Shown: positions 1-46,285 of the stretch, in pieces
How positions within the stretch are numbered: the first letter of the stretch is position 1
How the letters are laid out: each line of letters starts with the position of its first letter
Virus record (IMG/VR): IMGVR_UViG_3300031646_000503
Span: 1-46,285 of that record
Origin: a virus
Strand: one strand, 5' to 3'
Length of the DNA stretch: 46,285 bases
Translations under genes and position numbers: made by a program
The notes under the pieces: model-generated
The model's input: only the letters and a program-made list of their open reading frames with translations
Told to the model about the DNA's origin: nothing
Databases searched by the model: none

Positions 1-1155
1 AGGTTTGTAGTTTTTAGACTTCCATTCGTCTCGTAACTTTGTTAGTAAAGCACCCATGTTAGGACCAGGTTTTACATCTGCACTAATTAAGTCTTTTCCT
101 GTTACAGGAAATTCTGGTACTTGCCAACTTCTAATATGATTTGCAATAGCATCTTTGTCTTGTATTTTAGCAAGAGCATAAACAAAATATTGATGAGTTT
201 CATCAACTAAAAATTCTTCTGCACTTTGCTGTGTTAGAGGTGTATTTTTAAATTCAGTTAAAAAAGATAAAAGTTGCATTTCTGCATTTGATAGTTTCCA
301 TGCATTACCTATCGCGTCTACATCTTTTATATTACGCATAAGACTTGCTAAAGGAACAATAGGACTTTGCATTGTACTAACTTTTTCTGCTAGTGCAATA
401 TCATCTAATGGTAGATTAATATTTTTTGTAACGCCTGTTTTTTCTAAATGTACTAATATGTCTTTTACATTGTTACCTAACAGTATCTTTTGCATTTCCA
501 TCCATATACGTTCACCAGAAATTTGTGTTAAACCTTTAACATTGCTTTTTATAGCATCTAATGTATCTTTCTCCCAAGTAGGATTATTAATGCGTCCTTG
601 GAATCTAAAGTAGCGCAAAATTCTTAAATAATCTTCTTGTATACGTTGTTCCGGTTCACCTACAAATTTACTTACTTTATCTTGTAAGTCATTTGCTCCA
701 TTAAAATAATCATATACTGTACCGTCTAAATCTAATGACATAGCATTGTATGTTAAATCTCTGCGTTTAGCATCTTCTTCCCAACTACGTATAAATTCAA
801 CAGTAGCGTGTCTACCAGTATGTTCTGCGTCTGCACGTAACGTTGTAATTTCTAATTGTTCTTTATTAATTACAGCGGTAATTGTTCCGTGCTGTAATCC
901 TGTTGGAATATACTTAATATTGCCCTTTTCAAACATTTCAACCATTTCGTCTGGTGTAGCATCTGATGCTAAGTCTGTATCTTTGGGCAATTTGCCAAGC
1001 ATTAGGTCTCGAACTGCACCACCAACAATACGTAGTTCAAATCCGTTTTTATGAAAAAGGTTACCGAGTGAAACTACACCAGCAGTAAGAATTTGTTTAA
1101 ATTCGTCACTATCTAGTTTTTCTTGTGCCTCAACTAAAAATTCTAATGCTCTCAT
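1..1155 (-). CDS. cca: CCA-adding tRNA nucleotidyltransferase (3' end beyond window)
   Basis: This minus-strand frame is open for all 385 codons from ATG at 1155 to the window edge, so the C-terminus is missing. Near residues 45-75 it carries the class II poly(A) polymerase/CCA-adding signature GGAVRDLMLG followed by KDTDLASDATPDE, whose D-x-D binds the catalytic metals. Further on, RRDLTYNAMSLD and EDYLRILRYFRF are typical of the family. The enzyme adds or repairs the CCA 3' end of tRNAs. All ten tRNA-like genes found here already encode CCA, so repair of damaged phage or host tRNA ends is a plausible role. A GTAAATA late-promoter-like box ends five bases before the ATG and there is no Shine-Dalgarno (SD) sequence. 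Confidence 0.9.
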   Translation of the reverse strand, partial: MRALEFLVEAQEKLDSDEFKQILTAGVVSLGNLFHKNGFELRIVGGAVRDLMLGKLPKDTDLASDATPDEMVEMFEKGNIKYIPTGLQHGTITAVINKEQLEITTLRADAEHTGRHATVEFIRSWEEDAKRRDLTYNAMSLDLDGTVYDYFNGANDLQDKVSKFVGEPEQRIQEDYLRILRYFRFQGRINNPTWEKDTLDAIKSNVKGLTQISGERIWMEMQKILLGNNVKDILVHLEKTGVTKNINLPLDDIALAEKVSTMQSPIVPLASLMRNIKDVDAIGNAWKLSNAEMQLLSFLTEFKNTPLTQQSAEEFLVDETHQYFVYALAKIQDKDAIANHIRSWQVPEFPVTGKDLISADVKPGPNMGALLTKLRDEWKSKNYKP

Positions 1156-1160
1156 ACATA

Positions 1161-1167
1161 TATTTAC
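1161..1167 (-). promoter_or_regulatory. T4-type late promoter variant, leaderless arrangement
   Basis: On the minus strand GTAAATA is followed by five bases and then the ATG at 1155. In T4 late promoters transcription begins about six bases after the last A of TATAAATA, which here is the A of the start codon. The first base deviates from ATAAATA. Confidence 0.5.
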
Positions 1168-1188
1168 CAAGATATATATTTGTAATGA

Positions 1189-1216
1189 TTGACAAACTGT
1201 TATTTTCTGTTATTAT
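1189..1216 (+). promoter_or_regulatory. Early-type sigma-70-like promoter
   Basis: TTGACA (1189-1194), 16 bases, then TATTAT (1211-1216). It lies 27 bases before the ATG at 1243, which has an AGGAG SD. It is divergent from the minus-strand cca promoter about 25 bases away. Confidence 0.75.
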
Positions 1217-1242
1217 TATATAACATAATAAGGAGAATAACA

Positions 1243-1503
1243 ATGTCCCAAGATAATATTATACAATTAAATCCAAATAAATCTGTTTTAGATACTGATG
1301 ATTTGGATACTATTGTAGCCGAGGTAATTGATTACATTGGCGAGGTTGCTGATAACCGCAATCTTCCGTTAAATGATGAATTTGCCAGAGATATGGCTAT
1401 TGCTATGAGGTTTGTAAGAGCTGGATTTTCCCGTCAAATGGGTGCAGAAACTGACGTAATCCAGGAAGAAATGACAAAATTAGCCGATTTTATGCTAAAA
1501 TAA
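1243..1503 (+). CDS. Small acidic protein of unknown function
   Basis: An 86-residue protein starting MSQDNIIQLN. I chose ATG 1243 because AGGAG sits nine bases upstream; an upstream in-frame ATG at 1189 lies inside the promoter -35 box and is unlikely. The protein is acidic and mainly helical in character, with no recognised motif. It has its own early promoter and is followed directly by another promoter, so it is probably monocistronic. Function unknown. Confidence 0.7.
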   Translation: MSQDNIIQLNPNKSVLDTDDLDTIVAEVIDYIGEVADNRNLPLNDEFARDMAIAMRFVRAGFSRQMGAETDVIQEEMTKLADFMLK

Positions 1504-1537
1504 TTTAAAAACCCTTATATTTCAATGACTTATATGA

Positions 1538-1565
1538 TTGACAAACCAAGATATCATGCTATAAT
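1538..1565 (+). promoter_or_regulatory. Early-type sigma-70-like promoter
   Basis: TTGACA (1538-1543), 16 bases, TATAAT (1560-1565), a near-consensus promoter. The predicted start site is near 1572, giving a leader of about 20 bases to the ATG at 1593. Confidence 0.8.
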
Positions 1566-1592
1566 GTATACATAATGAGAAATGAGGGAAAT

Positions 1593-1937
1593 ATGTTTAA
1601 ATTGTTTCAGGTTCATCTTACAGATGAAGAGGTTGCCCAGGTTAATGCTACTGGACATGATTCAGTTCCTAAGCAGAAAGCCCGGTTGCAAGCCAGTGTT
1701 TTTGGTGATCCGAGCGAAGCAATTGCTGGCGGATTTTTTGAGCACGTTGCCAACATTGATGCATTGACGTTAGAGGGCGTATTCCATATTGGGAATCAAG
1801 GCCCAGAAGAGAAAATTGAACGGCTTGGCCCAATGTCCTCAACGAGCGTTGGCGATATAGTCGAAGACCCAGACGGAAAACAGTGGGTAGTTGCTAAGTG
1901 TGGTTTCGATCCAATTGAGGAGAAAATAGTATGTTAG
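1593..1937 (+). CDS. Conserved-looking small protein, unknown function
   Basis: A 114-residue protein beginning MFKLFQVHLTDEEV. ATG 1593 follows a GAGGG SD; the in-frame ATG at 1575 would sit only about three bases after the predicted transcription start. The C-terminal part (VGDIVEDPDGKQWVVAKCGF) looks like a small beta domain. First gene of a run whose members overlap by a few bases (1931, 2082, 2233, 2492), which suggests one operon from the promoter at 1538. Function unknown. Confidence 0.7.
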   Translation: MFKLFQVHLTDEEVAQVNATGHDSVPKQKARLQASVFGDPSEAIAGGFFEHVANIDALTLEGVFHIGNQGPEEKIERLGPMSSTSVGDIVEDPDGKQWVVAKCGFDPIEEKIVC

Positions 1938-2071
1938 AGATTTTGTTGTTTTTAATACTGCTAGTTTTAGTAGTTGCATTTTTGCCAAATATCGCAAAAT
2001 TTATTGTATCGTTAATATTGATATCATGTGCAATAATTGGCTTAATAGTTCTTGTTAGTGTTTTTATTTAA
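1931..2071 (+). CDS. Small hydrophobic membrane protein
   Basis: A 46-residue protein made almost entirely of two hydrophobic stretches (about residues 3-18 and 22-45) separated by PNIAK, so two membrane segments are likely. Its ATG overlaps the end of the previous gene (ATGTTAG), a sign of translational coupling. Too short to assign; small phage membrane proteins of this kind may affect the host envelope. Confidence 0.6.
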   Translation: MLEILLFLILLVLVVAFLPNIAKFIVSLILISCAIIGLIVLVSVFI

Positions 2072-2081
2072 GGAGTCTAAC

Positions 2082-2240
2082 ATGATTAGATTTATTGCAG
2101 GTTTGTTCTTGTGTATGGGTGCCGTTGGCGGCCTTGAACAGGATACAATGACGTTCGCCCAGTTCTTTATGTTTGCTGGTATTGGTTTAGGCTTAATGTT
2201 TTGGGCAGTGCCAACGTTGGCCGCACAAGCCAGTGACTAA
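2082..2240 (+). CDS. Small membrane protein, unknown function
   Basis: A 52-residue protein starting at ATG 2082, chosen because AGGAG lies just upstream; a longer in-frame start at 2052 lies inside the preceding gene and lacks an SD. It has a hydrophobic N-terminal stretch (residues 3-17) and a second one around residues 26-47. Its stop overlaps the GTG start of the next gene. Function unknown. Confidence 0.6.
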   Translation: MIRFIAGLFLCMGAVGGLEQDTMTFAQFFMFAGIGLGLMFWAVPTLAAQASD

Positions 2241-2490
2241 CGAAATTAATTTTGTCCATCCGAGCATTTCTGATAAAGATATAGAACTGTTTGGTTTTGA
2301 TGATATTGAAAATGTTCCGATTCAGGAGCATTGGATCATGGCCCATATTATGGTTGAGGCAGGCCTATTTACTAGTATAAGCAATGCTCGCAAAAATGGT
2401 TGGAACACGCCTATACCAAAAGGCTTCTGGCAGAAAAAAGTTGGCAAGATGAGAAAGTTGATAAGTATACTAAATGAGTTGGAAGGATAG
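2233..2490 (+). CDS. Unknown protein with weak S4-like pattern
   Basis: An 85-residue protein with a GTG start that overlaps the stop of the previous gene (GTGACTAA). The segment AHIMVEAGLFTSISNARKN faintly recalls the S4 RNA-binding motif (VEAGLxxSxxxAR) seen in tyrosyl-tRNA synthetase and ribosomal S4, but the match is short and the rest is not recognisable. It lies between small membrane proteins and the HD hydrolase in one apparent operon. S4-type RNA binding is only a suggestion. Confidence 0.5.
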   Translation: MTNEINFVHPSISDKDIELFGFDDIENVPIQEHWIMAHIMVEAGLFTSISNARKNGWNTPIPKGFWQKKVGKMRKLISILNELEG

Positions 2491-2491
2491 T

Positions 2492-3046
2492 ATGCGAATT
2501 ATAGAGGTAGATCAAGAGAACGTGGTTAATAAGGCTTTGGCGTTTGCTAAAGATGCCCACGAATCCATCGGCCAGAAACGAAAGTACACTGGCGAGGATT
2601 ACATTGTCCATCCAATAGAAGTTTCACAGATTGTTAAATCGGTTGGCGGATCCGAAGCAATGCAAGCGGCCGCCCTTTTGCACGATACCGTTGAAGACAC
2701 AAATGTCACGAATGCGGAAATTGTTGAGCATTTCGGTCCTGCGATCGCTAAACTAGTAAATGAACTAACTGATATAAGTAAACTCGAAGATGGAAATCGA
2801 GCCCTTAGGAAAGAAATGGACAGAGAGCATTCTGCTAGTGCTAGTGCTGATGCACAAACGGTAAAATTGGCTGATTTGATCAGCAACAGCAAAAGCATCG
2901 TAAAACACGATCCAAATTTTGCTAAAGTTTATATTAGAGAAAAAGAGGCTCTTTTGCAGGTGCTAGATAAGGGCAATTCTCGTTTACACGCAATCGCGAC
3001 GAAACAAGTTGCAGATGCGAAAGAAACCCTAAAAATATCAGGGTAA
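2492..3046 (+). CDS. HD-domain (p)ppGpp hydrolase-like protein (MESH1/SpoT type)
   Basis: A 184-residue protein; ATG 2492 is chosen because of the GGAAGGA SD, although an ATG at 2474 is also in frame. It has the metal-binding set of RelA/SpoT hydrolase and MESH1 domains: H40, H64-D65 in ALLHDTVEDT, and D128 in VKLADLISN. The family removes the 3' pyrophosphate of (p)ppGpp. There is no synthetase, TGS or ACT domain, so it would be a stand-alone hydrolase. The phage also encodes MazG (26.2 kb), and both could lower host alarmone levels. Substrate is inferred from the motifs. Confidence 0.82.
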   Translation: MRIIEVDQENVVNKALAFAKDAHESIGQKRKYTGEDYIVHPIEVSQIVKSVGGSEAMQAAALLHDTVEDTNVTNAEIVEHFGPAIAKLVNELTDISKLEDGNRALRKEMDREHSASASADAQTVKLADLISNSKSIVKHDPNFAKVYIREKEALLQVLDKGNSRLHAIATKQVADAKETLKISG

Positions 3047-3111
3047 TCTGTTGTATTTTTGCAACAATCCAAGAAATCTTGCATTTAACCGTCAAAATAG
3101 CCCAGTTAAGG

Positions 3112-3139
3112 TTGACAGATCACCCAGATGTGTTATTAT
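3112..3139 (+). promoter_or_regulatory. Early-type sigma-70-like promoter
   Basis: TTGACA (3112-3117), 16 bases, TATTAT (3134-3139), in the intergenic gap before the AAA+ ATPase gene. Confidence 0.7.
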
Positions 3140-3194
3140 TATACTATAGTTAATGAGAACTATTTAATTCACCAACCAACCGAAAGGTAATTAT

Positions 3195-4238
3195 ATGTCC
3201 GCTCAAATGGTAAAGGTTTTTGGAGAGTATCGTAACACTCCAATTGAGGGTGTAGTTTTTCCTCTTACAAAAGGTTTCACAGAAGGCAAGAAGCATAATT
3301 TCATCACTGTTGATGGAACGCCGGTTGCTGGATTTCCCAATCGCTTTATTCGAGTCAGGGTTGCTGACAAAAACGCTTTTTCGTTTGTTGGTAAAGACGT
3401 ACCTGCTGGTACAGTAGACCCAACTCTAGTTTCAAAAGAAACCGAAGCAGAAGCAATTGAACGAATTCGTGAGCGTTTCGAAATTCTAAATGAGATGACC
3501 GAAGCAACAATGGAAGGTACCGTACGAGGTATGGTTGTAACAGGCCCTCCGGGTGTTGGTAAGTCATTTGGTGTCGAAAGTACGCTCGAGAAGCATCACA
3601 CTTTTAATAAACTTGCTGGCAAGAAGGCCAAGTATGAGGTTATTAAAGGAGCAATGACTCCGTTGGGCCTTTATGCTCTATTATTTAAGAACAGTGATCC
3701 GGGCATGGTGCTGGTACTTGATGATTGTGACACAGTTCTTTGGGACGAGTTGTCACTAAACATCCTTAAGGGTGCGTTGGATTCAGGTAAGCATCGTAGG
3801 ATTTATTGGAACGCTGATTCATCTAAATTGCGGAATGAAGGTATTCCGGATCATTTTGAGTTTAAGGGTTCGATTATCTTTATTTCAAACTTGAAGTTCG
3901 ATGCTCATATGAAGGGCAACCGGATGGGCAAAATCAAAGATCATTTAGAAGCAATTATTTCTAGGTGTCATTATTTGGATCTAACATTGGATACAATGCA
4001 AGACAAGATGCTTCGTATTCATCAGATTGTTGGTGACGGGATGCTGGATGATCATAAACTTTCCGACGACGAAGAAAAAATGATTGTTAAGTACATCGAA
4101 GATAATAAGGAAAAACTGCGCGAAGTGTCATTGCGAATGGTACTCAAAATTGCAGACTTGTTTAAAATGGCTCCTAACAATGAGAAGTGGAAGCGTCTAG
4201 CAGAAACGACTTGCATGGTTAGGAAGATTATGAGTTAA
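3195..4238 (+). CDS. AAA+ ATPase
   Basis: A 347-residue protein with Walker A GPPGVGKS (residues 117-124) and Walker B VLDDCD (174-179). A sensor-1-like asparagine follows in IIFISNLKFD, and arginines in IISRCHYLDL may be fingers. The first 110 residues are unrelated to the ATPase core. It does not resemble T4 gp44 clamp loader closely; the domain plan is that of a single AAA+ module acting on protein or nucleic acid. SD AAAGG lies upstream. It has its own promoter and a terminator immediately after, so it forms a separate transcription unit. Substrate unknown. Confidence 0.85.
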   Translation: MSAQMVKVFGEYRNTPIEGVVFPLTKGFTEGKKHNFITVDGTPVAGFPNRFIRVRVADKNAFSFVGKDVPAGTVDPTLVSKETEAEAIERIRERFEILNEMTEATMEGTVRGMVVTGPPGVGKSFGVESTLEKHHTFNKLAGKKAKYEVIKGAMTPLGLYALLFKNSDPGMVLVLDDCDTVLWDELSLNILKGALDSGKHRRIYWNADSSKLRNEGIPDHFEFKGSIIFISNLKFDAHMKGNRMGKIKDHLEAIISRCHYLDLTLDTMQDKMLRIHQIVGDGMLDDHKLSDDEEKMIVKYIEDNKEKLREVSLRMVLKIADLFKMAPNNEKWKRLAETTCMVRKIMS

Positions 4239-4257
4239 CTTGCCGAGCGGGCAGGTG

Positions 4258-4288
4258 GGGGTCGGTCTCATTGCCGGCCCCTTTTTTT
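4258..4288 (+). terminator. Rho-independent terminator
   Basis: Stem GGGGTCGG (4258-4265) pairs with CCGGCCCC (4274-4281) with one G-U pair, followed by seven T. It closes the AAA+ ATPase unit. Confidence 0.9.
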
Positions 4289-4291
4289 AAC

Positions 4292-4320
4292 TTGACATTA
4301 AGGGCAATTTCATATAAACT
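4292..4320 (+). promoter_or_regulatory. Early-type promoter, possibly leaderless
   Basis: TTGACA (4292-4297), 17 bases, TAAACT (4315-4320), then seven bases to the ATG at 4328. There is no SD, so the transcript would start at or next to the start codon. Confidence 0.6.
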
Positions 4321-4327
4321 TACTGTA

Positions 4328-4510
4328 ATGGAAAAAGTAATAGTTTATACAAGTTCGAATAGTATTTCTTGTATAGGAGAGGACAATGTGGGTTCTCATC
4401 CTATTGTTTATTATCGTGTAAGCAAAAAATCACCGGAAGCAATATGTGGATATTGTGGTGTAATATTTAGGTACGACAAAGATGCCGACAGCAAAACTCG
4501 TTATCCGTGA
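4328..4510 (+). CDS. Zinc-finger protein of the zf-CHCC (NDUFS6-like) type
   Basis: A 60-residue protein. C15-x8-H24-x15-C40-x2-C43, embedded in CIGEDNVGSHPIVYYR and AICGYCGVIF, matches the zf-CHCC zinc finger of the complex I subunit NDUFS6 and its short alphaproteobacterial relatives. The ATG at 4328 is the first after the promoter; an in-frame ATG at 4271 lies inside the terminator hairpin and is rejected. It overlaps uvsW by 29 bases. In cells the family helps assemble respiratory complex I. Its role in a phage is unknown: modifying host respiration or simple zinc-ribbon DNA/RNA binding are possibilities. Confidence 0.75.
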   Translation: MEKVIVYTSSNSISCIGEDNVGSHPIVYYRVSKKSPEAICGYCGVIFRYDKDADSKTRYP

Positions 4511-5936
4511 CGAAGTAAACATTAAATTTGAAAACGTTGACCCGTCTACGAGGCGTAAGTTATCAGCGGCCGTCAAGTTTATGCTACCATATGCATACCA
4601 TATGCCTGCGTATAAGTTAGGACGCTGGGATGGTATGATACGTTTCTGCGATGTAGGTGGTAGGACATACCTTAATTTGTTAGATACATTGCTACCAATA
4701 CTACAGCAATCGGGATACGAATTAGACATAGAGGATCATAGGCAACAATGGAATTTTAAGTTTGATCAAATTGATGAGAATGTATTAAGTGATATTACGT
4801 GGCCTAAGGGGCATGTTAATGAGGGAGAGGCTATTGTTCTACGAGACTACCAAGTAGATGTTGTTAATAACTCGCTGTCACACTTACAAAGCCTACAAGA
4901 GGTTGCTACAGGTGCTGGCAAAACGATTATAACTGCTACGCTAAGTAAGTTAGTAGGAGAATACGGGCGTAGCATTGTTATAGTACCTAACAAGAGTTTA
5001 GTAACGCAGACAGAAGAGGATTATATTAATATTGGCCTCGACGTGGGTGTATTTTATGGTGATCGTAAAGAGTTTGGCCGCCAACATACTATTTGTACAT
5101 GGCAATCTTTGAATGTTCTACTTAAAAAGAGCAAAAAGAAAACAGCCGGAATTGATATACAACAATTTATTGAAGGCGTTGTATGTGTAATGGTAGATGA
5201 AGTACATCAAGCAAAAGCAGATGTGCTAAAAGAATTACTTACAGGCGTCTTTGCAAATATTCCTATTCGTTGGGGACTAACAGGTACAATACCAAAAGAG
5301 GATTACGAGTTCTGTAGTCTTAAAGCAAGTTTGGGCGAGGTAATTAATTCTATTAGTGCCCACGAATTGCAAGAAAGAGGTGTGCTGAGTAATTGTGAAG
5401 TTAAGGTATTGCAGTTAAAAGACGATGTTGAGTATCCAAATTATCCAAGTGAATTAAAATATTTGGTATCTGATCCTAAGCGTATTGATTATCTTTCTGG
5501 TGTAATAGGTGATATTGCAGAAACAGGAAATACTTTAGTCTTAATTGGACAAATTAAAACTGGAGAAATGTTAATTGAACGATTACCAAAGGCTGTATTT
5601 GTAAGAGGAGCGACTAAAAATGAAGACCGTAAAGAAACTTATGACGAAGTTGCAACAAGCGATACGAAACTTATTGTTGCAACCTACGGCGTGGCCTCTG
5701 TGGGAATCAATATTCCTAGGATTTTTAATCTTGTTCTTATTGAGCCCGGTAAGTCATTTGTAAGAGTTATTCAAAGTATAGGTAGAGGCATACGTAAAGC
5801 ACACGATAAAAACTTTGTGCAGATATGGGATGTTACTAGCAATTGTAAATATAGTAAAAGGCATCTAACGACACGTAAAAAGTATTATAGAGAAGCACAG
5901 TATCCGTTTGATATTGAAAAAGTGTCATTTAAATGA
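4482..5936 (+). CDS. uvsW: UvsW-like SF2 DNA/RNA-DNA helicase
   Basis: A 484-residue superfamily 2 helicase. Motif I ATGAGKT is at residues 132-138, motif II DEVH at 229-232, motif III-like LTGTI follows, and motif VI is QSIGRGIR near the C-terminus. An N-terminal region of about 110 residues precedes the helicase core, as in T4 UvsW. In T4, UvsW unwinds R-loops and branched DNA, reverses forks and helps switch from origin- to recombination-dependent replication. The start overlaps the zinc-finger gene. It anchors the replication block. Confidence 0.93.
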   Translation: MPTAKLVIRDEVNIKFENVDPSTRRKLSAAVKFMLPYAYHMPAYKLGRWDGMIRFCDVGGRTYLNLLDTLLPILQQSGYELDIEDHRQQWNFKFDQIDENVLSDITWPKGHVNEGEAIVLRDYQVDVVNNSLSHLQSLQEVATGAGKTIITATLSKLVGEYGRSIVIVPNKSLVTQTEEDYINIGLDVGVFYGDRKEFGRQHTICTWQSLNVLLKKSKKKTAGIDIQQFIEGVVCVMVDEVHQAKADVLKELLTGVFANIPIRWGLTGTIPKEDYEFCSLKASLGEVINSISAHELQERGVLSNCEVKVLQLKDDVEYPNYPSELKYLVSDPKRIDYLSGVIGDIAETGNTLVLIGQIKTGEMLIERLPKAVFVRGATKNEDRKETYDEVATSDTKLIVATYGVASVGINIPRIFNLVLIEPGKSFVRVIQSIGRGIRKAHDKNFVQIWDVTSNCKYSKRHLTTRKKYYREAQYPFDIEKVSFK

Positions 5937-5965
5937 TTGCACTTTTAAAAAAAAGATGTTATAAT
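5937..5965 (+). promoter_or_regulatory. Early-type sigma-70-like promoter
   Basis: TTGCAC (5937-5942), 17 bases, TATAAT (5960-5965). Overlaps the uvsW stop region and serves the gene at 5986, which has an AGGAAGAG SD. Confidence 0.7.
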
Positions 5966-5985
5966 AACAATCGTAGGAAGAGTGT

Positions 5986-6489
5986 ATGCAAATATTAACA
6001 GTAGAAAATGAACCGTATAGTTTAAATAATTTACCTGACGAAATTGACGATGTAAGATATTGTGTTCTCGATGTAACAGACCCAACATTTATTGATTACT
6101 ATTTCTTACCTTTGATATTTTTGGAGAGTTTTAGTTCTCCGGCAGTAGTTTTACAGATCGGCGAGTTTCAAATTCAAATGCCGTTAGATTGGAATATTTT
6201 AGTAGGCGATCCAGGCCAAGGAATGTTAGAAGTATTACCTTTAACAAATTTAAATGATAGAGGTTTTGAAACGTTATTATACAACCCATTGAAAGGATAT
6301 ATGCCTACTTGGGCACCTGTACAAATCGTAAACGTGTTTGTTGAACTTAAATGGTATTTTCCAAAATTAAAATTTGGCCATTTATTAGCAATGCCATTGC
6401 AAAATAAGTTTAATCCATTATGTGCATTTTTTATAAAAGAAACAAACAAAATTCCAGATCAAATTGACATCGGTGATGTAATAACATGA
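5986..6489 (+). CDS. Phage protein of unknown function
   Basis: A 167-residue protein beginning MQILTVENEPYSLNN, preceded by AGGAAGAG. It is rich in aromatic and hydrophobic residues with segments such as LPLIFLESFSSPAVV, but no clear membrane segment. It sits directly after uvsW under its own promoter and before a run of overlapping replication-associated genes, so a role in DNA metabolism or its regulation is a guess from position only. Confidence 0.6.
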   Translation: MQILTVENEPYSLNNLPDEIDDVRYCVLDVTDPTFIDYYFLPLIFLESFSSPAVVLQIGEFQIQMPLDWNILVGDPGQGMLEVLPLTNLNDRGFETLLYNPLKGYMPTWAPVQIVNVFVELKWYFPKLKFGHLLAMPLQNKFNPLCAFFIKETNKIPDQIDIGDVIT

Positions 6490-6503
6490 AGAAATAATTG
6501 ACA

Positions 6504-6989
6504 ATGAAAGTTGATATGTTTAAAGACATACTTCCTGCAATTAATAAGGGAGATAGAAATTTTTATAATAAGTTGCCTCCTGAAATGAAGAAAAGCAGTC
6601 AAGTAAATTTTTGGATGATACATCGTTGGGCAACGTGTACACACCGAAACAAAGAACATTATCTAATGTTTATTAATGAACTATGTAATGATCATTACAG
6701 CGATATAAGTAACCATCCAGAGTTGCAATGGTTGTTATTAAGTGTAATAGGCATCGGTCCTGAAAAATATTTTGGACAATGGGTTGGAACCCCAAATAGT
6801 AGAACTAAGGAAAACGCTATCGATAAATTTCTATTAGATGTATATCCAACTATAAACGATGAAGAATTAACTTTGTTAAAGGAAATGAACACAAAAGATG
6901 ACCTCCAAGACCTTGCCTGTAAACTCGGATACAACGACAAGCAAATTTCTGATATCTTTAATGACAAACGTAGAAGTAAAAAGAAGTAA
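6504..6989 (+). CDS. Unknown protein, possibly gp62-like clamp-loader small subunit
   Basis: About 161 residues from ATG 6504 (TTG 6498 and ATG 6516 are alternatives; no clear SD). Size, helical character and the order of blocks FWMIHRWATC, YLMFINELCND, LQWLLLSVIG and YFGQWV recall the small clamp-loader subunits (gp62) of T4-like marine phages, which I know only loosely. No gp44 partner is visible in the window. The C-terminus is strongly basic (DKRRSKKK). It overlaps the next gene. The assignment is tentative. Confidence 0.4.
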   Translation: MKVDMFKDILPAINKGDRNFYNKLPPEMKKSSQVNFWMIHRWATCTHRNKEHYLMFINELCNDHYSDISNHPELQWLLLSVIGIGPEKYFGQWVGTPNSRTKENAIDKFLLDVYPTINDEELTLLKEMNTKDDLQDLACKLGYNDKQISDIFNDKRRSKKK

Positions 6990-7668
6990 CGGATTTAAAT
7001 GTAAATTTTGTAACCGAGAATTTAAAAGTGTTAAAACTCTCGGTAACCATACCTGTGAACAAAAACGAAGGCACATGGGCCAGGATGAAAAGTATGTGCA
7101 ATTAGGATTTAGAGCGTTTCAGCGTTTTCATCATTTAAATTCAACTGCGGTTAGACCAAAAGATAAACCGTTTGATGAGTTTCGCAAATCACAATTTTAT
7201 TTAGGATTTACAAAATTTGGAAAGTTTGCACAAGACGCAAATTGTTTAGATTTTGAAGTATTTGTCGATTGGCTTATTAAGCATGAAGTTAAAATGGATG
7301 ATTGGGCCAAAGATGCCGCATACGAATTATATGTAAGAGATCATTCTAAAAGAGAAAGTGCAGATGTTGCAATGGAACGTAGTATTAAGTTTATGCAAAA
7401 ATGGGCAGAACAATCTGGAAAACTATGGTATTATTTTTTTAGAGAAGTAAATCCAAATTTATTTACATACTGGATTAGGACAGGAAGAATTTCACCATGG
7501 GTTGTATTTAATTGTCAAAGTGGTACGAGTATGTTAGGACAACTTAATGATGAACAAATGTCATTAGTAGCAGATGCATTAGATCCCGGAACGTGGAGTC
7601 ATAAATTTCAAAATGATCCAAACGAAGTTGAATTTGTACAAAAAGTTTTAACAGAGGCCGGCCTATGA
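6961..7668 (+). CDS. Zinc-finger protein of unknown function
   Basis: A 235-residue protein from ATG 6961, inside the end of the previous gene; an earlier in-frame ATG at 6898 would overlap by 92 bases. A C2H2/C2HC-like zinc finger lies at the N-terminus (C14, C17, H30, then C32 or H38, in CKFCNREFKSVKTLGNHTC). The remainder is helical and rich in W, F and Y with no known motif. The last bases overlap the DnaE-like gene (ATGA), suggesting coupled translation. DNA binding in replication or late transcription is plausible but unproven. Confidence 0.6.
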   Translation: MTNVEVKRSNGFKCKFCNREFKSVKTLGNHTCEQKRRHMGQDEKYVQLGFRAFQRFHHLNSTAVRPKDKPFDEFRKSQFYLGFTKFGKFAQDANCLDFEVFVDWLIKHEVKMDDWAKDAAYELYVRDHSKRESADVAMERSIKFMQKWAEQSGKLWYYFFREVNPNLFTYWIRTGRISPWVVFNCQSGTSMLGQLNDEQMSLVADALDPGTWSHKFQNDPNEVEFVQKVLTEAGL

Positions 7669-8228
7669 AATTACCTGATATTGATGTTGATTTAAAAAAT
7701 AGAGATGATGTGTTAACGGTATTAAAACATATTCCAGCAAGTATTACTGATGATAAAAAGCATAACACTGGCGTATATTTTAATAGCATACCAGTAAATC
7801 CATTGACAGGATCCTCAACTATTGATTATAAAATGGCTGAGGAGCGAGGATATTTTAAGTTAGATCTTTTGAATGTTAATCTTTATAAAGATATCAATGA
7901 TGAGAAACATTTAGATAGTTTAATGAATAAAGAACCAATGTGGGAGTTGCTTGACCATAAAGATTTTGTTGAACAGTTATTTCATATACACGCTCATTAT
8001 AAAATAGTATCTCAGTTAAAGCCACGAACAGTTGAACAATTAGCATCTGTGTTAGCAATTATAAGACCATCTAAGCGTTATTTGTTAAATGAAGAGTGGG
8101 ATACAATAAACAAGGAAGTTTGGATTGCACCAATTGACGGTGGATATTATTTCAAAAAATCTCATTCGATTGCTTATGCAGTTGCGATTGTAGTACAAAT
8201 GAATTTAATAGTGGAACAATGTAGTTAA
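7665..8228 (+). CDS. Miniature DnaE-like (DNA polymerase III alpha) protein
   Basis: A 187-residue protein that reads as a condensed bacterial Pol III alpha catalytic core. PDIDVD (residues 4-9) followed by RDDVL matches the PDxDxD motif holding two catalytic aspartates. YFKLDLLNV (D67) matches the KFDFLGL motif holding the third. QLKPRTVEQLASVLAIIRP matches the conserved block before the RPG motif, and KKSHSIAYAV (164-173) matches the NKSHAVAYA block. The PHP, OB and tau-binding domains and most of palm and fingers are absent. Full DnaE is about 1,160 residues. Whether it polymerises is unknown; a regulatory or structural role is equally possible. Confidence 0.65.
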   Translation: MKLPDIDVDLKNRDDVLTVLKHIPASITDDKKHNTGVYFNSIPVNPLTGSSTIDYKMAEERGYFKLDLLNVNLYKDINDEKHLDSLMNKEPMWELLDHKDFVEQLFHIHAHYKIVSQLKPRTVEQLASVLAIIRPSKRYLLNEEWDTINKEVWIAPIDGGYYFKKSHSIAYAVAIVVQMNLIVEQCS

Positions 8229-8605
8229 GTTTTATCTATCTTACGTACTAATTGTACTGTTCGTCTCTTAATACGTTTTCTAACTATGTTATGCAGACTT
8301 GTAATTGGCCCAAACAAAAATTCAACATCTTTACTTATATAGTTTCGTAAGCAAAAACGAAATTGTTCCATTTCGTACGGAAGGAATAAATTTATTGGCG
8401 TAATACGATTACTTTCCCACCACCAAGTATCACCTACGTGTAAGAACTTTTTCTTAAGATCGCTATCTCCAATTAAATCAAAAGAATAGATACTAGTAAT
8501 GTGAGAATTATGATTTTGTATAATGCCGATAATTTCTTTACTGGCATATTTAATACCAGTTAAGAATGGATATTTTTCGATCAATTGTTTTATGTCATCA
8601 TTCAT
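8225..8605 (-). CDS. Unknown protein on the minus strand
   Basis: A 126-residue protein convergent with the DnaE-like gene, overlapping its stop by four bases. It begins MNDDIKQLIEKYPFLTG and ends with a basic tail (KRIKRRTVQLVRKIDK). Apart from the truncated cca at the left edge, it is the only minus-strand gene in the window. No motif recognised and no clear SD. The size, an uninterrupted frame and the fit between neighbours support it being real. Confidence 0.55.
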   Translation of the reverse strand: MNDDIKQLIEKYPFLTGIKYASKEIIGIIQNHNSHITSIYSFDLIGDSDLKKKFLHVGDTWWWESNRITPINLFLPYEMEQFRFCLRNYISKDVEFLFGPITSLHNIVRKRIKRRTVQLVRKIDKT

Positions 8606-8622
8606 TGCTATTACTTATTCCG

Positions 8623-8629
8623 ATAAATA
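8623..8629 (+). promoter_or_regulatory. T4-type late promoter
   Basis: ATAAATA, 26 bases before the ATG at 8656, leaving a short leader with a GGAG SD. The leader also contains ATG 8634 opening a 10-codon frame, probably incidental. Confidence 0.7.
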
Positions 8630-8655
8630 CTTTATGAGTGTTGGAGTGAAAGCAA

Positions 8656-9447
8656 ATGGCTGTTAATAATATTTACACATATAAAATAAATCATTCTTTA
8701 ACATTAACAGACGGAGGATTAAGCGGAACTATGTACAATGACGTAATAAAAGTACACAAAGGAATTGATGATAAAATATCATTTCAAGTGTTTGATGAAA
8801 ATCGCAGGCCCGCTAATATTTCTTTGTTAACGTTATATTTAAATGTTATGAATGCAAATACTGGCGACTTAGCAGTACAAAAAGTGCCAACGATTACCGA
8901 TGGATCCAATGGAAAATTTGATGTACTTTTTTCATGGACAGATACAGTTAATTTAGATCAAGGATTTTATGAATTCAGTGTAACGTCAACAGATTTAAAT
9001 GATGAACAAAACGTTATGTATGTTGATACATCTCAAAATGCTATAGGTGCGATTGAACTTATTGAGGGAGTTATACCAACACCTTCGGCTAGTGCAATAG
9101 TAACAACGTTTGTTTTAAATGGTACACGATATGAAAGTGCCGGAATTGATGTTAGTCCAACAAAAAATTATCAAACTAATTTACATACTTGTGCCCTTTA
9201 TGCTACAACTTGGGCAGGAAGTTTTTGGGTTGAAGGCAGTCTCGATCTAGACGCCCCAACGAATTGGTTTATAGTGGATTTATATCCTAACAATGCTACA
9301 GCAGACCATTTAACGTTTTCAACATCATCGCCATTAACTGGAATTGATGCTAGTAACTTTAGATTATCATGTAATTGGCTTAGGTTTGTTTATGAACATG
9401 ATGCTGGTAATACTGGCACAATAGATAAGGTATTACATAGAAGTTAA
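8656..9447 (+). CDS. Virion structural protein (tail/fibre-like)
   Basis: A 263-residue beta-rich protein beginning MAVNNIYTYK, the same first six residues as the structural protein at 22808. It is rich in T, S, N and D with repeated beta-strand patterns, typical of phage baseplate or fibre proteins. It has a late promoter and GGAG SD. No enzyme motif is visible. A tail or head-decoration role is inferred from composition and late expression. Confidence 0.6.
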   Translation: MAVNNIYTYKINHSLTLTDGGLSGTMYNDVIKVHKGIDDKISFQVFDENRRPANISLLTLYLNVMNANTGDLAVQKVPTITDGSNGKFDVLFSWTDTVNLDQGFYEFSVTSTDLNDEQNVMYVDTSQNAIGAIELIEGVIPTPSASAIVTTFVLNGTRYESAGIDVSPTKNYQTNLHTCALYATTWAGSFWVEGSLDLDAPTNWFIVDLYPNNATADHLTFSTSSPLTGIDASNFRLSCNWLRFVYEHDAGNTGTIDKVLHRS

Positions 9448-9450
9448 ACA

Positions 9451-10023
9451 ATGATACAGAACTTTTACAAGGACCCTGATATAGAATTTGATATTGGGAA
9501 ACTTCAGAAAGACTTACAACTCATCGATGATAGAGTGGCACGGCAATCTCCTCTCATCGAATGTGATATTAATGCAATTTGTTTAACTCAAATTCCTGGT
9601 GACCCGAATTCAATTACTGGTGGTAATGTAAGAGGACTATTTTGGACCAAGCCTGATAGTACAGGCGTCGAAGTTCAACGTGAAGAAGTAATTGATGAAT
9701 CACAATATACTGAATTTGTTAAATTATTTGAAGATACTTATTATAAAGAAGTCTACGATACATTATTAACCAAATATAAATTAGGTAGAGTTAGGTTACT
9801 TTGGAAGTTACCTCGTACTACATTAAGTTGGCATCGAGATCCGGAAAAGAGATTGCACATTCCTATTATAACTAACCCTGGTGCATTAATGGTTATTGAT
9901 AATGAGGTAATGCATATGCCAGCAGATGGTAAAGTATGGATTACTGATAATACAAAGTACCATAATGCGTTTAATGGCGGCGAAGTGGATCGTGTTCATT
10001 TGGTAGCCACAGTAATTGGTTGA
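9451..10023 (+). CDS. 2OG-Fe(II) oxygenase / aspartyl-asparaginyl hydroxylase-like
   Basis: A 190-residue protein with the iron-binding triad H128-x-D130 (LSWHRDPEKRLHIPI) and H171 (NTKYHNAFN), followed by R181 (DRVHLV), which would bind 2-oxoglutarate. The spacing and the block HIPIITNPGA fit the aspartyl/asparaginyl beta-hydroxylase-like branch. Such enzymes hydroxylate proteins, nucleotides or small molecules; the substrate here is unknown. It follows the structural gene after three bases, so it may be co-transcribed late. The next promoter overlaps its stop codon. Confidence 0.8.
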   Translation: MIQNFYKDPDIEFDIGKLQKDLQLIDDRVARQSPLIECDINAICLTQIPGDPNSITGGNVRGLFWTKPDSTGVEVQREEVIDESQYTEFVKLFEDTYYKEVYDTLLTKYKLGRVRLLWKLPRTTLSWHRDPEKRLHIPIITNPGALMVIDNEVMHMPADGKVWITDNTKYHNAFNGGEVDRVHLVATVIG

Positions 10024-10051
10024 CAAATTGCACTTTTTCTTATACTATAAT
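10020..10051 (+). promoter_or_regulatory. Early-type promoter overlapping a stop codon, leaderless arrangement
   Basis: TTGACA (10020-10025), then TATACT (10041-10046, 15-base spacer) running into TATAAT (10046-10051). ATG 10056 lies within ten bases and there is no SD, so the primase mRNA probably starts at or a few bases before its start codon. Confidence 0.6.
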
Positions 10052-10055
10052 ATAG

Positions 10056-11048
10056 ATGTTTGCTGACAATTTAAGATCAACAATTCTAACAAGAATTCCT
10101 GGTAAGAAAGCAAGTCCTGGCGGCTGGATGTCGTTGAATTGCCCTATGTGTACTGCAATGGGTGAAACTCGTCCTGACATACGTAAACGAGGCGGTTTTA
10201 ACATGACTGCTGATAATTCAATTGTGTTTAACTGTTTTAATTGTGGATTTAAAACAGGCTGGAAACCTGGAGGTATTTTAGGTAGTAAGTTTGTTGAATT
10301 GTTAAAAGGGTTGGGCATAACGGATACTACAGTAAACAAATTAAAAATTCAAAGTTATAATGAACGAGAAATTAATCCAATATTTAATACAAAAATTGAA
10401 GAGATAAAATTAGATTGGGAAGAAAAAGCATTACCAAAAGATGCAAAACCAATAGATGAGAATACACCAGAGTATATTTTAGAATATTTGCAATCTAGAG
10501 GAGAAGGAGTATATAGTAGTTGGAATTATTATTGGACACCTAATACCTATATGAATTTAAATGAACGTATAATTATACCATGCTATTTTAAGAAAAAAGT
10601 TGTTGGCTGGATTACAAGACATGTATATCCAAATAAAACTGATAGACCAAAATATTATGTTCAAACACAAAAAAATTATATGTTTAATTTAGATCAATTA
10701 TATACAACAGAACGCAAGTATGCTATACTAGTTGAAGGACCATTTGATGCTATCGGTATCGATGGAATTGGTTTACTCGGCTCAAAAATAAATCAAGTAC
10801 AAGCAGATTACTTAAATACATTTAATAGAAAATTTATTTTAGTTCCGGACAGGGACAAAACAGGTGAACGATTAATTGAGGAAGCACTTCGTTATAATTG
10901 GGGAGTTAGTTTTCCACAATGGGATGATGAAATAAAAGATGTTGCCGATGCAGTTAAGAAATATGGAAGAATTTTTACATTAAAGAGTATATTAGAGTCA
11001 GTTGAGAATAATCCAACAAAGATTGGGATTAAGAAAAGGATAGCATAA
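10056..11048 (+). CDS. DNA primase (T4 gp61-like)
   Basis: A 330-residue primase. The N-terminal zinc ribbon has C29, C32, C60 and C63 (NCPMCTAMG and FNCFNCGF). The TOPRIM domain shows ILVEGPFDAIG near residue 225 and LVPDRDKTG near 265, the conserved glutamate and DxD metal sites. It makes RNA primers on the lagging strand and works with the gp41-type helicase encoded just downstream. The genes overlap or abut (ATG of the next gene at its stop), indicating an operon of primase, a small coiled-coil protein and helicase. Confidence 0.9.
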   Translation: MFADNLRSTILTRIPGKKASPGGWMSLNCPMCTAMGETRPDIRKRGGFNMTADNSIVFNCFNCGFKTGWKPGGILGSKFVELLKGLGITDTTVNKLKIQSYNEREINPIFNTKIEEIKLDWEEKALPKDAKPIDENTPEYILEYLQSRGEGVYSSWNYYWTPNTYMNLNERIIIPCYFKKKVVGWITRHVYPNKTDRPKYYVQTQKNYMFNLDQLYTTERKYAILVEGPFDAIGIDGIGLLGSKINQVQADYLNTFNRKFILVPDRDKTGERLIEEALRYNWGVSFPQWDDEIKDVADAVKKYGRIFTLKSILESVENNPTKIGIKKRIA

Positions 11049-11410
11049 TGGGACATATAGGAGATTTGTTTAAAAGAGTAGATGAGTTACAAAAAGAAAT
11101 TGATGTTATGAAAGAAGAAAATCAAAATTTAAAAGATTTAATTAAAGATAAAACTGGTGTAGATGTTAATGCAACAAGTGATGAGAAGACTGATAATATT
11201 GACGGCGTTCCAGTTCCAAAGCCTGTTGTAACAACTAAACCTAATTGCCCAGTTAATTTGAATTATAATCAAGGATTAATTGCTGGAAGAATTATGCAAC
11301 ATTTGCGACGGAAAGCATTGAGTGTAACACAGTTATTCAATTTGATAGAAGATAAATTAATAAAAGATCCAAAATTTATATTAGATATAAGGCGACAGAA
11401 GAAAAATTAA
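11048..11410 (+). CDS. Small coiled-coil protein between primase and helicase
   Basis: A 120-residue protein that overlaps the stop codons of both neighbours by one base. Residues 5-35 form a likely coiled coil (DLFKRVDELQKEIDVMKEE), then a flexible P/T/V-rich linker, then a C-terminal helical domain with basic patches. Position between primase and replicative helicase suggests a helicase-primase accessory or loader, but no sequence similarity supports this. Confidence 0.65.
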   Translation: MGHIGDLFKRVDELQKEIDVMKEENQNLKDLIKDKTGVDVNATSDEKTDNIDGVPVPKPVVTTKPNCPVNLNYNQGLIAGRIMQHLRRKALSVTQLFNLIEDKLIKDPKFILDIRRQKKN

Positions 11411-12792
11411 TGGTAAAAGAATTTAAAGAAGATCTCCAAAAACTCTTTTTGGGGTTTTTAATTAGTGATAAAGAGTTATATGTTAGAGTGCAATCATTAG
11501 TTGTACCTACATATTTTAATAATAAATTAAGACCAACGGTTGAATTTATTAATAAACATGCTGATGAATATAACAGTATGCCTACTATTGATCAGATTAA
11601 AGCAAAAACAGAAATAGGATTAGAATTAGATGCTGAGGTTACAGCAAGGCATAAAGAATGGTTTTTAGATGAGTTTCAAGATTTTGCAAAGTTTAAAGCA
11701 CTTGAGCAAGCAATTTTAGCAAGTGCTGATGATATTGAAAAGGGAGAATATTTCTCTGTAGAAAAACGTGTTAAGGAAGCAAGTAGCGTAGGGTTGGCAA
11801 AGAATTTAGGTACAGATTATTTTGCAAATCCAAAAGAAAGATTACAGAAGTTAAAAGATAATAATGGGCAAGTAAGTACAGGATGGACATCAATTGATAA
11901 AAAATTATTTGGTGGATTTAATAAAGGTGAGTTAAGTATTTTTGCTGGCACATCTGGTGCAGGCAAAAGTTTATTTTTGCAAAATCTTGCATTGAATTGG
12001 GTGCAAGCAGGTTTAAATGTTGTTTATATTACACTTGAACTTAGTGAAGAATTGGTTGCAATGCGTATTGATAGTATGGCAACTGGGTTAAGCAGTAGAA
12101 GTTTATTTAAAAGTTTAGATGATGTTGATTTAAAAGTCCGAATGATGAAAAAGTCCTCAGGTAATTTACAACTTGTATATTTGCCAAGTGGTGTTAATAC
12201 TGGGCAAATTAAAGCATTCCTCAAAGAATTAGAAATACAACACGGTAAGCAAGCACAAGCAATATTAATAGATTATTTAGATCTAATGATGCCAAATGAT
12301 AAACGAGTAAGTCCAAGTGATTTGTTTGTTAAAGACAAATATGTTGCAGAAGAATTACGTAATTTAGCAGTAGACCTTGATACATTATTAATAACAGCGT
12401 CTCAGTTAAACAGAACAGCAGTTGAGGAAATTGAATTTGATCATAGTCATATTGCTGGCGGACTAAGTAAAGTACAAACAGCAGATAATGTTATTGGTAT
12501 TTTCACAAGTGCGCCAATGCGTGAACGAGGGCGTTATCAAGTACAGTTTATGAAAACACGTAGTAGCAGTGGTGTAGGGCAACGAGTTGATCTGGGATTT
12601 AATTTAGAAAGTTTGCGTATTGAAGATTTGTCTGATGAAGACCAGGAAGATGATAATACAACTCCGATATATAAAAATGTATTACGTACAAGTAATGTTA
12701 CTGATGATAAAGAAGTAAATGGTAAAACTGTTGAAACAAAATCAGCAGATATTCGTAAAATGATATCTAATATGAATAAGCTCAATAAGTAA
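11410..12792 (+). CDS. Replicative DNA helicase (DnaB / T4 gp41 type)
   Basis: A 460-residue hexameric helicase of the RecA-fold SF4 family. Walker A is GTSGAGKS (residues 180-187) after the typical TGWTSIDKKLFGGFNKGEL entry. Walker B lies in AILIDYLDLM, and LLITASQLNR is the DnaB H3/sensor motif. The N-terminal 150 residues form the helical collar domain. It unwinds the fork 5' to 3' together with the primase encoded two genes upstream. Frame and length match the family. Confidence 0.93.
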   Translation: MVKEFKEDLQKLFLGFLISDKELYVRVQSLVVPTYFNNKLRPTVEFINKHADEYNSMPTIDQIKAKTEIGLELDAEVTARHKEWFLDEFQDFAKFKALEQAILASADDIEKGEYFSVEKRVKEASSVGLAKNLGTDYFANPKERLQKLKDNNGQVSTGWTSIDKKLFGGFNKGELSIFAGTSGAGKSLFLQNLALNWVQAGLNVVYITLELSEELVAMRIDSMATGLSSRSLFKSLDDVDLKVRMMKKSSGNLQLVYLPSGVNTGQIKAFLKELEIQHGKQAQAILIDYLDLMMPNDKRVSPSDLFVKDKYVAEELRNLAVDLDTLLITASQLNRTAVEEIEFDHSHIAGGLSKVQTADNVIGIFTSAPMRERGRYQVQFMKTRSSSGVGQRVDLGFNLESLRIEDLSDEDQEDDNTTPIYKNVLRTSNVTDDKEVNGKTVETKSADIRKMISNMNKLNK

Positions 12793-12798
12793 CTCAGC

Positions 12799-12805
12799 AT
12801 AAATA
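12799..12805 (+). promoter_or_regulatory. T4-type late promoter
   Basis: ATAAATA, 23 bases before ATG 12828. It opens the late block of CTS-like genes. Confidence 0.65.
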
Positions 12806-12827
12806 TATATAATCAGGAATTGTTAAA

Positions 12828-13070
12828 ATGAAAATAAAAAGTATTTTAAATGAAATAGATAGTATTTTACCGCAGAAAAACAAGGCATTGATAGTCGAAA
12901 GCCGCGCAAGCCACGTTATTACTTCTGCATCAAATATTATGAATATGATTTCTGAGAATTATGATACTGATACAGCAGAAAAATTACAAAAAAAGTTTTT
13001 AAATGCAATCCGCACAGGCAATGTAGATAAATTTAGTAATGCTTTAAAAAGGATTAATAATGAAGGTTAA
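12828..13070 (+). CDS. Small protein with capsid-targeting-like N-terminus
   Basis: An 80-residue helical protein starting MKIKSILNEIDS. The start resembles the T4 capsid-targeting sequence MKTYQEFIAE and carries a gp21-type cleavage motif (L7-N8-E9). A late promoter lies just upstream, and the end overlaps the next gene by 11 bases. Packaging into the prohead followed by cleavage is inferred. Function of the mature part unknown. Confidence 0.6.
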   Translation: MKIKSILNEIDSILPQKNKALIVESRASHVITSASNIMNMISENYDTDTAEKLQKKFLNAIRTGNVDKFSNALKRINNEG

Positions 13071-14451
13071 TGAACTTATACTTAATATTAAACAAAAACG
13101 TAAGTTCCGTGGACCTCGAATCCCTCGTAAAAAAGGTATAGAATTCCATAAACTTGCAAAAGTACGCAGGGCTATTAAAGATGATATGGAAATGGCCGGC
13201 ATTACCGAAGCAGAAGCGGAAGGTAAAAATCTTCATTTAACTCATTTTGAAGATAGTTTAATACATGGTGGTTATAAAGGTGCCGAAGATGCATTAAATA
13301 TTGCCGCAGGCCTACTAGATATGCTCGAAGGTAGTGCCACCGAAAGCGTAAACATTACAACTAAGTGGGATGGAGCACCTGCTATATTTGCAGGTATTAA
13401 TCCTGAGACTGGTAAGTTTGTAATGGGCGACAAAGGATTGTTTGCTAAAACTCCTCGCATAATGGACACACCAGATGCTATTGACCAAAACAAAGCAGAC
13501 AGAACAAATAAAGGCGAAGCAGTTGATTTAAGTGGGTTGCGTAGTAAATTAAAAGAAGTATTAGAGCATCTACCTAAAGTTTTTCCGCCTGATTATCGAG
13601 GTATTTTACAAGGCGATTTATTGTTTACATCTGATATTAAACAGGTAAAAGAGATTGATGGAGAAAAATATCTTACATTTACTCCAAATAGTTTAACTTA
13701 TGCTGTTCCGGTTGGCAGTGATATAGCAAACCAAATTGAGCAAGCAACAATTGGTATTGTTTTTCATACAAAGTATGATGGTGATACTATTCCTACAATG
13801 AAAGCAAGTTTTGGCGCAAGCGTTGATGATTTAAAACCAAGTTCAGATGTTTGGTTCCAAGATGCTAAAATACATGACGTAAGTGGGCAAGTAACATTAA
13901 CAAAAGAAGAAACTAATAAGATTAGTTCAGCAATTAATACCGCGCATAAAAGTCTTCTCGGAGCCGGCCAGAAAGTTTTTCAGTTTCTTGAGAGCGAAGA
14001 AATGGGTAAAGATTTTAAGAAATCTTTAGAGTCAACAATTAATGCTAGTATTAAATCTGATGGTACTATCCCTGAAAATCCTTTAGCATTTGCATCAAGT
14101 CATGTTGCTCGTTTTGAAGATAAGTATGAAAAAATAATTTCTGGTTCAAAAAGACAAGATACTGTTGATAGGAAAACAGAAGAACTTCAAAAAGGCCTAG
14201 ACTTTTTTGAAGCAAATAAAGAAAACTTTACACAATTATATCATGTATGGTTATCGTTGTTTGCTGTAAAATCCATGTTTGCAGAAAAAATGAGCAAAAT
14301 TAAAGCAATGGATACATTTAAAATTATGCCAGATGGCTCTATCGAAGTACGAGACCCAGAGGGTTTTGTAGCAGTTGACCATATTGGTAATGCTGTAAAG
14401 ATTGTTGATCGTTTAGTCTTTAGTGCTGAAAATTTTCAAAAGTCGTTTTAG
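13060..14451 (+). CDS. Ligase/nucleotidyltransferase-like protein (KWDG motif)
   Basis: A 463-residue protein. TTKWDGAPAIFAG holds a K-x-D-G motif (K102) like motif I of covalent nucleotidyltransferases such as DNA and RNA ligases. Weaker matches follow: QGDLLFT resembles motif III, and PEGFVAVDHIGNAVKIV resembles motifs IV-V with the EGxV...K pattern. The HLTHFEDSLIHGG block before it is, to my knowledge, shared with uncharacterised proteins of T4-like marine phages. The N-terminus is basic and starts MKVNELIL, vaguely CTS-like. Late expression from the promoter at 12799 is likely. End-joining or adenylyl/guanylyl transfer is inferred from motifs only. Confidence 0.6.
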   Translation: MKVNELILNIKQKRKFRGPRIPRKKGIEFHKLAKVRRAIKDDMEMAGITEAEAEGKNLHLTHFEDSLIHGGYKGAEDALNIAAGLLDMLEGSATESVNITTKWDGAPAIFAGINPETGKFVMGDKGLFAKTPRIMDTPDAIDQNKADRTNKGEAVDLSGLRSKLKEVLEHLPKVFPPDYRGILQGDLLFTSDIKQVKEIDGEKYLTFTPNSLTYAVPVGSDIANQIEQATIGIVFHTKYDGDTIPTMKASFGASVDDLKPSSDVWFQDAKIHDVSGQVTLTKEETNKISSAINTAHKSLLGAGQKVFQFLESEEMGKDFKKSLESTINASIKSDGTIPENPLAFASSHVARFEDKYEKIISGSKRQDTVDRKTEELQKGLDFFEANKENFTQLYHVWLSLFAVKSMFAEKMSKIKAMDTFKIMPDGSIEVRDPEGFVAVDHIGNAVKIVDRLVFSAENFQKSF

Positions 14452-14470
14452 AATCGAAAACGCCAATCAG

Positions 14471-14477
14471 ATAAATA
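14471..14477 (+). promoter_or_regulatory. T4-type late promoter, leaderless arrangement
   Basis: ATAAATA, then exactly five bases to ATG 14483. No SD is present. Confidence 0.75.
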
Positions 14478-14482
14478 CTATT

Positions 14483-15280
14483 ATGGAATTAGAATTTATC
14501 AATGAACTCTGTGAAAGCAGATTAGTAAGGCAAAAAAAGCAGATAAAGAAATTTACTGCTAAAGATGCCGCTGATCTAGTTTTCCTTTATGCCTGTACTA
14601 TAACAATTCTTAAAAATGAATTCAAATATGCTCCAACGGGTATGGCTTATGCACATAAGACTCGTATGTATTCTAACTGGAATGTATTCCGTACCAACGG
14701 TACAGATATGTATGTTTTGTTATGCGGTCTAGTCGGTACAGATGATACAAATACATTAATGGCAGACCAAGAAGCCAGCCAAATTTTTCGTAATTCATTG
14801 AATGTTAACCAACCTCAGTTGAAACAATGGTTAGCATATTCTGCTAAAGGAAAAGTTAATGCCCAAGTTGATGGTCAATTTCTATTTAGATTTGAGAAAC
14901 AATTGCGTGTAGATAATGCACAATATAAAGCGATTCGTAGATTAGCATCAGATTGGTCTAACTTAAAGCATGGACAAAAAACATTAATTATTACGCGATG
15001 TATGCAAGCCTTTCGTATACGTGCCCGTAGATCGGAATTATATCCAGTCTTAATGAAATTATCTAAAGAGAAGAAATTTATTCCAGTTAATAAGAAAGGT
15101 AAAGTCGTTGCCCCACGTGATATGGAATTAGCACAACCAGCCGGAACAAAAGGCGGTATGAGTACACGGTCTAAGATTGCTATTGGTATAGGTTTACCGG
15201 TTGCAACAGCCCTTGGTGGATTTGCTTTAGGTAGGCGTTTTAACCGAAAACAAAGCAAAAGACGCGAATATTCAACATAA
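14483..15280 (+). CDS. Late protein with CTS-like start and C-terminal membrane segment
   Basis: A 265-residue protein from ATG 14483, placed exactly at the predicted late transcription start; an in-frame ATG at 14423 lies inside the previous gene and upstream of the promoter. It begins MELEFINE, with a gp21-type I-x-E site at residue 8. Residues 20-205 are helical and basic. A hydrophobic stretch near residues 230-250 (AIGIGLPVATALGGFAL) followed by RRFNRKQSKRR looks like a membrane anchor with a basic tail. Possible internal head protein; function unknown. Confidence 0.65.
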   Translation: MELEFINELCESRLVRQKKQIKKFTAKDAADLVFLYACTITILKNEFKYAPTGMAYAHKTRMYSNWNVFRTNGTDMYVLLCGLVGTDDTNTLMADQEASQIFRNSLNVNQPQLKQWLAYSAKGKVNAQVDGQFLFRFEKQLRVDNAQYKAIRRLASDWSNLKHGQKTLIITRCMQAFRIRARRSELYPVLMKLSKEKKFIPVNKKGKVVAPRDMELAQPAGTKGGMSTRSKIAIGIGLPVATALGGFALGRRFNRKQSKRREYST

Positions 15281-15315
15281 TAAAATATCTTAGTAGTAAA
15301 TTTTTCCTTCGATTG

Positions 15316-15323
15316 TATAAATA
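15316..15323 (+). promoter_or_regulatory. T4-type late promoter, perfect TATAAATA
   Basis: Full T4 consensus TATAAATA with a leader of about 50 bases before ATG 15381 (AGGAG SD). With the terminator at 15717 it isolates one gene. Confidence 0.8.
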
Positions 15324-15380
15324 CATGTAAGCATTGATACAAATCGTGTTAATGCAAATGATATAACAGGAGAAAATCCA

Positions 15381-15695
15381 ATGGTAGCAAGAGTTAATGG
15401 TGGAGTAGCCTCAGGTCAAGTACTAGTAGGTTCACTATCACATTTCACAGTAACAATAGCCGGCAATGCAACAGCAAAGTTGGGTGTTGATAGCACAATT
15501 CAGAAGATCCTAGAAATGGTTGCAACAAAGTCAACCGTTGTAATCCTAGGTGTAGTAGGGACAGCCGGTTTCCGTTTCGCAGTAGAAGGCGACACAGCAT
15601 GGACAGCCGCCGCACTACAAGTTTCACTTCGTGCATTAGGTACAGTTGACAGTATCGATCTTAGTTCAGATTCAGTTGCTGACTTCGCATACTAA
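15381..15695 (+). CDS. Late structural protein, probably abundant
   Basis: A 104-residue protein rich in A, V, G, T and S, without cysteine. It has a perfect late promoter, a strong AGGAG SD and its own terminator, the pattern of a highly expressed monocistronic virion gene. Many codons are of the A/C-ending type (gca, gta, aca), differing from the T/A-rich style of neighbours, which may reflect high expression. A small capsid-decoration or tail-tube-related role is possible; no family recognised. Confidence 0.65.
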   Translation: MVARVNGGVASGQVLVGSLSHFTVTIAGNATAKLGVDSTIQKILEMVATKSTVVILGVVGTAGFRFAVEGDTAWTAAALQVSLRALGTVDSIDLSSDSVADFAY

Positions 15696-15716
15696 TTTTT
15701 AGTATGGAAAGAGTTT

Positions 15717-15744
15717 AAAACCCCTTCCTCGGAAGGGGTTTTTT
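15717..15744 (+). terminator. Rho-independent terminator
   Basis: AAAACCCCTTCC (15717-15728) pairs with GGAAGGGGTTTT (15731-15742), followed by more T. Very strong and near-symmetrical, so it could act in both directions. Confidence 0.92.
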
Positions 15745-15752
15745 CTTGGCCA

Positions 15753-15759
15753 ATAAATA
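15753..15759 (+). promoter_or_regulatory. T4-type late promoter
   Basis: ATAAATA nine bases before ATG 15768 (twelve before ATG 15771). No SD; the leader would be about three to six bases. Confidence 0.65.
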
Positions 15760-15767
15760 TCTTTGTT

Positions 15768-16157
15768 ATGATGCATGAGTTTAATCTTGAACACGCAACG
15801 TGGTTTACTTTATATACTTTAATAGATATTTCGCATTCAATAAGAAGAAAAGATAACTCACAAAAAAATTGGGATACTATTATTAATGGTATTAGTATGC
15901 GAGCTCAACCTTTGGGCTCAAATCTTCCTGAAAAAAAACGACAAAAAACAACAAAATTTAAGTTTGGATCTGAATACAAAAATAAAGTAATGAATATTTG
16001 GATGTGGTCTTTTGCAATCGAACACGTCGGTGCTATTAATATAAAAACCTTAATGCAAGAATTTAATGGTATGCCAGTTATTGATAAATTTAAACATATT
16101 GAAACAAAAGGTTTAAAAATCAAAAATACGTATTTTGTGATGACTAATTCACCATAA
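15768..16157 (+). CDS. Late protein of unknown function
   Basis: A 129-residue protein beginning MMHEFNLEHATWF. Either of two adjacent ATGs (15768, 15771) could be used. It contains conserved-looking aromatic segments (WFTLYTLIDI, KVMNIWMWSFAIEH) and a basic middle (PEKKRQKTTKFK). It lies among late structural genes. Function unknown. Confidence 0.6.
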   Translation: MMHEFNLEHATWFTLYTLIDISHSIRRKDNSQKNWDTIINGISMRAQPLGSNLPEKKRQKTTKFKFGSEYKNKVMNIWMWSFAIEHVGAINIKTLMQEFNGMPVIDKFKHIETKGLKIKNTYFVMTNSP

Positions 16158-16160
16158 ATA
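16154..16160 (+). promoter_or_regulatory. T4-type late promoter
   Basis: ATAAATA overlapping the stop of the previous gene, 23 bases before ATG 16183, which has an AGGAG SD. Confidence 0.7.
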
Positions 16161-16182
16161 GTAATGTTATAGGAGTTTATTA

Positions 16183-16452
16183 ATGGCAGACGATCCAAAA
16201 GTTAAAAAGTTATATGTTCATTCTGGCGATACATATGATATTGAGGCTGACAGCCTCGAAGCCCATGTGGCGATTTGTAGCGAAAGATATGGCGCATTGC
16301 ATCAACACATTGACGACTCGGAAACACGTTTAACTGAAAAAATTGATAATAATAGTAATCAAATTACTCGTTTAGAAAGAGTTTTCTTTTGGGGCATCGG
16401 CGCTGTTTTTATTACATTACTTGGCGCAATGTTGTCAACCATCTTTAAATAA
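16183..16452 (+). CDS. Coiled-coil protein with C-terminal membrane segment (XhlA-like layout)
   Basis: An 89-residue protein: an acidic N-terminal part, a predicted coiled coil at about residues 45-65 (DSETRLTEKIDNNSNQITRLE), and one C-terminal membrane helix at about 68-88 (FFWGIGAVFITLLGAMLSTIF). This order is that of XhlA-type haemolysin or holin-accessory proteins in other phages. AGGAG SD and late promoter fit a lysis or virion role. The assignment rests on layout, not on sequence identity. Confidence 0.55.
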   Translation: MADDPKVKKLYVHSGDTYDIEADSLEAHVAICSERYGALHQHIDDSETRLTEKIDNNSNQITRLERVFFWGIGAVFITLLGAMLSTIFK

Positions 16453-16475
16453 TAATTTCCAAATCTTCTTTTCGC

Positions 16476-16482
16476 ATAAATA
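16476..16482 (+). promoter_or_regulatory. T4-type late promoter, leaderless arrangement
   Basis: ATAAATA, exactly five bases, then ATG 16488. No SD. Confidence 0.78.
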
Positions 16483-16487
16483 CACGT

Positions 16488-16829
16488 ATGAATCTAACAG
16501 ATCTATATGGTGAAGAACCTATTGTTGAAGCACGGCGAGTCTGGGCTCGCCGTGGTAAAAAAGTTGTGCAAAAATTTCGTTGTACTAGTGGCTGGCGCAA
16601 AGGAAGATTAGTTGCTACAGCGGCTTCGTGTTCTAAACCAATAGATATGAAGAAACGCTTTACGTTGAGAAAAACTAAAGCACGATTAGGAAAACGAATT
16701 GCACGAAAAACTGCAAGGTCAAAGAAATTTAATCCAATTACGAAGAGGATTACGCAATTGAATAAAAGTACTCGTCCTAAGACGCCAGGACGATCAAAAG
16801 GCGGCGTAAAATGGTGGCATAGAACATGA
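16488..16829 (+). CDS. Very basic DNA-binding-like protein with CTS-like start
   Basis: A 113-residue protein, extremely rich in K and R after residue 15. The first 14 residues, MNLTDLYGEEPIVE, are acidic and end in a gp21-type I-x-E site, so cleavage would release a basic mature protein starting ARRVWARRGKK. VQKFRCTSGWRKGR and two cysteines (C32, C48) could form a small metal or disulfide site. The composition suits a DNA-condensing internal head protein injected with the genome. It is the first of a run of overlapping genes (16826, 17257, 18126). Confidence 0.65.
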   Translation: MNLTDLYGEEPIVEARRVWARRGKKVVQKFRCTSGWRKGRLVATAASCSKPIDMKKRFTLRKTKARLGKRIARKTARSKKFNPITKRITQLNKSTRPKTPGRSKGGVKWWHRT

Positions 16830-17254
16830 AAACGTTTAGAGAATATTTAGAAGAAATTAATGCAAAACCACCCGGTGCCCCAGCAGGAACACAAGCGGCA
16901 TCTAATAAAACTAATGTAGCAAACACAGGAGGCGCAACTTCTGGTGCTCAAACAAAGCCAAGTTCCAATTTACAAGGAGTAACTAACGTTGTTCCAGCAC
17001 AAAGTAATTCACCAACAGCACAAGGTTCACAAGGAACAGTAGCACCAACTGATATGGAACAACCAGAAGCGGTTGTTAATGTTAAGTCTGGACAAAATGC
17101 AGGACAAACTGCTCTTAAAGATTTTAAAGCAACAGTAACACCAGGTGAATCTGAAATAGAATTTAAAAGTGCTGACGGAAAGACATTTATGGTTCCGCAA
17201 GAATTTTTTATTGATGAACAAATTACGGATCTTAAAAAACTTTCAGGGATTTAG
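16826..17254 (+). CDS. Low-complexity late protein with CTS-like start
   Basis: A 142-residue protein opening MKTFREYLEEINAK, the closest match here to T4's capsid-targeting sequence MKTYQEFIAE, with an L-x-E cleavage site at residue 10. The middle is disordered, rich in P, A, G, T, S and Q. A folded-looking tail (SEIEFKSADGKTFMVPQEFF) ends in DLKKLSGI, repeated at the end of the next gene. Probable internal or prohead-core protein. It overlaps the previous stop by four bases. Confidence 0.65.
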   Translation: MKTFREYLEEINAKPPGAPAGTQAASNKTNVANTGGATSGAQTKPSSNLQGVTNVVPAQSNSPTAQGSQGTVAPTDMEQPEAVVNVKSGQNAGQTALKDFKATVTPGESEIEFKSADGKTFMVPQEFFIDEQITDLKKLSGI

Positions 17255-17260
17255 AAATGA
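17229..17260 (+). repeat. Direct repeat copy 1 at a gene junction
   Basis: A 32-base sequence spanning the end of one gene and the ATG of the next, encoding LKKLSGI and the start. Copy 2 is at 18098-18129 with two mismatches. Confidence 0.9.
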
Positions 17261-18129
17261 TAATAAATGATATTATATTGAAAGAGACAACAATTATATC
17301 ACCTTTTGGTCTTACTAGATATAATAAGGTAGCCGAGTTATCAGAATCACATATTCGAAATGTTTTAGGTGTTGAAATACCTTTAACTGAATCGGTATAT
17401 TCATTTAAATATAGAGAACAAATTCTATATGAACAAGAACTCTATGAAGGAATGTTAGATTCAGTTAAAACTTACCTTGGTAACAAATATACTACCACCG
17501 TTAATGACATTAACGGTGGTATTAAAGATTTTAAAGATGCCGCTATACTAATAAAAGATACTATAACAAACCCAGATGGCCTGCCACAAATACTCCAACA
17601 AATTAAAAAATATTTTACAAACACGGTTTGGAAACCGTTAATTAACCTTTTTAATAAATTTATTGAACAAATATCAGGTGGGTCAATTCCACAAGAGTTG
17701 ATTGATAAAGTAATATGGGTTAAAGACTTCCTTGTGGCCAAGGTGCAATCGTTGTTGGCTATAACAGGTTGGACTGGATTTATGACTATTATAGGCATAT
17801 ATGGTTTTATATCATTTATTAAAGTAAAAGTTCAAGGACTTGTTGGACTAGCAGTCGACACAGCAATTGATAGTATTAAAGATTTTTTTATTGGAACGTT
17901 TGATATGCTTAAAGATAATATGGATAAGGTTATGCAGACCGCAGCCAGTACCTCAATAGGCGCATTTTTTACTGCGATCAGTGTAATTAAAGAAGTTCAT
18001 GCCGCATTTATAACTATGTTATCTTATATTAAAAGCAAAATATGGGCCGGCCGGACAGTGCAAGCAAACACAAATCCAGTTGGCGAAGACATTCAATATC
18101 TTAAAAAACTTTCAGGGATACAGAAATGA
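17257..18129 (+). CDS. Membrane protein with CTS-like start
   Basis: A 290-residue protein starting MIINDIILKE, with an L-x-E cleavage site at residue 10. After an amphipathic region there are hydrophobic segments near residues 165-185 (LLAITGWTGFMTIIGIYGF) and 220-250 (IGAFFTAISVIKEVHAAF). It ends YLKKLSGIQK, matching the previous gene's C-terminus. A CTS-bearing membrane-active protein could insert in the host inner membrane during injection, but this is inference. The ATG follows the previous stop by two bases. Confidence 0.6.
   Translation: MIINDIILKETTIISPFGLTRYNKVAELSESHIRNVLGVEIPLTESVYSFKYREQILYEQELYEGMLDSVKTYLGNKYTTTVNDINGGIKDFKDAAILIKDTITNPDGLPQILQQIKKYFTNTVWKPLINLFNKFIEQISGGSIPQELIDKVIWVKDFLVAKVQSLLAITGWTGFMTIIGIYGFISFIKVKVQGLVGLAVDTAIDSIKDFFIGTFDMLKDNMDKVMQTAASTSIGAFFTAISVIKEVHAAFITMLSYIKSKIWAGRTVQANTNPVGEDIQYLKKLSGIQK
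18098..18129 (+). repeat. Direct repeat copy 2 at a gene junction
   Basis: Matches 17229-17260 at 30 of 32 positions and again straddles a stop/ATG junction. Downstream the two genes continue with similar peptides (xIxxIxLKETT), extending the similarity at protein level. Confidence 0.9.
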
Positions 18130-19391
18130 AGATTGATGAGATTAAATTAAAAGAAACAACTACTGGTGCAACAGGTGCAGGTTCGATTGCGGTTTCGATC
18201 AGTTCGGTCGGTGATGGCGGAATGATTTCACGGACAGGTACAAAAAAGAAAAGCAAAAAGAACAAGAATCCGCATGGTATTGATATGCCTAAAGATTCTT
18301 TATTTGCTGGTAAGAAGAATGTTACTGAAACTTCATTGCCACCACATTTAGCAAAGTTTTTTGATAAAGAGGGCAATGTAAAACCAGAAGTTGCAAAACG
18401 CATGTCTAAAAAGAAAGATTATAAAATAACAGATGTTACGCCAAAGGGCTATGGCCCTGAGAATTATTATGAAATTGGCGGCGACCGCTATGATGGCGGT
18501 ATAGTGTTTAAAGTATATATAGGTGGAGATGAAGTTCATAGTGATATTATTGATGCCGATCATCCTTATGTGTACAACGGTAAAAAATATGATGGTGTTA
18601 CGAAAGCATTAGATGCAATTGCTAAAGATAATGATTTAGATTCTGCCGATGATTTTAAACGTGTAGAGATGGAAGGGTCAATACCTGATGATAAGGCAGC
18701 AGGTATTAAATGGGCCGATGATCCAGATTGGAAAAAGTTACATGATATGAATCTTGACATGGTACAAGATTTTATTGCTCATAAAGAAGAAACAAACGAA
18801 GCACATGATGATTTTGATATGGATGATGAAATAGCATCATACGATGGCGACGATGATGCCGAGCCAATGAGCGATGCACCGTATGCAATTTTATGGCACG
18901 GACAGTATGCTGAATGGTACGGTGACAATGATCCTGAAAGCGGCGAAGGCCGTTATAAAATGAAAGGTGATGCAGGTAATGTACTTGCTAAGAATATTCC
19001 AACGTATGCACAAGCAGAGAAACTTTTGCCACGAGTATCGGGAATGGGACACGTTGGCGATCACGGAGAATGGGGCAAAGATCATTCAGTTGTAATGCAA
19101 GCCTCAGATCCAATAATTGTACCAATGAAAGAATTAGGAGAGCATTTTTATAGTTATGATTCTGATATGCAACAATATAGCGATATGGGCAATGACGATC
19201 ATCATGATGTAATAGATTTGGCAGGCGTAGACGAAAGAAAACTTTCCGGATCCGAAAAAAAAAACAAAGAGCATAATGTAAAAAAGTTAAAAAAACATAA
19301 GAAGAGTTTTTCAAAATATGGAAAAGATGCAGACAGCGTTATGTATGCAGTAGCAACAAGAGATGCTAAAAAAGGAAAGAAATACAAATAG
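18126..19391 (+). CDS. Acidic late protein with CTS-like start
   Basis: A 421-residue protein starting MKIDEIKLKE (L-x-E site at residue 10). A basic patch KKKSKKNKN lies near residue 40. The centre is very acidic with many D, E, G and Y residues. The C-terminus YGKDADSVMYAVATRDAKKGKKYK resembles a YGxxxxxVxYATAxKxAKK tail found in various phage structural and prohead proteins. It overlaps the preceding gene by four bases. Probably internal to the head; no enzyme motif. Confidence 0.6.
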   Translation: MKIDEIKLKETTTGATGAGSIAVSISSVGDGGMISRTGTKKKSKKNKNPHGIDMPKDSLFAGKKNVTETSLPPHLAKFFDKEGNVKPEVAKRMSKKKDYKITDVTPKGYGPENYYEIGGDRYDGGIVFKVYIGGDEVHSDIIDADHPYVYNGKKYDGVTKALDAIAKDNDLDSADDFKRVEMEGSIPDDKAAGIKWADDPDWKKLHDMNLDMVQDFIAHKEETNEAHDDFDMDDEIASYDGDDDAEPMSDAPYAILWHGQYAEWYGDNDPESGEGRYKMKGDAGNVLAKNIPTYAQAEKLLPRVSGMGHVGDHGEWGKDHSVVMQASDPIIVPMKELGEHFYSYDSDMQQYSDMGNDDHHDVIDLAGVDERKLSGSEKKNKEHNVKKLKKHKKSFSKYGKDADSVMYAVATRDAKKGKKYK

Positions 19392-19400
19392 GATAATATT

Positions 19401-20096
19401 ATGACAGTAAAAACTTATAATAACCTCATTGATGAGATGAAAGAACTTGCTGATAGACTCAACAAGCATTACGATACTGTAACTTTAGAAACAGTAGAGG
19501 AATTAGATACACCTGCTACTGAAACTCAACGTATTCTTAATGAACTTAAAGACAAAGGCGTTCTCAAAGAAGAAGAAATGCAAGAGGCTTGGTGGGATAA
19601 AAAAGAGCCAGGCAAAATTGAATATGACGAGATTGGAGAAGATGCAGGATCTGACGATGATCAAAGGTTTGTTCATAAACAATTTATGGAAGTATCAAAT
19701 AGACTAGATTGGATTGCAGAACGTTTTTCAGAAGATAGTATGCTTGCAAGGAAAACTGGAGAAATCGGCGGCGATACAGGCGGGTTTGGAAAAGTTTCCC
19801 AAGCGGCCGATATGCTACTTTCCGCAATTGAAGAATTACATCGTGATGCAATGGGACACATACATCAAGAGTCACTTGAGGTTGAAGAAGGCTACCAAAC
19901 AATGCCACCAATTGATAAAGAGCGTTATACAGAACTCCAAGGCCTAGAAGGCCCGTTTATGACGTTGTCTGGTAAAGTAGTTTATTATGATCCAAAAGAA
20001 GGCAAGTATTATGATAGAGATTCAGATATATATTTAGATTATGATGAATGGAAAGCATACGATAGTAAACCAGATTGGTCATCAAAGGAAGACTAA
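19401..20096 (+). CDS. Acidic late protein with CTS-like start
   Basis: A 231-residue protein beginning MTVKTYNNLIDE, with an I-x-E site at residue 12, and an AGGA SD just upstream. It is acidic and helical, with a Y/D-rich C-terminal domain (KVVYYDPKEGKYYDRDSD). Its stop overlaps the ATG of the ADP-ribosyltransferase-like gene (TAATG), so the two are probably translated together. No known family recognised. Confidence 0.6.
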   Translation: MTVKTYNNLIDEMKELADRLNKHYDTVTLETVEELDTPATETQRILNELKDKGVLKEEEMQEAWWDKKEPGKIEYDEIGEDAGSDDDQRFVHKQFMEVSNRLDWIAERFSEDSMLARKTGEIGGDTGGFGKVSQAADMLLSAIEELHRDAMGHIHQESLEVEEGYQTMPPIDKERYTELQGLEGPFMTLSGKVVYYDPKEGKYYDRDSDIYLDYDEWKAYDSKPDWSSKED

Positions 20097-20548
20097 TGAA
20101 TTTAACCGAACTAATGCGAGACTTTAAAAGTCGAATTGTTGAAAACCAGTTGTGGGATAATTTAATGGACCGCAACGATGGTGTGTTTTATCGCGGCCAA
20201 AGATCATCAGGACGCGGCGGCGGCACTGGTTTAGGAGCATTAGGAAATGGTGTTTATTTAACATGGTCATCGTCCATGGCAGACTTTTTTGCTAAGGAAG
20301 TAGACGGCGAAGTTAAAGAATATAGAGTTAAGCCAGGTCTTAAGATGGCAGATAGTGCTGGAGCAGACTTTGGTGAGATAAAACAATCCATGGGTTTTCA
20401 ACCATGGGAATACAGCGACGACCCAATGTTTGGTGGTATGCTAACTATGGGATTAAAAGATAAAGGCTATGATGGTGCTGTTAGTGATAATCAAGCAGAA
20501 GGCATAGTTATTTTTGATCCAAAGAATGTTGAGGAAGTAGAACAATGA
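20096..20548 (+). CDS. Putative ADP-ribosyltransferase with CTS-like start
   Basis: A 150-residue protein. Its C-terminal 120 residues follow the ADP-ribosyltransferase (ART) fold pattern. R33 is in VFYRGQ; GNGVYLTWSSSMADFF (51-66) corresponds to the STS strand and helix. KEYRVKPGLKMAD, GYDGAV, and Q133-A-E135 in AEGIVIFDPKNV match the ARTT-loop Q/E-x-E and the following strand, giving an R-S-E set. The first 16 residues, MNLTELMRDFKSRIVE, end in a gp21-type site. T4 Alt is likewise a packaged, CTS-bearing ADP-ribosyltransferase, so injection to modify host RNA polymerase or ribosomes is an attractive inference. Target unknown. Confidence 0.62.
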   Translation: MNLTELMRDFKSRIVENQLWDNLMDRNDGVFYRGQRSSGRGGGTGLGALGNGVYLTWSSSMADFFAKEVDGEVKEYRVKPGLKMADSAGADFGEIKQSMGFQPWEYSDDPMFGGMLTMGLKDKGYDGAVSDNQAEGIVIFDPKNVEEVEQ

Positions 20549-20760
20549 AATATACAGAAATTTTAGGTGGCATTCAGACTTGGGTTAATAATGAAGAAAA
20601 TGAATTGGTTGAAGCGGTTCAAAAAGAAGGCCGGCTACGACATACAGATTTAGACGAAAGACAATTAGAGCATTGTAATAATTTAGTTAAACGTGGCATT
20701 TTAATGAGGCAAGAAGACCAAGACGGCCATTATTTTAAAGAAGTTAATGATGATTTATAA
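20545..20760 (+). CDS. Small winged-helix-like protein
   Basis: A 71-residue protein starting MKYTEILGGIQTW, overlapping its neighbours on both sides. The order ELVEAVQKEG, RLRHTDLDERQLEHCNNLVKRG and DGHYFKEV is that of a small winged-helix domain (helix, helix-turn-helix, beta-wing). It may bind DNA. The N-terminus is loosely CTS-like but has no clear cleavage site. Confidence 0.5.
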   Translation: MKYTEILGGIQTWVNNEENELVEAVQKEGRLRHTDLDERQLEHCNNLVKRGILMRQEDQDGHYFKEVNDDL

Positions 20761-21199
20761 TCCAAATGACCTTCCGGAATATCATGCAGAAATTGATTGG
20801 TCAAAACCAACAGCATTATTTTTAGGAAGATTTAATCCATGGAATTCAGGCCACCGCGCAACATTTGAAACAATGCTACGAGCAGGAGAAAAAAATTTTC
20901 AGGGAAGAGGTAACGACCCTGTTTCAAAAGCAAAGCAAGTTTGCATAATGGTTAGAGATCAAGGCGAGGATAATTTTAATGAGATTAAAGAAAGTATTAT
21001 TGAATCCTTAGAACCTGATTATCATGGCAAATATACTATTATGCAAGTTCCAGATATTACAGATATTTTTTATGGTAGACAAGTTAGTTTTGATGTGCAT
21101 CGTGTATGTTTACCATCAGAGTTAGAACCAGTTCCTGGTAAAAAAGTACGGGCGGAAGAGCAGTACCATCAACAGAAATTTTGGGCGAATCGACAATAG
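20747..21199 (+). CDS. Cytidylyltransferase-like nucleotidyltransferase
   Basis: A 150-residue protein with LFLGRFNPWNSGH near residues 29-41, matching the GRFxPxxxGH nucleotide-binding motif of the NadM/NadR-like cytidylyltransferase family. DITDIFYGRQVSFDV resembles the second conserved block of phage members (YGRxVxYxV). The usual C-terminal SxTxxR motif is replaced by KKVRAEEQY, so activity is uncertain. The family transfers AMP or CMP, for example in NAD synthesis. It overlaps the preceding gene by 14 bases. Confidence 0.72.
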   Translation: MMIYNPNDLPEYHAEIDWSKPTALFLGRFNPWNSGHRATFETMLRAGEKNFQGRGNDPVSKAKQVCIMVRDQGEDNFNEIKESIIESLEPDYHGKYTIMQVPDITDIFYGRQVSFDVHRVCLPSELEPVPGKKVRAEEQYHQQKFWANRQ

Positions 21200-21234
21200 T
21201 AATAAGTAATATAAACTATGACGAGGTGTTAGTT

Positions 21235-21705
21235 ATGACTAGTGCTACTGATATGAAAAAGATACTGGAAACTTTAGAAGTTACTCTCAATAAAGTTGTT
21301 AATAATGTTGTAGAGGAAGGTAAACCTATTATACATAAAAAAGGTATTTTAGGTAATACTTGGGAAGTTGTTAAGGAAGATATTAATCATTATAGAATTT
21401 TTTGTAAAGAAACTAATAATACGCTTGTTGATAATATCGAATTGTATGAAGTTGCATTTAATATTGCATATCTATTAAACAAAGGAAATGCAATAGAATC
21501 GGAAAAAGTTAAAAAAATTATCCGAGAGAATGAACAATTTTGTAAACATTTTTATAAAGCAATATTTTATAACAAAAAACGCAAAATATATGCGAAACAA
21601 GGAAACTGGCAAAAACATGTTCTTATGGAAACACAGTTTGAAATTGCTCGAGATCAGGCGATTCACGCAAGAGAGAAACTTCGAAATTCGAAACAAAAGT
21701 CATAA
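21235..21705 (+). CDS. Late-region protein of unknown function
   Basis: A 156-residue helical protein from ATG 21235, chosen for the GAGG SD; an in-frame ATG at 21181 overlaps the previous gene. It is lysine-rich toward the C-terminus (EKLRNSKQKS). No membrane segment or motif recognised. The following late promoter overlaps its stop codon. Confidence 0.6.
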   Translation: MTSATDMKKILETLEVTLNKVVNNVVEEGKPIIHKKGILGNTWEVVKEDINHYRIFCKETNNTLVDNIELYEVAFNIAYLLNKGNAIESEKVKKIIRENEQFCKHFYKAIFYNKKRKIYAKQGNWQKHVLMETQFEIARDQAIHAREKLRNSKQKS

Positions 21706-21708
21706 ATA
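21702..21708 (+). promoter_or_regulatory. T4-type late promoter
   Basis: ATAAATA overlapping the previous stop, 31 bases before ATG 21739. The leader carries an AGGGG SD. Confidence 0.7.
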
Positions 21709-21738
21709 TGTTTATCCAGTAATAAACAGGGGATAAGC

Positions 21739-22467
21739 ATGTTTTTAAACGATTTATCAAATAATACAATACACTTTAATAGAATTAACCGTTGGCTTAA
21801 TTCAGAATTTGGTGTCTCCGTTGACAATACCTCGTCAAGGACAAACCTTATTGAGGCCAAAGGTAAATTAGAAGTTCGTAAAAACAAAATTGCCTCCAAT
21901 AGTAAGTTTAATGAATATCATAGTGATAAAGGTTATGTGAAGACTATGCTAATGCTTGAAGCAGTAAATATGCTTCTTAGTAATAGCGAAGGTTCAATTA
22001 TGGCTACGGTGCAACCAATTAATCTTTCGGAACAAACAGATGAGATTGAAAATGCTCAAATTCTTTTGGCCGCACAGGATATGGTTGATAAACTTACTGC
22101 TATGGCAGAAGATTTAGCAGAACTTCAAACAAAGGCATTGATGCCACTAGTTGATGAGATTAAGTATAACTTAGGTCAGCAACAGGCACAGTCTTTTAAT
22201 GATACAGCAAAAGGACAATTACAATCTGCTCTAGACGCTATTATAGGCGTTAAAGATGCAATGGGTGATCAAGTATTAGCATTACAAGGTGGCGAAGTTC
22301 CTGCTCCAGATATGGGTGCAGAACCAGAAATGCCTGGGATGCCCGAAGAGGAACCTGCCGCAGAAATACCAGGCGAAGTTCCAGCAGAAGATACTCAAGA
22401 TATGATGGGCGGCGCCGATGAAGTTGCAGGCCCAGCAGAGTCACCACTAGGTAGAGAAGAAAAGTAA
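21739..22467 (+). CDS. Conserved T4-like phage structural or core protein
   Basis: A 242-residue protein. The centre (SEGSIMATVQPINLSEQ, NAQILLAAQDMVDKL and LMPLVDEIKYNL) resembles a conserved protein I associate with T4-like cyanophages near head genes. The last 60 residues are disordered and rich in P, E, G and A, like prohead-core proteins. AGGGG SD and a late promoter precede it. A role in head assembly is inferred. Confidence 0.6.
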   Translation: MFLNDLSNNTIHFNRINRWLNSEFGVSVDNTSSRTNLIEAKGKLEVRKNKIASNSKFNEYHSDKGYVKTMLMLEAVNMLLSNSEGSIMATVQPINLSEQTDEIENAQILLAAQDMVDKLTAMAEDLAELQTKALMPLVDEIKYNLGQQQAQSFNDTAKGQLQSALDAIIGVKDAMGDQVLALQGGEVPAPDMGAEPEMPGMPEEEPAAEIPGEVPAEDTQDMMGGADEVAGPAESPLGREEK

Positions 22468-22799
22468 TGAAACTTGCTGAGATTTTTTTTAGTGAAGATC
22501 AAGGATCCAATGCTGATATAATTAAATCAGAAATTGGCGATCTATTGTTCATGATGAAAAATCAAGGCATAACTGAAATTGAAACGGAATTTGTTATTAA
22601 GAAGTTACACGACAATGGTATAGATATAGATAAAATATTATTAATTGATACACTTAATGATATGCCAGATTTAGTAAATACTGCTACAGTAGAAATGATA
22701 ACATTAAAAGTAGAGAATTTACCAGATGCTACAACAGATGCCGATCAAGCACAAGATACCGTTGCACAAGCGGCAGATAGTGCTAATCCACTTACTTAG
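22467..22799 (+). CDS. Small acidic late protein with CTS-like start
   Basis: A 110-residue protein starting MKLAEIFFSED, loosely CTS-like (F-S-E rather than L/I-x-E). The middle is helical and the C-terminus is an acidic A/D/T-rich tail. Its ATG overlaps the stop of the previous gene. Likely co-translated with the core-like protein; function unknown. Confidence 0.55.
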   Translation: MKLAEIFFSEDQGSNADIIKSEIGDLLFMMKNQGITEIETEFVIKKLHDNGIDIDKILLIDTLNDMPDLVNTATVEMITLKVENLPDATTDADQAQDTVAQAADSANPLT

Positions 22800-22807
22800 G
22801 AGAGGAA

Positions 22808-23431
22808 ATGGCTGTTAACAATATAATGATTAGTGCCGCCGACGCTAAGTTACAAGGACAAGGAAATCTTGTTATACTTAGGGAAGTCCGCGTAATTGAG
22901 GAAGCGATTTTAACAGCGGTTAGTAATAGTTTACTAAACGCAACGGTTTCCGACGGCACTGTAATGACAATGAGTACCCCTGCTATTTCCGTTACAGGAA
23001 CAATTAATAATCCAACAATAACAGCCGCAGATACTTTTACTATTAATAGTACTACGGTTACTGCTAGTGGAACAACACTTAATTCATTAGTAGATGATAT
23101 TAATACTTTAGCACTAACAGGTATTACAGCAAGTAAAACATCAGTCGCCGGCACATTAAAAATTTCAAGCGATAATAATAATTTTGCATTAACAATTGCC
23201 GCCGGGTCCGGCACAATTTTATCAGATGTTGGTATTACCGCAAGCATAACAAATGCAACAGATGTAAGTAAAACATATTATAATGTATGGCAAGCAACTG
23301 CTATCGATACAACATACACACAGCAAATGGCAGAAATAATTAAAAACTTTGTAGATTTAGGTTATACAATTATTAGGCAGAAGAATGCCTCGACATCCAA
23401 TACTACTTTTAAATGGCATGTTACTTGGTAA
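22808..23431 (+). CDS. Virion structural protein with hook/flagellin-like insert
   Basis: A 207-residue protein beginning MAVNNIMISA and preceded by AGGAG. Residues about 55-145 (TFTINSTTVTASGTTLNSLVDDIN and LKISSDNNNFALTIAAG) look like the beta-rich insert domains of flagellar hook and hook-associated proteins, a module also used in phage tail proteins. The ends are more helical (REVRVIEEAIL, QQMAEIIKNF). Probably a tail or baseplate part. Confidence 0.6.
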   Translation: MAVNNIMISAADAKLQGQGNLVILREVRVIEEAILTAVSNSLLNATVSDGTVMTMSTPAISVTGTINNPTITAADTFTINSTTVTASGTTLNSLVDDINTLALTGITASKTSVAGTLKISSDNNNFALTIAAGSGTILSDVGITASITNATDVSKTYYNVWQATAIDTTYTQQMAEIIKNFVDLGYTIIRQKNASTSNTTFKWHVTW

Positions 23432-23439
23432 ATAGGCTA

Positions 23440-23468
23440 TTGACAAATGATATTTCTTGTAGTATACT
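23440..23468 (+). promoter_or_regulatory. Early-type promoter, leaderless arrangement
   Basis: TTGACA (23440-23445), 17 bases, TATACT (23463-23468), then six bases to ATG 23475. The expected start site coincides with the ATG and no SD exists. Confidence 0.8.
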
Positions 23469-23474
23469 ATAAGA

Positions 23475-24155
23475 ATGTCATTAATAAACAAATTATACGA
23501 ATATCCCAAATTAAAACGAACAGATAAAGATGGCGAACGTCTTTATGATACAGGAAATGCAAAGGTACCTTCTGTAACGACTATCCTTGGCCGCATGAAA
23601 GATATGTCTGGCATTAATGCTTGGAGAGCTCGTGTCGGAGCAGAAGAAGCACAACGTATTTTAGTAGAAGCCGGAAATTTAGGTACAGCAACACATAAAC
23701 ATTTAGAAAATCATTGTTTAGGTATAGAGCGTCCTGGCGGCACAAATTTACTTAGACAAATAGCATCTAAATTAGCAGACGTAGTTATTGAAAATGGCCT
23801 TGTAAATGTTAATGAAGTATGGGGATTAGAAGCATCATTATATTCTCCCGAACTTTATGCAGGTACTACAGATTGTGTAGGACTTTGGAAAGATAAACCC
23901 GCCATTATAGATTTTAAAACATCTCGTTCAGTAAAAAAACGAGAATGGATCGAGGATTATTTTTTACAAGGTTCAGCATATGCTATGGCACATAATGAAT
24001 TATTTGGCACAGATATAAAAACAGTTGTTATTATGATGGTTACACATGAAGGAAAGTATTTAGAATTTACTATTGAACAAGATGAGTTTGATGAATATAT
24101 TAGTAAGTGGCTTGATAAACTAAAAGAATATTACAAGGTTTATGATAAATACTAA
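23475..24155 (+). CDS. PD-(D/E)XK exonuclease (RecB/Cas4-like)
   Basis: A 226-residue nuclease. E119, D133 (TTDCVGLW), D146-F-K148 (IIDFKTSR) and Q165 (FLQGSAYA) form the PD-(D/E)XK active-site pattern of RecB-family nucleases, including the conserved glutamine helix. GTATHKHLEN (70-79) provides the upstream histidine. In T4-like marine phages such proteins are annotated as exonucleases for DNA processing or host DNA breakdown. It has a leaderless early promoter although it sits among virion genes. Confidence 0.85.
   Translation: MSLINKLYEYPKLKRTDKDGERLYDTGNAKVPSVTTILGRMKDMSGINAWRARVGAEEAQRILVEAGNLGTATHKHLENHCLGIERPGGTNLLRQIASKLADVVIENGLVNVNEVWGLEASLYSPELYAGTTDCVGLWKDKPAIIDFKTSRSVKKREWIEDYFLQGSAYAMAHNELFGTDIKTVVIMMVTHEGKYLEFTIEQDEFDEYISKWLDKLKEYYKVYDKY
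24145..24151 (+). promoter_or_regulatory. T4-type late promoter
   Basis: ATAAATA inside the last codons of the exonuclease gene, 32 bases before the GTG at 24183. The leader has a GGAG SD. Confidence 0.65.
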
Positions 24156-24182
24156 TATTAAGTAATACTGGAGATTTATGCT

Positions 24183-25940
24183 GTGGCAAAAATAACTAGA
24201 ATGCAACAACGCCGCGGGTTACACCGTGATCTTCCGCTTCCTTTAAAGCCGGGGGAAATTGGATTAACTACTGACACTCGTGAATTATTTATTGGCAACG
24301 ATACAGCCGATGCATTAGGTGGTATTCATAATAAAACAGTTCAAGTAGGAAATGTTAACGGTGGGTATAACCATGTTAATTCTTTGCTTACTGATAATAT
24401 TATTGAGTTTACAGTAAAGCGTTCTATTATTGATAACGAAACAGGTGTAGGCCCGTTTACAGTTGAAAAAATACATTCAGGACTTAGTGCATTAGCCGGC
24501 GCCTCAATTACATTGGAAACTGGTATTAATGACCAAACATTAAAAATTTACAAATACTCTCCAGCAAATTATAGTCATAAAAAATTATTACCGGGCGATC
24601 CAGATGGTGTACCAATTGTTATTGGTGATTATAATATCAGTGGCACTAATCAGTTAAATTTAGTTGAAGCCTTAGTATCAAATGACATCGTATATGTTGT
24701 ATACTTAAATAAGAAAGATTTAGAAACAAATCTTATCAGTGCATTTAATGCAAATTTTAATCTTAGCAGTGGCAGTTTAACTGACTTAACTTTGAAACTA
24801 TCTGTTGATCAATTATATTTTGACGAATCAACTGGCGAAGGCGTTATTGGTCTTAATAATGCTCAAATAACTGATACGAGTTATACTAACGCGGCCGCCA
24901 AGACTGTTAAAACTTGGTTGCAAGAATGGATCACATCAGCAAGCAATGCAATCAATGCCGCATTTGTTACAGAAGGAATAGCCTATTATAGTAATAGCAG
25001 TTTAACAGGTGGTAAAGGCATTGCAAGATTTGGTGATGATACAGATGGTAATAGTACAGCAGAAAGTGCAATACCATCATATACATTTGATAGTGATTTA
25101 GGATTTAGCACACGAAGTCATGTAGCGGCAAGTAATATGGCAAAGTTTCTTAACCATTCGTGGCTTATGGAAGGTTCCACACCAACTAGAGAATTATCAC
25201 ATTTAAGATCAAATATTAAGATTGTTACAGAAAATAATGCTGGCGATCTATGGTCAAATATAGCAATTGGAAATCCATTACTTAGAGAATGTAGACCAAC
25301 AAATGTTTCAGGATCGGCCGGCAACCAAGTAAGAGGTACGCAAACAATGCGTCTTTTAGGTTCAAGTTCAACAACAAATCAAGTTAATATAGGTGGTGTT
25401 TATTATAATACTTCCGGAACAAGAAATCTTGAGATGGATTATGTTGTTGAGTGGTATGACGCCGGCCCAGTAACTTATCATGTTGTAAGAACAGGTAAAG
25501 CAACTGTTAGTATGCCTATGCTTGCTGATGGAACTAATGTTTATGGTCACGCATTGATACTAGACCAGTGGAATGAAATGGACATTATGAATGCAACTGG
25601 TGCAATTAGTTTTGCAGTTGGTGCAGATTTTGACTTAGGTGTTATAGTTTCACCAATAGTAACAATTTATGGTGACCCAGTTATTACTAATGAGTATGCT
25701 GGCACATCAGCATTATCGGATGCCGCGTTTAACACAAAATATGGCGTGACGCCAAGCGTAGCACTTGTTTCACGTAATACAACTGTTGAAATGGACGCGG
25801 CGGTTACAGCAGATACACAAGTATTTTGGGCAGATGATGATTCGACTAGTGCAACATATAAACAGTATTTTGGTTTTATAACATACAGTAATACAAGACC
25901 CGTATCAGGGCATATTAGATTTATTAATAAACGTTTTTAA
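24183..25940 (+). CDS. Tail fibre-like structural protein
   Basis: A 585-residue protein with a GTG start nine bases after GGAG. The N-terminus (MQQRRGLHRDLPLPLKPGEI, then ELFIGND) is the typical anchor of phage fibre and adhesin proteins that attach to the tail. The rest is long, beta-rich and T/N/S/G-rich without catalytic motifs, fitting a host-recognition fibre. The next gene has an independent early promoter. Confidence 0.75.
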   Translation: MAKITRMQQRRGLHRDLPLPLKPGEIGLTTDTRELFIGNDTADALGGIHNKTVQVGNVNGGYNHVNSLLTDNIIEFTVKRSIIDNETGVGPFTVEKIHSGLSALAGASITLETGINDQTLKIYKYSPANYSHKKLLPGDPDGVPIVIGDYNISGTNQLNLVEALVSNDIVYVVYLNKKDLETNLISAFNANFNLSSGSLTDLTLKLSVDQLYFDESTGEGVIGLNNAQITDTSYTNAAAKTVKTWLQEWITSASNAINAAFVTEGIAYYSNSSLTGGKGIARFGDDTDGNSTAESAIPSYTFDSDLGFSTRSHVAASNMAKFLNHSWLMEGSTPTRELSHLRSNIKIVTENNAGDLWSNIAIGNPLLRECRPTNVSGSAGNQVRGTQTMRLLGSSSTTNQVNIGGVYYNTSGTRNLEMDYVVEWYDAGPVTYHVVRTGKATVSMPMLADGTNVYGHALILDQWNEMDIMNATGAISFAVGADFDLGVIVSPIVTIYGDPVITNEYAGTSALSDAAFNTKYGVTPSVALVSRNTTVEMDAAVTADTQVFWADDDSTSATYKQYFGFITYSNTRPVSGHIRFINKRF

Positions 25941-25945
25941 GTCTT

Positions 25946-25974
25946 GACATCTTTTCGTTATTAAGTTATAATTA
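25946..25974 (+). promoter_or_regulatory. Consensus early promoter
   Basis: TTGACA (25946-25951), 17 bases, TATAAT (25969-25974), a perfect sigma-70 consensus. ATG 25989 follows after 14 bases with no SD, so the leader is very short. Confidence 0.9.
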
Positions 25975-25988
25975 AACAAAAGTTAAAA

Positions 25989-26231
25989 ATGAAACAGTTT
26001 GGTGTATTTTTAGTATGCCTACCTTGTATGGGTTGTGCCGCATTGCCGCCTATAGTTGAAGTAGCATCGTGGATTAAAACAGGAGCGGATGTAATCTCAT
26101 ATATTGAAACCGATAAGACAACCGCTGATCATGCATTATCGTATGTTATGAATAAAGATTGCAGTGCATTCTATCTCTTACAAGGTAAAGCAATATGTTA
26201 TAAAGAGGATAAAATATGGCCGCCAATGTAG
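25989..26231 (+). CDS. Small exported protein, possible lipoprotein
   Basis: An 80-residue protein with a hydrophobic signal-like N-terminus, MKQFGVFLVCLPCMGCAA. Cys16 follows a lipobox-like LPCMGC, so lipoprotein processing is possible. Further cysteines at 12 and 13 and near the C-terminus could form disulfides. A consensus early promoter drives it together with MazG, the SET protein and the Sm-like protein, whose genes overlap or abut. Envelope function unknown. Confidence 0.6.
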   Translation: MKQFGVFLVCLPCMGCAALPPIVEVASWIKTGADVISYIETDKTTADHALSYVMNKDCSAFYLLQGKAICYKEDKIWPPM

Positions 26232-26617
26232 ACTTAAATAAGTATCAAGATTTTGTAGAAGCAGTAACTTCGGTTGAGAGCAATGAATTAGCACTAATGG
26301 TGCAACGAATGTCTGATTTAGAAAAAGAAGGCATTAACATGGCATTACTGTTAACAGGGGCAATTGGATTATCAAGCGAGGGAGGCGAGGTTAGTGAGAT
26401 CGTTAAGAAGTGTATTTTTCAAGGCAAGCCTATGGATGTATTTCATCTTAAACGCGAATTGGGCGATATTATGTGGTATTGGATTAGCAGTTGCAGGGCT
26501 CTTAATTTGGACCCAAATGAAGTAGTTGCAGAGAATGTAAAGAAATTACAAGAACGATATCCCGACGGTAAGTTTGATGTTTGGCATAGCGAAAATCGCA
26601 AGGAAGGCGATTTATAA
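26216..26617 (+). CDS. mazG: MazG-like nucleoside triphosphate pyrophosphohydrolase
   Basis: A 133-residue protein with the MazG/all-alpha NTP-PPase metal site: SSEGGEVSEIVKK (E55, E58, E61) and RELGDIMWYW (E81, D84). A GAGG SD precedes ATG 26216, which overlaps the previous gene by 16 bases. Phage MazG proteins hydrolyse (d)NTPs and have been proposed to influence (p)ppGpp levels. It pairs conceptually with the HD hydrolase at 2492. Confidence 0.85.
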   Translation: MAANVDLNKYQDFVEAVTSVESNELALMVQRMSDLEKEGINMALLLTGAIGLSSEGGEVSEIVKKCIFQGKPMDVFHLKRELGDIMWYWISSCRALNLDPNEVVAENVKKLQERYPDGKFDVWHSENRKEGDL

Positions 26618-26937
26618 TGTATAGACCATTGCCAGACGGATTAACTATTAAAGATAGCGGTATAGATGGTTTAGGCGTAGTAGCAACAAAGGAGTTTAAA
26701 TCAGATACTGTATTAGGAATTGTGCATATCGCAAATAAAAATTTTCCACATGGGTATATAAGAACAGCATTGGGTGCTTTTTATAATCATTCAGATGAAC
26801 CCAATTGTGTTGTATTCAATGGATTCTGGCACCAAATAAAAGTTAAATATTTAGTAACACAAAATAACATTAACATAGGTGATGAATTAACAGCAAAATA
26901 TTCATTGTATACAGTTGATGATGATTCATGGGAGTAA
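26617..26937 (+). CDS. SET-domain protein (putative protein lysine methyltransferase)
   Basis: A 106-residue protein reduced to the core SET motifs: SGIDGLGVVAT (14-24), the SAM-binding FYNHSDEPNC (55-64), and INIGDELTAKYS (85-96) with the closing tyrosine Y95. These match the GxG, NHS and GDE-Y signatures. No pre-SET or post-SET cysteines are present. SET enzymes methylate lysines on proteins. In a phage, targets could be ribosomal proteins, elongation factors or virion proteins; unknown here. Overlaps MazG by one base. Confidence 0.75.
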   Translation: MYRPLPDGLTIKDSGIDGLGVVATKEFKSDTVLGIVHIANKNFPHGYIRTALGAFYNHSDEPNCVVFNGFWHQIKVKYLVTQNNINIGDELTAKYSLYTVDDDSWE

Positions 26938-26940
26938 AAA

Positions 26941-27255
26941 ATGTTAAAAACAAATAAATTTAAAGAAAATGAGATTGTAAGTGTTAAGTTAATATCGGGC
27001 GAAGAAGTTGTTACTAAACTTGGTAAATCTAAAGATGATTTTTATGTGTTTATAAAACCAGTAGTATTATCAGTAACTCCGCAAGGTATGGGACTTGCTC
27101 CATATATGATGACAGCAGATGCAAATAAACTTATAATTAATGTGCATGAACGTAACGTTATTGCGATGGCAGAATCGCAGGATGCAGTAACACAAGAATA
27201 TACTAAAGCGACAACAGGTATTATAACATCTCCAAAAGCAGGCCTTATTAAGTAA
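26941..27255 (+). CDS. Sm/Hfq-like small protein
   Basis: A 104-residue protein with a GGGAG SD. The N-terminal 60 residues (NEIVSVKLISGEEVVTKL, then FYVFIKPVVLSV) have the strand pattern of Sm-like proteins, in which VxVxLxxGxxxxGxL begins the barrel. I recall similar Hfq/Lsm-like proteins in T4-like marine phages. RNA binding is suggested, not shown. A late promoter overlaps its stop codon. Confidence 0.5.
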   Translation: MLKTNKFKENEIVSVKLISGEEVVTKLGKSKDDFYVFIKPVVLSVTPQGMGLAPYMMTADANKLIINVHERNVIAMAESQDAVTQEYTKATTGIITSPKAGLIK

Positions 27256-27261
27256 TAAATA
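27255..27261 (+). promoter_or_regulatory. T4-type late promoter, leaderless arrangement
   Basis: ATAAATA, exactly five bases, then ATG 27267. No SD. Likely drives PAAR and possibly the metabolic genes downstream. Confidence 0.78.
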
Positions 27262-27266
27262 ATGTT

Positions 27267-27560
27267 ATGACGATACCAATACATAGAGATACAGATGCAA
27301 GGGCATGTGGAGCCACAACAGTAGTTGCAGGAAATTCCACTGTTAAAGCAAATAATTTATTAGTTTCAGTTGATGGTGATCCAAATTCACACGGAGGCGG
27401 CCCATTGGGTGCAACTAGTAATAAAGTATTTTGTCATAATATTTTAGTAGTACATCATGCACCAGATCCAGCCGGTGCGGATGCTTTGTGTCCCCCTCTC
27501 GGCGGCGCTCATTGTGGTCCAAGTACTGCCCAAGGATCACCAGATGTCCACACAGGATAA
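27267..27560 (+). CDS. PAAR-repeat tail spike tip protein
   Basis: A 97-residue protein with the PAAR-like layout: HRDTDARACGATTVVAGNS near the N-terminus, VNGxP-like DGDPNSHGGGPL, and repeated short turns with H and C residues (CHN, HH, GAHCGP) that would bind a metal at the tip. It sharpens the gp5-type spike that pierces the envelope. Length and late leaderless promoter fit. Confidence 0.82.
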   Translation: MTIPIHRDTDARACGATTVVAGNSTVKANNLLVSVDGDPNSHGGGPLGATSNKVFCHNILVVHHAPDPAGADALCPPLGGAHCGPSTAQGSPDVHTG

Positions 27561-27563
27561 AAT

Positions 27564-27881
27564 ATGTTCATTTGGTTTTTTATACTTAAAGCGTGTCTTA
27601 CCGGAGTTATTGGTTCAGCCTTTTATGCCTGGTTTAAAACTACACGGATGGGCGTATGGTTTGATAACAAGTTAGATAGTTTATTGAATCGAATCTCAGG
27701 TAGACTAGATATAGAAGTTTTAAAAAAGAAAGAAAAAGTGTTTAAAAAATTACCAATAGAAGTTCAAACACAACAAGATAGATTAAAAGACATTGAAAAA
27801 AGATTAAAAAAATTAGAAGAAGAACGCAACCTTGAAAAAGAGTTGTGGCATAAAATAAAAGCAAATCCTCCAAGGAAATGA
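27564..27881 (+). CDS. Membrane-anchored coiled-coil protein
   Basis: A 105-residue protein with one N-terminal membrane segment (WFFILKACLTGVIGSAFYAWF) and a highly charged helical remainder, with a coiled coil at about residues 65-95 (QQDRLKDIEKRLKKLEEE). An AGGA SD lies just upstream. It resembles small phage spanin/Rz-like or holin-accessory proteins in layout only. It links the PAAR gene and the aldehyde dehydrogenase gene within a few bases. Confidence 0.55.
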   Translation: MFIWFFILKACLTGVIGSAFYAWFKTTRMGVWFDNKLDSLLNRISGRLDIEVLKKKEKVFKKLPIEVQTQQDRLKDIEKRLKKLEEERNLEKELWHKIKANPPRK

Positions 27882-27882
27882 T

Positions 27883-29289
27883 ATGACCACCAAGCAAGAT
27901 GATTATAATAATATAGTTATAAAATCAAAAAATGTATTTTTATGGTGGAGAGATGTTCCAGCGCCACAGCGTGGTGAATTAATACGTATATATGGAAATA
28001 TATTACGTAATAATTTACATAAATTAGGAGGCATGGTTACAAAAGAATCTCGTAAAATTAAAGTTGAAGGACGAGGCGAAGTACAAGAAGCAATTGATAT
28101 GTGTGATTTTGCTGTTGGCCTTAGTAGACAATTATATGGATTAACAATGCCAAGTGAACGTCCCGAACATCGATTGCAGGAAATATGGCATCCTTTGGGC
28201 CCTGTCGGTGTTATTACTGCATTTAATTTCCCAGTTGCACCTTGGGCATGGAATTTTTGTTTAGCAATTGTCTGCGGAAATCCAGTTATTTGGAAACCCA
28301 GTAATAAAACAGAAGAATGTGCAAAAATATGTTTACGGTTATGGAAGATAGCAGTTGAAGAATGGGGCATTGACGAAAGAGCAGTCGATTTATTAAAATT
28401 AGTACTTGGTGGTAAAAAACAAGCAGAATGGATCGCTGATGATTCAGATATAAAGTTAGTAAGTGCTACGGGTAGTGTTGAAATGGGTAAAGTATTATCC
28501 CCGCGTGTAGCAAAGCGTTTAGGTAAAATTTTATTAGAATTGGGTGGTAATAATGCCGCTATTATTTCAAATAAAGCAAATATAGATTTGGCAGTTAGGG
28601 CGTGTGTATTTTCAGCAGTAGGCACGGCCGGCCAGCGGTGTACAACATTGCGTAGAGCATTTGTACATAAAGAGATTTATACTGAGTTTGTTGATAAATT
28701 GGTAAATGCTTATACTAAAGTTGTTCCGGGAGATCCTGAAAATATAAAGGTACTAATGGGTCCATTAATCAGTAAAGAATCTTTCGATGCTATGCAAGAT
28801 GTTTTAAAAGAATGTAAATTAAATGATGCTACAGTTCACGGCGGCGATCGGTGTGATCCAGCATATAAGTTAGGCGGTAAAAATGAATATTATGTTACTC
28901 CGGCCATTGTTGAATTAGATAGGCCAACTGAGTTAACATTACAAGAAACATTTGCACCTATTTTGTATGTAATGCCGTATCAACATTTAAGAGATGCAAT
29001 TGAGATGCAAAACAATGTTTCACAAGGTTTAAGTAGTTGTATTTTTACAACTAATATGCAAGAGATGGAACATTTTATTAGTGCCCATGGTAGTGATTGT
29101 GGAATTGCAAATGTTAATATTGGCCCAAGCGGTGCAGAAATTGGCGGCGCTTTTGGTGGAGAAAAAGACACTGGCGGCGGCCGCGAAAGTGGCAGTGACG
29201 CTTGGAAAAGTTATATGCGTCGACAAACGGTAACCATTAACTATGGAGACCAGTTGCCATTGGCGCAAGGCATTAAGTTTGATGTGTAG
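27883..29289 (+). CDS. ALDH7-type aldehyde dehydrogenase (antiquitin/AmaB-like)
   Basis: A 468-residue aldehyde dehydrogenase. FNFPVAPWAWNF and WKPSNKTEECA bind the cofactor, LELGGNNAAI carries the general-base glutamate, and GTAGQRCTTLRR carries catalytic Cys253. The GTAGQRCTT and PAIVELDRPTELTLQETFAPILYV blocks point to ALDH7, whose bacterial members oxidise alpha-aminoadipate semialdehyde (lysine breakdown), and sometimes betaine or other aldehydes. Slightly shorter than cellular enzymes (about 500). AGGAA SD. It lies two bases before putA, forming a two-gene amino-acid oxidation unit. Confidence 0.88.
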   Translation: MTTKQDDYNNIVIKSKNVFLWWRDVPAPQRGELIRIYGNILRNNLHKLGGMVTKESRKIKVEGRGEVQEAIDMCDFAVGLSRQLYGLTMPSERPEHRLQEIWHPLGPVGVITAFNFPVAPWAWNFCLAIVCGNPVIWKPSNKTEECAKICLRLWKIAVEEWGIDERAVDLLKLVLGGKKQAEWIADDSDIKLVSATGSVEMGKVLSPRVAKRLGKILLELGGNNAAIISNKANIDLAVRACVFSAVGTAGQRCTTLRRAFVHKEIYTEFVDKLVNAYTKVVPGDPENIKVLMGPLISKESFDAMQDVLKECKLNDATVHGGDRCDPAYKLGGKNEYYVTPAIVELDRPTELTLQETFAPILYVMPYQHLRDAIEMQNNVSQGLSSCIFTTNMQEMEHFISAHGSDCGIANVNIGPSGAEIGGAFGGEKDTGGGRESGSDAWKSYMRRQTVTINYGDQLPLAQGIKFDV

Positions 29290-29291
29290 CA

Positions 29292-32147
29292 ATGTATACA
29301 ATATTTTCTTATCACCCTTATTATCGTAAAGATGAGAAAGATGTTGTCTTTCAATTAAAAGATTACATAGAAGAAAGTACTAAACAGCAAGGCCGTGCTT
29401 TTGCTATATATAGTTCCAATCTATATAACGATGCTGTACAACTACATGAAACTTCGTTAAAAGTTAAAGATAACTTTATAACAAAAATTCTCAATACTTA
29501 TAAATTAAACACAGAAGAAGGAAAATCCTTAATGTCTTTAGCAGAGGCATTAATTCGTATTCCTGATAGTTATACAAAAGATGCTATTATTAAAGATAAA
29601 TTATCTATTGTAGATTGGAAGCAGTTAGATACAGAAACATTAACTTCTTGGTTTAGTAAGTATGGATTACATGTTGCATCAACTGTAACAGGTATCAAAC
29701 AAGTTACTGGTCGATTAGGTAAAGTTACTGTACGTACAGTTGTTTTAGAATTTGTTAAAGCAATAGGAGCCAATTTTGTTTTAGGTGAGAATATTATAAA
29801 AGCAACATCTAAAGCAAAGTTAGCACGTAAAAAAGGTTATTGTTTTAGTTTTGACATGTTAGGTGAAAGGGCAGTAACACAATTAGATGCAGAAAAATAT
29901 TATAATAGTTACAATTACTCATTAGGACTTTTAGAGGAAAATGATAATCTTAGTATTAAGTTAAGTGCCTTACATCCCCGTTATGAATACTTACAGCAAA
30001 ATAGAGTTGTTAATGAGTTAACAGACAAGTTAGTACAGTTAGTAATAAAAGCAGAAGAAAGTAATGTAACAATTACTATTGATGCAGAAGAAGCAGATAA
30101 GTTAGATTTAAGTTTTTTAGTTATTGATAATATGCTAAAGAGATATGTACCAAAGCCTGGAGTATTAGGGTTTGCATTACAAGCATATCAAAAGAGAGCA
30201 TTCTGGGTTATAGATTATATTGTAGAGTTAGCAACGAAATATAATACAAAGTTTAATGTTAGATTAGTTAAGGGTGCATATTGGGATACTGAAATAAAAA
30301 TAGCACAAGAATTAGGATTAGATTATCCTGTTTTTACAAATAAAAATTGTACAGACATTTCTTATGTTGCTTGTGCAATTAAAATGAAAAAGCATTTAGA
30401 TTATATCTATCCAGCGTTTGCAACACATAATCCATTTACTGTTATGGTTATTAAAGGTTTGTATAAACGAGATGAATTCGAATTCCAAAGATTACATGGT
30501 ATGGGAGAAGGGTTGCATAATGTCCTTATTGAGAGAGGATATAAATCTCGCATTTATGCACCAGTTGGAATATATAAAGATTTGCTTGCATACTTAGTTA
30601 GGCGTTTACTTGAAAATGGAGCAAACACAAGTTTCTTAAATATACAAGTTGTTAAAAATCTTTTTGATGGTCATGATTATCGATGGTTAGGAATGCCACA
30701 TACGTTATTACCAACTTGGAAAGATATTTTCCCTGATAGAAAAAATAGTAAAGGATTAGATATCACGTGTCCAATAACGTTAAACAAGTTATTGGAAATA
30801 GATATTGAAGTTCCTAAACAGGAAGAAATGAGAATATCAGATCAATCTAATCAAATGAATAAAGGACATGAAGCCTTTCCAAGTTGGAGTAATACACCAG
30901 TACAAGAAAGAACAAAAATAATTAGAACGTTTGCTGATAAGTTAGAAGAACACACGCCACAACTTATTAATATAATGGCAAAGGAAGCACACAAAACGTT
31001 AGCAGATAGTATTGCTGAAATTAGAGAAGCAGTCGATTTTTGTAGATATTATTCTAGCGTTGCAGAGCAAATGAGTGTTACAAAAACTAATCAAAGTGTT
31101 ACCGGTGAATTAAATCAATATGTTTATAAGCCGCGAGGTTTGTGGACTACTATTAGTCCGTGGAATTTTCCGGTTGCAATTTTTGTAGGACCTATGGTTG
31201 GTGCATTAGTTGTTGGAAATACTGTAATGGCAAAACCAGCAGAACAAACAACTGGCATTGCAAAGTATATTTTTAATTTATTAAAAGAAGCAGGCCTGCC
31301 AGAGAATGTTGCTAATTTAGCAAATGCTAATAGAATGTTTGCAACTGGGTTAGTAGTTAATTCAAATGTAAAAGGAGTTACATTTACTGGAAGTGAAGAA
31401 TCTGCAAAGAAAATTAATCAAGTATTAGCAACTAGAGAAACATATATAAAACGTATATATGCAGAAACTGGTGGTGTTAATTGGATGATAGTTGATAGTA
31501 GTGCCTTATTAGAGCAAGCAGTTCTCGATACAGTTGCAGGCGCTTTTAATAGCGCCGGCCAGCGTTGTAGTGCAACTCGTATTGTTGCTGTACATGAAGG
31601 TATCTATGATGATTTTAAGAAAATGTTAATAGGCGCTACTAACGAATTGAAAACAGGCCTAGCAACTGATTTTACTACGGATGTAGGGCCCATTATTGAT
31701 AAGGGTGCATACAACAACCTGATATCTTATAACACCGCTGTAAAGGGCTCTGAGGGCGTTATAGCCCCCTGTATAATTGAAATAGACAATGCAGAAGAAA
31801 TAACTGAACAATTTGGACCAATTTTACATATTTTAAGGTTTACAAATGAAAGTTTTTCAAGTATAATTAATACTATTAATAATAGTGAATATGGCTTAAC
31901 GTTAGGGATTCAAAGTCGTGTTCCTAGTAATATTAATTATATAGTAAATAATGTTAACGTAGGTAATATTTATATTAACAGAAATCAAATAGGTGCAGTA
32001 GTTGAAAGCCAACCGTTTGGTGGTGTTGCCCGAAGTGGCACGGGCCCAAAAGCAGGCGGCCAAGATTACTTAAAACAGTTTGTTTATGAACAGTCAATTA
32101 GTAATAATATTACTGCTATAGGAGGAAATATTGAATTACTCAGTTAA
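29292..32147 (+). CDS. putA: Bifunctional proline dehydrogenase / P5C dehydrogenase (PutA)
   Basis: A 951-residue protein. The N-terminal proline dehydrogenase barrel shows SIKLSALHPRYE, VRLVKGAYWDTEIK (about 322-335), EFQRLHGMGEGL, and YAPVGIYKDLLAYLVRRLLENGAN by parts. The C-terminal aldehyde dehydrogenase has TISPWNFPVAIF, FTGSEESAKKI, ETGGVN and NSAGQRCSATR (Cys759). There is no N-terminal ribbon-helix-helix repressor. A stretch after GPIIDKGAYNN is shortened relative to cellular P5CDH, so it is compact compared with about 1,000-1,300 residues in bacteria. It converts proline to glutamate, passing electrons to quinone and NAD. The ATG is two bases after the ALDH stop with no SD, so translation is likely coupled. 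Confidence 0.92.
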   Translation: MYTIFSYHPYYRKDEKDVVFQLKDYIEESTKQQGRAFAIYSSNLYNDAVQLHETSLKVKDNFITKILNTYKLNTEEGKSLMSLAEALIRIPDSYTKDAIIKDKLSIVDWKQLDTETLTSWFSKYGLHVASTVTGIKQVTGRLGKVTVRTVVLEFVKAIGANFVLGENIIKATSKAKLARKKGYCFSFDMLGERAVTQLDAEKYYNSYNYSLGLLEENDNLSIKLSALHPRYEYLQQNRVVNELTDKLVQLVIKAEESNVTITIDAEEADKLDLSFLVIDNMLKRYVPKPGVLGFALQAYQKRAFWVIDYIVELATKYNTKFNVRLVKGAYWDTEIKIAQELGLDYPVFTNKNCTDISYVACAIKMKKHLDYIYPAFATHNPFTVMVIKGLYKRDEFEFQRLHGMGEGLHNVLIERGYKSRIYAPVGIYKDLLAYLVRRLLENGANTSFLNIQVVKNLFDGHDYRWLGMPHTLLPTWKDIFPDRKNSKGLDITCPITLNKLLEIDIEVPKQEEMRISDQSNQMNKGHEAFPSWSNTPVQERTKIIRTFADKLEEHTPQLINIMAKEAHKTLADSIAEIREAVDFCRYYSSVAEQMSVTKTNQSVTGELNQYVYKPRGLWTTISPWNFPVAIFVGPMVGALVVGNTVMAKPAEQTTGIAKYIFNLLKEAGLPENVANLANANRMFATGLVVNSNVKGVTFTGSEESAKKINQVLATRETYIKRIYAETGGVNWMIVDSSALLEQAVLDTVAGAFNSAGQRCSATRIVAVHEGIYDDFKKMLIGATNELKTGLATDFTTDVGPIIDKGAYNNLISYNTAVKGSEGVIAPCIIEIDNAEEITEQFGPILHILRFTNESFSSIINTINNSEYGLTLGIQSRVPSNINYIVNNVNVGNIYINRNQIGAVVESQPFGGVARSGTGPKAGGQDYLKQFVYEQSISNNITAIGGNIELLS

Positions 32148-32496
32148 TGATGTTAATGATGTCAATAAAATATTTGATCACTTTACTGATATGCAGTTAA
32201 TTGATATTGTGGCACGAGCAGAGGATTGGCCGCATGAAAACGTTTATAGAATGGCTCATAAAGAATCATCAGTTGAAGGTGATCCGTGGGAAAAATTTAA
32301 TAAAAGTTTAGAACCAGATGCGGGAGGAAAACTTCCAGTTCCGGTTCGTTTAGAATTAATGAGGGCCGTACAAATACACATGAAGGCAGGAACATTAAAA
32401 CGTCCTCAGTCCAGCGGTTCTTTTTTTGATTCTAAATTTTTTAAATGGGCAATGTGGTTTTGGATTTTTTATTTTATTGTTCAATTTTTTATTTAA
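32131..32496 (+). CDS. Unknown protein with C-terminal membrane segment
   Basis: A 121-residue protein with a TTG start, supported by a strong GGAGG five bases upstream, overlapping the end of putA by 17 bases. The body is soluble and charged; the last 15 residues (FWIFYFIVQFFI) form a tail-anchor-like membrane helix. The overlap ties its expression to putA. Function unknown. Confidence 0.6.
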   Translation: MNYSVNDVNDVNKIFDHFTDMQLIDIVARAEDWPHENVYRMAHKESSVEGDPWEKFNKSLEPDAGGKLPVPVRLELMRAVQIHMKAGTLKRPQSSGSFFDSKFFKWAMWFWIFYFIVQFFI

Positions 32497-32507
32497 AGGA
32501 AAAACAG

Positions 32508-32981
32508 ATGCGTAAGTTAGTTCAAATTACTAAACATAACTACGAAGAGTTTAAATTTAAAGTTGACGATGATCCAGTTAGAGGAGAGCTCGATTTAAAT
32601 TTTCGTTTAACTGCTAATCGAAGTATTTTTGTTTTAGCAAATAGTTCATATGAAAGTGCAATATGTGTTGCATTTACAAATGAAGTTCCAACTACTATAG
32701 ATGAATTAGATTTATTTAGTACAGCCGCTTATTTTAATAGTGGAGGTAATATTGCTGTATTTTATACTGTCTGGAGTAAAAGACCTAAAGCAGGCAGAGA
32801 TTTAGTTTTTGCAGTTTCTGATTACATTGTAGAAAATTCAGAACATGTAAAACGTTTTGTAACCTTGTCGCCAAAAACAAATATGGCTTATAAATTTCAT
32901 ACAATGAATGGCGCAAGTTTGATTCAGGAAAACATCATAACTGACAATTATGAGTACTTCATAAATAATAGTCGGGCATAG
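32508..32981 (+). CDS. Unknown protein
   Basis: A 157-residue protein from ATG 32508, chosen for the AAAGGA SD; a longer frame from 32445 would overlap the previous gene. It begins MRKLVQITKHNYEEFKF and is predicted mixed alpha/beta, with no membrane segment and no known motif. Its last codons contain a late promoter for the small genes that follow. Confidence 0.6.
   Translation: MRKLVQITKHNYEEFKFKVDDDPVRGELDLNFRLTANRSIFVLANSSYESAICVAFTNEVPTTIDELDLFSTAAYFNSGGNIAVFYTVWSKRPKAGRDLVFAVSDYIVENSEHVKRFVTLSPKTNMAYKFHTMNGASLIQENIITDNYEYFINNSRA
32961..32967 (+). promoter_or_regulatory. T4-type late promoter
   Basis: ATAAATA 25 bases before ATG 32992, with an AGGAG SD between. It lies inside the preceding coding region. 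Confidence 0.6.
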
Positions 32982-32991
32982 GAGAAGTAAA

Positions 32992-33147
32992 ATGGAAATA
33001 ATTTCCATACTACAATCGGAGGATCAAGATGATCCTGATCCGGAAAGTAGCACCTTACGCATTGAAGGCCTATATCGTTTGGAGTATTTGTTTAGATGTA
33101 ACCGCAATAGTAGGAATAGCGTGGTTTATTCTAACATAAAAAACTAA
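32992..33147 (+). CDS. Small ORF, possible leader to an overlapping membrane peptide
   Basis: A 51-residue frame beginning MEIISILQSEDQDD with a good AGGAG SD. A second frame with an even better SD (33029-33139) lies wholly inside it. The acidic then basic, hydrophilic sequence has no recognised feature. It may be a genuine small protein or mainly serve to couple translation of the inner frame. Confidence 0.4.
   Translation: MEIISILQSEDQDDPDPESSTLRIEGLYRLEYLFRCNRNSRNSVVYSNIKN
33029..33139 (+). CDS. Tiny membrane protein in an overlapping frame
   Basis: A 36-residue frame from ATG 33029, seven bases after GGAGG. It encodes a basic start (MILIRKVAPYALKAY) and one hydrophobic helix (VTAIVGIAWFILT), the classic form of a small phage membrane protein. 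It is embedded in a different frame within 32992-33147. Both could be translated. Confidence 0.45.
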   Translation: MILIRKVAPYALKAYIVWSICLDVTAIVGIAWFILT

Positions 33148-33234
33148 TGGACGATGGACCGAGTAGATGTTATAATTTTTATAATCTTGCTTAGGCAAGA
33201 CGGTTTTCTATGACTCGACAACTAGGAGAAAAAT

Positions 33235-33522
33235 ATGTGCCCAGCATGTTATATTAATGGACTATTATTTTTGATTTTTGGCGCCAGTGGTGCTACAATG
33301 GCAAGTAATCCTTGGATAATTGCTATTAGCGTAGTACTTACTATTGCTGGTTTTTGGTGGATGTGGAAAGCATATAAACGTAACAAAGGAACAGGTGGTT
33401 GGAAAAAGAATTTAAAAACCTCGTTGTTGTTTTTACTTGTGTTTGCGGCAGGATATGGAACTGCGGCATATCAGACACATGAGTATTTTGAACACAAATA
33501 TGCTGAACACAACCATGATTAA
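33235..33522 (+). CDS. Small membrane protein with CxxC start
   Basis: A 95-residue protein with an AGGAG SD. Two or three membrane helices are visible (about residues 8-24, 27-46 and 63-78). It opens MCPACYINGLL, where C2-x2-C5 at the membrane edge resembles metal- or redox-active CxxC sites, and ends in a His-rich tail (HEYFEHKYAEHNHD). Metal binding or an envelope role is a guess. The bases 33148-33234 before it contain no convincing gene. Confidence 0.6.
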   Translation: MCPACYINGLLFLIFGASGATMASNPWIIAISVVLTIAGFWWMWKAYKRNKGTGGWKKNLKTSLLFLLVFAAGYGTAAYQTHEYFEHKYAEHNHD

Positions 33523-33550
33523 GTTGAATAATAAAATGAAAGTGTGATTA

Positions 33551-33766
33551 ATGCCGAATAGACTATTATGTGATGTTCTTGGTGAGATGCGAGAATGTGT
33601 TAAGACCTCAAACTTCTCTTATTTGCTAGGATTAATTGAAGAAGCGCAATCTCTTGGTAATCGAATGGAATCGAAGTTGTACGATATGAAAGAGCATGAT
33701 CGTCTTCTTGATGACATTCGAGATTTAAAGAAGAAGAAGAAGTTAACAGAGAACAATATGACTTGA
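33551..33766 (+). CDS. Small coiled-coil protein
   Basis: A 71-residue protein, helical throughout, with a coiled-coil-like C-terminal half (SKLYDMKEHDRLLDDIRDL) ending in KKKKK. No strong SD. It directly precedes the tmRNA gene. I have a loose memory of similar short proteins in marine T4-like phages; function unknown. Confidence 0.5.
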   Translation: MPNRLLCDVLGEMRECVKTSNFSYLLGLIEEAQSLGNRMESKLYDMKEHDRLLDDIRDLKKKKKLTENNMT

Positions 33767-33785
33767 CAACCAACCTTCTTTATGC

Positions 33786-33793
33786 TATAAATA
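33786..33793 (+). promoter_or_regulatory. T4-type late promoter for the tmRNA
   Basis: A perfect TATAAATA upstream of the acceptor piece; the expected start is about 33799. A TTGACA at 33773 is too close to act as its -35 box. Confidence 0.65.
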
Positions 33794-33798
33794 TACTT

Positions 33799-34118
33799 GC
33801 AACGTTGAAGCAATTCGAAAGTTGGACAGGACGCGGGTTCGAAACCCGCCACCTCCACCATAATAACATTGTGAACGCAATCGCGTCAGTAAGTCTATAA
33901 AGGATCGCAACCTTGAGCAACAGTGTTATTATAATGGGGGTGAATTGGGGTCGACTGACAGTTAATAGGAGCGTGGAGTTGTCCGGATGTAAGCTCGGTT
34001 AACGCGAACAAACTTTATAAATGCAAACGATAACGCATTTGATTTGCCACTAGCCGCTTAAGGTTTAGTGCGGGGTTTAATAGGCAGGTGCACCTGGCAA
34101 CATAAGCACCTGCCACCT
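33799..34118 (+). ncRNA. ssrA: Circularly permuted two-piece tmRNA (alphaproteobacterial type)
   Basis: The 3' part comes first: a T-arm GCGGG-TTCGAAA-CCCGC, then CACCTCC-A-CCA ending at 33860. A 75-base intervening segment follows, whose ends TAATAACA (33861-33868) and TGTTATTA pair. The 5' part starts at 33936 with GGGGGTG, which pairs with CACCTCC (33850-33856) to form the seven-pair acceptor stem. TTGTCC in the 5' part can pair with GGACAG before the T-arm. The tag frame runs 34023-34061, GCA resume codon to TAA, encoding ANDNAFDLPLAA. A 9-pair hairpin at 34083-34114 follows. Such permuted genes are known from alphaproteobacteria, some cyanobacteria and some betaproteobacteria; an ANDN start to the tag is alphaproteobacterial. 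It rescues stalled ribosomes. The outer ends are approximate. Confidence 0.92.
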
Positions 34119-34193
34119 GCGGCTATCGTATAAGGGTTATTACAAAACGTTGCCAACGTTTGAATCGCAGTTCGAATCTGCGTAGCCGCTCCA
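34119..34193 (+). tRNA. tRNA-Gly (GCC)
   Basis: Cloverleaf with acceptor GCGGCTA/TAGCCGC, anticodon arm AAACG-TTGCCAA-CGTTT (anticodon GCC), T-arm CGCAG-TTCGAAT-CTGCG, and T-CCA encoded. It starts five bases after the tmRNA's terminal hairpin, so both are probably processed from one transcript. Confidence 0.92.
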
Positions 34194-34196
34194 GGA

Positions 34197-34272
34197 GGTC
34201 CCTTAGTGTAGCGGTTAACACGCCTGCCTGTCACGCAGGAGATCAGGGGTTCAAATCCCCTAGGGACCGCCA
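34197..34272 (+). tRNA. tRNA-Asp (GTC)
   Basis: Acceptor GGTCCCT/AGGGACC, anticodon arm CCTGC-CTGTCAC-GCAGG (anticodon GTC), T-arm AGGGG-TTCAAAT-CCCCT, discriminator G and encoded CCA. It lies three bases after tRNA-Gly. Confidence 0.95.
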
Positions 34273-34273
34273 T

Positions 34274-34280
34274 ATAAATA
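34274..34280 (+). promoter_or_regulatory. T4-type late promoter, leaderless arrangement
   Basis: ATAAATA two bases after tRNA-Asp, then exactly five bases to ATG 34286. No SD. Confidence 0.75.
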
Positions 34281-34285
34281 TATGT

Positions 34286-34675
34286 ATGAAGTTGTCAATT
34301 ACACATATTGCTTTACATGTTGAAGACTTAGATACTTGTATAGAATTTTATCAAGAATTTTGTGAACTAGAAATAGTACACAAAAGAGAAAGTGCCGCTT
34401 GGCTAACTAATGAAGAATTAAAAAATAAGTTTGTTATAGTGCTTATAAAAGGCGGGAAGAGAGGTAAGCAAAAGTTTAAAAAAGATTTTTCGCATATTGG
34501 TATAGCAGTTGATTCACTAGAAGACCTTTTTAGAAAAGTTAAAGAAGGTAAAAAATTAGGCTGTTATGCATTTGGACCATTTAAAGAGGACTATCCAACA
34601 GGACATATTGCTGGATTTCTCGATCCGAACGGTAATTTAGTTGAATTATCCTATGACCAGCCCATAGGACTATAA
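34286..34675 (+). CDS. VOC-family (glyoxalase/bleomycin-resistance-like) protein
   Basis: A 129-residue protein from ATG 34286, exactly at the predicted late transcription start; upstream in-frame ATGs fall in the tRNAs. It has two beta-alpha-beta-beta-beta units: THIALHVEDLDTCIEFYQEF with metal ligand H7, and FSHIGIAVDSLEDLF, with LDPNGNLVELSYD providing the glutamate. These are lactoylglutathione-lyase-like signatures. Possible roles are methylglyoxal detoxification or resistance to a small molecule; substrate unknown. Confidence 0.8.
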   Translation: MKLSITHIALHVEDLDTCIEFYQEFCELEIVHKRESAAWLTNEELKNKFVIVLIKGGKRGKQKFKKDFSHIGIAVDSLEDLFRKVKEGKKLGCYAFGPFKEDYPTGHIAGFLDPNGNLVELSYDQPIGL

Positions 34676-34678
34676 ATA
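34671..34678 (+). promoter_or_regulatory. T4-type late promoter, perfect TATAAATA
   Basis: TATAAATA overlapping the VOC stop codon, 50 bases before the GTG at 34729. Confidence 0.7.
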
Positions 34679-34728
34679 GTATCGGCGGTTAGGGATACCG
34701 TAATTTTGAATATCCATGGAGAACTATT

Positions 34729-34869
34729 GTGAAAATTTGGTATAATGGTTTATCAAAAGGTAAGAAAATGGTACTTTGGTTTGGCGTTGTAGTTGTTGTA
34801 GCCTTTCTTGGTGACCAATTGGGTTTTTGGACTATGTCCTTGCCAGCACCTACTGAACCAGTAAATTAA
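34729..34869 (+). CDS. Small single-pass membrane protein
   Basis: A 46-residue protein with a GTG start seven bases after GGAGA. Layout: a short basic start (KIWYNGLSKGKK), one membrane helix (MVLWFGVVVVVAFLG), then a short P/T-rich outer tail. It has a late promoter before and a terminator after, so it is a stand-alone late gene. Function unknown. Confidence 0.6.
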   Translation: MKIWYNGLSKGKKMVLWFGVVVVVAFLGDQLGFWTMSLPAPTEPVN

Positions 34870-34884
34870 TTTAATTTTTAATAT

Positions 34885-34915
34885 AAAAAATCCTCCGTTT
34901 GGGGGATTTTTTTTT
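34885..34915 (+). terminator. Rho-independent terminator
   Basis: AAAAAATCCTCC (34885-34896), loop GTTT, GGGGGATTTTTT and further T. The A- and T-flanked stem could also terminate leftward transcripts. Confidence 0.92.
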
Positions 34916-34920
34916 GAGTA

Positions 34921-34927
34921 CTAAATA
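34921..34927 (+). promoter_or_regulatory. T4-type late promoter variant, leaderless arrangement
   Basis: CTAAATA, exactly five bases, then ATG 34933. No SD. It follows directly after a terminator. Confidence 0.7.
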
Positions 34928-34932
34928 TTATT

Positions 34933-35256
34933 ATGTCAAAAGGATATTATATAGTTTTTGTACACGTCTATCGCCCGGCTGATGGTGAAAAGACCGAAGC
35001 AGTTAATTGGGGCGCAGAAGGTAACTGGCGCCGCCAAGAGGAAGTGTATTTTGTCGATCGTATAAAAAAACAACACACAATATCAGCAACAACTATCTTC
35101 GATTATGAAAACCATAAAATTATTAAGGACAGGACTCAAACAGCAACTCCTGATGTTATGTTAGATTATGTAAGAGAAACATACCCTGACGAATTTGCAA
35201 AATTTATGATGCGGATTACACAAGACAAGTTTAATAAAGATCAAAAGTTACTTTGA
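34933..35256 (+). CDS. Unknown late protein
   Basis: A 107-residue protein starting MSKGYYIVFVHVYRP. Mixed alpha/beta, charged, no membrane segment. It is bounded by a terminator and leaderless late promoter upstream and an early promoter downstream, so it is monocistronic. No family recognised. Confidence 0.6.
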   Translation: MSKGYYIVFVHVYRPADGEKTEAVNWGAEGNWRRQEEVYFVDRIKKQHTISATTIFDYENHKIIKDRTQTATPDVMLDYVRETYPDEFAKFMMRITQDKFNKDQKLL

Positions 35257-35270
35257 CCTAAAGACTAAGG

Positions 35271-35299
35271 TTGACAAATCAATTAACTTAAAGTAAAAT
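35271..35299 (+). promoter_or_regulatory. Early-type sigma-70-like promoter
   Basis: TTGACA (35271-35276), 17 bases, TAAAAT (35294-35299). Drives the exported protein at 35342. Confidence 0.8.
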
Positions 35300-35310
35300 A
35301 TAGGATATAA

Positions 35311-35329
35311 TAGTTACAAAAAGTAACTA
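35311..35329 (+). promoter_or_regulatory. Inverted repeat in the leader of an exported-protein gene
   Basis: TAGTTAC-AAAAA-GTAACTA lies between the promoter and the AAGGAG SD. It shares the GTTAC...GTAAC core with the repeat at 37443. It could be an operator or a 5' stabilising hairpin. Confidence 0.6.
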
Positions 35330-35341
35330 TAAGGAGAATTT

Positions 35342-35890
35342 ATGAATAAATTTATAGTGGCTCTTGTTGCCCCGATCGCAATGATTATGGCTGGTTCAGT
35401 GTATGCTGATAATTTTGATAGTATAGATGTAGGTGGATCAATTAGCGCACACGGTCTAACCCTATCTCATGATGATGACACTGACTTAAAATTAAAATAT
35501 TCCAAAGATGCTACAGGATATACTTTTGGAGGGAGTTTACATTATGAGCGTACTGCGTTAGATGCAAATGTTATTGGTTTTGGCCTTCACGCAAACAATG
35601 CTCTAGTCCATGGAAGTCTATCAATGGCGTCTGAATTAGATTGGGATTTAACAAATACTGAATGGGATTCAGAAACAACAGTAAAGTATAGCATTTTTAA
35701 TATTGGTGTATATACTGATCTAAGGTTTGATATCGATGACCTTTCTTACAGTGGTAATGATTTCGGCCTTGAATACAATTTGAAGGTTTCAGATGCAGTA
35801 TCAATAGTACCAAGTATTGAAGTACCGTTTAACAACGACTTTGATCGCCAAGATGCAACAGCGGCAATTAATATAGCATTTAGTTTCTAA
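35342..35890 (+). CDS. Exported outer-membrane beta-barrel-like protein
   Basis: A 182-residue protein with a signal peptide, MNKFIVALVAPIAMIMAGSV, then YA and cleavage near residue 22. The mature part alternates polar and hydrophobic residues in strand-length runs (TGYTFGGSLHYERTALDANV, VKYSIFNIGVYTDLRF) and ends in phenylalanine (INIAFSF), the outer-membrane insertion signature. AAGGAG SD and a strong early promoter suggest high early expression. It may alter the host surface, for example excluding other phages or changing permeability. A host-derived porin fragment is another possibility. Confidence 0.7.
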   Translation: MNKFIVALVAPIAMIMAGSVYADNFDSIDVGGSISAHGLTLSHDDDTDLKLKYSKDATGYTFGGSLHYERTALDANVIGFGLHANNALVHGSLSMASELDWDLTNTEWDSETTVKYSIFNIGVYTDLRFDIDDLSYSGNDFGLEYNLKVSDAVSIVPSIEVPFNNDFDRQDATAAINIAFSF

Positions 35891-35967
35891 CTCGGCGTGG
35901 CCTAGTCCGGTAAGGTGCCTGCTTTGGGAGCAGGAGATCGTAGGTTCGAATCCTACCGCCGAGACCA
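35891..35967 (+). tRNA. tRNA-Pro (TGG)
   Basis: Acceptor CTCGGCG/CGCCGAG, anticodon arm CCTGC-TTTGGGA-GCAGG (anticodon TGG), T-arm GTAGG-TTCGAAT-CCTAC, A-CCA encoded. It begins at the base after the previous gene's stop. Confidence 0.95.
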
Positions 35968-35970
35968 TTT

Positions 35971-36060
35971 GGAGAGGTGGCAGAGTCTGGCTTATCGCGT
36001 TAGTCTTGAAAACTAAAGTACAGCAATGTACCGGGGGTTCGAATCCCTCCCTCTCCGCCA
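35971..36060 (+). tRNA. tRNA-Ser (TGA)
   Basis: Acceptor GGAGAGG/CCTCTCC, anticodon arm TTAGT-CTTGAAA-ACTAA (anticodon TGA), long variable arm with TACA/TGTA stem, G-CCA encoded. A standard class II tRNA. Confidence 0.94.
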
Positions 36061-36085
36061 GAAGCGGCCTATTATCCCTTTAAGG

Positions 36086-36114
36086 TTGACAGACCTCCTT
36101 GAGTATGGTATACT
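36086..36114 (+). promoter_or_regulatory. Early-type sigma-70-like promoter
   Basis: TTGACA (36086-36091), 17 bases, TATACT (36109-36114), before the gene at 36140 (GGGAG SD). Confidence 0.82.
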
Positions 36115-36139
36115 ATAAAAACTGAGGAAGGGAGTTATC

Positions 36140-36754
36140 ATGTTTATACATGTCGAGCTATCAGGTTACGGTGGAGAAGTTGTTCTTGGCACTGTAACAA
36201 AAGAAGTATATGAATTTTGGACCGGTCCCGGAAAGGAACACTTCTATAATTATTTTTATGATCCTGATTCGTTTGAAGAAGAAGAACCTGATTTTAAAAT
36301 TCCAGAAAATGTAAAATTAGAAGTATGCTGGCATGACATAGATGATGTTGCCCACGAAAATGGAGTCAATTTCGATTATTGCCATTTAGAAATTTCAGAG
36401 GTGGACGGAGATAAATGGGATAGTGATTTTGTTAGAGAACTATATTCAGGCTCGTTAGAAGATTTTGTTGAAAAGTATGAGAATGAAGTTGATTGGGATC
36501 AAGAAGAATACCCCAATGAAGATGATTATACTTTTTATGGATGTAGTGCTGAAAAGGGTGGTTTCTATGATGGTAAGTTTGAAATTCCGGATGATACGTT
36601 TGATCCAAAAAAGTTTAGTTTTTTAGGTAATGACGTTTATGGTAATGAATTAATTTATCAAGTTAACTATGGTGACGTAGAATACATTGACAATGATGGT
36701 GGTAGTACAATGGGAAAATCGTTAGATTTTGAATTAATAGCATCAACAGAATAA
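36140..36754 (+). CDS. Highly acidic unknown protein
   Basis: A 204-residue protein with very many D and E residues. It starts MFIHVELSGYGGEVVLGTV, a beta-like N-terminal domain, and has aromatic-acidic stretches (DWDQEEYPNEDDYTFYG). No membrane segment. The charge and early promoter recall DNA-mimic or inhibitor proteins phages use against host nucleic-acid-binding proteins, but this is only a resemblance. It lies between tRNA groups. Confidence 0.6.
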   Translation: MFIHVELSGYGGEVVLGTVTKEVYEFWTGPGKEHFYNYFYDPDSFEEEEPDFKIPENVKLEVCWHDIDDVAHENGVNFDYCHLEISEVDGDKWDSDFVRELYSGSLEDFVEKYENEVDWDQEEYPNEDDYTFYGCSAEKGGFYDGKFEIPDDTFDPKKFSFLGNDVYGNELIYQVNYGDVEYIDNDGGSTMGKSLDFELIASTE

Positions 36755-36760
36755 CTCTAT

Positions 36761-36848
36761 GCCCCCGTGGTGGAATTTGGTATACACAACAGACTTAAAA
36801 TCTGTCGCCGATATCGGCTTGCTGGTTCGAGTCCAGCCGGGGGCACCA
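36761..36848 (+). tRNA. tRNA-Leu (TAA)
   Basis: Acceptor GCCCCCG/CGGGGGC, anticodon arm ACAGA-CTTAAAA-TCTGT (anticodon TAA), variable arm GCCGATATCGGC, A-CCA encoded. A standard class II tRNA. Confidence 0.94.
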
Positions 36849-36860
36849 TTTTAGAAAGGT

Positions 36861-36943
36861 GGACTGGTAACCGAAGAGGCCGACGGCACAGACTTTTAAT
36901 CTGTTATTTCACATCGTGGGTTCGAATCCCACCCAGTCCTCCA
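36861..36943 (+). tRNA. Atypical tRNA, class II-like body, anticodon TTT
   Basis: The acceptor GGACTGG/CCAGTCC is perfect, T-arm GTGGG-TTCGAAT-CCCAC, T discriminator and CCA encoded. The D-arm has a three-pair stem CCG/CGG as in Leu, Ser and Tyr tRNAs. The variable region is 11 bases without an obvious stem. The anticodon arm ACAGA-CTTTTAA-TCTGT gives TTT (Lys), but its stem is identical to that of the adjacent tRNA-Leu (TAA). Identity is therefore uncertain. Confidence 0.75.
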
Positions 36944-36954
36944 ATTCTTATTAA

Positions 36955-37045
36955 GGTCGTCAGAACAGGTGTTCAGAGGAGTTTTATAAACTCTTTGCCC
37001 CGGATTAGGGTCTTTGGCAGGGTTCGATACCCTGGGCGACCACCA
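36955..37045 (+). tRNA. Non-canonical tRNA-like gene, anticodon TAT, long variable arm
   Basis: Acceptor GGTCGTC/GGCGACC (one G-U), T-arm CAGGG-TTCGATA-CCCTG, A-CCA encoded. The D-arm is GAAC-AGGT-GTTC, with only a four-base loop. The anticodon stem can extend to six pairs around TTTATAA, giving TAT. The variable region is over 20 bases. The short D-loop and long variable arm recall tRNA-Sec and reported allo-tRNAs, not normal tRNA-Ile. Confidence 0.6.
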
Positions 37046-37061
37046 ATTTTTTGGAGGATAA

Positions 37062-37346
37062 TTGTTAAGTTTTAGTAAAGTAACTAACTTCTTTAAAGAG
37101 AGTTATAGATTAAGCCCAACGGCCTTTTATTGTGAAATGGTAGAGGCTTCTTTTTTAATTTCCGCAAGTGCAGTATTAACTTTTACTGTATTAGATCCCG
37201 CAACTAAAATTTTTATTCCAATGTATTTTATTGGATCTATTTTAGGTGTAATTAGTGCAGTTATAAGAAAAGCGGCATTTGTTATATTACTATGTTCATG
37301 GTTTACACTTATGAACGGTATTGCAATTTGGAAATTATTTTTATAG
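37062..37346 (+). CDS. Membrane protein, unknown function
   Basis: A 94-residue protein with a TTG start four bases after a strong GGAGG. Three hydrophobic segments are visible (about residues 29-45, 50-66 and 70-90). Its TAG stop lies within the first two bases of the following tRNA-Trp gene, so processing of the tRNA would cut the end of this mRNA. It is embedded in the tRNA cluster. Function unknown. Confidence 0.6.
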   Translation: MLSFSKVTNFFKESYRLSPTAFYCEMVEASFLISASAVLTFTVLDPATKIFIPMYFIGSILGVISAVIRKAAFVILLCSWFTLMNGIAIWKLFL

Positions 37347-37419
37347 GGGTGAAGTGTTAATGGTTGCACGTCAGATTCCAAACCTGAAAGACAGGGTCCG
37401 ATTCCTTGCACCTCTGCCA
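37345..37419 (+). tRNA. tRNA-Trp (CCA)
   Basis: Acceptor AGGGGTG/CACCTCT, D-stem GTGT/GCAC, anticodon loop TTCCAAA (anticodon CCA) with an A-C mismatch closing the loop, T-arm CAGGG-TCCGATT-CCTTG with one G-U pair and TCC instead of TTC, G-CCA encoded. The deviations lower certainty of full function. Confidence 0.8.
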
Positions 37420-37442
37420 ATTTCGATTTAAATGATAATTAC

Positions 37443-37466
37443 TTGTTACCTAAAATGAGGTAACAA
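37443..37466 (+). promoter_or_regulatory. Inverted repeat covering the SD of a secreted-protein gene
   Basis: TTGTTACC-TAAAATGA-GGTAACAA is a perfect 8-pair inverted repeat ending two bases before ATG 37469. The likely SD GAGG falls at the loop/stem junction, so folding would hide it. It shares a GTTAC/GTAAC core with 35311-35329. Confidence 0.65.
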
Positions 37467-37468
37467 TT

Positions 37469-38563
37469 ATGAAAAAGTACTTATTTGTATGGGTACTTTG
37501 TATTATATGCTCGCCCAAGATCTATGCATATAACACAAATTATTCATTACATGGTTCCCGTGCTAGTTTTTTAATGCAAGATAGTCGTTGGATGACACTT
37601 AACTATCTTCATCCTGATGCAAACAAAAACGGTATGAGAGCGGCCGCCAGAGCAAATGGCGACACCCACATTTATTTGTATAGTCGCAATGGTGGAGACG
37701 GGTTCAACGGCGGCCCTGATTTTGATCTTTCTGTCATTACACCCAAACCAGATTGGGAGGCACAATTAGATCTTCTAAACGCCGCAGGTTTAAGACCGGT
37801 TATGTGGTTAACCCCGGACGATAGCAGAGCGATTACTACTCAATCTTTGGATGCACAAAAGGCGCACTTCAGCGAGATCGTCCGGCGATTTAATGACAAA
37901 GTAACAGGATATGTTGTTTGTTTGGAATGTGATGAATACTGGTCTCCTGCAAAAGTTAATGCGTTAGTTATACACTTAAAGTCAATTACTGATAAACCAG
38001 TTGGTGTCCATTTAACATCAGGTATTGGTGGCCACAACGGCAACACAGCGTATTATGCCAATGCAGATTATATCTTTTTGCAAACAGGATGGAATAGGAC
38101 TCCAGAACAAATTACCGCAATGGTCAAACAAGCAATGGCTGTTACGGGTAAACCTGTAGTTGCATCTGAGTATGCAAAAGAAAGTAGAACAGCGGCCGCC
38201 AGAGCATTAGGAGATGCGGCATGTCGTGCTGGTGCAATAGGCACAGGCAATGGTAGAAGTATTACTTATTGTGGTCATGAAGAACCCTCTAAAAAATTAA
38301 ATTTTATAAAAAAACACGAAAAGGAATTAATTGGCATAGCAAGTGTTTCTGTGGCAATTGCCGCTGTTTATTTTTATAACAAACAGTTTGAAGAAATGCC
38401 TTTTAACTTTACTCTTGCTGGTACTGAAGATTACCAAATGTATGGAGTAGAAAGAAAATTCGAAATTACTGATAGTGTAAATTTTGCTCTAAATTATGAA
38501 TATAGAAATTTTCATAATTATGAAGATAATGCCATTATGTTTAGTGTTAATGGTACATGGTAA
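37469..38563 (+). CDS. Exported TIM-barrel (glycoside-hydrolase-like) protein
   Basis: A 364-residue protein with a signal peptide (residues 1-20, ending SPKIYA). Residues 25-230 look like a sugar-hydrolase barrel: THIYLYSRNGGDGFNGGPDF, RPVMWLTPDDSR, YVVCLECDEYW (E143, D145, E146), VGVHLTSGIGGHNGN, and VVASEYAKES (E224), where paired acids at strand ends could be catalytic. A hydrophobic segment follows at about 276-296. The last 60 residues form beta-strands ending in tryptophan (IMFSVNGTW), like an outer-membrane segment. It may be a surface glycan hydrolase expressed in the infected cell. No family assigned. Confidence 0.6.
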   Translation: MKKYLFVWVLCIICSPKIYAYNTNYSLHGSRASFLMQDSRWMTLNYLHPDANKNGMRAAARANGDTHIYLYSRNGGDGFNGGPDFDLSVITPKPDWEAQLDLLNAAGLRPVMWLTPDDSRAITTQSLDAQKAHFSEIVRRFNDKVTGYVVCLECDEYWSPAKVNALVIHLKSITDKPVGVHLTSGIGGHNGNTAYYANADYIFLQTGWNRTPEQITAMVKQAMAVTGKPVVASEYAKESRTAAARALGDAACRAGAIGTGNGRSITYCGHEEPSKKLNFIKKHEKELIGIASVSVAIAAVYFYNKQFEEMPFNFTLAGTEDYQMYGVERKFEITDSVNFALNYEYRNFHNYEDNAIMFSVNGTW

Positions 38564-38569
38564 TAAATA
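38563..38569 (+). promoter_or_regulatory. T4-type late promoter, near-leaderless arrangement
   Basis: ATAAATA overlapping the previous stop, then six bases to ATG 38576. No SD. Confidence 0.7.
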
Positions 38570-38575
38570 TGTAAA

Positions 38576-39622
38576 ATGAGACTAATAACGCAAGAAGTTA
38601 TAGAAACCGATATAGTAATAATTGGAGCAGGCCCAGTCGGCCTGTTCGCTGTCTTTGAAGCAGGCCTATTAGATTTAGAATGCCATTTAATTGATAGTTT
38701 AGATAAGATTGGCGGACAATGCATTGAGTTGTATCCTGATAAACCAATATATGATATTCCAGGTGTTCCTAATCAAACCGCCAGAGAACACGTTGATTCA
38801 TTATTAAAACAAATTAAACCTTTTAATCCTACATTCCATTTAAACGAGACTGTTATAACCTTGTGGCAAGACAGGTCTGAAGGTGGAATACGGGATAGCA
38901 AATTTACTTTAAAGACAAATGGTAACAAAACGTTTATAACGTCCAATGTAATTATTGCAGGCGGCGCCGGAACGTTTAAACCCAAGAAGCCAGACATTGA
39001 AGGATTAGAAGCATTTGAAGGTAAGGGATTAGAATATGCTGTTAGAGATAAATCAAAATACTTTAATAAGCGTGTCTTAATATTTGGCGGCGGCGATAGT
39101 GCATTAGATTGGACAGTAGAGTTAGCAAACATTGCTACAGAGGTTACATTAATACATAGAAGTAAACGTTACAAGGCCTCACCGCATACTGTGAAACAGA
39201 TGCGAGCAAAACCAAATGTTAAGGAAGTTACTGGAAAATTAGAACGGTTAGAAGATTCAAAACGTTATTTAGATTATGCAATTGTTACAGTAGATAAAGA
39301 ACCAAAGATTCTGCCTTGCGATGAAGTTTTAATCTTTTTTGGATTGAATACTAATCTAGATGAAATACGATCGTGGAGATTGGAATTAGATGATTTCAAG
39401 AGAAAAATAAAAGTTAATACAAAAACGTTTGAAACTAACATGAAAGGAGTATTTGCTATCGGAGATATGTGTTATTATCCAGGTAAGTTGAATCTTATAT
39501 TGTCAGGATTCCATGAAGGAACGTTAGCAGTACAAGAAGCATTTTATAGGGCCCGGCCCGGAGAGGAATTAATATTTCAATATACTACTACAAGTAGTAG
39601 TTTAAAGAAGAAATTGGCTTGA
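38576..39622 (+). CDS. Ferredoxin/flavodoxin-NADP+ reductase, thioredoxin-reductase-like type
   Basis: A 348-residue flavoprotein. FAD is bound by VIIGAGPVGLF (14-24) and AIGDMCYYPGKLNLI near the C-terminus; NADPH by LIFGGGDSALDW (about 167-178). IDSLDKIGGQCIELYPDK is characteristic of the TrxR-like FNR family (YumC type), which lacks the CxxC of thioredoxin reductase. It moves electrons between NADPH and ferredoxin or flavodoxin. A late promoter sits at its start. It is adjacent to the amino-acid dehydrogenase, though that gene has its own early promoter. Confidence 0.9.
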   Translation: MRLITQEVIETDIVIIGAGPVGLFAVFEAGLLDLECHLIDSLDKIGGQCIELYPDKPIYDIPGVPNQTAREHVDSLLKQIKPFNPTFHLNETVITLWQDRSEGGIRDSKFTLKTNGNKTFITSNVIIAGGAGTFKPKKPDIEGLEAFEGKGLEYAVRDKSKYFNKRVLIFGGGDSALDWTVELANIATEVTLIHRSKRYKASPHTVKQMRAKPNVKEVTGKLERLEDSKRYLDYAIVTVDKEPKILPCDEVLIFFGLNTNLDEIRSWRLELDDFKRKIKVNTKTFETNMKGVFAIGDMCYYPGKLNLILSGFHEGTLAVQEAFYRARPGEELIFQYTTTSSSLKKKLA

Positions 39623-39647
39623 CACACGTAAAACTTTAGTGTAATAT
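39619..39647 (+). promoter_or_regulatory. Early-type promoter, leaderless arrangement
   Basis: TTGACA (39619-39624) overlaps the previous stop, 17 bases, TAATAT (39642-39647), then six bases to ATG 39654. No SD. Confidence 0.75.
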
Positions 39648-39653
39648 AATAAA

Positions 39654-40724
39654 ATGGCTTTAGAAATTGAAGAACTAAAAATACCATATTGTGAACGGGT
39701 AGTTCATGGTAGAGATAAAACAACTGGTTTAGATGGTTTTATTTGTGTTTATTCAACAAAACTTGGACCAGCATTAGGTGGCATTCGGGCCTGGAAATAT
39801 CAGAGATCGTATGCCGCACGGAAAGATTGTATTTTACTTGCTAAGGCAATGACATATAAAAACAGTTTAGCAGGTATTGAATATGGTGGTGGTAAGGGAG
39901 TTATAAATCTTAAAGGTGTTAATAAAACAAAAGACTTATTAAAAAGTTTTGGAGAGCTAGTTCAATTTTTAGATGGTGATTTTATTGCCGGTAAGGATGT
40001 AGGAATTAGCATTCATGATTTGCGTGTAATAGCGCAAACATCTGAACATGTTGCACATGTAAATCCAGACATACACAGTGTTGATCCATCACCCCCAACG
40101 GCGTTAGGTATTATTAGAGGCATGGAAGCAAGCATTAATACTTTGCGCGGAGGTATGGCCCCGGGTAGAAATTTAGAAGGATTGCATATTGTTATACAAG
40201 GATTAGGCGCAGTTGGATATCGTCTTGCGTCAATGCTTAAGAAAAAGAAAGTACAGTTAACAGTAACCGATACAAATAAAGAAGTATTAGCAAAAGCCGT
40301 TACCAGATTTGGTGCAAAAGCAGTAAAGCAACCAAATAAAATTTATGATGTTGAATGTGATATTTTTGCTCCGTGTGCGTTAGGATCAATTATAAATGAA
40401 GATACTATTGAGCGATTTAAATGTAAAATTATTTGCGGTTCTGCTAATAACCAGTTAGAAGATAAATTGGCAGGGTATGCAATGCTAGTTAAGGATATTT
40501 TATATGCTCCAGATTATCTTGTTAATGCTGGTGGCGTAACTAATAGTGCCGCCGAACTATCAGATTCATATGATGAGTTTGAAGTTGCATCATCGATAGA
40601 TTATATCTATGATCGATTAACTCAAGTATACGAAATTAGTCATAAGGAACATTTACCGACTAATATGGTAGCCGCAAGGTTAGCAGAGGAACGATTAGAT
40701 AAGGGTAAAATAAATGGTAAATAA
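39654..40724 (+). CDS. Leucine/valine/glutamate-type amino-acid dehydrogenase
   Basis: A 356-residue Glu/Leu/Phe/Val dehydrogenase. The glycine-rich substrate loop and catalytic lysine are in LGPALGGIR and IEYGGGKGVINLK (about residue 78). The second lysine-aspartate pair lies in GKDVGISIHDL, and the NAD-binding GxGxxG in IVIQGLGAVGYRL (about 178-190). The length and LGGIR/GGGKG blocks fit leucine dehydrogenase better than glutamate dehydrogenase (about 450). It deaminates branched-chain amino acids to 2-oxo acids, releasing ammonia and NADH, or runs in reverse. Confidence 0.9.
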   Translation: MALEIEELKIPYCERVVHGRDKTTGLDGFICVYSTKLGPALGGIRAWKYQRSYAARKDCILLAKAMTYKNSLAGIEYGGGKGVINLKGVNKTKDLLKSFGELVQFLDGDFIAGKDVGISIHDLRVIAQTSEHVAHVNPDIHSVDPSPPTALGIIRGMEASINTLRGGMAPGRNLEGLHIVIQGLGAVGYRLASMLKKKKVQLTVTDTNKEVLAKAVTRFGAKAVKQPNKIYDVECDIFAPCALGSIINEDTIERFKCKIICGSANNQLEDKLAGYAMLVKDILYAPDYLVNAGGVTNSAAELSDSYDEFEVASSIDYIYDRLTQVYEISHKEHLPTNMVAARLAEERLDKGKINGK

Positions 40725-40983
40725 GGAACAACAAGATAAAGCAATACATGACATGATGCATGTTGAAGCCGAGTTATGGGATTTAATAAATAATGAAATT
40801 ACAAATATTAAAATTGAGCCTATGGTAGTTGCCGCTTGTGTTTTAAAAGTTGCTGTAGCATTATATAAAGACCAAATTGGTGTTGAGTATACTAGATCAA
40901 TTCTTGAATTAGCCTCTAATAATATTGAGGCGACATGGTCCCCGGGTGACTCGATAAACCCAGACGGCCAAACATTTCACTAA
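40714..40983 (+). CDS. Small unknown protein
   Basis: An 89-residue helical protein overlapping the end of the amino-acid dehydrogenase by 11 bases and touching the endonuclease VII gene (TAATG). It starts MVNKEQQDKAIHDMMHVEAE. No motif recognised. Overlaps imply co-translation with its neighbours. Confidence 0.6.
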   Translation: MVNKEQQDKAIHDMMHVEAELWDLINNEITNIKIEPMVVAACVLKVAVALYKDQIGVEYTRSILELASNNIEATWSPGDSINPDGQTFH

Positions 40984-41390
40984 TGAGAAAGAATTTAGAT
41001 TTATTTGATGGTCTAGAGGACGAAACAAAACAATGTGGTATTTGTAAGAAACATTTGCCGTTGTATAAATTTGGAACAGATGGTGGCGCAAAGTATCTTA
41101 GATATGAATGTAGGGATTGTGCAAAACAACAATCTAAAATATTAAGGGAAATTAAAAAAAGAACGCCTACAGTAAGTAAAGATCATATATGTCCAATTTG
41201 TAAAAGAAGTGCAGAAGAAATACTTGAAAATAAAACTAGTAAAACGAATCCATGGTGTTTAGATCACGAACATTCTACTCAAAAATTTAGAGGATATTTG
41301 TGTCATAAATGTAATTTGGCGTTAGGAAATTTTTCAGATGATATCGAAAGGTTATACAATGCTATAATTTATTTAAAGGAAACAACATAA
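40983..41390 (+). CDS. Recombination endonuclease VII (T4 gp49-like)
   Basis: A 135-residue protein. Zinc pairs CGICKKH and CRDCAKQ precede the endonuclease VII core: CPICKRS, then WCLDHEHSTQKFRGYLCHKC and NLALGNFSDD. The DHxH and CxxC residues make the His-Me finger active site and zinc site. In T4, endonuclease VII resolves Holliday junctions and trims branched DNA before packaging. The length is close to gp49 (157). Confidence 0.92.
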   Translation: MRKNLDLFDGLEDETKQCGICKKHLPLYKFGTDGGAKYLRYECRDCAKQQSKILREIKKRTPTVSKDHICPICKRSAEEILENKTSKTNPWCLDHEHSTQKFRGYLCHKCNLALGNFSDDIERLYNAIIYLKETT

Positions 41391-41393
41391 ATA

Positions 41394-41469
41394 GTCCCCT
41401 TCGTCTAGTGGTTTAGGACATGAGCTTTTCACGCTCAAGACAGGGGTTCGATCCCCCTAGGGGACGCCA
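41394..41469 (+). tRNA. tRNA-Glu (TTC)
   Basis: Acceptor GTCCCCT/AGGGGAC, anticodon arm TGAGC-TTTTCAC-GCTCA (anticodon TTC), T-arm AGGGG-TTCGATC-CCCCT, G-CCA encoded. It starts three bases after the endonuclease VII stop. Confidence 0.95.
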
Positions 41470-41472
41470 ACC

Positions 41473-41490
41473 TTGGTTGACGTCAACCAA
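41473..41490 (+). promoter_or_regulatory. Perfect palindrome abutting a promoter, probable operator
   Basis: TTGGTTGAC/GTCAACCAA is an 18-base perfect palindrome. The next bases, TTGGTTGAC (41491-41499), repeat its left arm, and their end is the -35 box. A dimeric repressor bound here would cover the promoter. It could also fold as a hairpin after tRNA-Glu. Confidence 0.65.
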
Positions 41491-41494
41491 TTGG

Positions 41495-41523
41495 TTGACA
41501 TTTGTTTCTAAATCTGTTATATT
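41495..41523 (+). promoter_or_regulatory. Early-type sigma-70-like promoter
   Basis: TTGACA (41495-41500), 17 bases, TATATT (41518-41523), before the gene at 41552 (AAGGAG SD). Confidence 0.8.
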
Positions 41524-41551
41524 ATGTCATTAAAATGATATAAGGAGACGT

Positions 41552-41758
41552 ATGAGTGCTAATATAGATGTATTCAGTCCGCCACGAAATAGTATGCTAA
41601 CGAATAAGGTAGACAAACGAATGGAAGATCTGGAACAGGCTGTAACTACGCTGACGGTATTAGTAAAGCGATTACAAAGTGACCTGTCTGAGGATCCCTG
41701 GAAGAAAAAAGGGCATCCCTGGAATCAGGCGAAAAATCCTAGGCATTTACCGCGGTGA
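41552..41758 (+). CDS. Small coiled-coil protein
   Basis: A 68-residue protein with an AAGGAG SD. Residues 18-46 form a heptad coiled coil (NKVDKRMEDLEQAVTTLTVL), followed by a basic, P/H/W-containing tail (KKKGHPWNQAKNPRHLPR). An oligomeric nucleic-acid-binding or regulatory protein is possible, and the palindrome at its promoter would fit autoregulation, but neither is shown. Confidence 0.6.
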   Translation: MSANIDVFSPPRNSMLTNKVDKRMEDLEQAVTTLTVLVKRLQSDLSEDPWKKKGHPWNQAKNPRHLPR

Positions 41759-41774
41759 GATATTAGTTAAATGC

Positions 41775-41781
41775 ATAAATA
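41775..41781 (+). promoter_or_regulatory. T4-type late promoter, leaderless arrangement
   Basis: ATAAATA, exactly five bases, then ATG 41787. No SD. Confidence 0.78.
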
Positions 41782-41786
41782 CACAT

Positions 41787-42569
41787 ATGCGTTTACAAGA
41801 ACTTTTTACAAATGAGGGAATACATGATCCGTCGATTTTTAAGGCAGTATTCCTTGCCGGCGGCCCCGGTTCGGGCAAGAGTTATGTTGCTGGGAAAATT
41901 TTAGCAAATGTAGGATTAAAAACAGTTAACCCAGATGAAGCATTAGAATTGCTTATGGATAAAGAAGGCCTACGTAAGGATATGCCAGATGATGAGCAAG
42001 AGGAACGAGACGTTGTTCGTGCTAAAGCAAAAGGCATAACTGGTAGTCAGCAAGCATTATATATTGCAGGTAGATTAGGACTTATTATTGATGGTACTGC
42101 TAAAGATACTAGTAAAATTGCAAAAATTAAAAAAGAACTAGAAGTAATTGGTTATGAAACTCGTATGCTATTTGTTAATACAAACTTAGATGTTTCTATA
42201 CAACGCAACACAGATCGCTTTGAAAAAGAAGGCGGCCGGAAAGTACCAGCAGGAATTCTTAAAAAATCTTGGCAGGAAGTACAAGATAATATGATGAGGT
42301 TTCAGCAGTTGTTCGGCCCAAAGAGTTTTTATATTGTTGATAATTCAGGTGGTTTAGAAGACCCAGACAGAAAAAAGAACTTTGAGTTTGTATGGAAAGA
42401 GATGCGGAAGTTCTTAGAAGAAAAACCTAAAAGTTCAGTTGCAAAAAAATGGATTGATGATGAAGGAAAACGTGATCGTACACCGGATAAATCCCAACTT
42501 GGTAGTCCGTTTGATCCAGATAAAGAGACATCAATCCCGGCCATTTCACCGGGTTTTAGTGCAAAATAA
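41787..42569 (+). CDS. Zeta-toxin-like P-loop kinase
   Basis: A 260-residue protein from ATG 41787, exactly at the late transcription start; an in-frame ATG at 41679 lies inside the preceding gene. The P-loop is FLAGGPGSGKS (22-32), and VNPDEALELL and LIIDGTAKD follow the zeta-toxin/polynucleotide-kinase plan. It begins MRLQELFTNEG, loosely CTS-like. The C-terminus is a disordered P/D/S-rich tail. Zeta enzymes phosphorylate UDP-sugars; related phage kinases act on nucleic acids or small molecules. No antitoxin partner is evident, so a toxin role is not supported. Confidence 0.75.
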   Translation: MRLQELFTNEGIHDPSIFKAVFLAGGPGSGKSYVAGKILANVGLKTVNPDEALELLMDKEGLRKDMPDDEQEERDVVRAKAKGITGSQQALYIAGRLGLIIDGTAKDTSKIAKIKKELEVIGYETRMLFVNTNLDVSIQRNTDRFEKEGGRKVPAGILKKSWQEVQDNMMRFQQLFGPKSFYIVDNSGGLEDPDRKKNFEFVWKEMRKFLEEKPKSSVAKKWIDDEGKRDRTPDKSQLGSPFDPDKETSIPAISPGFSAK

Positions 42570-42593
42570 CCCATAATAACCCGCTTTTTATCA

Positions 42594-42622
42594 TTGACAA
42601 AACTCATAAACTATATTATAGT
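42594..42622 (+). promoter_or_regulatory. Early-type sigma-70-like promoter
   Basis: TTGACA (42594-42599), 17 bases, TATAGT (42617-42622), before ATG 42647 (GAGGA SD). Confidence 0.78.
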
Positions 42623-42646
42623 AGTATATAACATGAGGAAAGTGCT

Positions 42647-42928
42647 ATGACGAAGATAACCCCAAAGTTAGTATCAGACAAGTTAGGCAAAGAGTGGTCC
42701 TGCCATCTGGAAGTCGATAACGGTACATTGATCGTACACGTCGAAGGCTACACGAAGCAGTATCCTCTAATTTTGTCTCAGGACAAGATTTTTGTTAAAA
42801 ATGTGAATAGTAAGTTGCGTGAAATAGGATATACTGGTAATGTAAAACCTTTGTTAACAGATCTTGATGAACGTGTGGAATATTCCTATACTGATCGAAG
42901 GTTAAAGAAACTGTTGTCTCAGGATTAA
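42647..42928 (+). CDS. Small unknown protein
   Basis: A 93-residue basic protein, MTKITPKLVSDKLGKEWSC, with an early promoter and GAGGA SD. Predicted alpha/beta (NGTLIVHVEGYTKQYPLIL). No motif. It ends three bases before the glycosyltransferase-like gene, so they probably share a transcript with greA. Confidence 0.6.
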   Translation: MTKITPKLVSDKLGKEWSCHLEVDNGTLIVHVEGYTKQYPLILSQDKIFVKNVNSKLREIGYTGNVKPLLTDLDERVEYSYTDRRLKKLLSQD

Positions 42929-42931
42929 TAA

Positions 42932-43744
42932 ATGGTAGGAATTAAGGCCGGCCCATCTGGGCAAGTTACTGTTGACTTAAATAAAATTAGAAATACCCAT
43001 GTATTTCTGGCCACACCTTGTTATGGTGGATTGGTCACTGAACCGTTTCATCGTAGTATGTTAAATTTTACAAATGTCTTACAAAGTAACACCATCCCTT
43101 TTACATCAATGACATTAGCAAATGAGAGCCTCGTTACACGAGCTCGTAACACGCTGGCCGCCGCATTTTTAGAAAGACAGCAATGTACTCATTTAATGTT
43201 TGTTGATGCTGATATTGAATTTAATTGGGATAGCATTTTACGCCTTTTAGATTATGATAAAAATGTTGTAGTTGGCGCCTATCCTAAAAAAGGAATTGAA
43301 TGGCAAGACCTACACACAGATATTACAGCAGGTATAGTTCCAATACAAGATACAGAACTGCATAGTACAAGTTATGCTTTAAATTTTGAAACAACTGATG
43401 ATGGAAAGTTAATTTCGGAGAATGGTTTGTTTAAATTAAAAGATGCTGGTACTGGTTTTATGTTAATTAAACGAGATGTATTTAATCAATTAATTAACAA
43501 GTTTCCAGAGATAAAGTATACAAATGATATAAATATTCAATCAAGTGTGTCAAATGAGTTTTATGCTTTTTTTGATACATCAATTGATAAAGATTCAAAT
43601 AGATATCTTAGTGAAGATTATACATTTTGTAGACGTTGGCAATCAGTTGGTGGTGAAATTTGGTTAGATCCAAGTATACAATTGAATCACGTTGGCCATC
43701 ATGTATATGCCGGACACATACAAAAAATATTCAGGACAACATAA
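42932..43744 (+). CDS. Glycosyltransferase-like protein (GT-A fold)
   Basis: A 270-residue protein. VFLATPCYGG (24-33), ANESLVTRARNTL and THLMFVDADIEF with D92-A-D94 match the nucleotide-sugar and metal-binding DxD site of GT-A glycosyltransferases. DAGTGFMLIKRDVF and DYTFCRRW by position correspond to the acceptor region. Phage enzymes of this type can modify DNA bases, virion proteins or host glycans; which applies here is unknown. It overlaps nothing but abuts greA. Confidence 0.78.
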   Translation: MVGIKAGPSGQVTVDLNKIRNTHVFLATPCYGGLVTEPFHRSMLNFTNVLQSNTIPFTSMTLANESLVTRARNTLAAAFLERQQCTHLMFVDADIEFNWDSILRLLDYDKNVVVGAYPKKGIEWQDLHTDITAGIVPIQDTELHSTSYALNFETTDDGKLISENGLFKLKDAGTGFMLIKRDVFNQLINKFPEIKYTNDINIQSSVSNEFYAFFDTSIDKDSNRYLSEDYTFCRRWQSVGGEIWLDPSIQLNHVGHHVYAGHIQKIFRTT

Positions 43745-43746
43745 AA

Positions 43747-44217
43747 ATGGAACCAGTAACAAGTATTGGCGAGAAACGCCTTCGAGATGAATTACAAAAA
43801 TGTAAAGACGAACGGCCTCTGATTATAGAGGCAATTGGTACTGCTAGAGAACATGGCGATCTCTCTGAAAATGCAGAATACCACGCGGCCAGAGAACGCC
43901 AAAGTTTTATAGAAGGTCGTTTACTAGAATTAAATAATCATATCGCAAATATTCATGTTGTTGATCTTACACAAGTTCCAACAAAGAAAATAGTTTTTGG
44001 TACTAGGGTAACTTTATTAGATTTAGATACTGATGAAAAAATTGAATATAATATTGTTAGTGAACACGAAAGTGATCCTAAAATTGGTTGGATTAGTTAT
44101 AAATGTCCGCTTGGACAGCAACTAATGGGAAAAGAAAAAGGTGATATGGTTGATAATGAACGTATCAATAAGGAATATGAAGTGATAAGTATTAAAAGAA
44201 TGAAGAAGATAAAATGA
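43747..44217 (+). CDS. greA: Transcription elongation factor GreA-like
   Basis: A 156-residue protein from ATG 43747; an earlier in-frame ATG at 43660 lies within the glycosyltransferase gene. The N-terminal coiled coil carries the tip motif HGDLSENAEYHAARE (D38, E41), which in GreA places a catalytic metal in the RNA polymerase channel. The C-terminal FKBP-like domain follows (TRVTLLDLDTDEKIEYNIV, GWISYKCPLGQQLMGKEKGD by parts). Length equals bacterial GreA (158). It releases backtracked polymerase. Rare in phages and probably host-derived. Confidence 0.92.
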   Translation: MEPVTSIGEKRLRDELQKCKDERPLIIEAIGTAREHGDLSENAEYHAARERQSFIEGRLLELNNHIANIHVVDLTQVPTKKIVFGTRVTLLDLDTDEKIEYNIVSEHESDPKIGWISYKCPLGQQLMGKEKGDMVDNERINKEYEVISIKRMKKIK

Positions 44218-44223
44218 ATCAAC

Positions 44224-44308
44224 GCCCTTATGATGGAACTGGTAGACATGCAAGTTTTAGGTACTTGTGCCGTAAGGCGTGGGGGTTCGACTCCCTCTAA
44301 GGGCACCA
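44224..44308 (+). tRNA. tRNA-Leu (TAG)
   Basis: Acceptor GCCCTTA/TAAGGGC, anticodon arm CAAGT-TTTAGGT-ACTTG (anticodon TAG), variable arm with GCCGTAAGGC, A-CCA encoded. It starts six bases after the greA stop. Confidence 0.94.
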
Positions 44309-44326
44309 TTCTCAAAGGAAAAAGAA

Positions 44327-44536
44327 ATGAAATTCGTTTTAATTTTATATTATTGTTTATCAACGGGATGTTTTACAGTTATATATCCTGAATTATATTG
44401 GAGTAAAAAAGATTGTTTAGTAATTTCCGAAGATACTATAAAGCAATATCGAAATTTAGAGAAAATTGACGGAAAAGTTGCAATTGGCAGTACTTGTGTT
44501 GAAAATGATTTAACTTGGATGCGTTTCCCAATATAA
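44327..44536 (+). CDS. Small exported or membrane-anchored protein
   Basis: A 69-residue protein from ATG 44327 (AAAGGA SD). An N-terminal hydrophobic signal-like stretch (MKFVLILYYCLSTGCFTVIY) precedes a short soluble domain with three more potential disulfide partners overall (C15, C28, C56). It sits just before the endolysin gene, so a lysis-accessory role is possible but unproven. Confidence 0.55.
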   Translation: MKFVLILYYCLSTGCFTVIYPELYWSKKDCLVISEDTIKQYRNLEKIDGKVAIGSTCVENDLTWMRFPI

Positions 44537-44567
44537 TTTTTAATTGTAATGAAAAGAGATATCGGTT

Positions 44568-45158
44568 ATGATTGAGCTACCTATGTATTTTTTATTGACT
44601 TATTTAAGTTTTGCTGGATCATGGTTCCACTTGACTGAGTTAAATAGAATGGAAAAAAATATTGATGAAATATATTGTTTAGTGGAAAATGTATATCATG
44701 AGGCAAGAGGTGAACCAGATATTGGAAAACAAGCAGTTGCTTATGTTGTATTAAATCGAGTTTCACGGCCCGATTATCCTAATACAATTTGTAATGTAGT
44801 TAAACAAGGGCCAATTAGAGAAAGTTGGACAACTCGGAAAGACAAAACTTTACCTAACGATCAGCGTATATATTGGCCTGTAAAAAATAAATGTCAGTTT
44901 AGTTGGTATTGTGATGGCCGAAGCGATCAAATACAATTAATATATAAAACCAAAAACAACTATATTAAACAAAATTTAAATAGTTGGAAGGACAGTGTAA
45001 AGGCCGCTACACACGCTTATGCAGGATTAAGTTATGATCCAACTAAGGGTGCAACACATTATTTTGCACATAAGAAAATAGATCCACCATTCTGGGCCCA
45101 CAAGTTTAAAATTACAAGAATACTCGGCGGCCATACTTTTTTAATGAAACCTTATTAG
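44568..45158 (+). CDS. Cell-wall hydrolase (SleB/Hydrolase_2 type), probable endolysin
   Basis: A 196-residue protein. An N-terminal hydrophobic segment (residues 5-20) could be a signal-anchor (SAR-like) export signal. The catalytic domain shows VENVYHEARGEPDIGKQA (E45 is the likely catalytic residue), AYVVLNRVSRPDYPNTICNV and CQFSWYCDG, the SleB-type hydrolase signature. It cuts peptidoglycan glycan strands. Encoded right after a small exported protein. The SAR-type activation is inferred from the N-terminus. Confidence 0.88.
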   Translation: MIELPMYFLLTYLSFAGSWFHLTELNRMEKNIDEIYCLVENVYHEARGEPDIGKQAVAYVVLNRVSRPDYPNTICNVVKQGPIRESWTTRKDKTLPNDQRIYWPVKNKCQFSWYCDGRSDQIQLIYKTKNNYIKQNLNSWKDSVKAATHAYAGLSYDPTKGATHYFAHKKIDPPFWAHKFKITRILGGHTFLMKPY

Positions 45159-45160
45159 AA

Positions 45161-45167
45161 ATAAATA
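45161..45167 (+). promoter_or_regulatory. T4-type late promoter, near-leaderless arrangement
   Basis: ATAAATA, six bases, then ATG 45174. No SD. Confidence 0.7.
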
Positions 45168-45173
45168 ATACTA

Positions 45174-45893
45174 ATGATTATATTTGAAGTAACAGAACCA
45201 GAAAATATTATTACTGTAGATAATGAAATTGAAAGAATCAAGCATCTTATAGTTGATAAAGAACTTTCACCTAAAGTAATTGCGGCGAAGTTTCAAAGAG
45301 CCTTGCGAAAAAAATATGGCATTGTAGTAACTACACATGAAGATAGTAAAGCAGTAGAACCGGATGCTATGAACTTAAATGGATATTTCGATCCATCTAA
45401 ATGGATGGATTGGGAAAATATTGAATTGGTATTGGCCCATCATCGAGATGATGCAGATGGCATTGTTGTTGATGATAGCGGTTGGAAGAATTTAAAGTTT
45501 CGAGTTAAACAAGCATTAATGCATGAATTTATTCATAGAGAACAATGGAATGCTAGAGATGGTATAGATGGAAGAAAGGCCGACGATGTTCTTTCTATAT
45601 TTAAAAAATTTATGCGTACTCCGGATGAAGAGCAAGTTGATTATCTATCTGATGATGATGAAATTGAGGCTCATTCACATGATATTGCAATAGAATTGCA
45701 TAATGCGAATCTTACACCAGAACAATCCATGCAGGAATTGCGTGGTTTTTCAAATATATCAAGTGACGCCAAAGAATCTTCAAGCCTAACATTGTGGGCA
45801 TATGGTAAATATTTTAAGAAAGATATGACGCATCCAGTAATTAAAAAGATGCTTAAAAAGACGTATCAATATTTACAGTATTATGCAAGTTAG
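45174..45893 (+). CDS. Putative zinc metallopeptidase (HExxH)
   Basis: A 239-residue protein with H117-E-F-I-H121 in KQALMHEFIHREQW, the zinc-binding and catalytic HExxH motif, and DDEIEAHSHDIAIEL about 45 residues later, where E or D could be the third ligand. Conserved aromatic and acidic surroundings support a minimal metalloprotease domain. I recall similar proteins in T4-like marine phages without known function. Cleavage of virion or host proteins is possible. Confidence 0.62.
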   Translation: MIIFEVTEPENIITVDNEIERIKHLIVDKELSPKVIAAKFQRALRKKYGIVVTTHEDSKAVEPDAMNLNGYFDPSKWMDWENIELVLAHHRDDADGIVVDDSGWKNLKFRVKQALMHEFIHREQWNARDGIDGRKADDVLSIFKKFMRTPDEEQVDYLSDDDEIEAHSHDIAIELHNANLTPEQSMQELRGFSNISSDAKESSSLTLWAYGKYFKKDMTHPVIKKMLKKTYQYLQYYAS

Positions 45894-45922
45894 AATATAA
45901 TGTTAAATATAATGAGTTGATT

Positions 45923-46285
45923 ATGTATGAATATACAGCCACGTTAAATAGAATTATCGATGGAGACACCATTGATGTTAATATTGATCTCGGGTTTGGT
46001 ATTCAAATTAAACAACGAGTGCGGTTGCATGGAATTAATACTCCTGAAGTTCGTACGTTAGATTTAGAAGAGAAAAAATTAGGTAATGCCGCAAAAGATA
46101 GATTAAAAGAATTATTGCCAAAAGAATTTATGATTAAGACAATTTTAAATAAACGAGGAAAATATGGCAGGATTTTAGGCATTATAATGATTCCATCAGC
46201 GAAGATGTCTGATGGTTACGTAAATATAAATGAACAATTGGTTACTGAGGGACATGCAGAAAGATATAAAACAACACCTAGATAA
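45923..46285 (+). CDS. Staphylococcal-nuclease-like (SNase) protein
   Basis: A 120-residue protein from ATG 45923 (TTG 45917 is also in frame; SD weak). NRIIDGDTIDVNIDLGFG and RVRLHGINTPEVRT match the SNase OB-fold core with the calcium-binding aspartates and catalytic arginine. KLGNAAKDRLKELL and RGKYGRILGII supply the second arginine region. It is shorter than staphylococcal nuclease (149) and has no signal peptide, so it would act in the cytoplasm on DNA or RNA. The stop codon is at the last base of the window. Confidence 0.85.
   Translation: MYEYTATLNRIIDGDTIDVNIDLGFGIQIKQRVRLHGINTPEVRTLDLEEKKLGNAAKDRLKELLPKEFMIKTILNKRGKYGRILGIIMIPSAKMSDGYVNINEQLVTEGHAERYKTTPR

Follow-up and report, generated by a model that had tools for sequence, protein, structure and literature searches.

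We identified a phage-encoded, permuted two-piece tmRNA in the window, a 46,285-nt phage fragment (IMG/VR record IMGVR_UViG_3300031646_000503). This alpha-type tmRNA is very probably a working one, belonging to a phage group in which the spacer between the two tmRNA pieces also houses protein genes and descending from an ancestor with such a nested gene. The window's own tmRNA adds one member to a published set, and what appears to be new is the gene-hosting spacer of its relatives. The window, whose own spacer has no gene, appears to carry the footprint of a gene-hosting spacer in the form of a scar.

Structure, promoter and setting of the window tmRNA

The Rfam covariance model tmRNA_permuted (RF04321) matched positions 33799-34061 with 116.2 bits (E 4e-22; gathering score 47). 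The alpha_tmRNA model (RF01849), which the initial annotation had proposed as a check, matched 33759-34114 with 93.4 bits (E 2.9e-24; cut-off 50). It was the top match in its Rfam clan and covered model positions 1-355, the full length with the 3′ domain included, which bears out the assignment to the alphaproteobacterial type. Because this score is below that of the general permuted model, we regard the window tmRNA as a diverged alpha-type member; several of its P2 pairs deviate from the RF01849 model. Independently, ARAGORN reported a permuted tmRNA with the tag ANDNAFDLPLAA*. Direct reading agreed with these searches, and all coordinates of the initial annotation were right (Table 1).

The acceptor piece lies upstream of the coding piece with a self-closing spacer between them, the order expected of a permuted two-piece tmRNA. 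The seven-pair acceptor stem GGGGGTG/CACCTCC, as originally described, contains a G3:U70 wobble, which is typical of alanine tRNA and tmRNA, and is accompanied by a T-arm and a CCA end. The intervening segment indeed closes with its own stem, of 12 pairs (TAATAACATTG / CAGTGTTATTA). The tag frame begins with an alanine resume codon and ends in a hydrophobic AA followed by a stop, and its annotated LAA-TAA ending was read correctly. In the coding piece, four bases separate the end of the 3′ hairpin from tRNA-Gly (34119), whose RNase P site may set the 3′ end of the tmRNA. An equivalent hairpin with a different stem sequence was present in L002, L003 and L004. No terminator-like site was found within 33200-34400 of the window.

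Table 1. Features of the tmRNA region, in positions of the window
Feature	Position	Strand	Basis
Scar TATGACTCGACAAC, 13/14 match to tmRNA promoter start	33209..33222	+	Lies where L022 has promoter and acceptor piece
Gene M, small membrane protein, 95 aa, upstream of tmRNA; L022 ortholog inside spacer	33235..33522	+	
71-aa ORF between M and tmRNA; end overlaps -35 element; absent from L022	33551..33766	+	
Promoter: TTGACA 33763-33768, 17-nt spacer, TATAAA 33786-33791; octamer TATAAATA 33786-33793	33763..33793	+	
tmRNA acceptor piece, 5′ P2 strand at its start	33799..33860	+	5′ end placed from model start and promoter distance
T-arm GCGGG/CCCGC	33833-33849	+	Direct reading
Acceptor 3′ strand CACCTCC	33850-33856	+	Direct reading
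Encoded ACCA	33857-33860	+	Direct reading
Intervening spacer, 75 nt, no ORF of note; predicted to be removed on processing	33861..33935	+	
tmRNA coding piece: D-like region GGGGTCGAC, P2 strand, tag frame, 3′ hairpin	33936..34118	+	3′ end predicted
Coding-piece 5′ acceptor strand GGGGGTG	33936-33942	+	Direct reading
Tag frame GCA...GCT TAA, ANDNAFDLPLAA plus TAA	34023..34061	+	ARAGORN, direct reading
Coding-piece 3′ hairpin GGCAGGTGC / GCACCTGCC around ACCTGGCAACATAA	34083..34114	+	Direct reading
tRNA-Gly(GCC), directly downstream of tmRNA	34119..34193	+	ARAGORN
tRNA-Asp(GTC)	34197..34272	+	Rfam, ARAGORN

The initial annotation had placed the gene behind a late promoter. The -10 region does spell the T4-type late octamer TATAAATA, but such promoters lack a -35 element, and here a perfect TTGACA stands at a distance of 17 nt and is conserved in relatives; a late-only promoter was rejected on these grounds. 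On its own, the octamer was no commoner in the window than expected by chance (6 vs 9.6); perfect TTGACA-N17-TATAAA pairs occurred four times on the + strand, with 0.12 expected. Upstream sequence was sufficient for 90 distinct tmRNAs; 37 of these had at least 11 of the 12 sigma-70 consensus positions, compared with 0 in shuffled sequence, and TATAAATA served as the -10 octamer in 41 of the 51 tmRNAs with a TTGAC-type -35 element. The unit conserved across relatives is TTGAC-N16..18-TATAAATA, and L022, L117, phage Melnitz (L254) and most other relatives had the promoter layout of the window. Judged by its sequence, the window promoter is of the sigma-70, host type. Since the octamer doubles as the T4 late consensus, dual early-plus-late use is possible. 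For the Melnitz tmRNA, too, an early promoter is reported (PMC9004378).

That the tmRNA is phage-encoded, as first proposed, is supported by the virus record and by T4-type replication genes. The window codes for a UvsW-type helicase, a DnaB-type helicase, a primase and ten tRNAs. The nearest isolates for the UvsW-like helicase were jumbo phages, namely Sinorhizobium phage Phosso (469 kb), Agrobacterium phage Atu_ph07, PA5oct-like phages and slurp01, and only one of four such genomes searched, that of Phosso, contained a permuted tmRNA (113 bits). A blastn search of the window tmRNA against 50,697 phage records gave no match, and a search for related loci with the 951-aa protein of the window returned no relatives.

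Other genes in the window included a CCA-adding enzyme running off the left end (1-1155, - strand; PolyA_pol head domain, E 6e-35), which may allow the phage to complete tRNA ends, both its own and those of the host. Genes for an HD_4-domain protein (2474-3046), a MazG-like protein (26216-26617), a glyoxalase-like protein (34286-34675), a flavin oxidoreductase (38576-39622) and a Glu/Leu dehydrogenase (39654-40724) are candidate auxiliary or stress-response genes. In addition, a small SET-domain protein is encoded at 26617-26937 (E 2e-9).

Gene M in a related spacer and the scar in the window

L022, a viral contig with roughly 89% identity to the window across extended regions, has the same tag. 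Between its acceptor piece (about 8055-8156) and its coding piece (from 8479) lie 322 nt, and this spacer houses a gene for a 96-aa membrane protein, M (8177-8467), which has a ribosome-binding site of its own, AGGAG. The window and L022 versions of M share 91% aa identity (dN 0.05, dS 0.19), and spacer-borne M is evidently under purifying selection. No match to M was found by tblastn in phage isolates.

A single covariance match (96.4 bits) covered both L022 halves. Both strands of the acceptor stem differ between the window (GGGGGTG/CACCTCC) and L022 (GGGGATG/CATCTCC), with the compensatory replacement of G5-C68 in the window by A5-U68 in L022 across the 322-nt spacer, and the T-stem also differs on both sides; the L022 halves thus still pair across gene M. 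Three contigs from three other samples (L069-L071) have the same junction of acceptor, ribosome-binding site and M, with a diverged acceptor, which speaks against L022 being chimeric. One close relative thus shows the nested arrangement of M intact, and these three contigs, which end inside M, show it in part.

The scar lies at the point where L022 has its promoter and acceptor piece, and on the + strand of the window the promoter start is matched at 13/14 positions in just one further place, the real tmRNA promoter at 33757. The scar is joined directly to TAGGAGAAAAATATG of M, its ribosome-binding site. Aligned to L022, the window is missing exactly 98 nt, from mid-promoter to the end of the first strand of the spacer. 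Because a 14-nt promoter remnant abuts the ribosome-binding site of M, the ancestral order was probably the nested one: promoter, acceptor, M and coding piece. The window lineage would have shed this original block and acquired, downstream of M, a new promoter-acceptor-spacer block together with the 71-aa ORF. The direction could also have been the reverse: the compact form of the window and L031 would then be ancestral, with promoter and acceptor relocated to a position ahead of M in the L022 lineage. Spacers are short and gene-free in the majority of relatives, M precedes a tmRNA with a short spacer in L031, and a microhomology-driven insertion is conceivable. However, deletion in the window lineage more readily accounts for a promoter remnant (13/14) at precisely the place of the L022 insertion, and the acceptor-M junction is common to three other contigs, so we consider the reverse direction rather unlikely and prefer a nested ancestor.

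Protein genes in the spacers of viral tmRNAs

We surveyed 104 distinct permuted tmRNAs in viral loci, for which acceptors were picked without reference to the coding piece; several of these loci contained T4-type phage genes (gp32-like protein, PhoH, exonuclease). Acceptor pairs 5-68 and 6-67 were formed in 208 of 208 cases. For the first 93 tmRNAs, 186 of 186 pairs were formed against a shuffle mean of 118, and the long-spacer group had 36 of 36, a value that no shuffle out of 5,000 attained. In 32 of the 104 tmRNAs the spacer was 95 nt or longer, and a sense ORF covered at least 70% of the spacer in 25 of these 32, a count that is not a frequency because some scans favoured ORF-bearing long-spacer cases.

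Proteins encoded in spacers included HNH homing endonucleases in L084/L161 and L086 (PHROG 655, E 7e-14 and 4e-14). The HNH spacers were 495-520 nt long, with the coding piece at 8117 (L084), 743 (L161) and 877 on the minus strand (L086); the covariance match in L086 does not extend across the spacer, and that case is based on stem pairing and sequence inspection. Membrane or small proteins were found in L117, L120, L130 and L125, and a small transmembrane family in L095, L127 and L160. Two further families were represented by two loci each (L076/L079 and L248/L172), with dN/dS below 1. The second spacer ORF of L117 is 53% identical to a free-standing homolog in Melnitz.

Melnitz itself (MZ577097) has a 142-nt tmRNA spacer with a ribosome-binding site and an open frame, MFKWLSKTRLVVITRDYFRERNRKADAKIPKYLSGTRSVYD, of 41 codons (46096-46218), which is unannotated and lies wholly under the annotated SsrA feature; the available part of the Melnitz report (PMC9004378) does not mention it. 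This frame resembles the first spacer ORF of L117 in 'KIPKYLSGxR' and reaches the predicted RNase P site without meeting a stop. In Phosso (L020; PV764938, 349596-350198), a permuted tmRNA with the tag ANDNVSTKVALAA was detected where no RNA feature is annotated; its 410-nt spacer has no convincing ORF and, judged by eye, seems to form two separate hairpins.

It is highly improbable that the spacer ORFs are chance reading frames rather than genes. A few are short (31-45 codons), some are individually within chance expectation, and 7 of the 32 long spacers (95 nt or more), Phosso's among them, lack such an ORF. Nevertheless, in an earlier subset of 28 long spacers the sense ORF was longer than the antisense ORF in 22 of 27 untied cases (p=0.0015), and 13 of the 28 ORFs exceeded simulation at p<=0.01. 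M has homologs outside spacers, the HNH proteins match homing-endonuclease families, homologous spacer ORFs have dN/dS below 1, and ribosome-binding sites are rightly placed.

The survey also revealed other features of these loci. A glutamine riboswitch (L136, 2150-2198) lies upstream of a permuted tmRNA with a 45-aa spacer ORF, recalling the reported riboswitch-tmRNA pairing in Melnitz. Unusually long tags of about 29 residues (e.g., ANDNALNNVTFVNFGKQKSVVNEDFALAA) were seen in L191, L192, L199, L202, L206 and L212, and a doubled-start tag, ANDNIANDNYSEYRLAA, in L031 and L165. In Roseobacter phage DSS3P8 (L250), a GOLLD RNA was located directly 5′ of an unannotated permuted tmRNA (2345-2778 and 2949-3335).

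Processing, function and relation to known systems

From the sigma-70 type promoter, one transcript starting near 33799 would contain the acceptor piece, the spacer, the coding piece and then probably tRNA-Gly and tRNA-Asp. RNase P would cut before 33936 and before 34119, and an RNase Z/E-type cleavage would follow 3′ of the encoded CCA, such that tRNA-processing enzymes excise the spacer while the acceptor stem and P2 keep both pieces paired. Host alanyl-tRNA synthetase, EF-Tu and host SmpB would then use the RNA, stalled ribosomes being rescued and ANDNAFDLPLAA appended. SmpB (PF01668) was detected neither in the window fragment nor in the complete 469-kb genome of Phosso nor in ten related viral contigs; thus neither the window fragment nor Phosso has a trans-translation set of its own (tmRNA plus SmpB), although in the phage of the window SmpB could be encoded beyond this fragment. 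The phage tmRNA probably uses host SmpB. Rescue or tagging during infection is plausible.

In gene-bearing forms, the excised spacer could serve as mRNA; we infer expression of spacer genes, and any regulation by it, from the sequences. The ribosome-binding site of the spacer ORF is often in or beside the closing stem (e.g., L248, AAAGGAGATTTA / TAAATCTCTTTTT), and the ORF often ends in a UGA placed a single base ahead of the predicted RNase P cut (L086, L125, L160, L136, L095, L127 and L138). These positions suggest a coupling. Where the UGA precedes the cut by 1 nt, or is missing before it as in Melnitz, a processed passenger message would end at a stop or without one. The comparison gave no support to selection for spacer ORFs that lack a stop: in the homologous pairs L076/L079 and L248/L172, one member has a pre-cut stop and the other does not. 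By analogy with ArfA, the spacer might be a protected gene slot whose processed message, with a stop at its end or none, is tagged by the released tmRNA in a feedback loop, an extension that we hold to be distinctly unlikely.

Two other functional readings were weighed against a working tmRNA. A role as a decoy or inhibitor, competing with host tmRNA in trans-translation rather than tagging, has a precedent in the coding-less tmRNA of mycobacteriophage DS6A, which inhibits endogenous tmRNA (cited in PMC11915505). However, the DS6A RNA has no tag frame, whereas the window tmRNA retains an intact tag frame, stop and LAA end, and L022 has an identical tag although other parts of its RNA differ; a decoy is very unlikely. 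The gene might also be a functionless captured host fragment or the remnant of a prophage attachment site, given that tmRNA genes are common integration sites (PMC11915505), but the complete promoter, both pieces, the compensatory changes, the conservation in L022 and the position within a phage tRNA cluster make this extremely improbable, as does the absence of the tag from all 84,980 bacterial and archaeal species genomes searched. The only other viral contig with the tag pattern was L022. A working tmRNA therefore remains the preferred reading.

In searches aimed at the host, neither the tag nor a pseudoknot-region signature matched any bacterial genome. The earlier suggestion that the gene points to the host lineage stands only as a hint and not as proof, since Melnitz, a cultured phage of OM43 (Gammaproteobacteria), has an alpha-type permuted tmRNA (PMC9004378).

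Permuted tmRNAs of phages are already known: 53 unique two-piece forms were reported among 133 phage tmRNA structures in PMC9004378, and a 2025 database lists 79 phage tmRNAs of all forms (PMC11915505). As unusual spacers of permuted tmRNAs, the latter singles out only a tRNA-Ala and a repeat element, and within the limited literature searched we found no report of a protein gene in a tmRNA spacer. The Melnitz two-piece tmRNA resembles that of the window in being permuted and alpha-type with a TTGACA-N17-TATAAATA promoter (PMC9004378); the window differs in phage, in its new tag and in the tRNA cluster downstream of the tmRNA. The RF04321 and RF01849 families match the window in piece order, tRNA-like domain, spacer and tag, but protein genes in the spacer, as in the window's relatives, are unreported for them (PMC11915505). 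Group I intron tmRNA (PMC11915505) likewise has a protein gene, at times a homing endonuclease, inside the tmRNA gene. There, however, the gene is in a self-splicing T-loop intron and the exons are joined, whereas here it is in the spacer and the pieces are never re-ligated. The Coxiella 23S rRNA intervening sequence with its S23p ORF also places an ORF in a segment cut from a stable RNA precursor, but it concerns rRNA, other processing enzymes and a selfish element rather than tmRNA and varied passenger genes (PMC4990558).

The presence of protein genes, homing endonucleases included, between tmRNA halves implies that the spacer tolerates cargo and may express it, and that a single transcript can be mRNA and two-piece tmRNA together. 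Such gene-hosting tmRNAs escape a standard finder: ARAGORN missed that of L022, and also that of Phosso. In addition, the scar in the window points to a concrete route by which permuted genes may gain and lose passengers.
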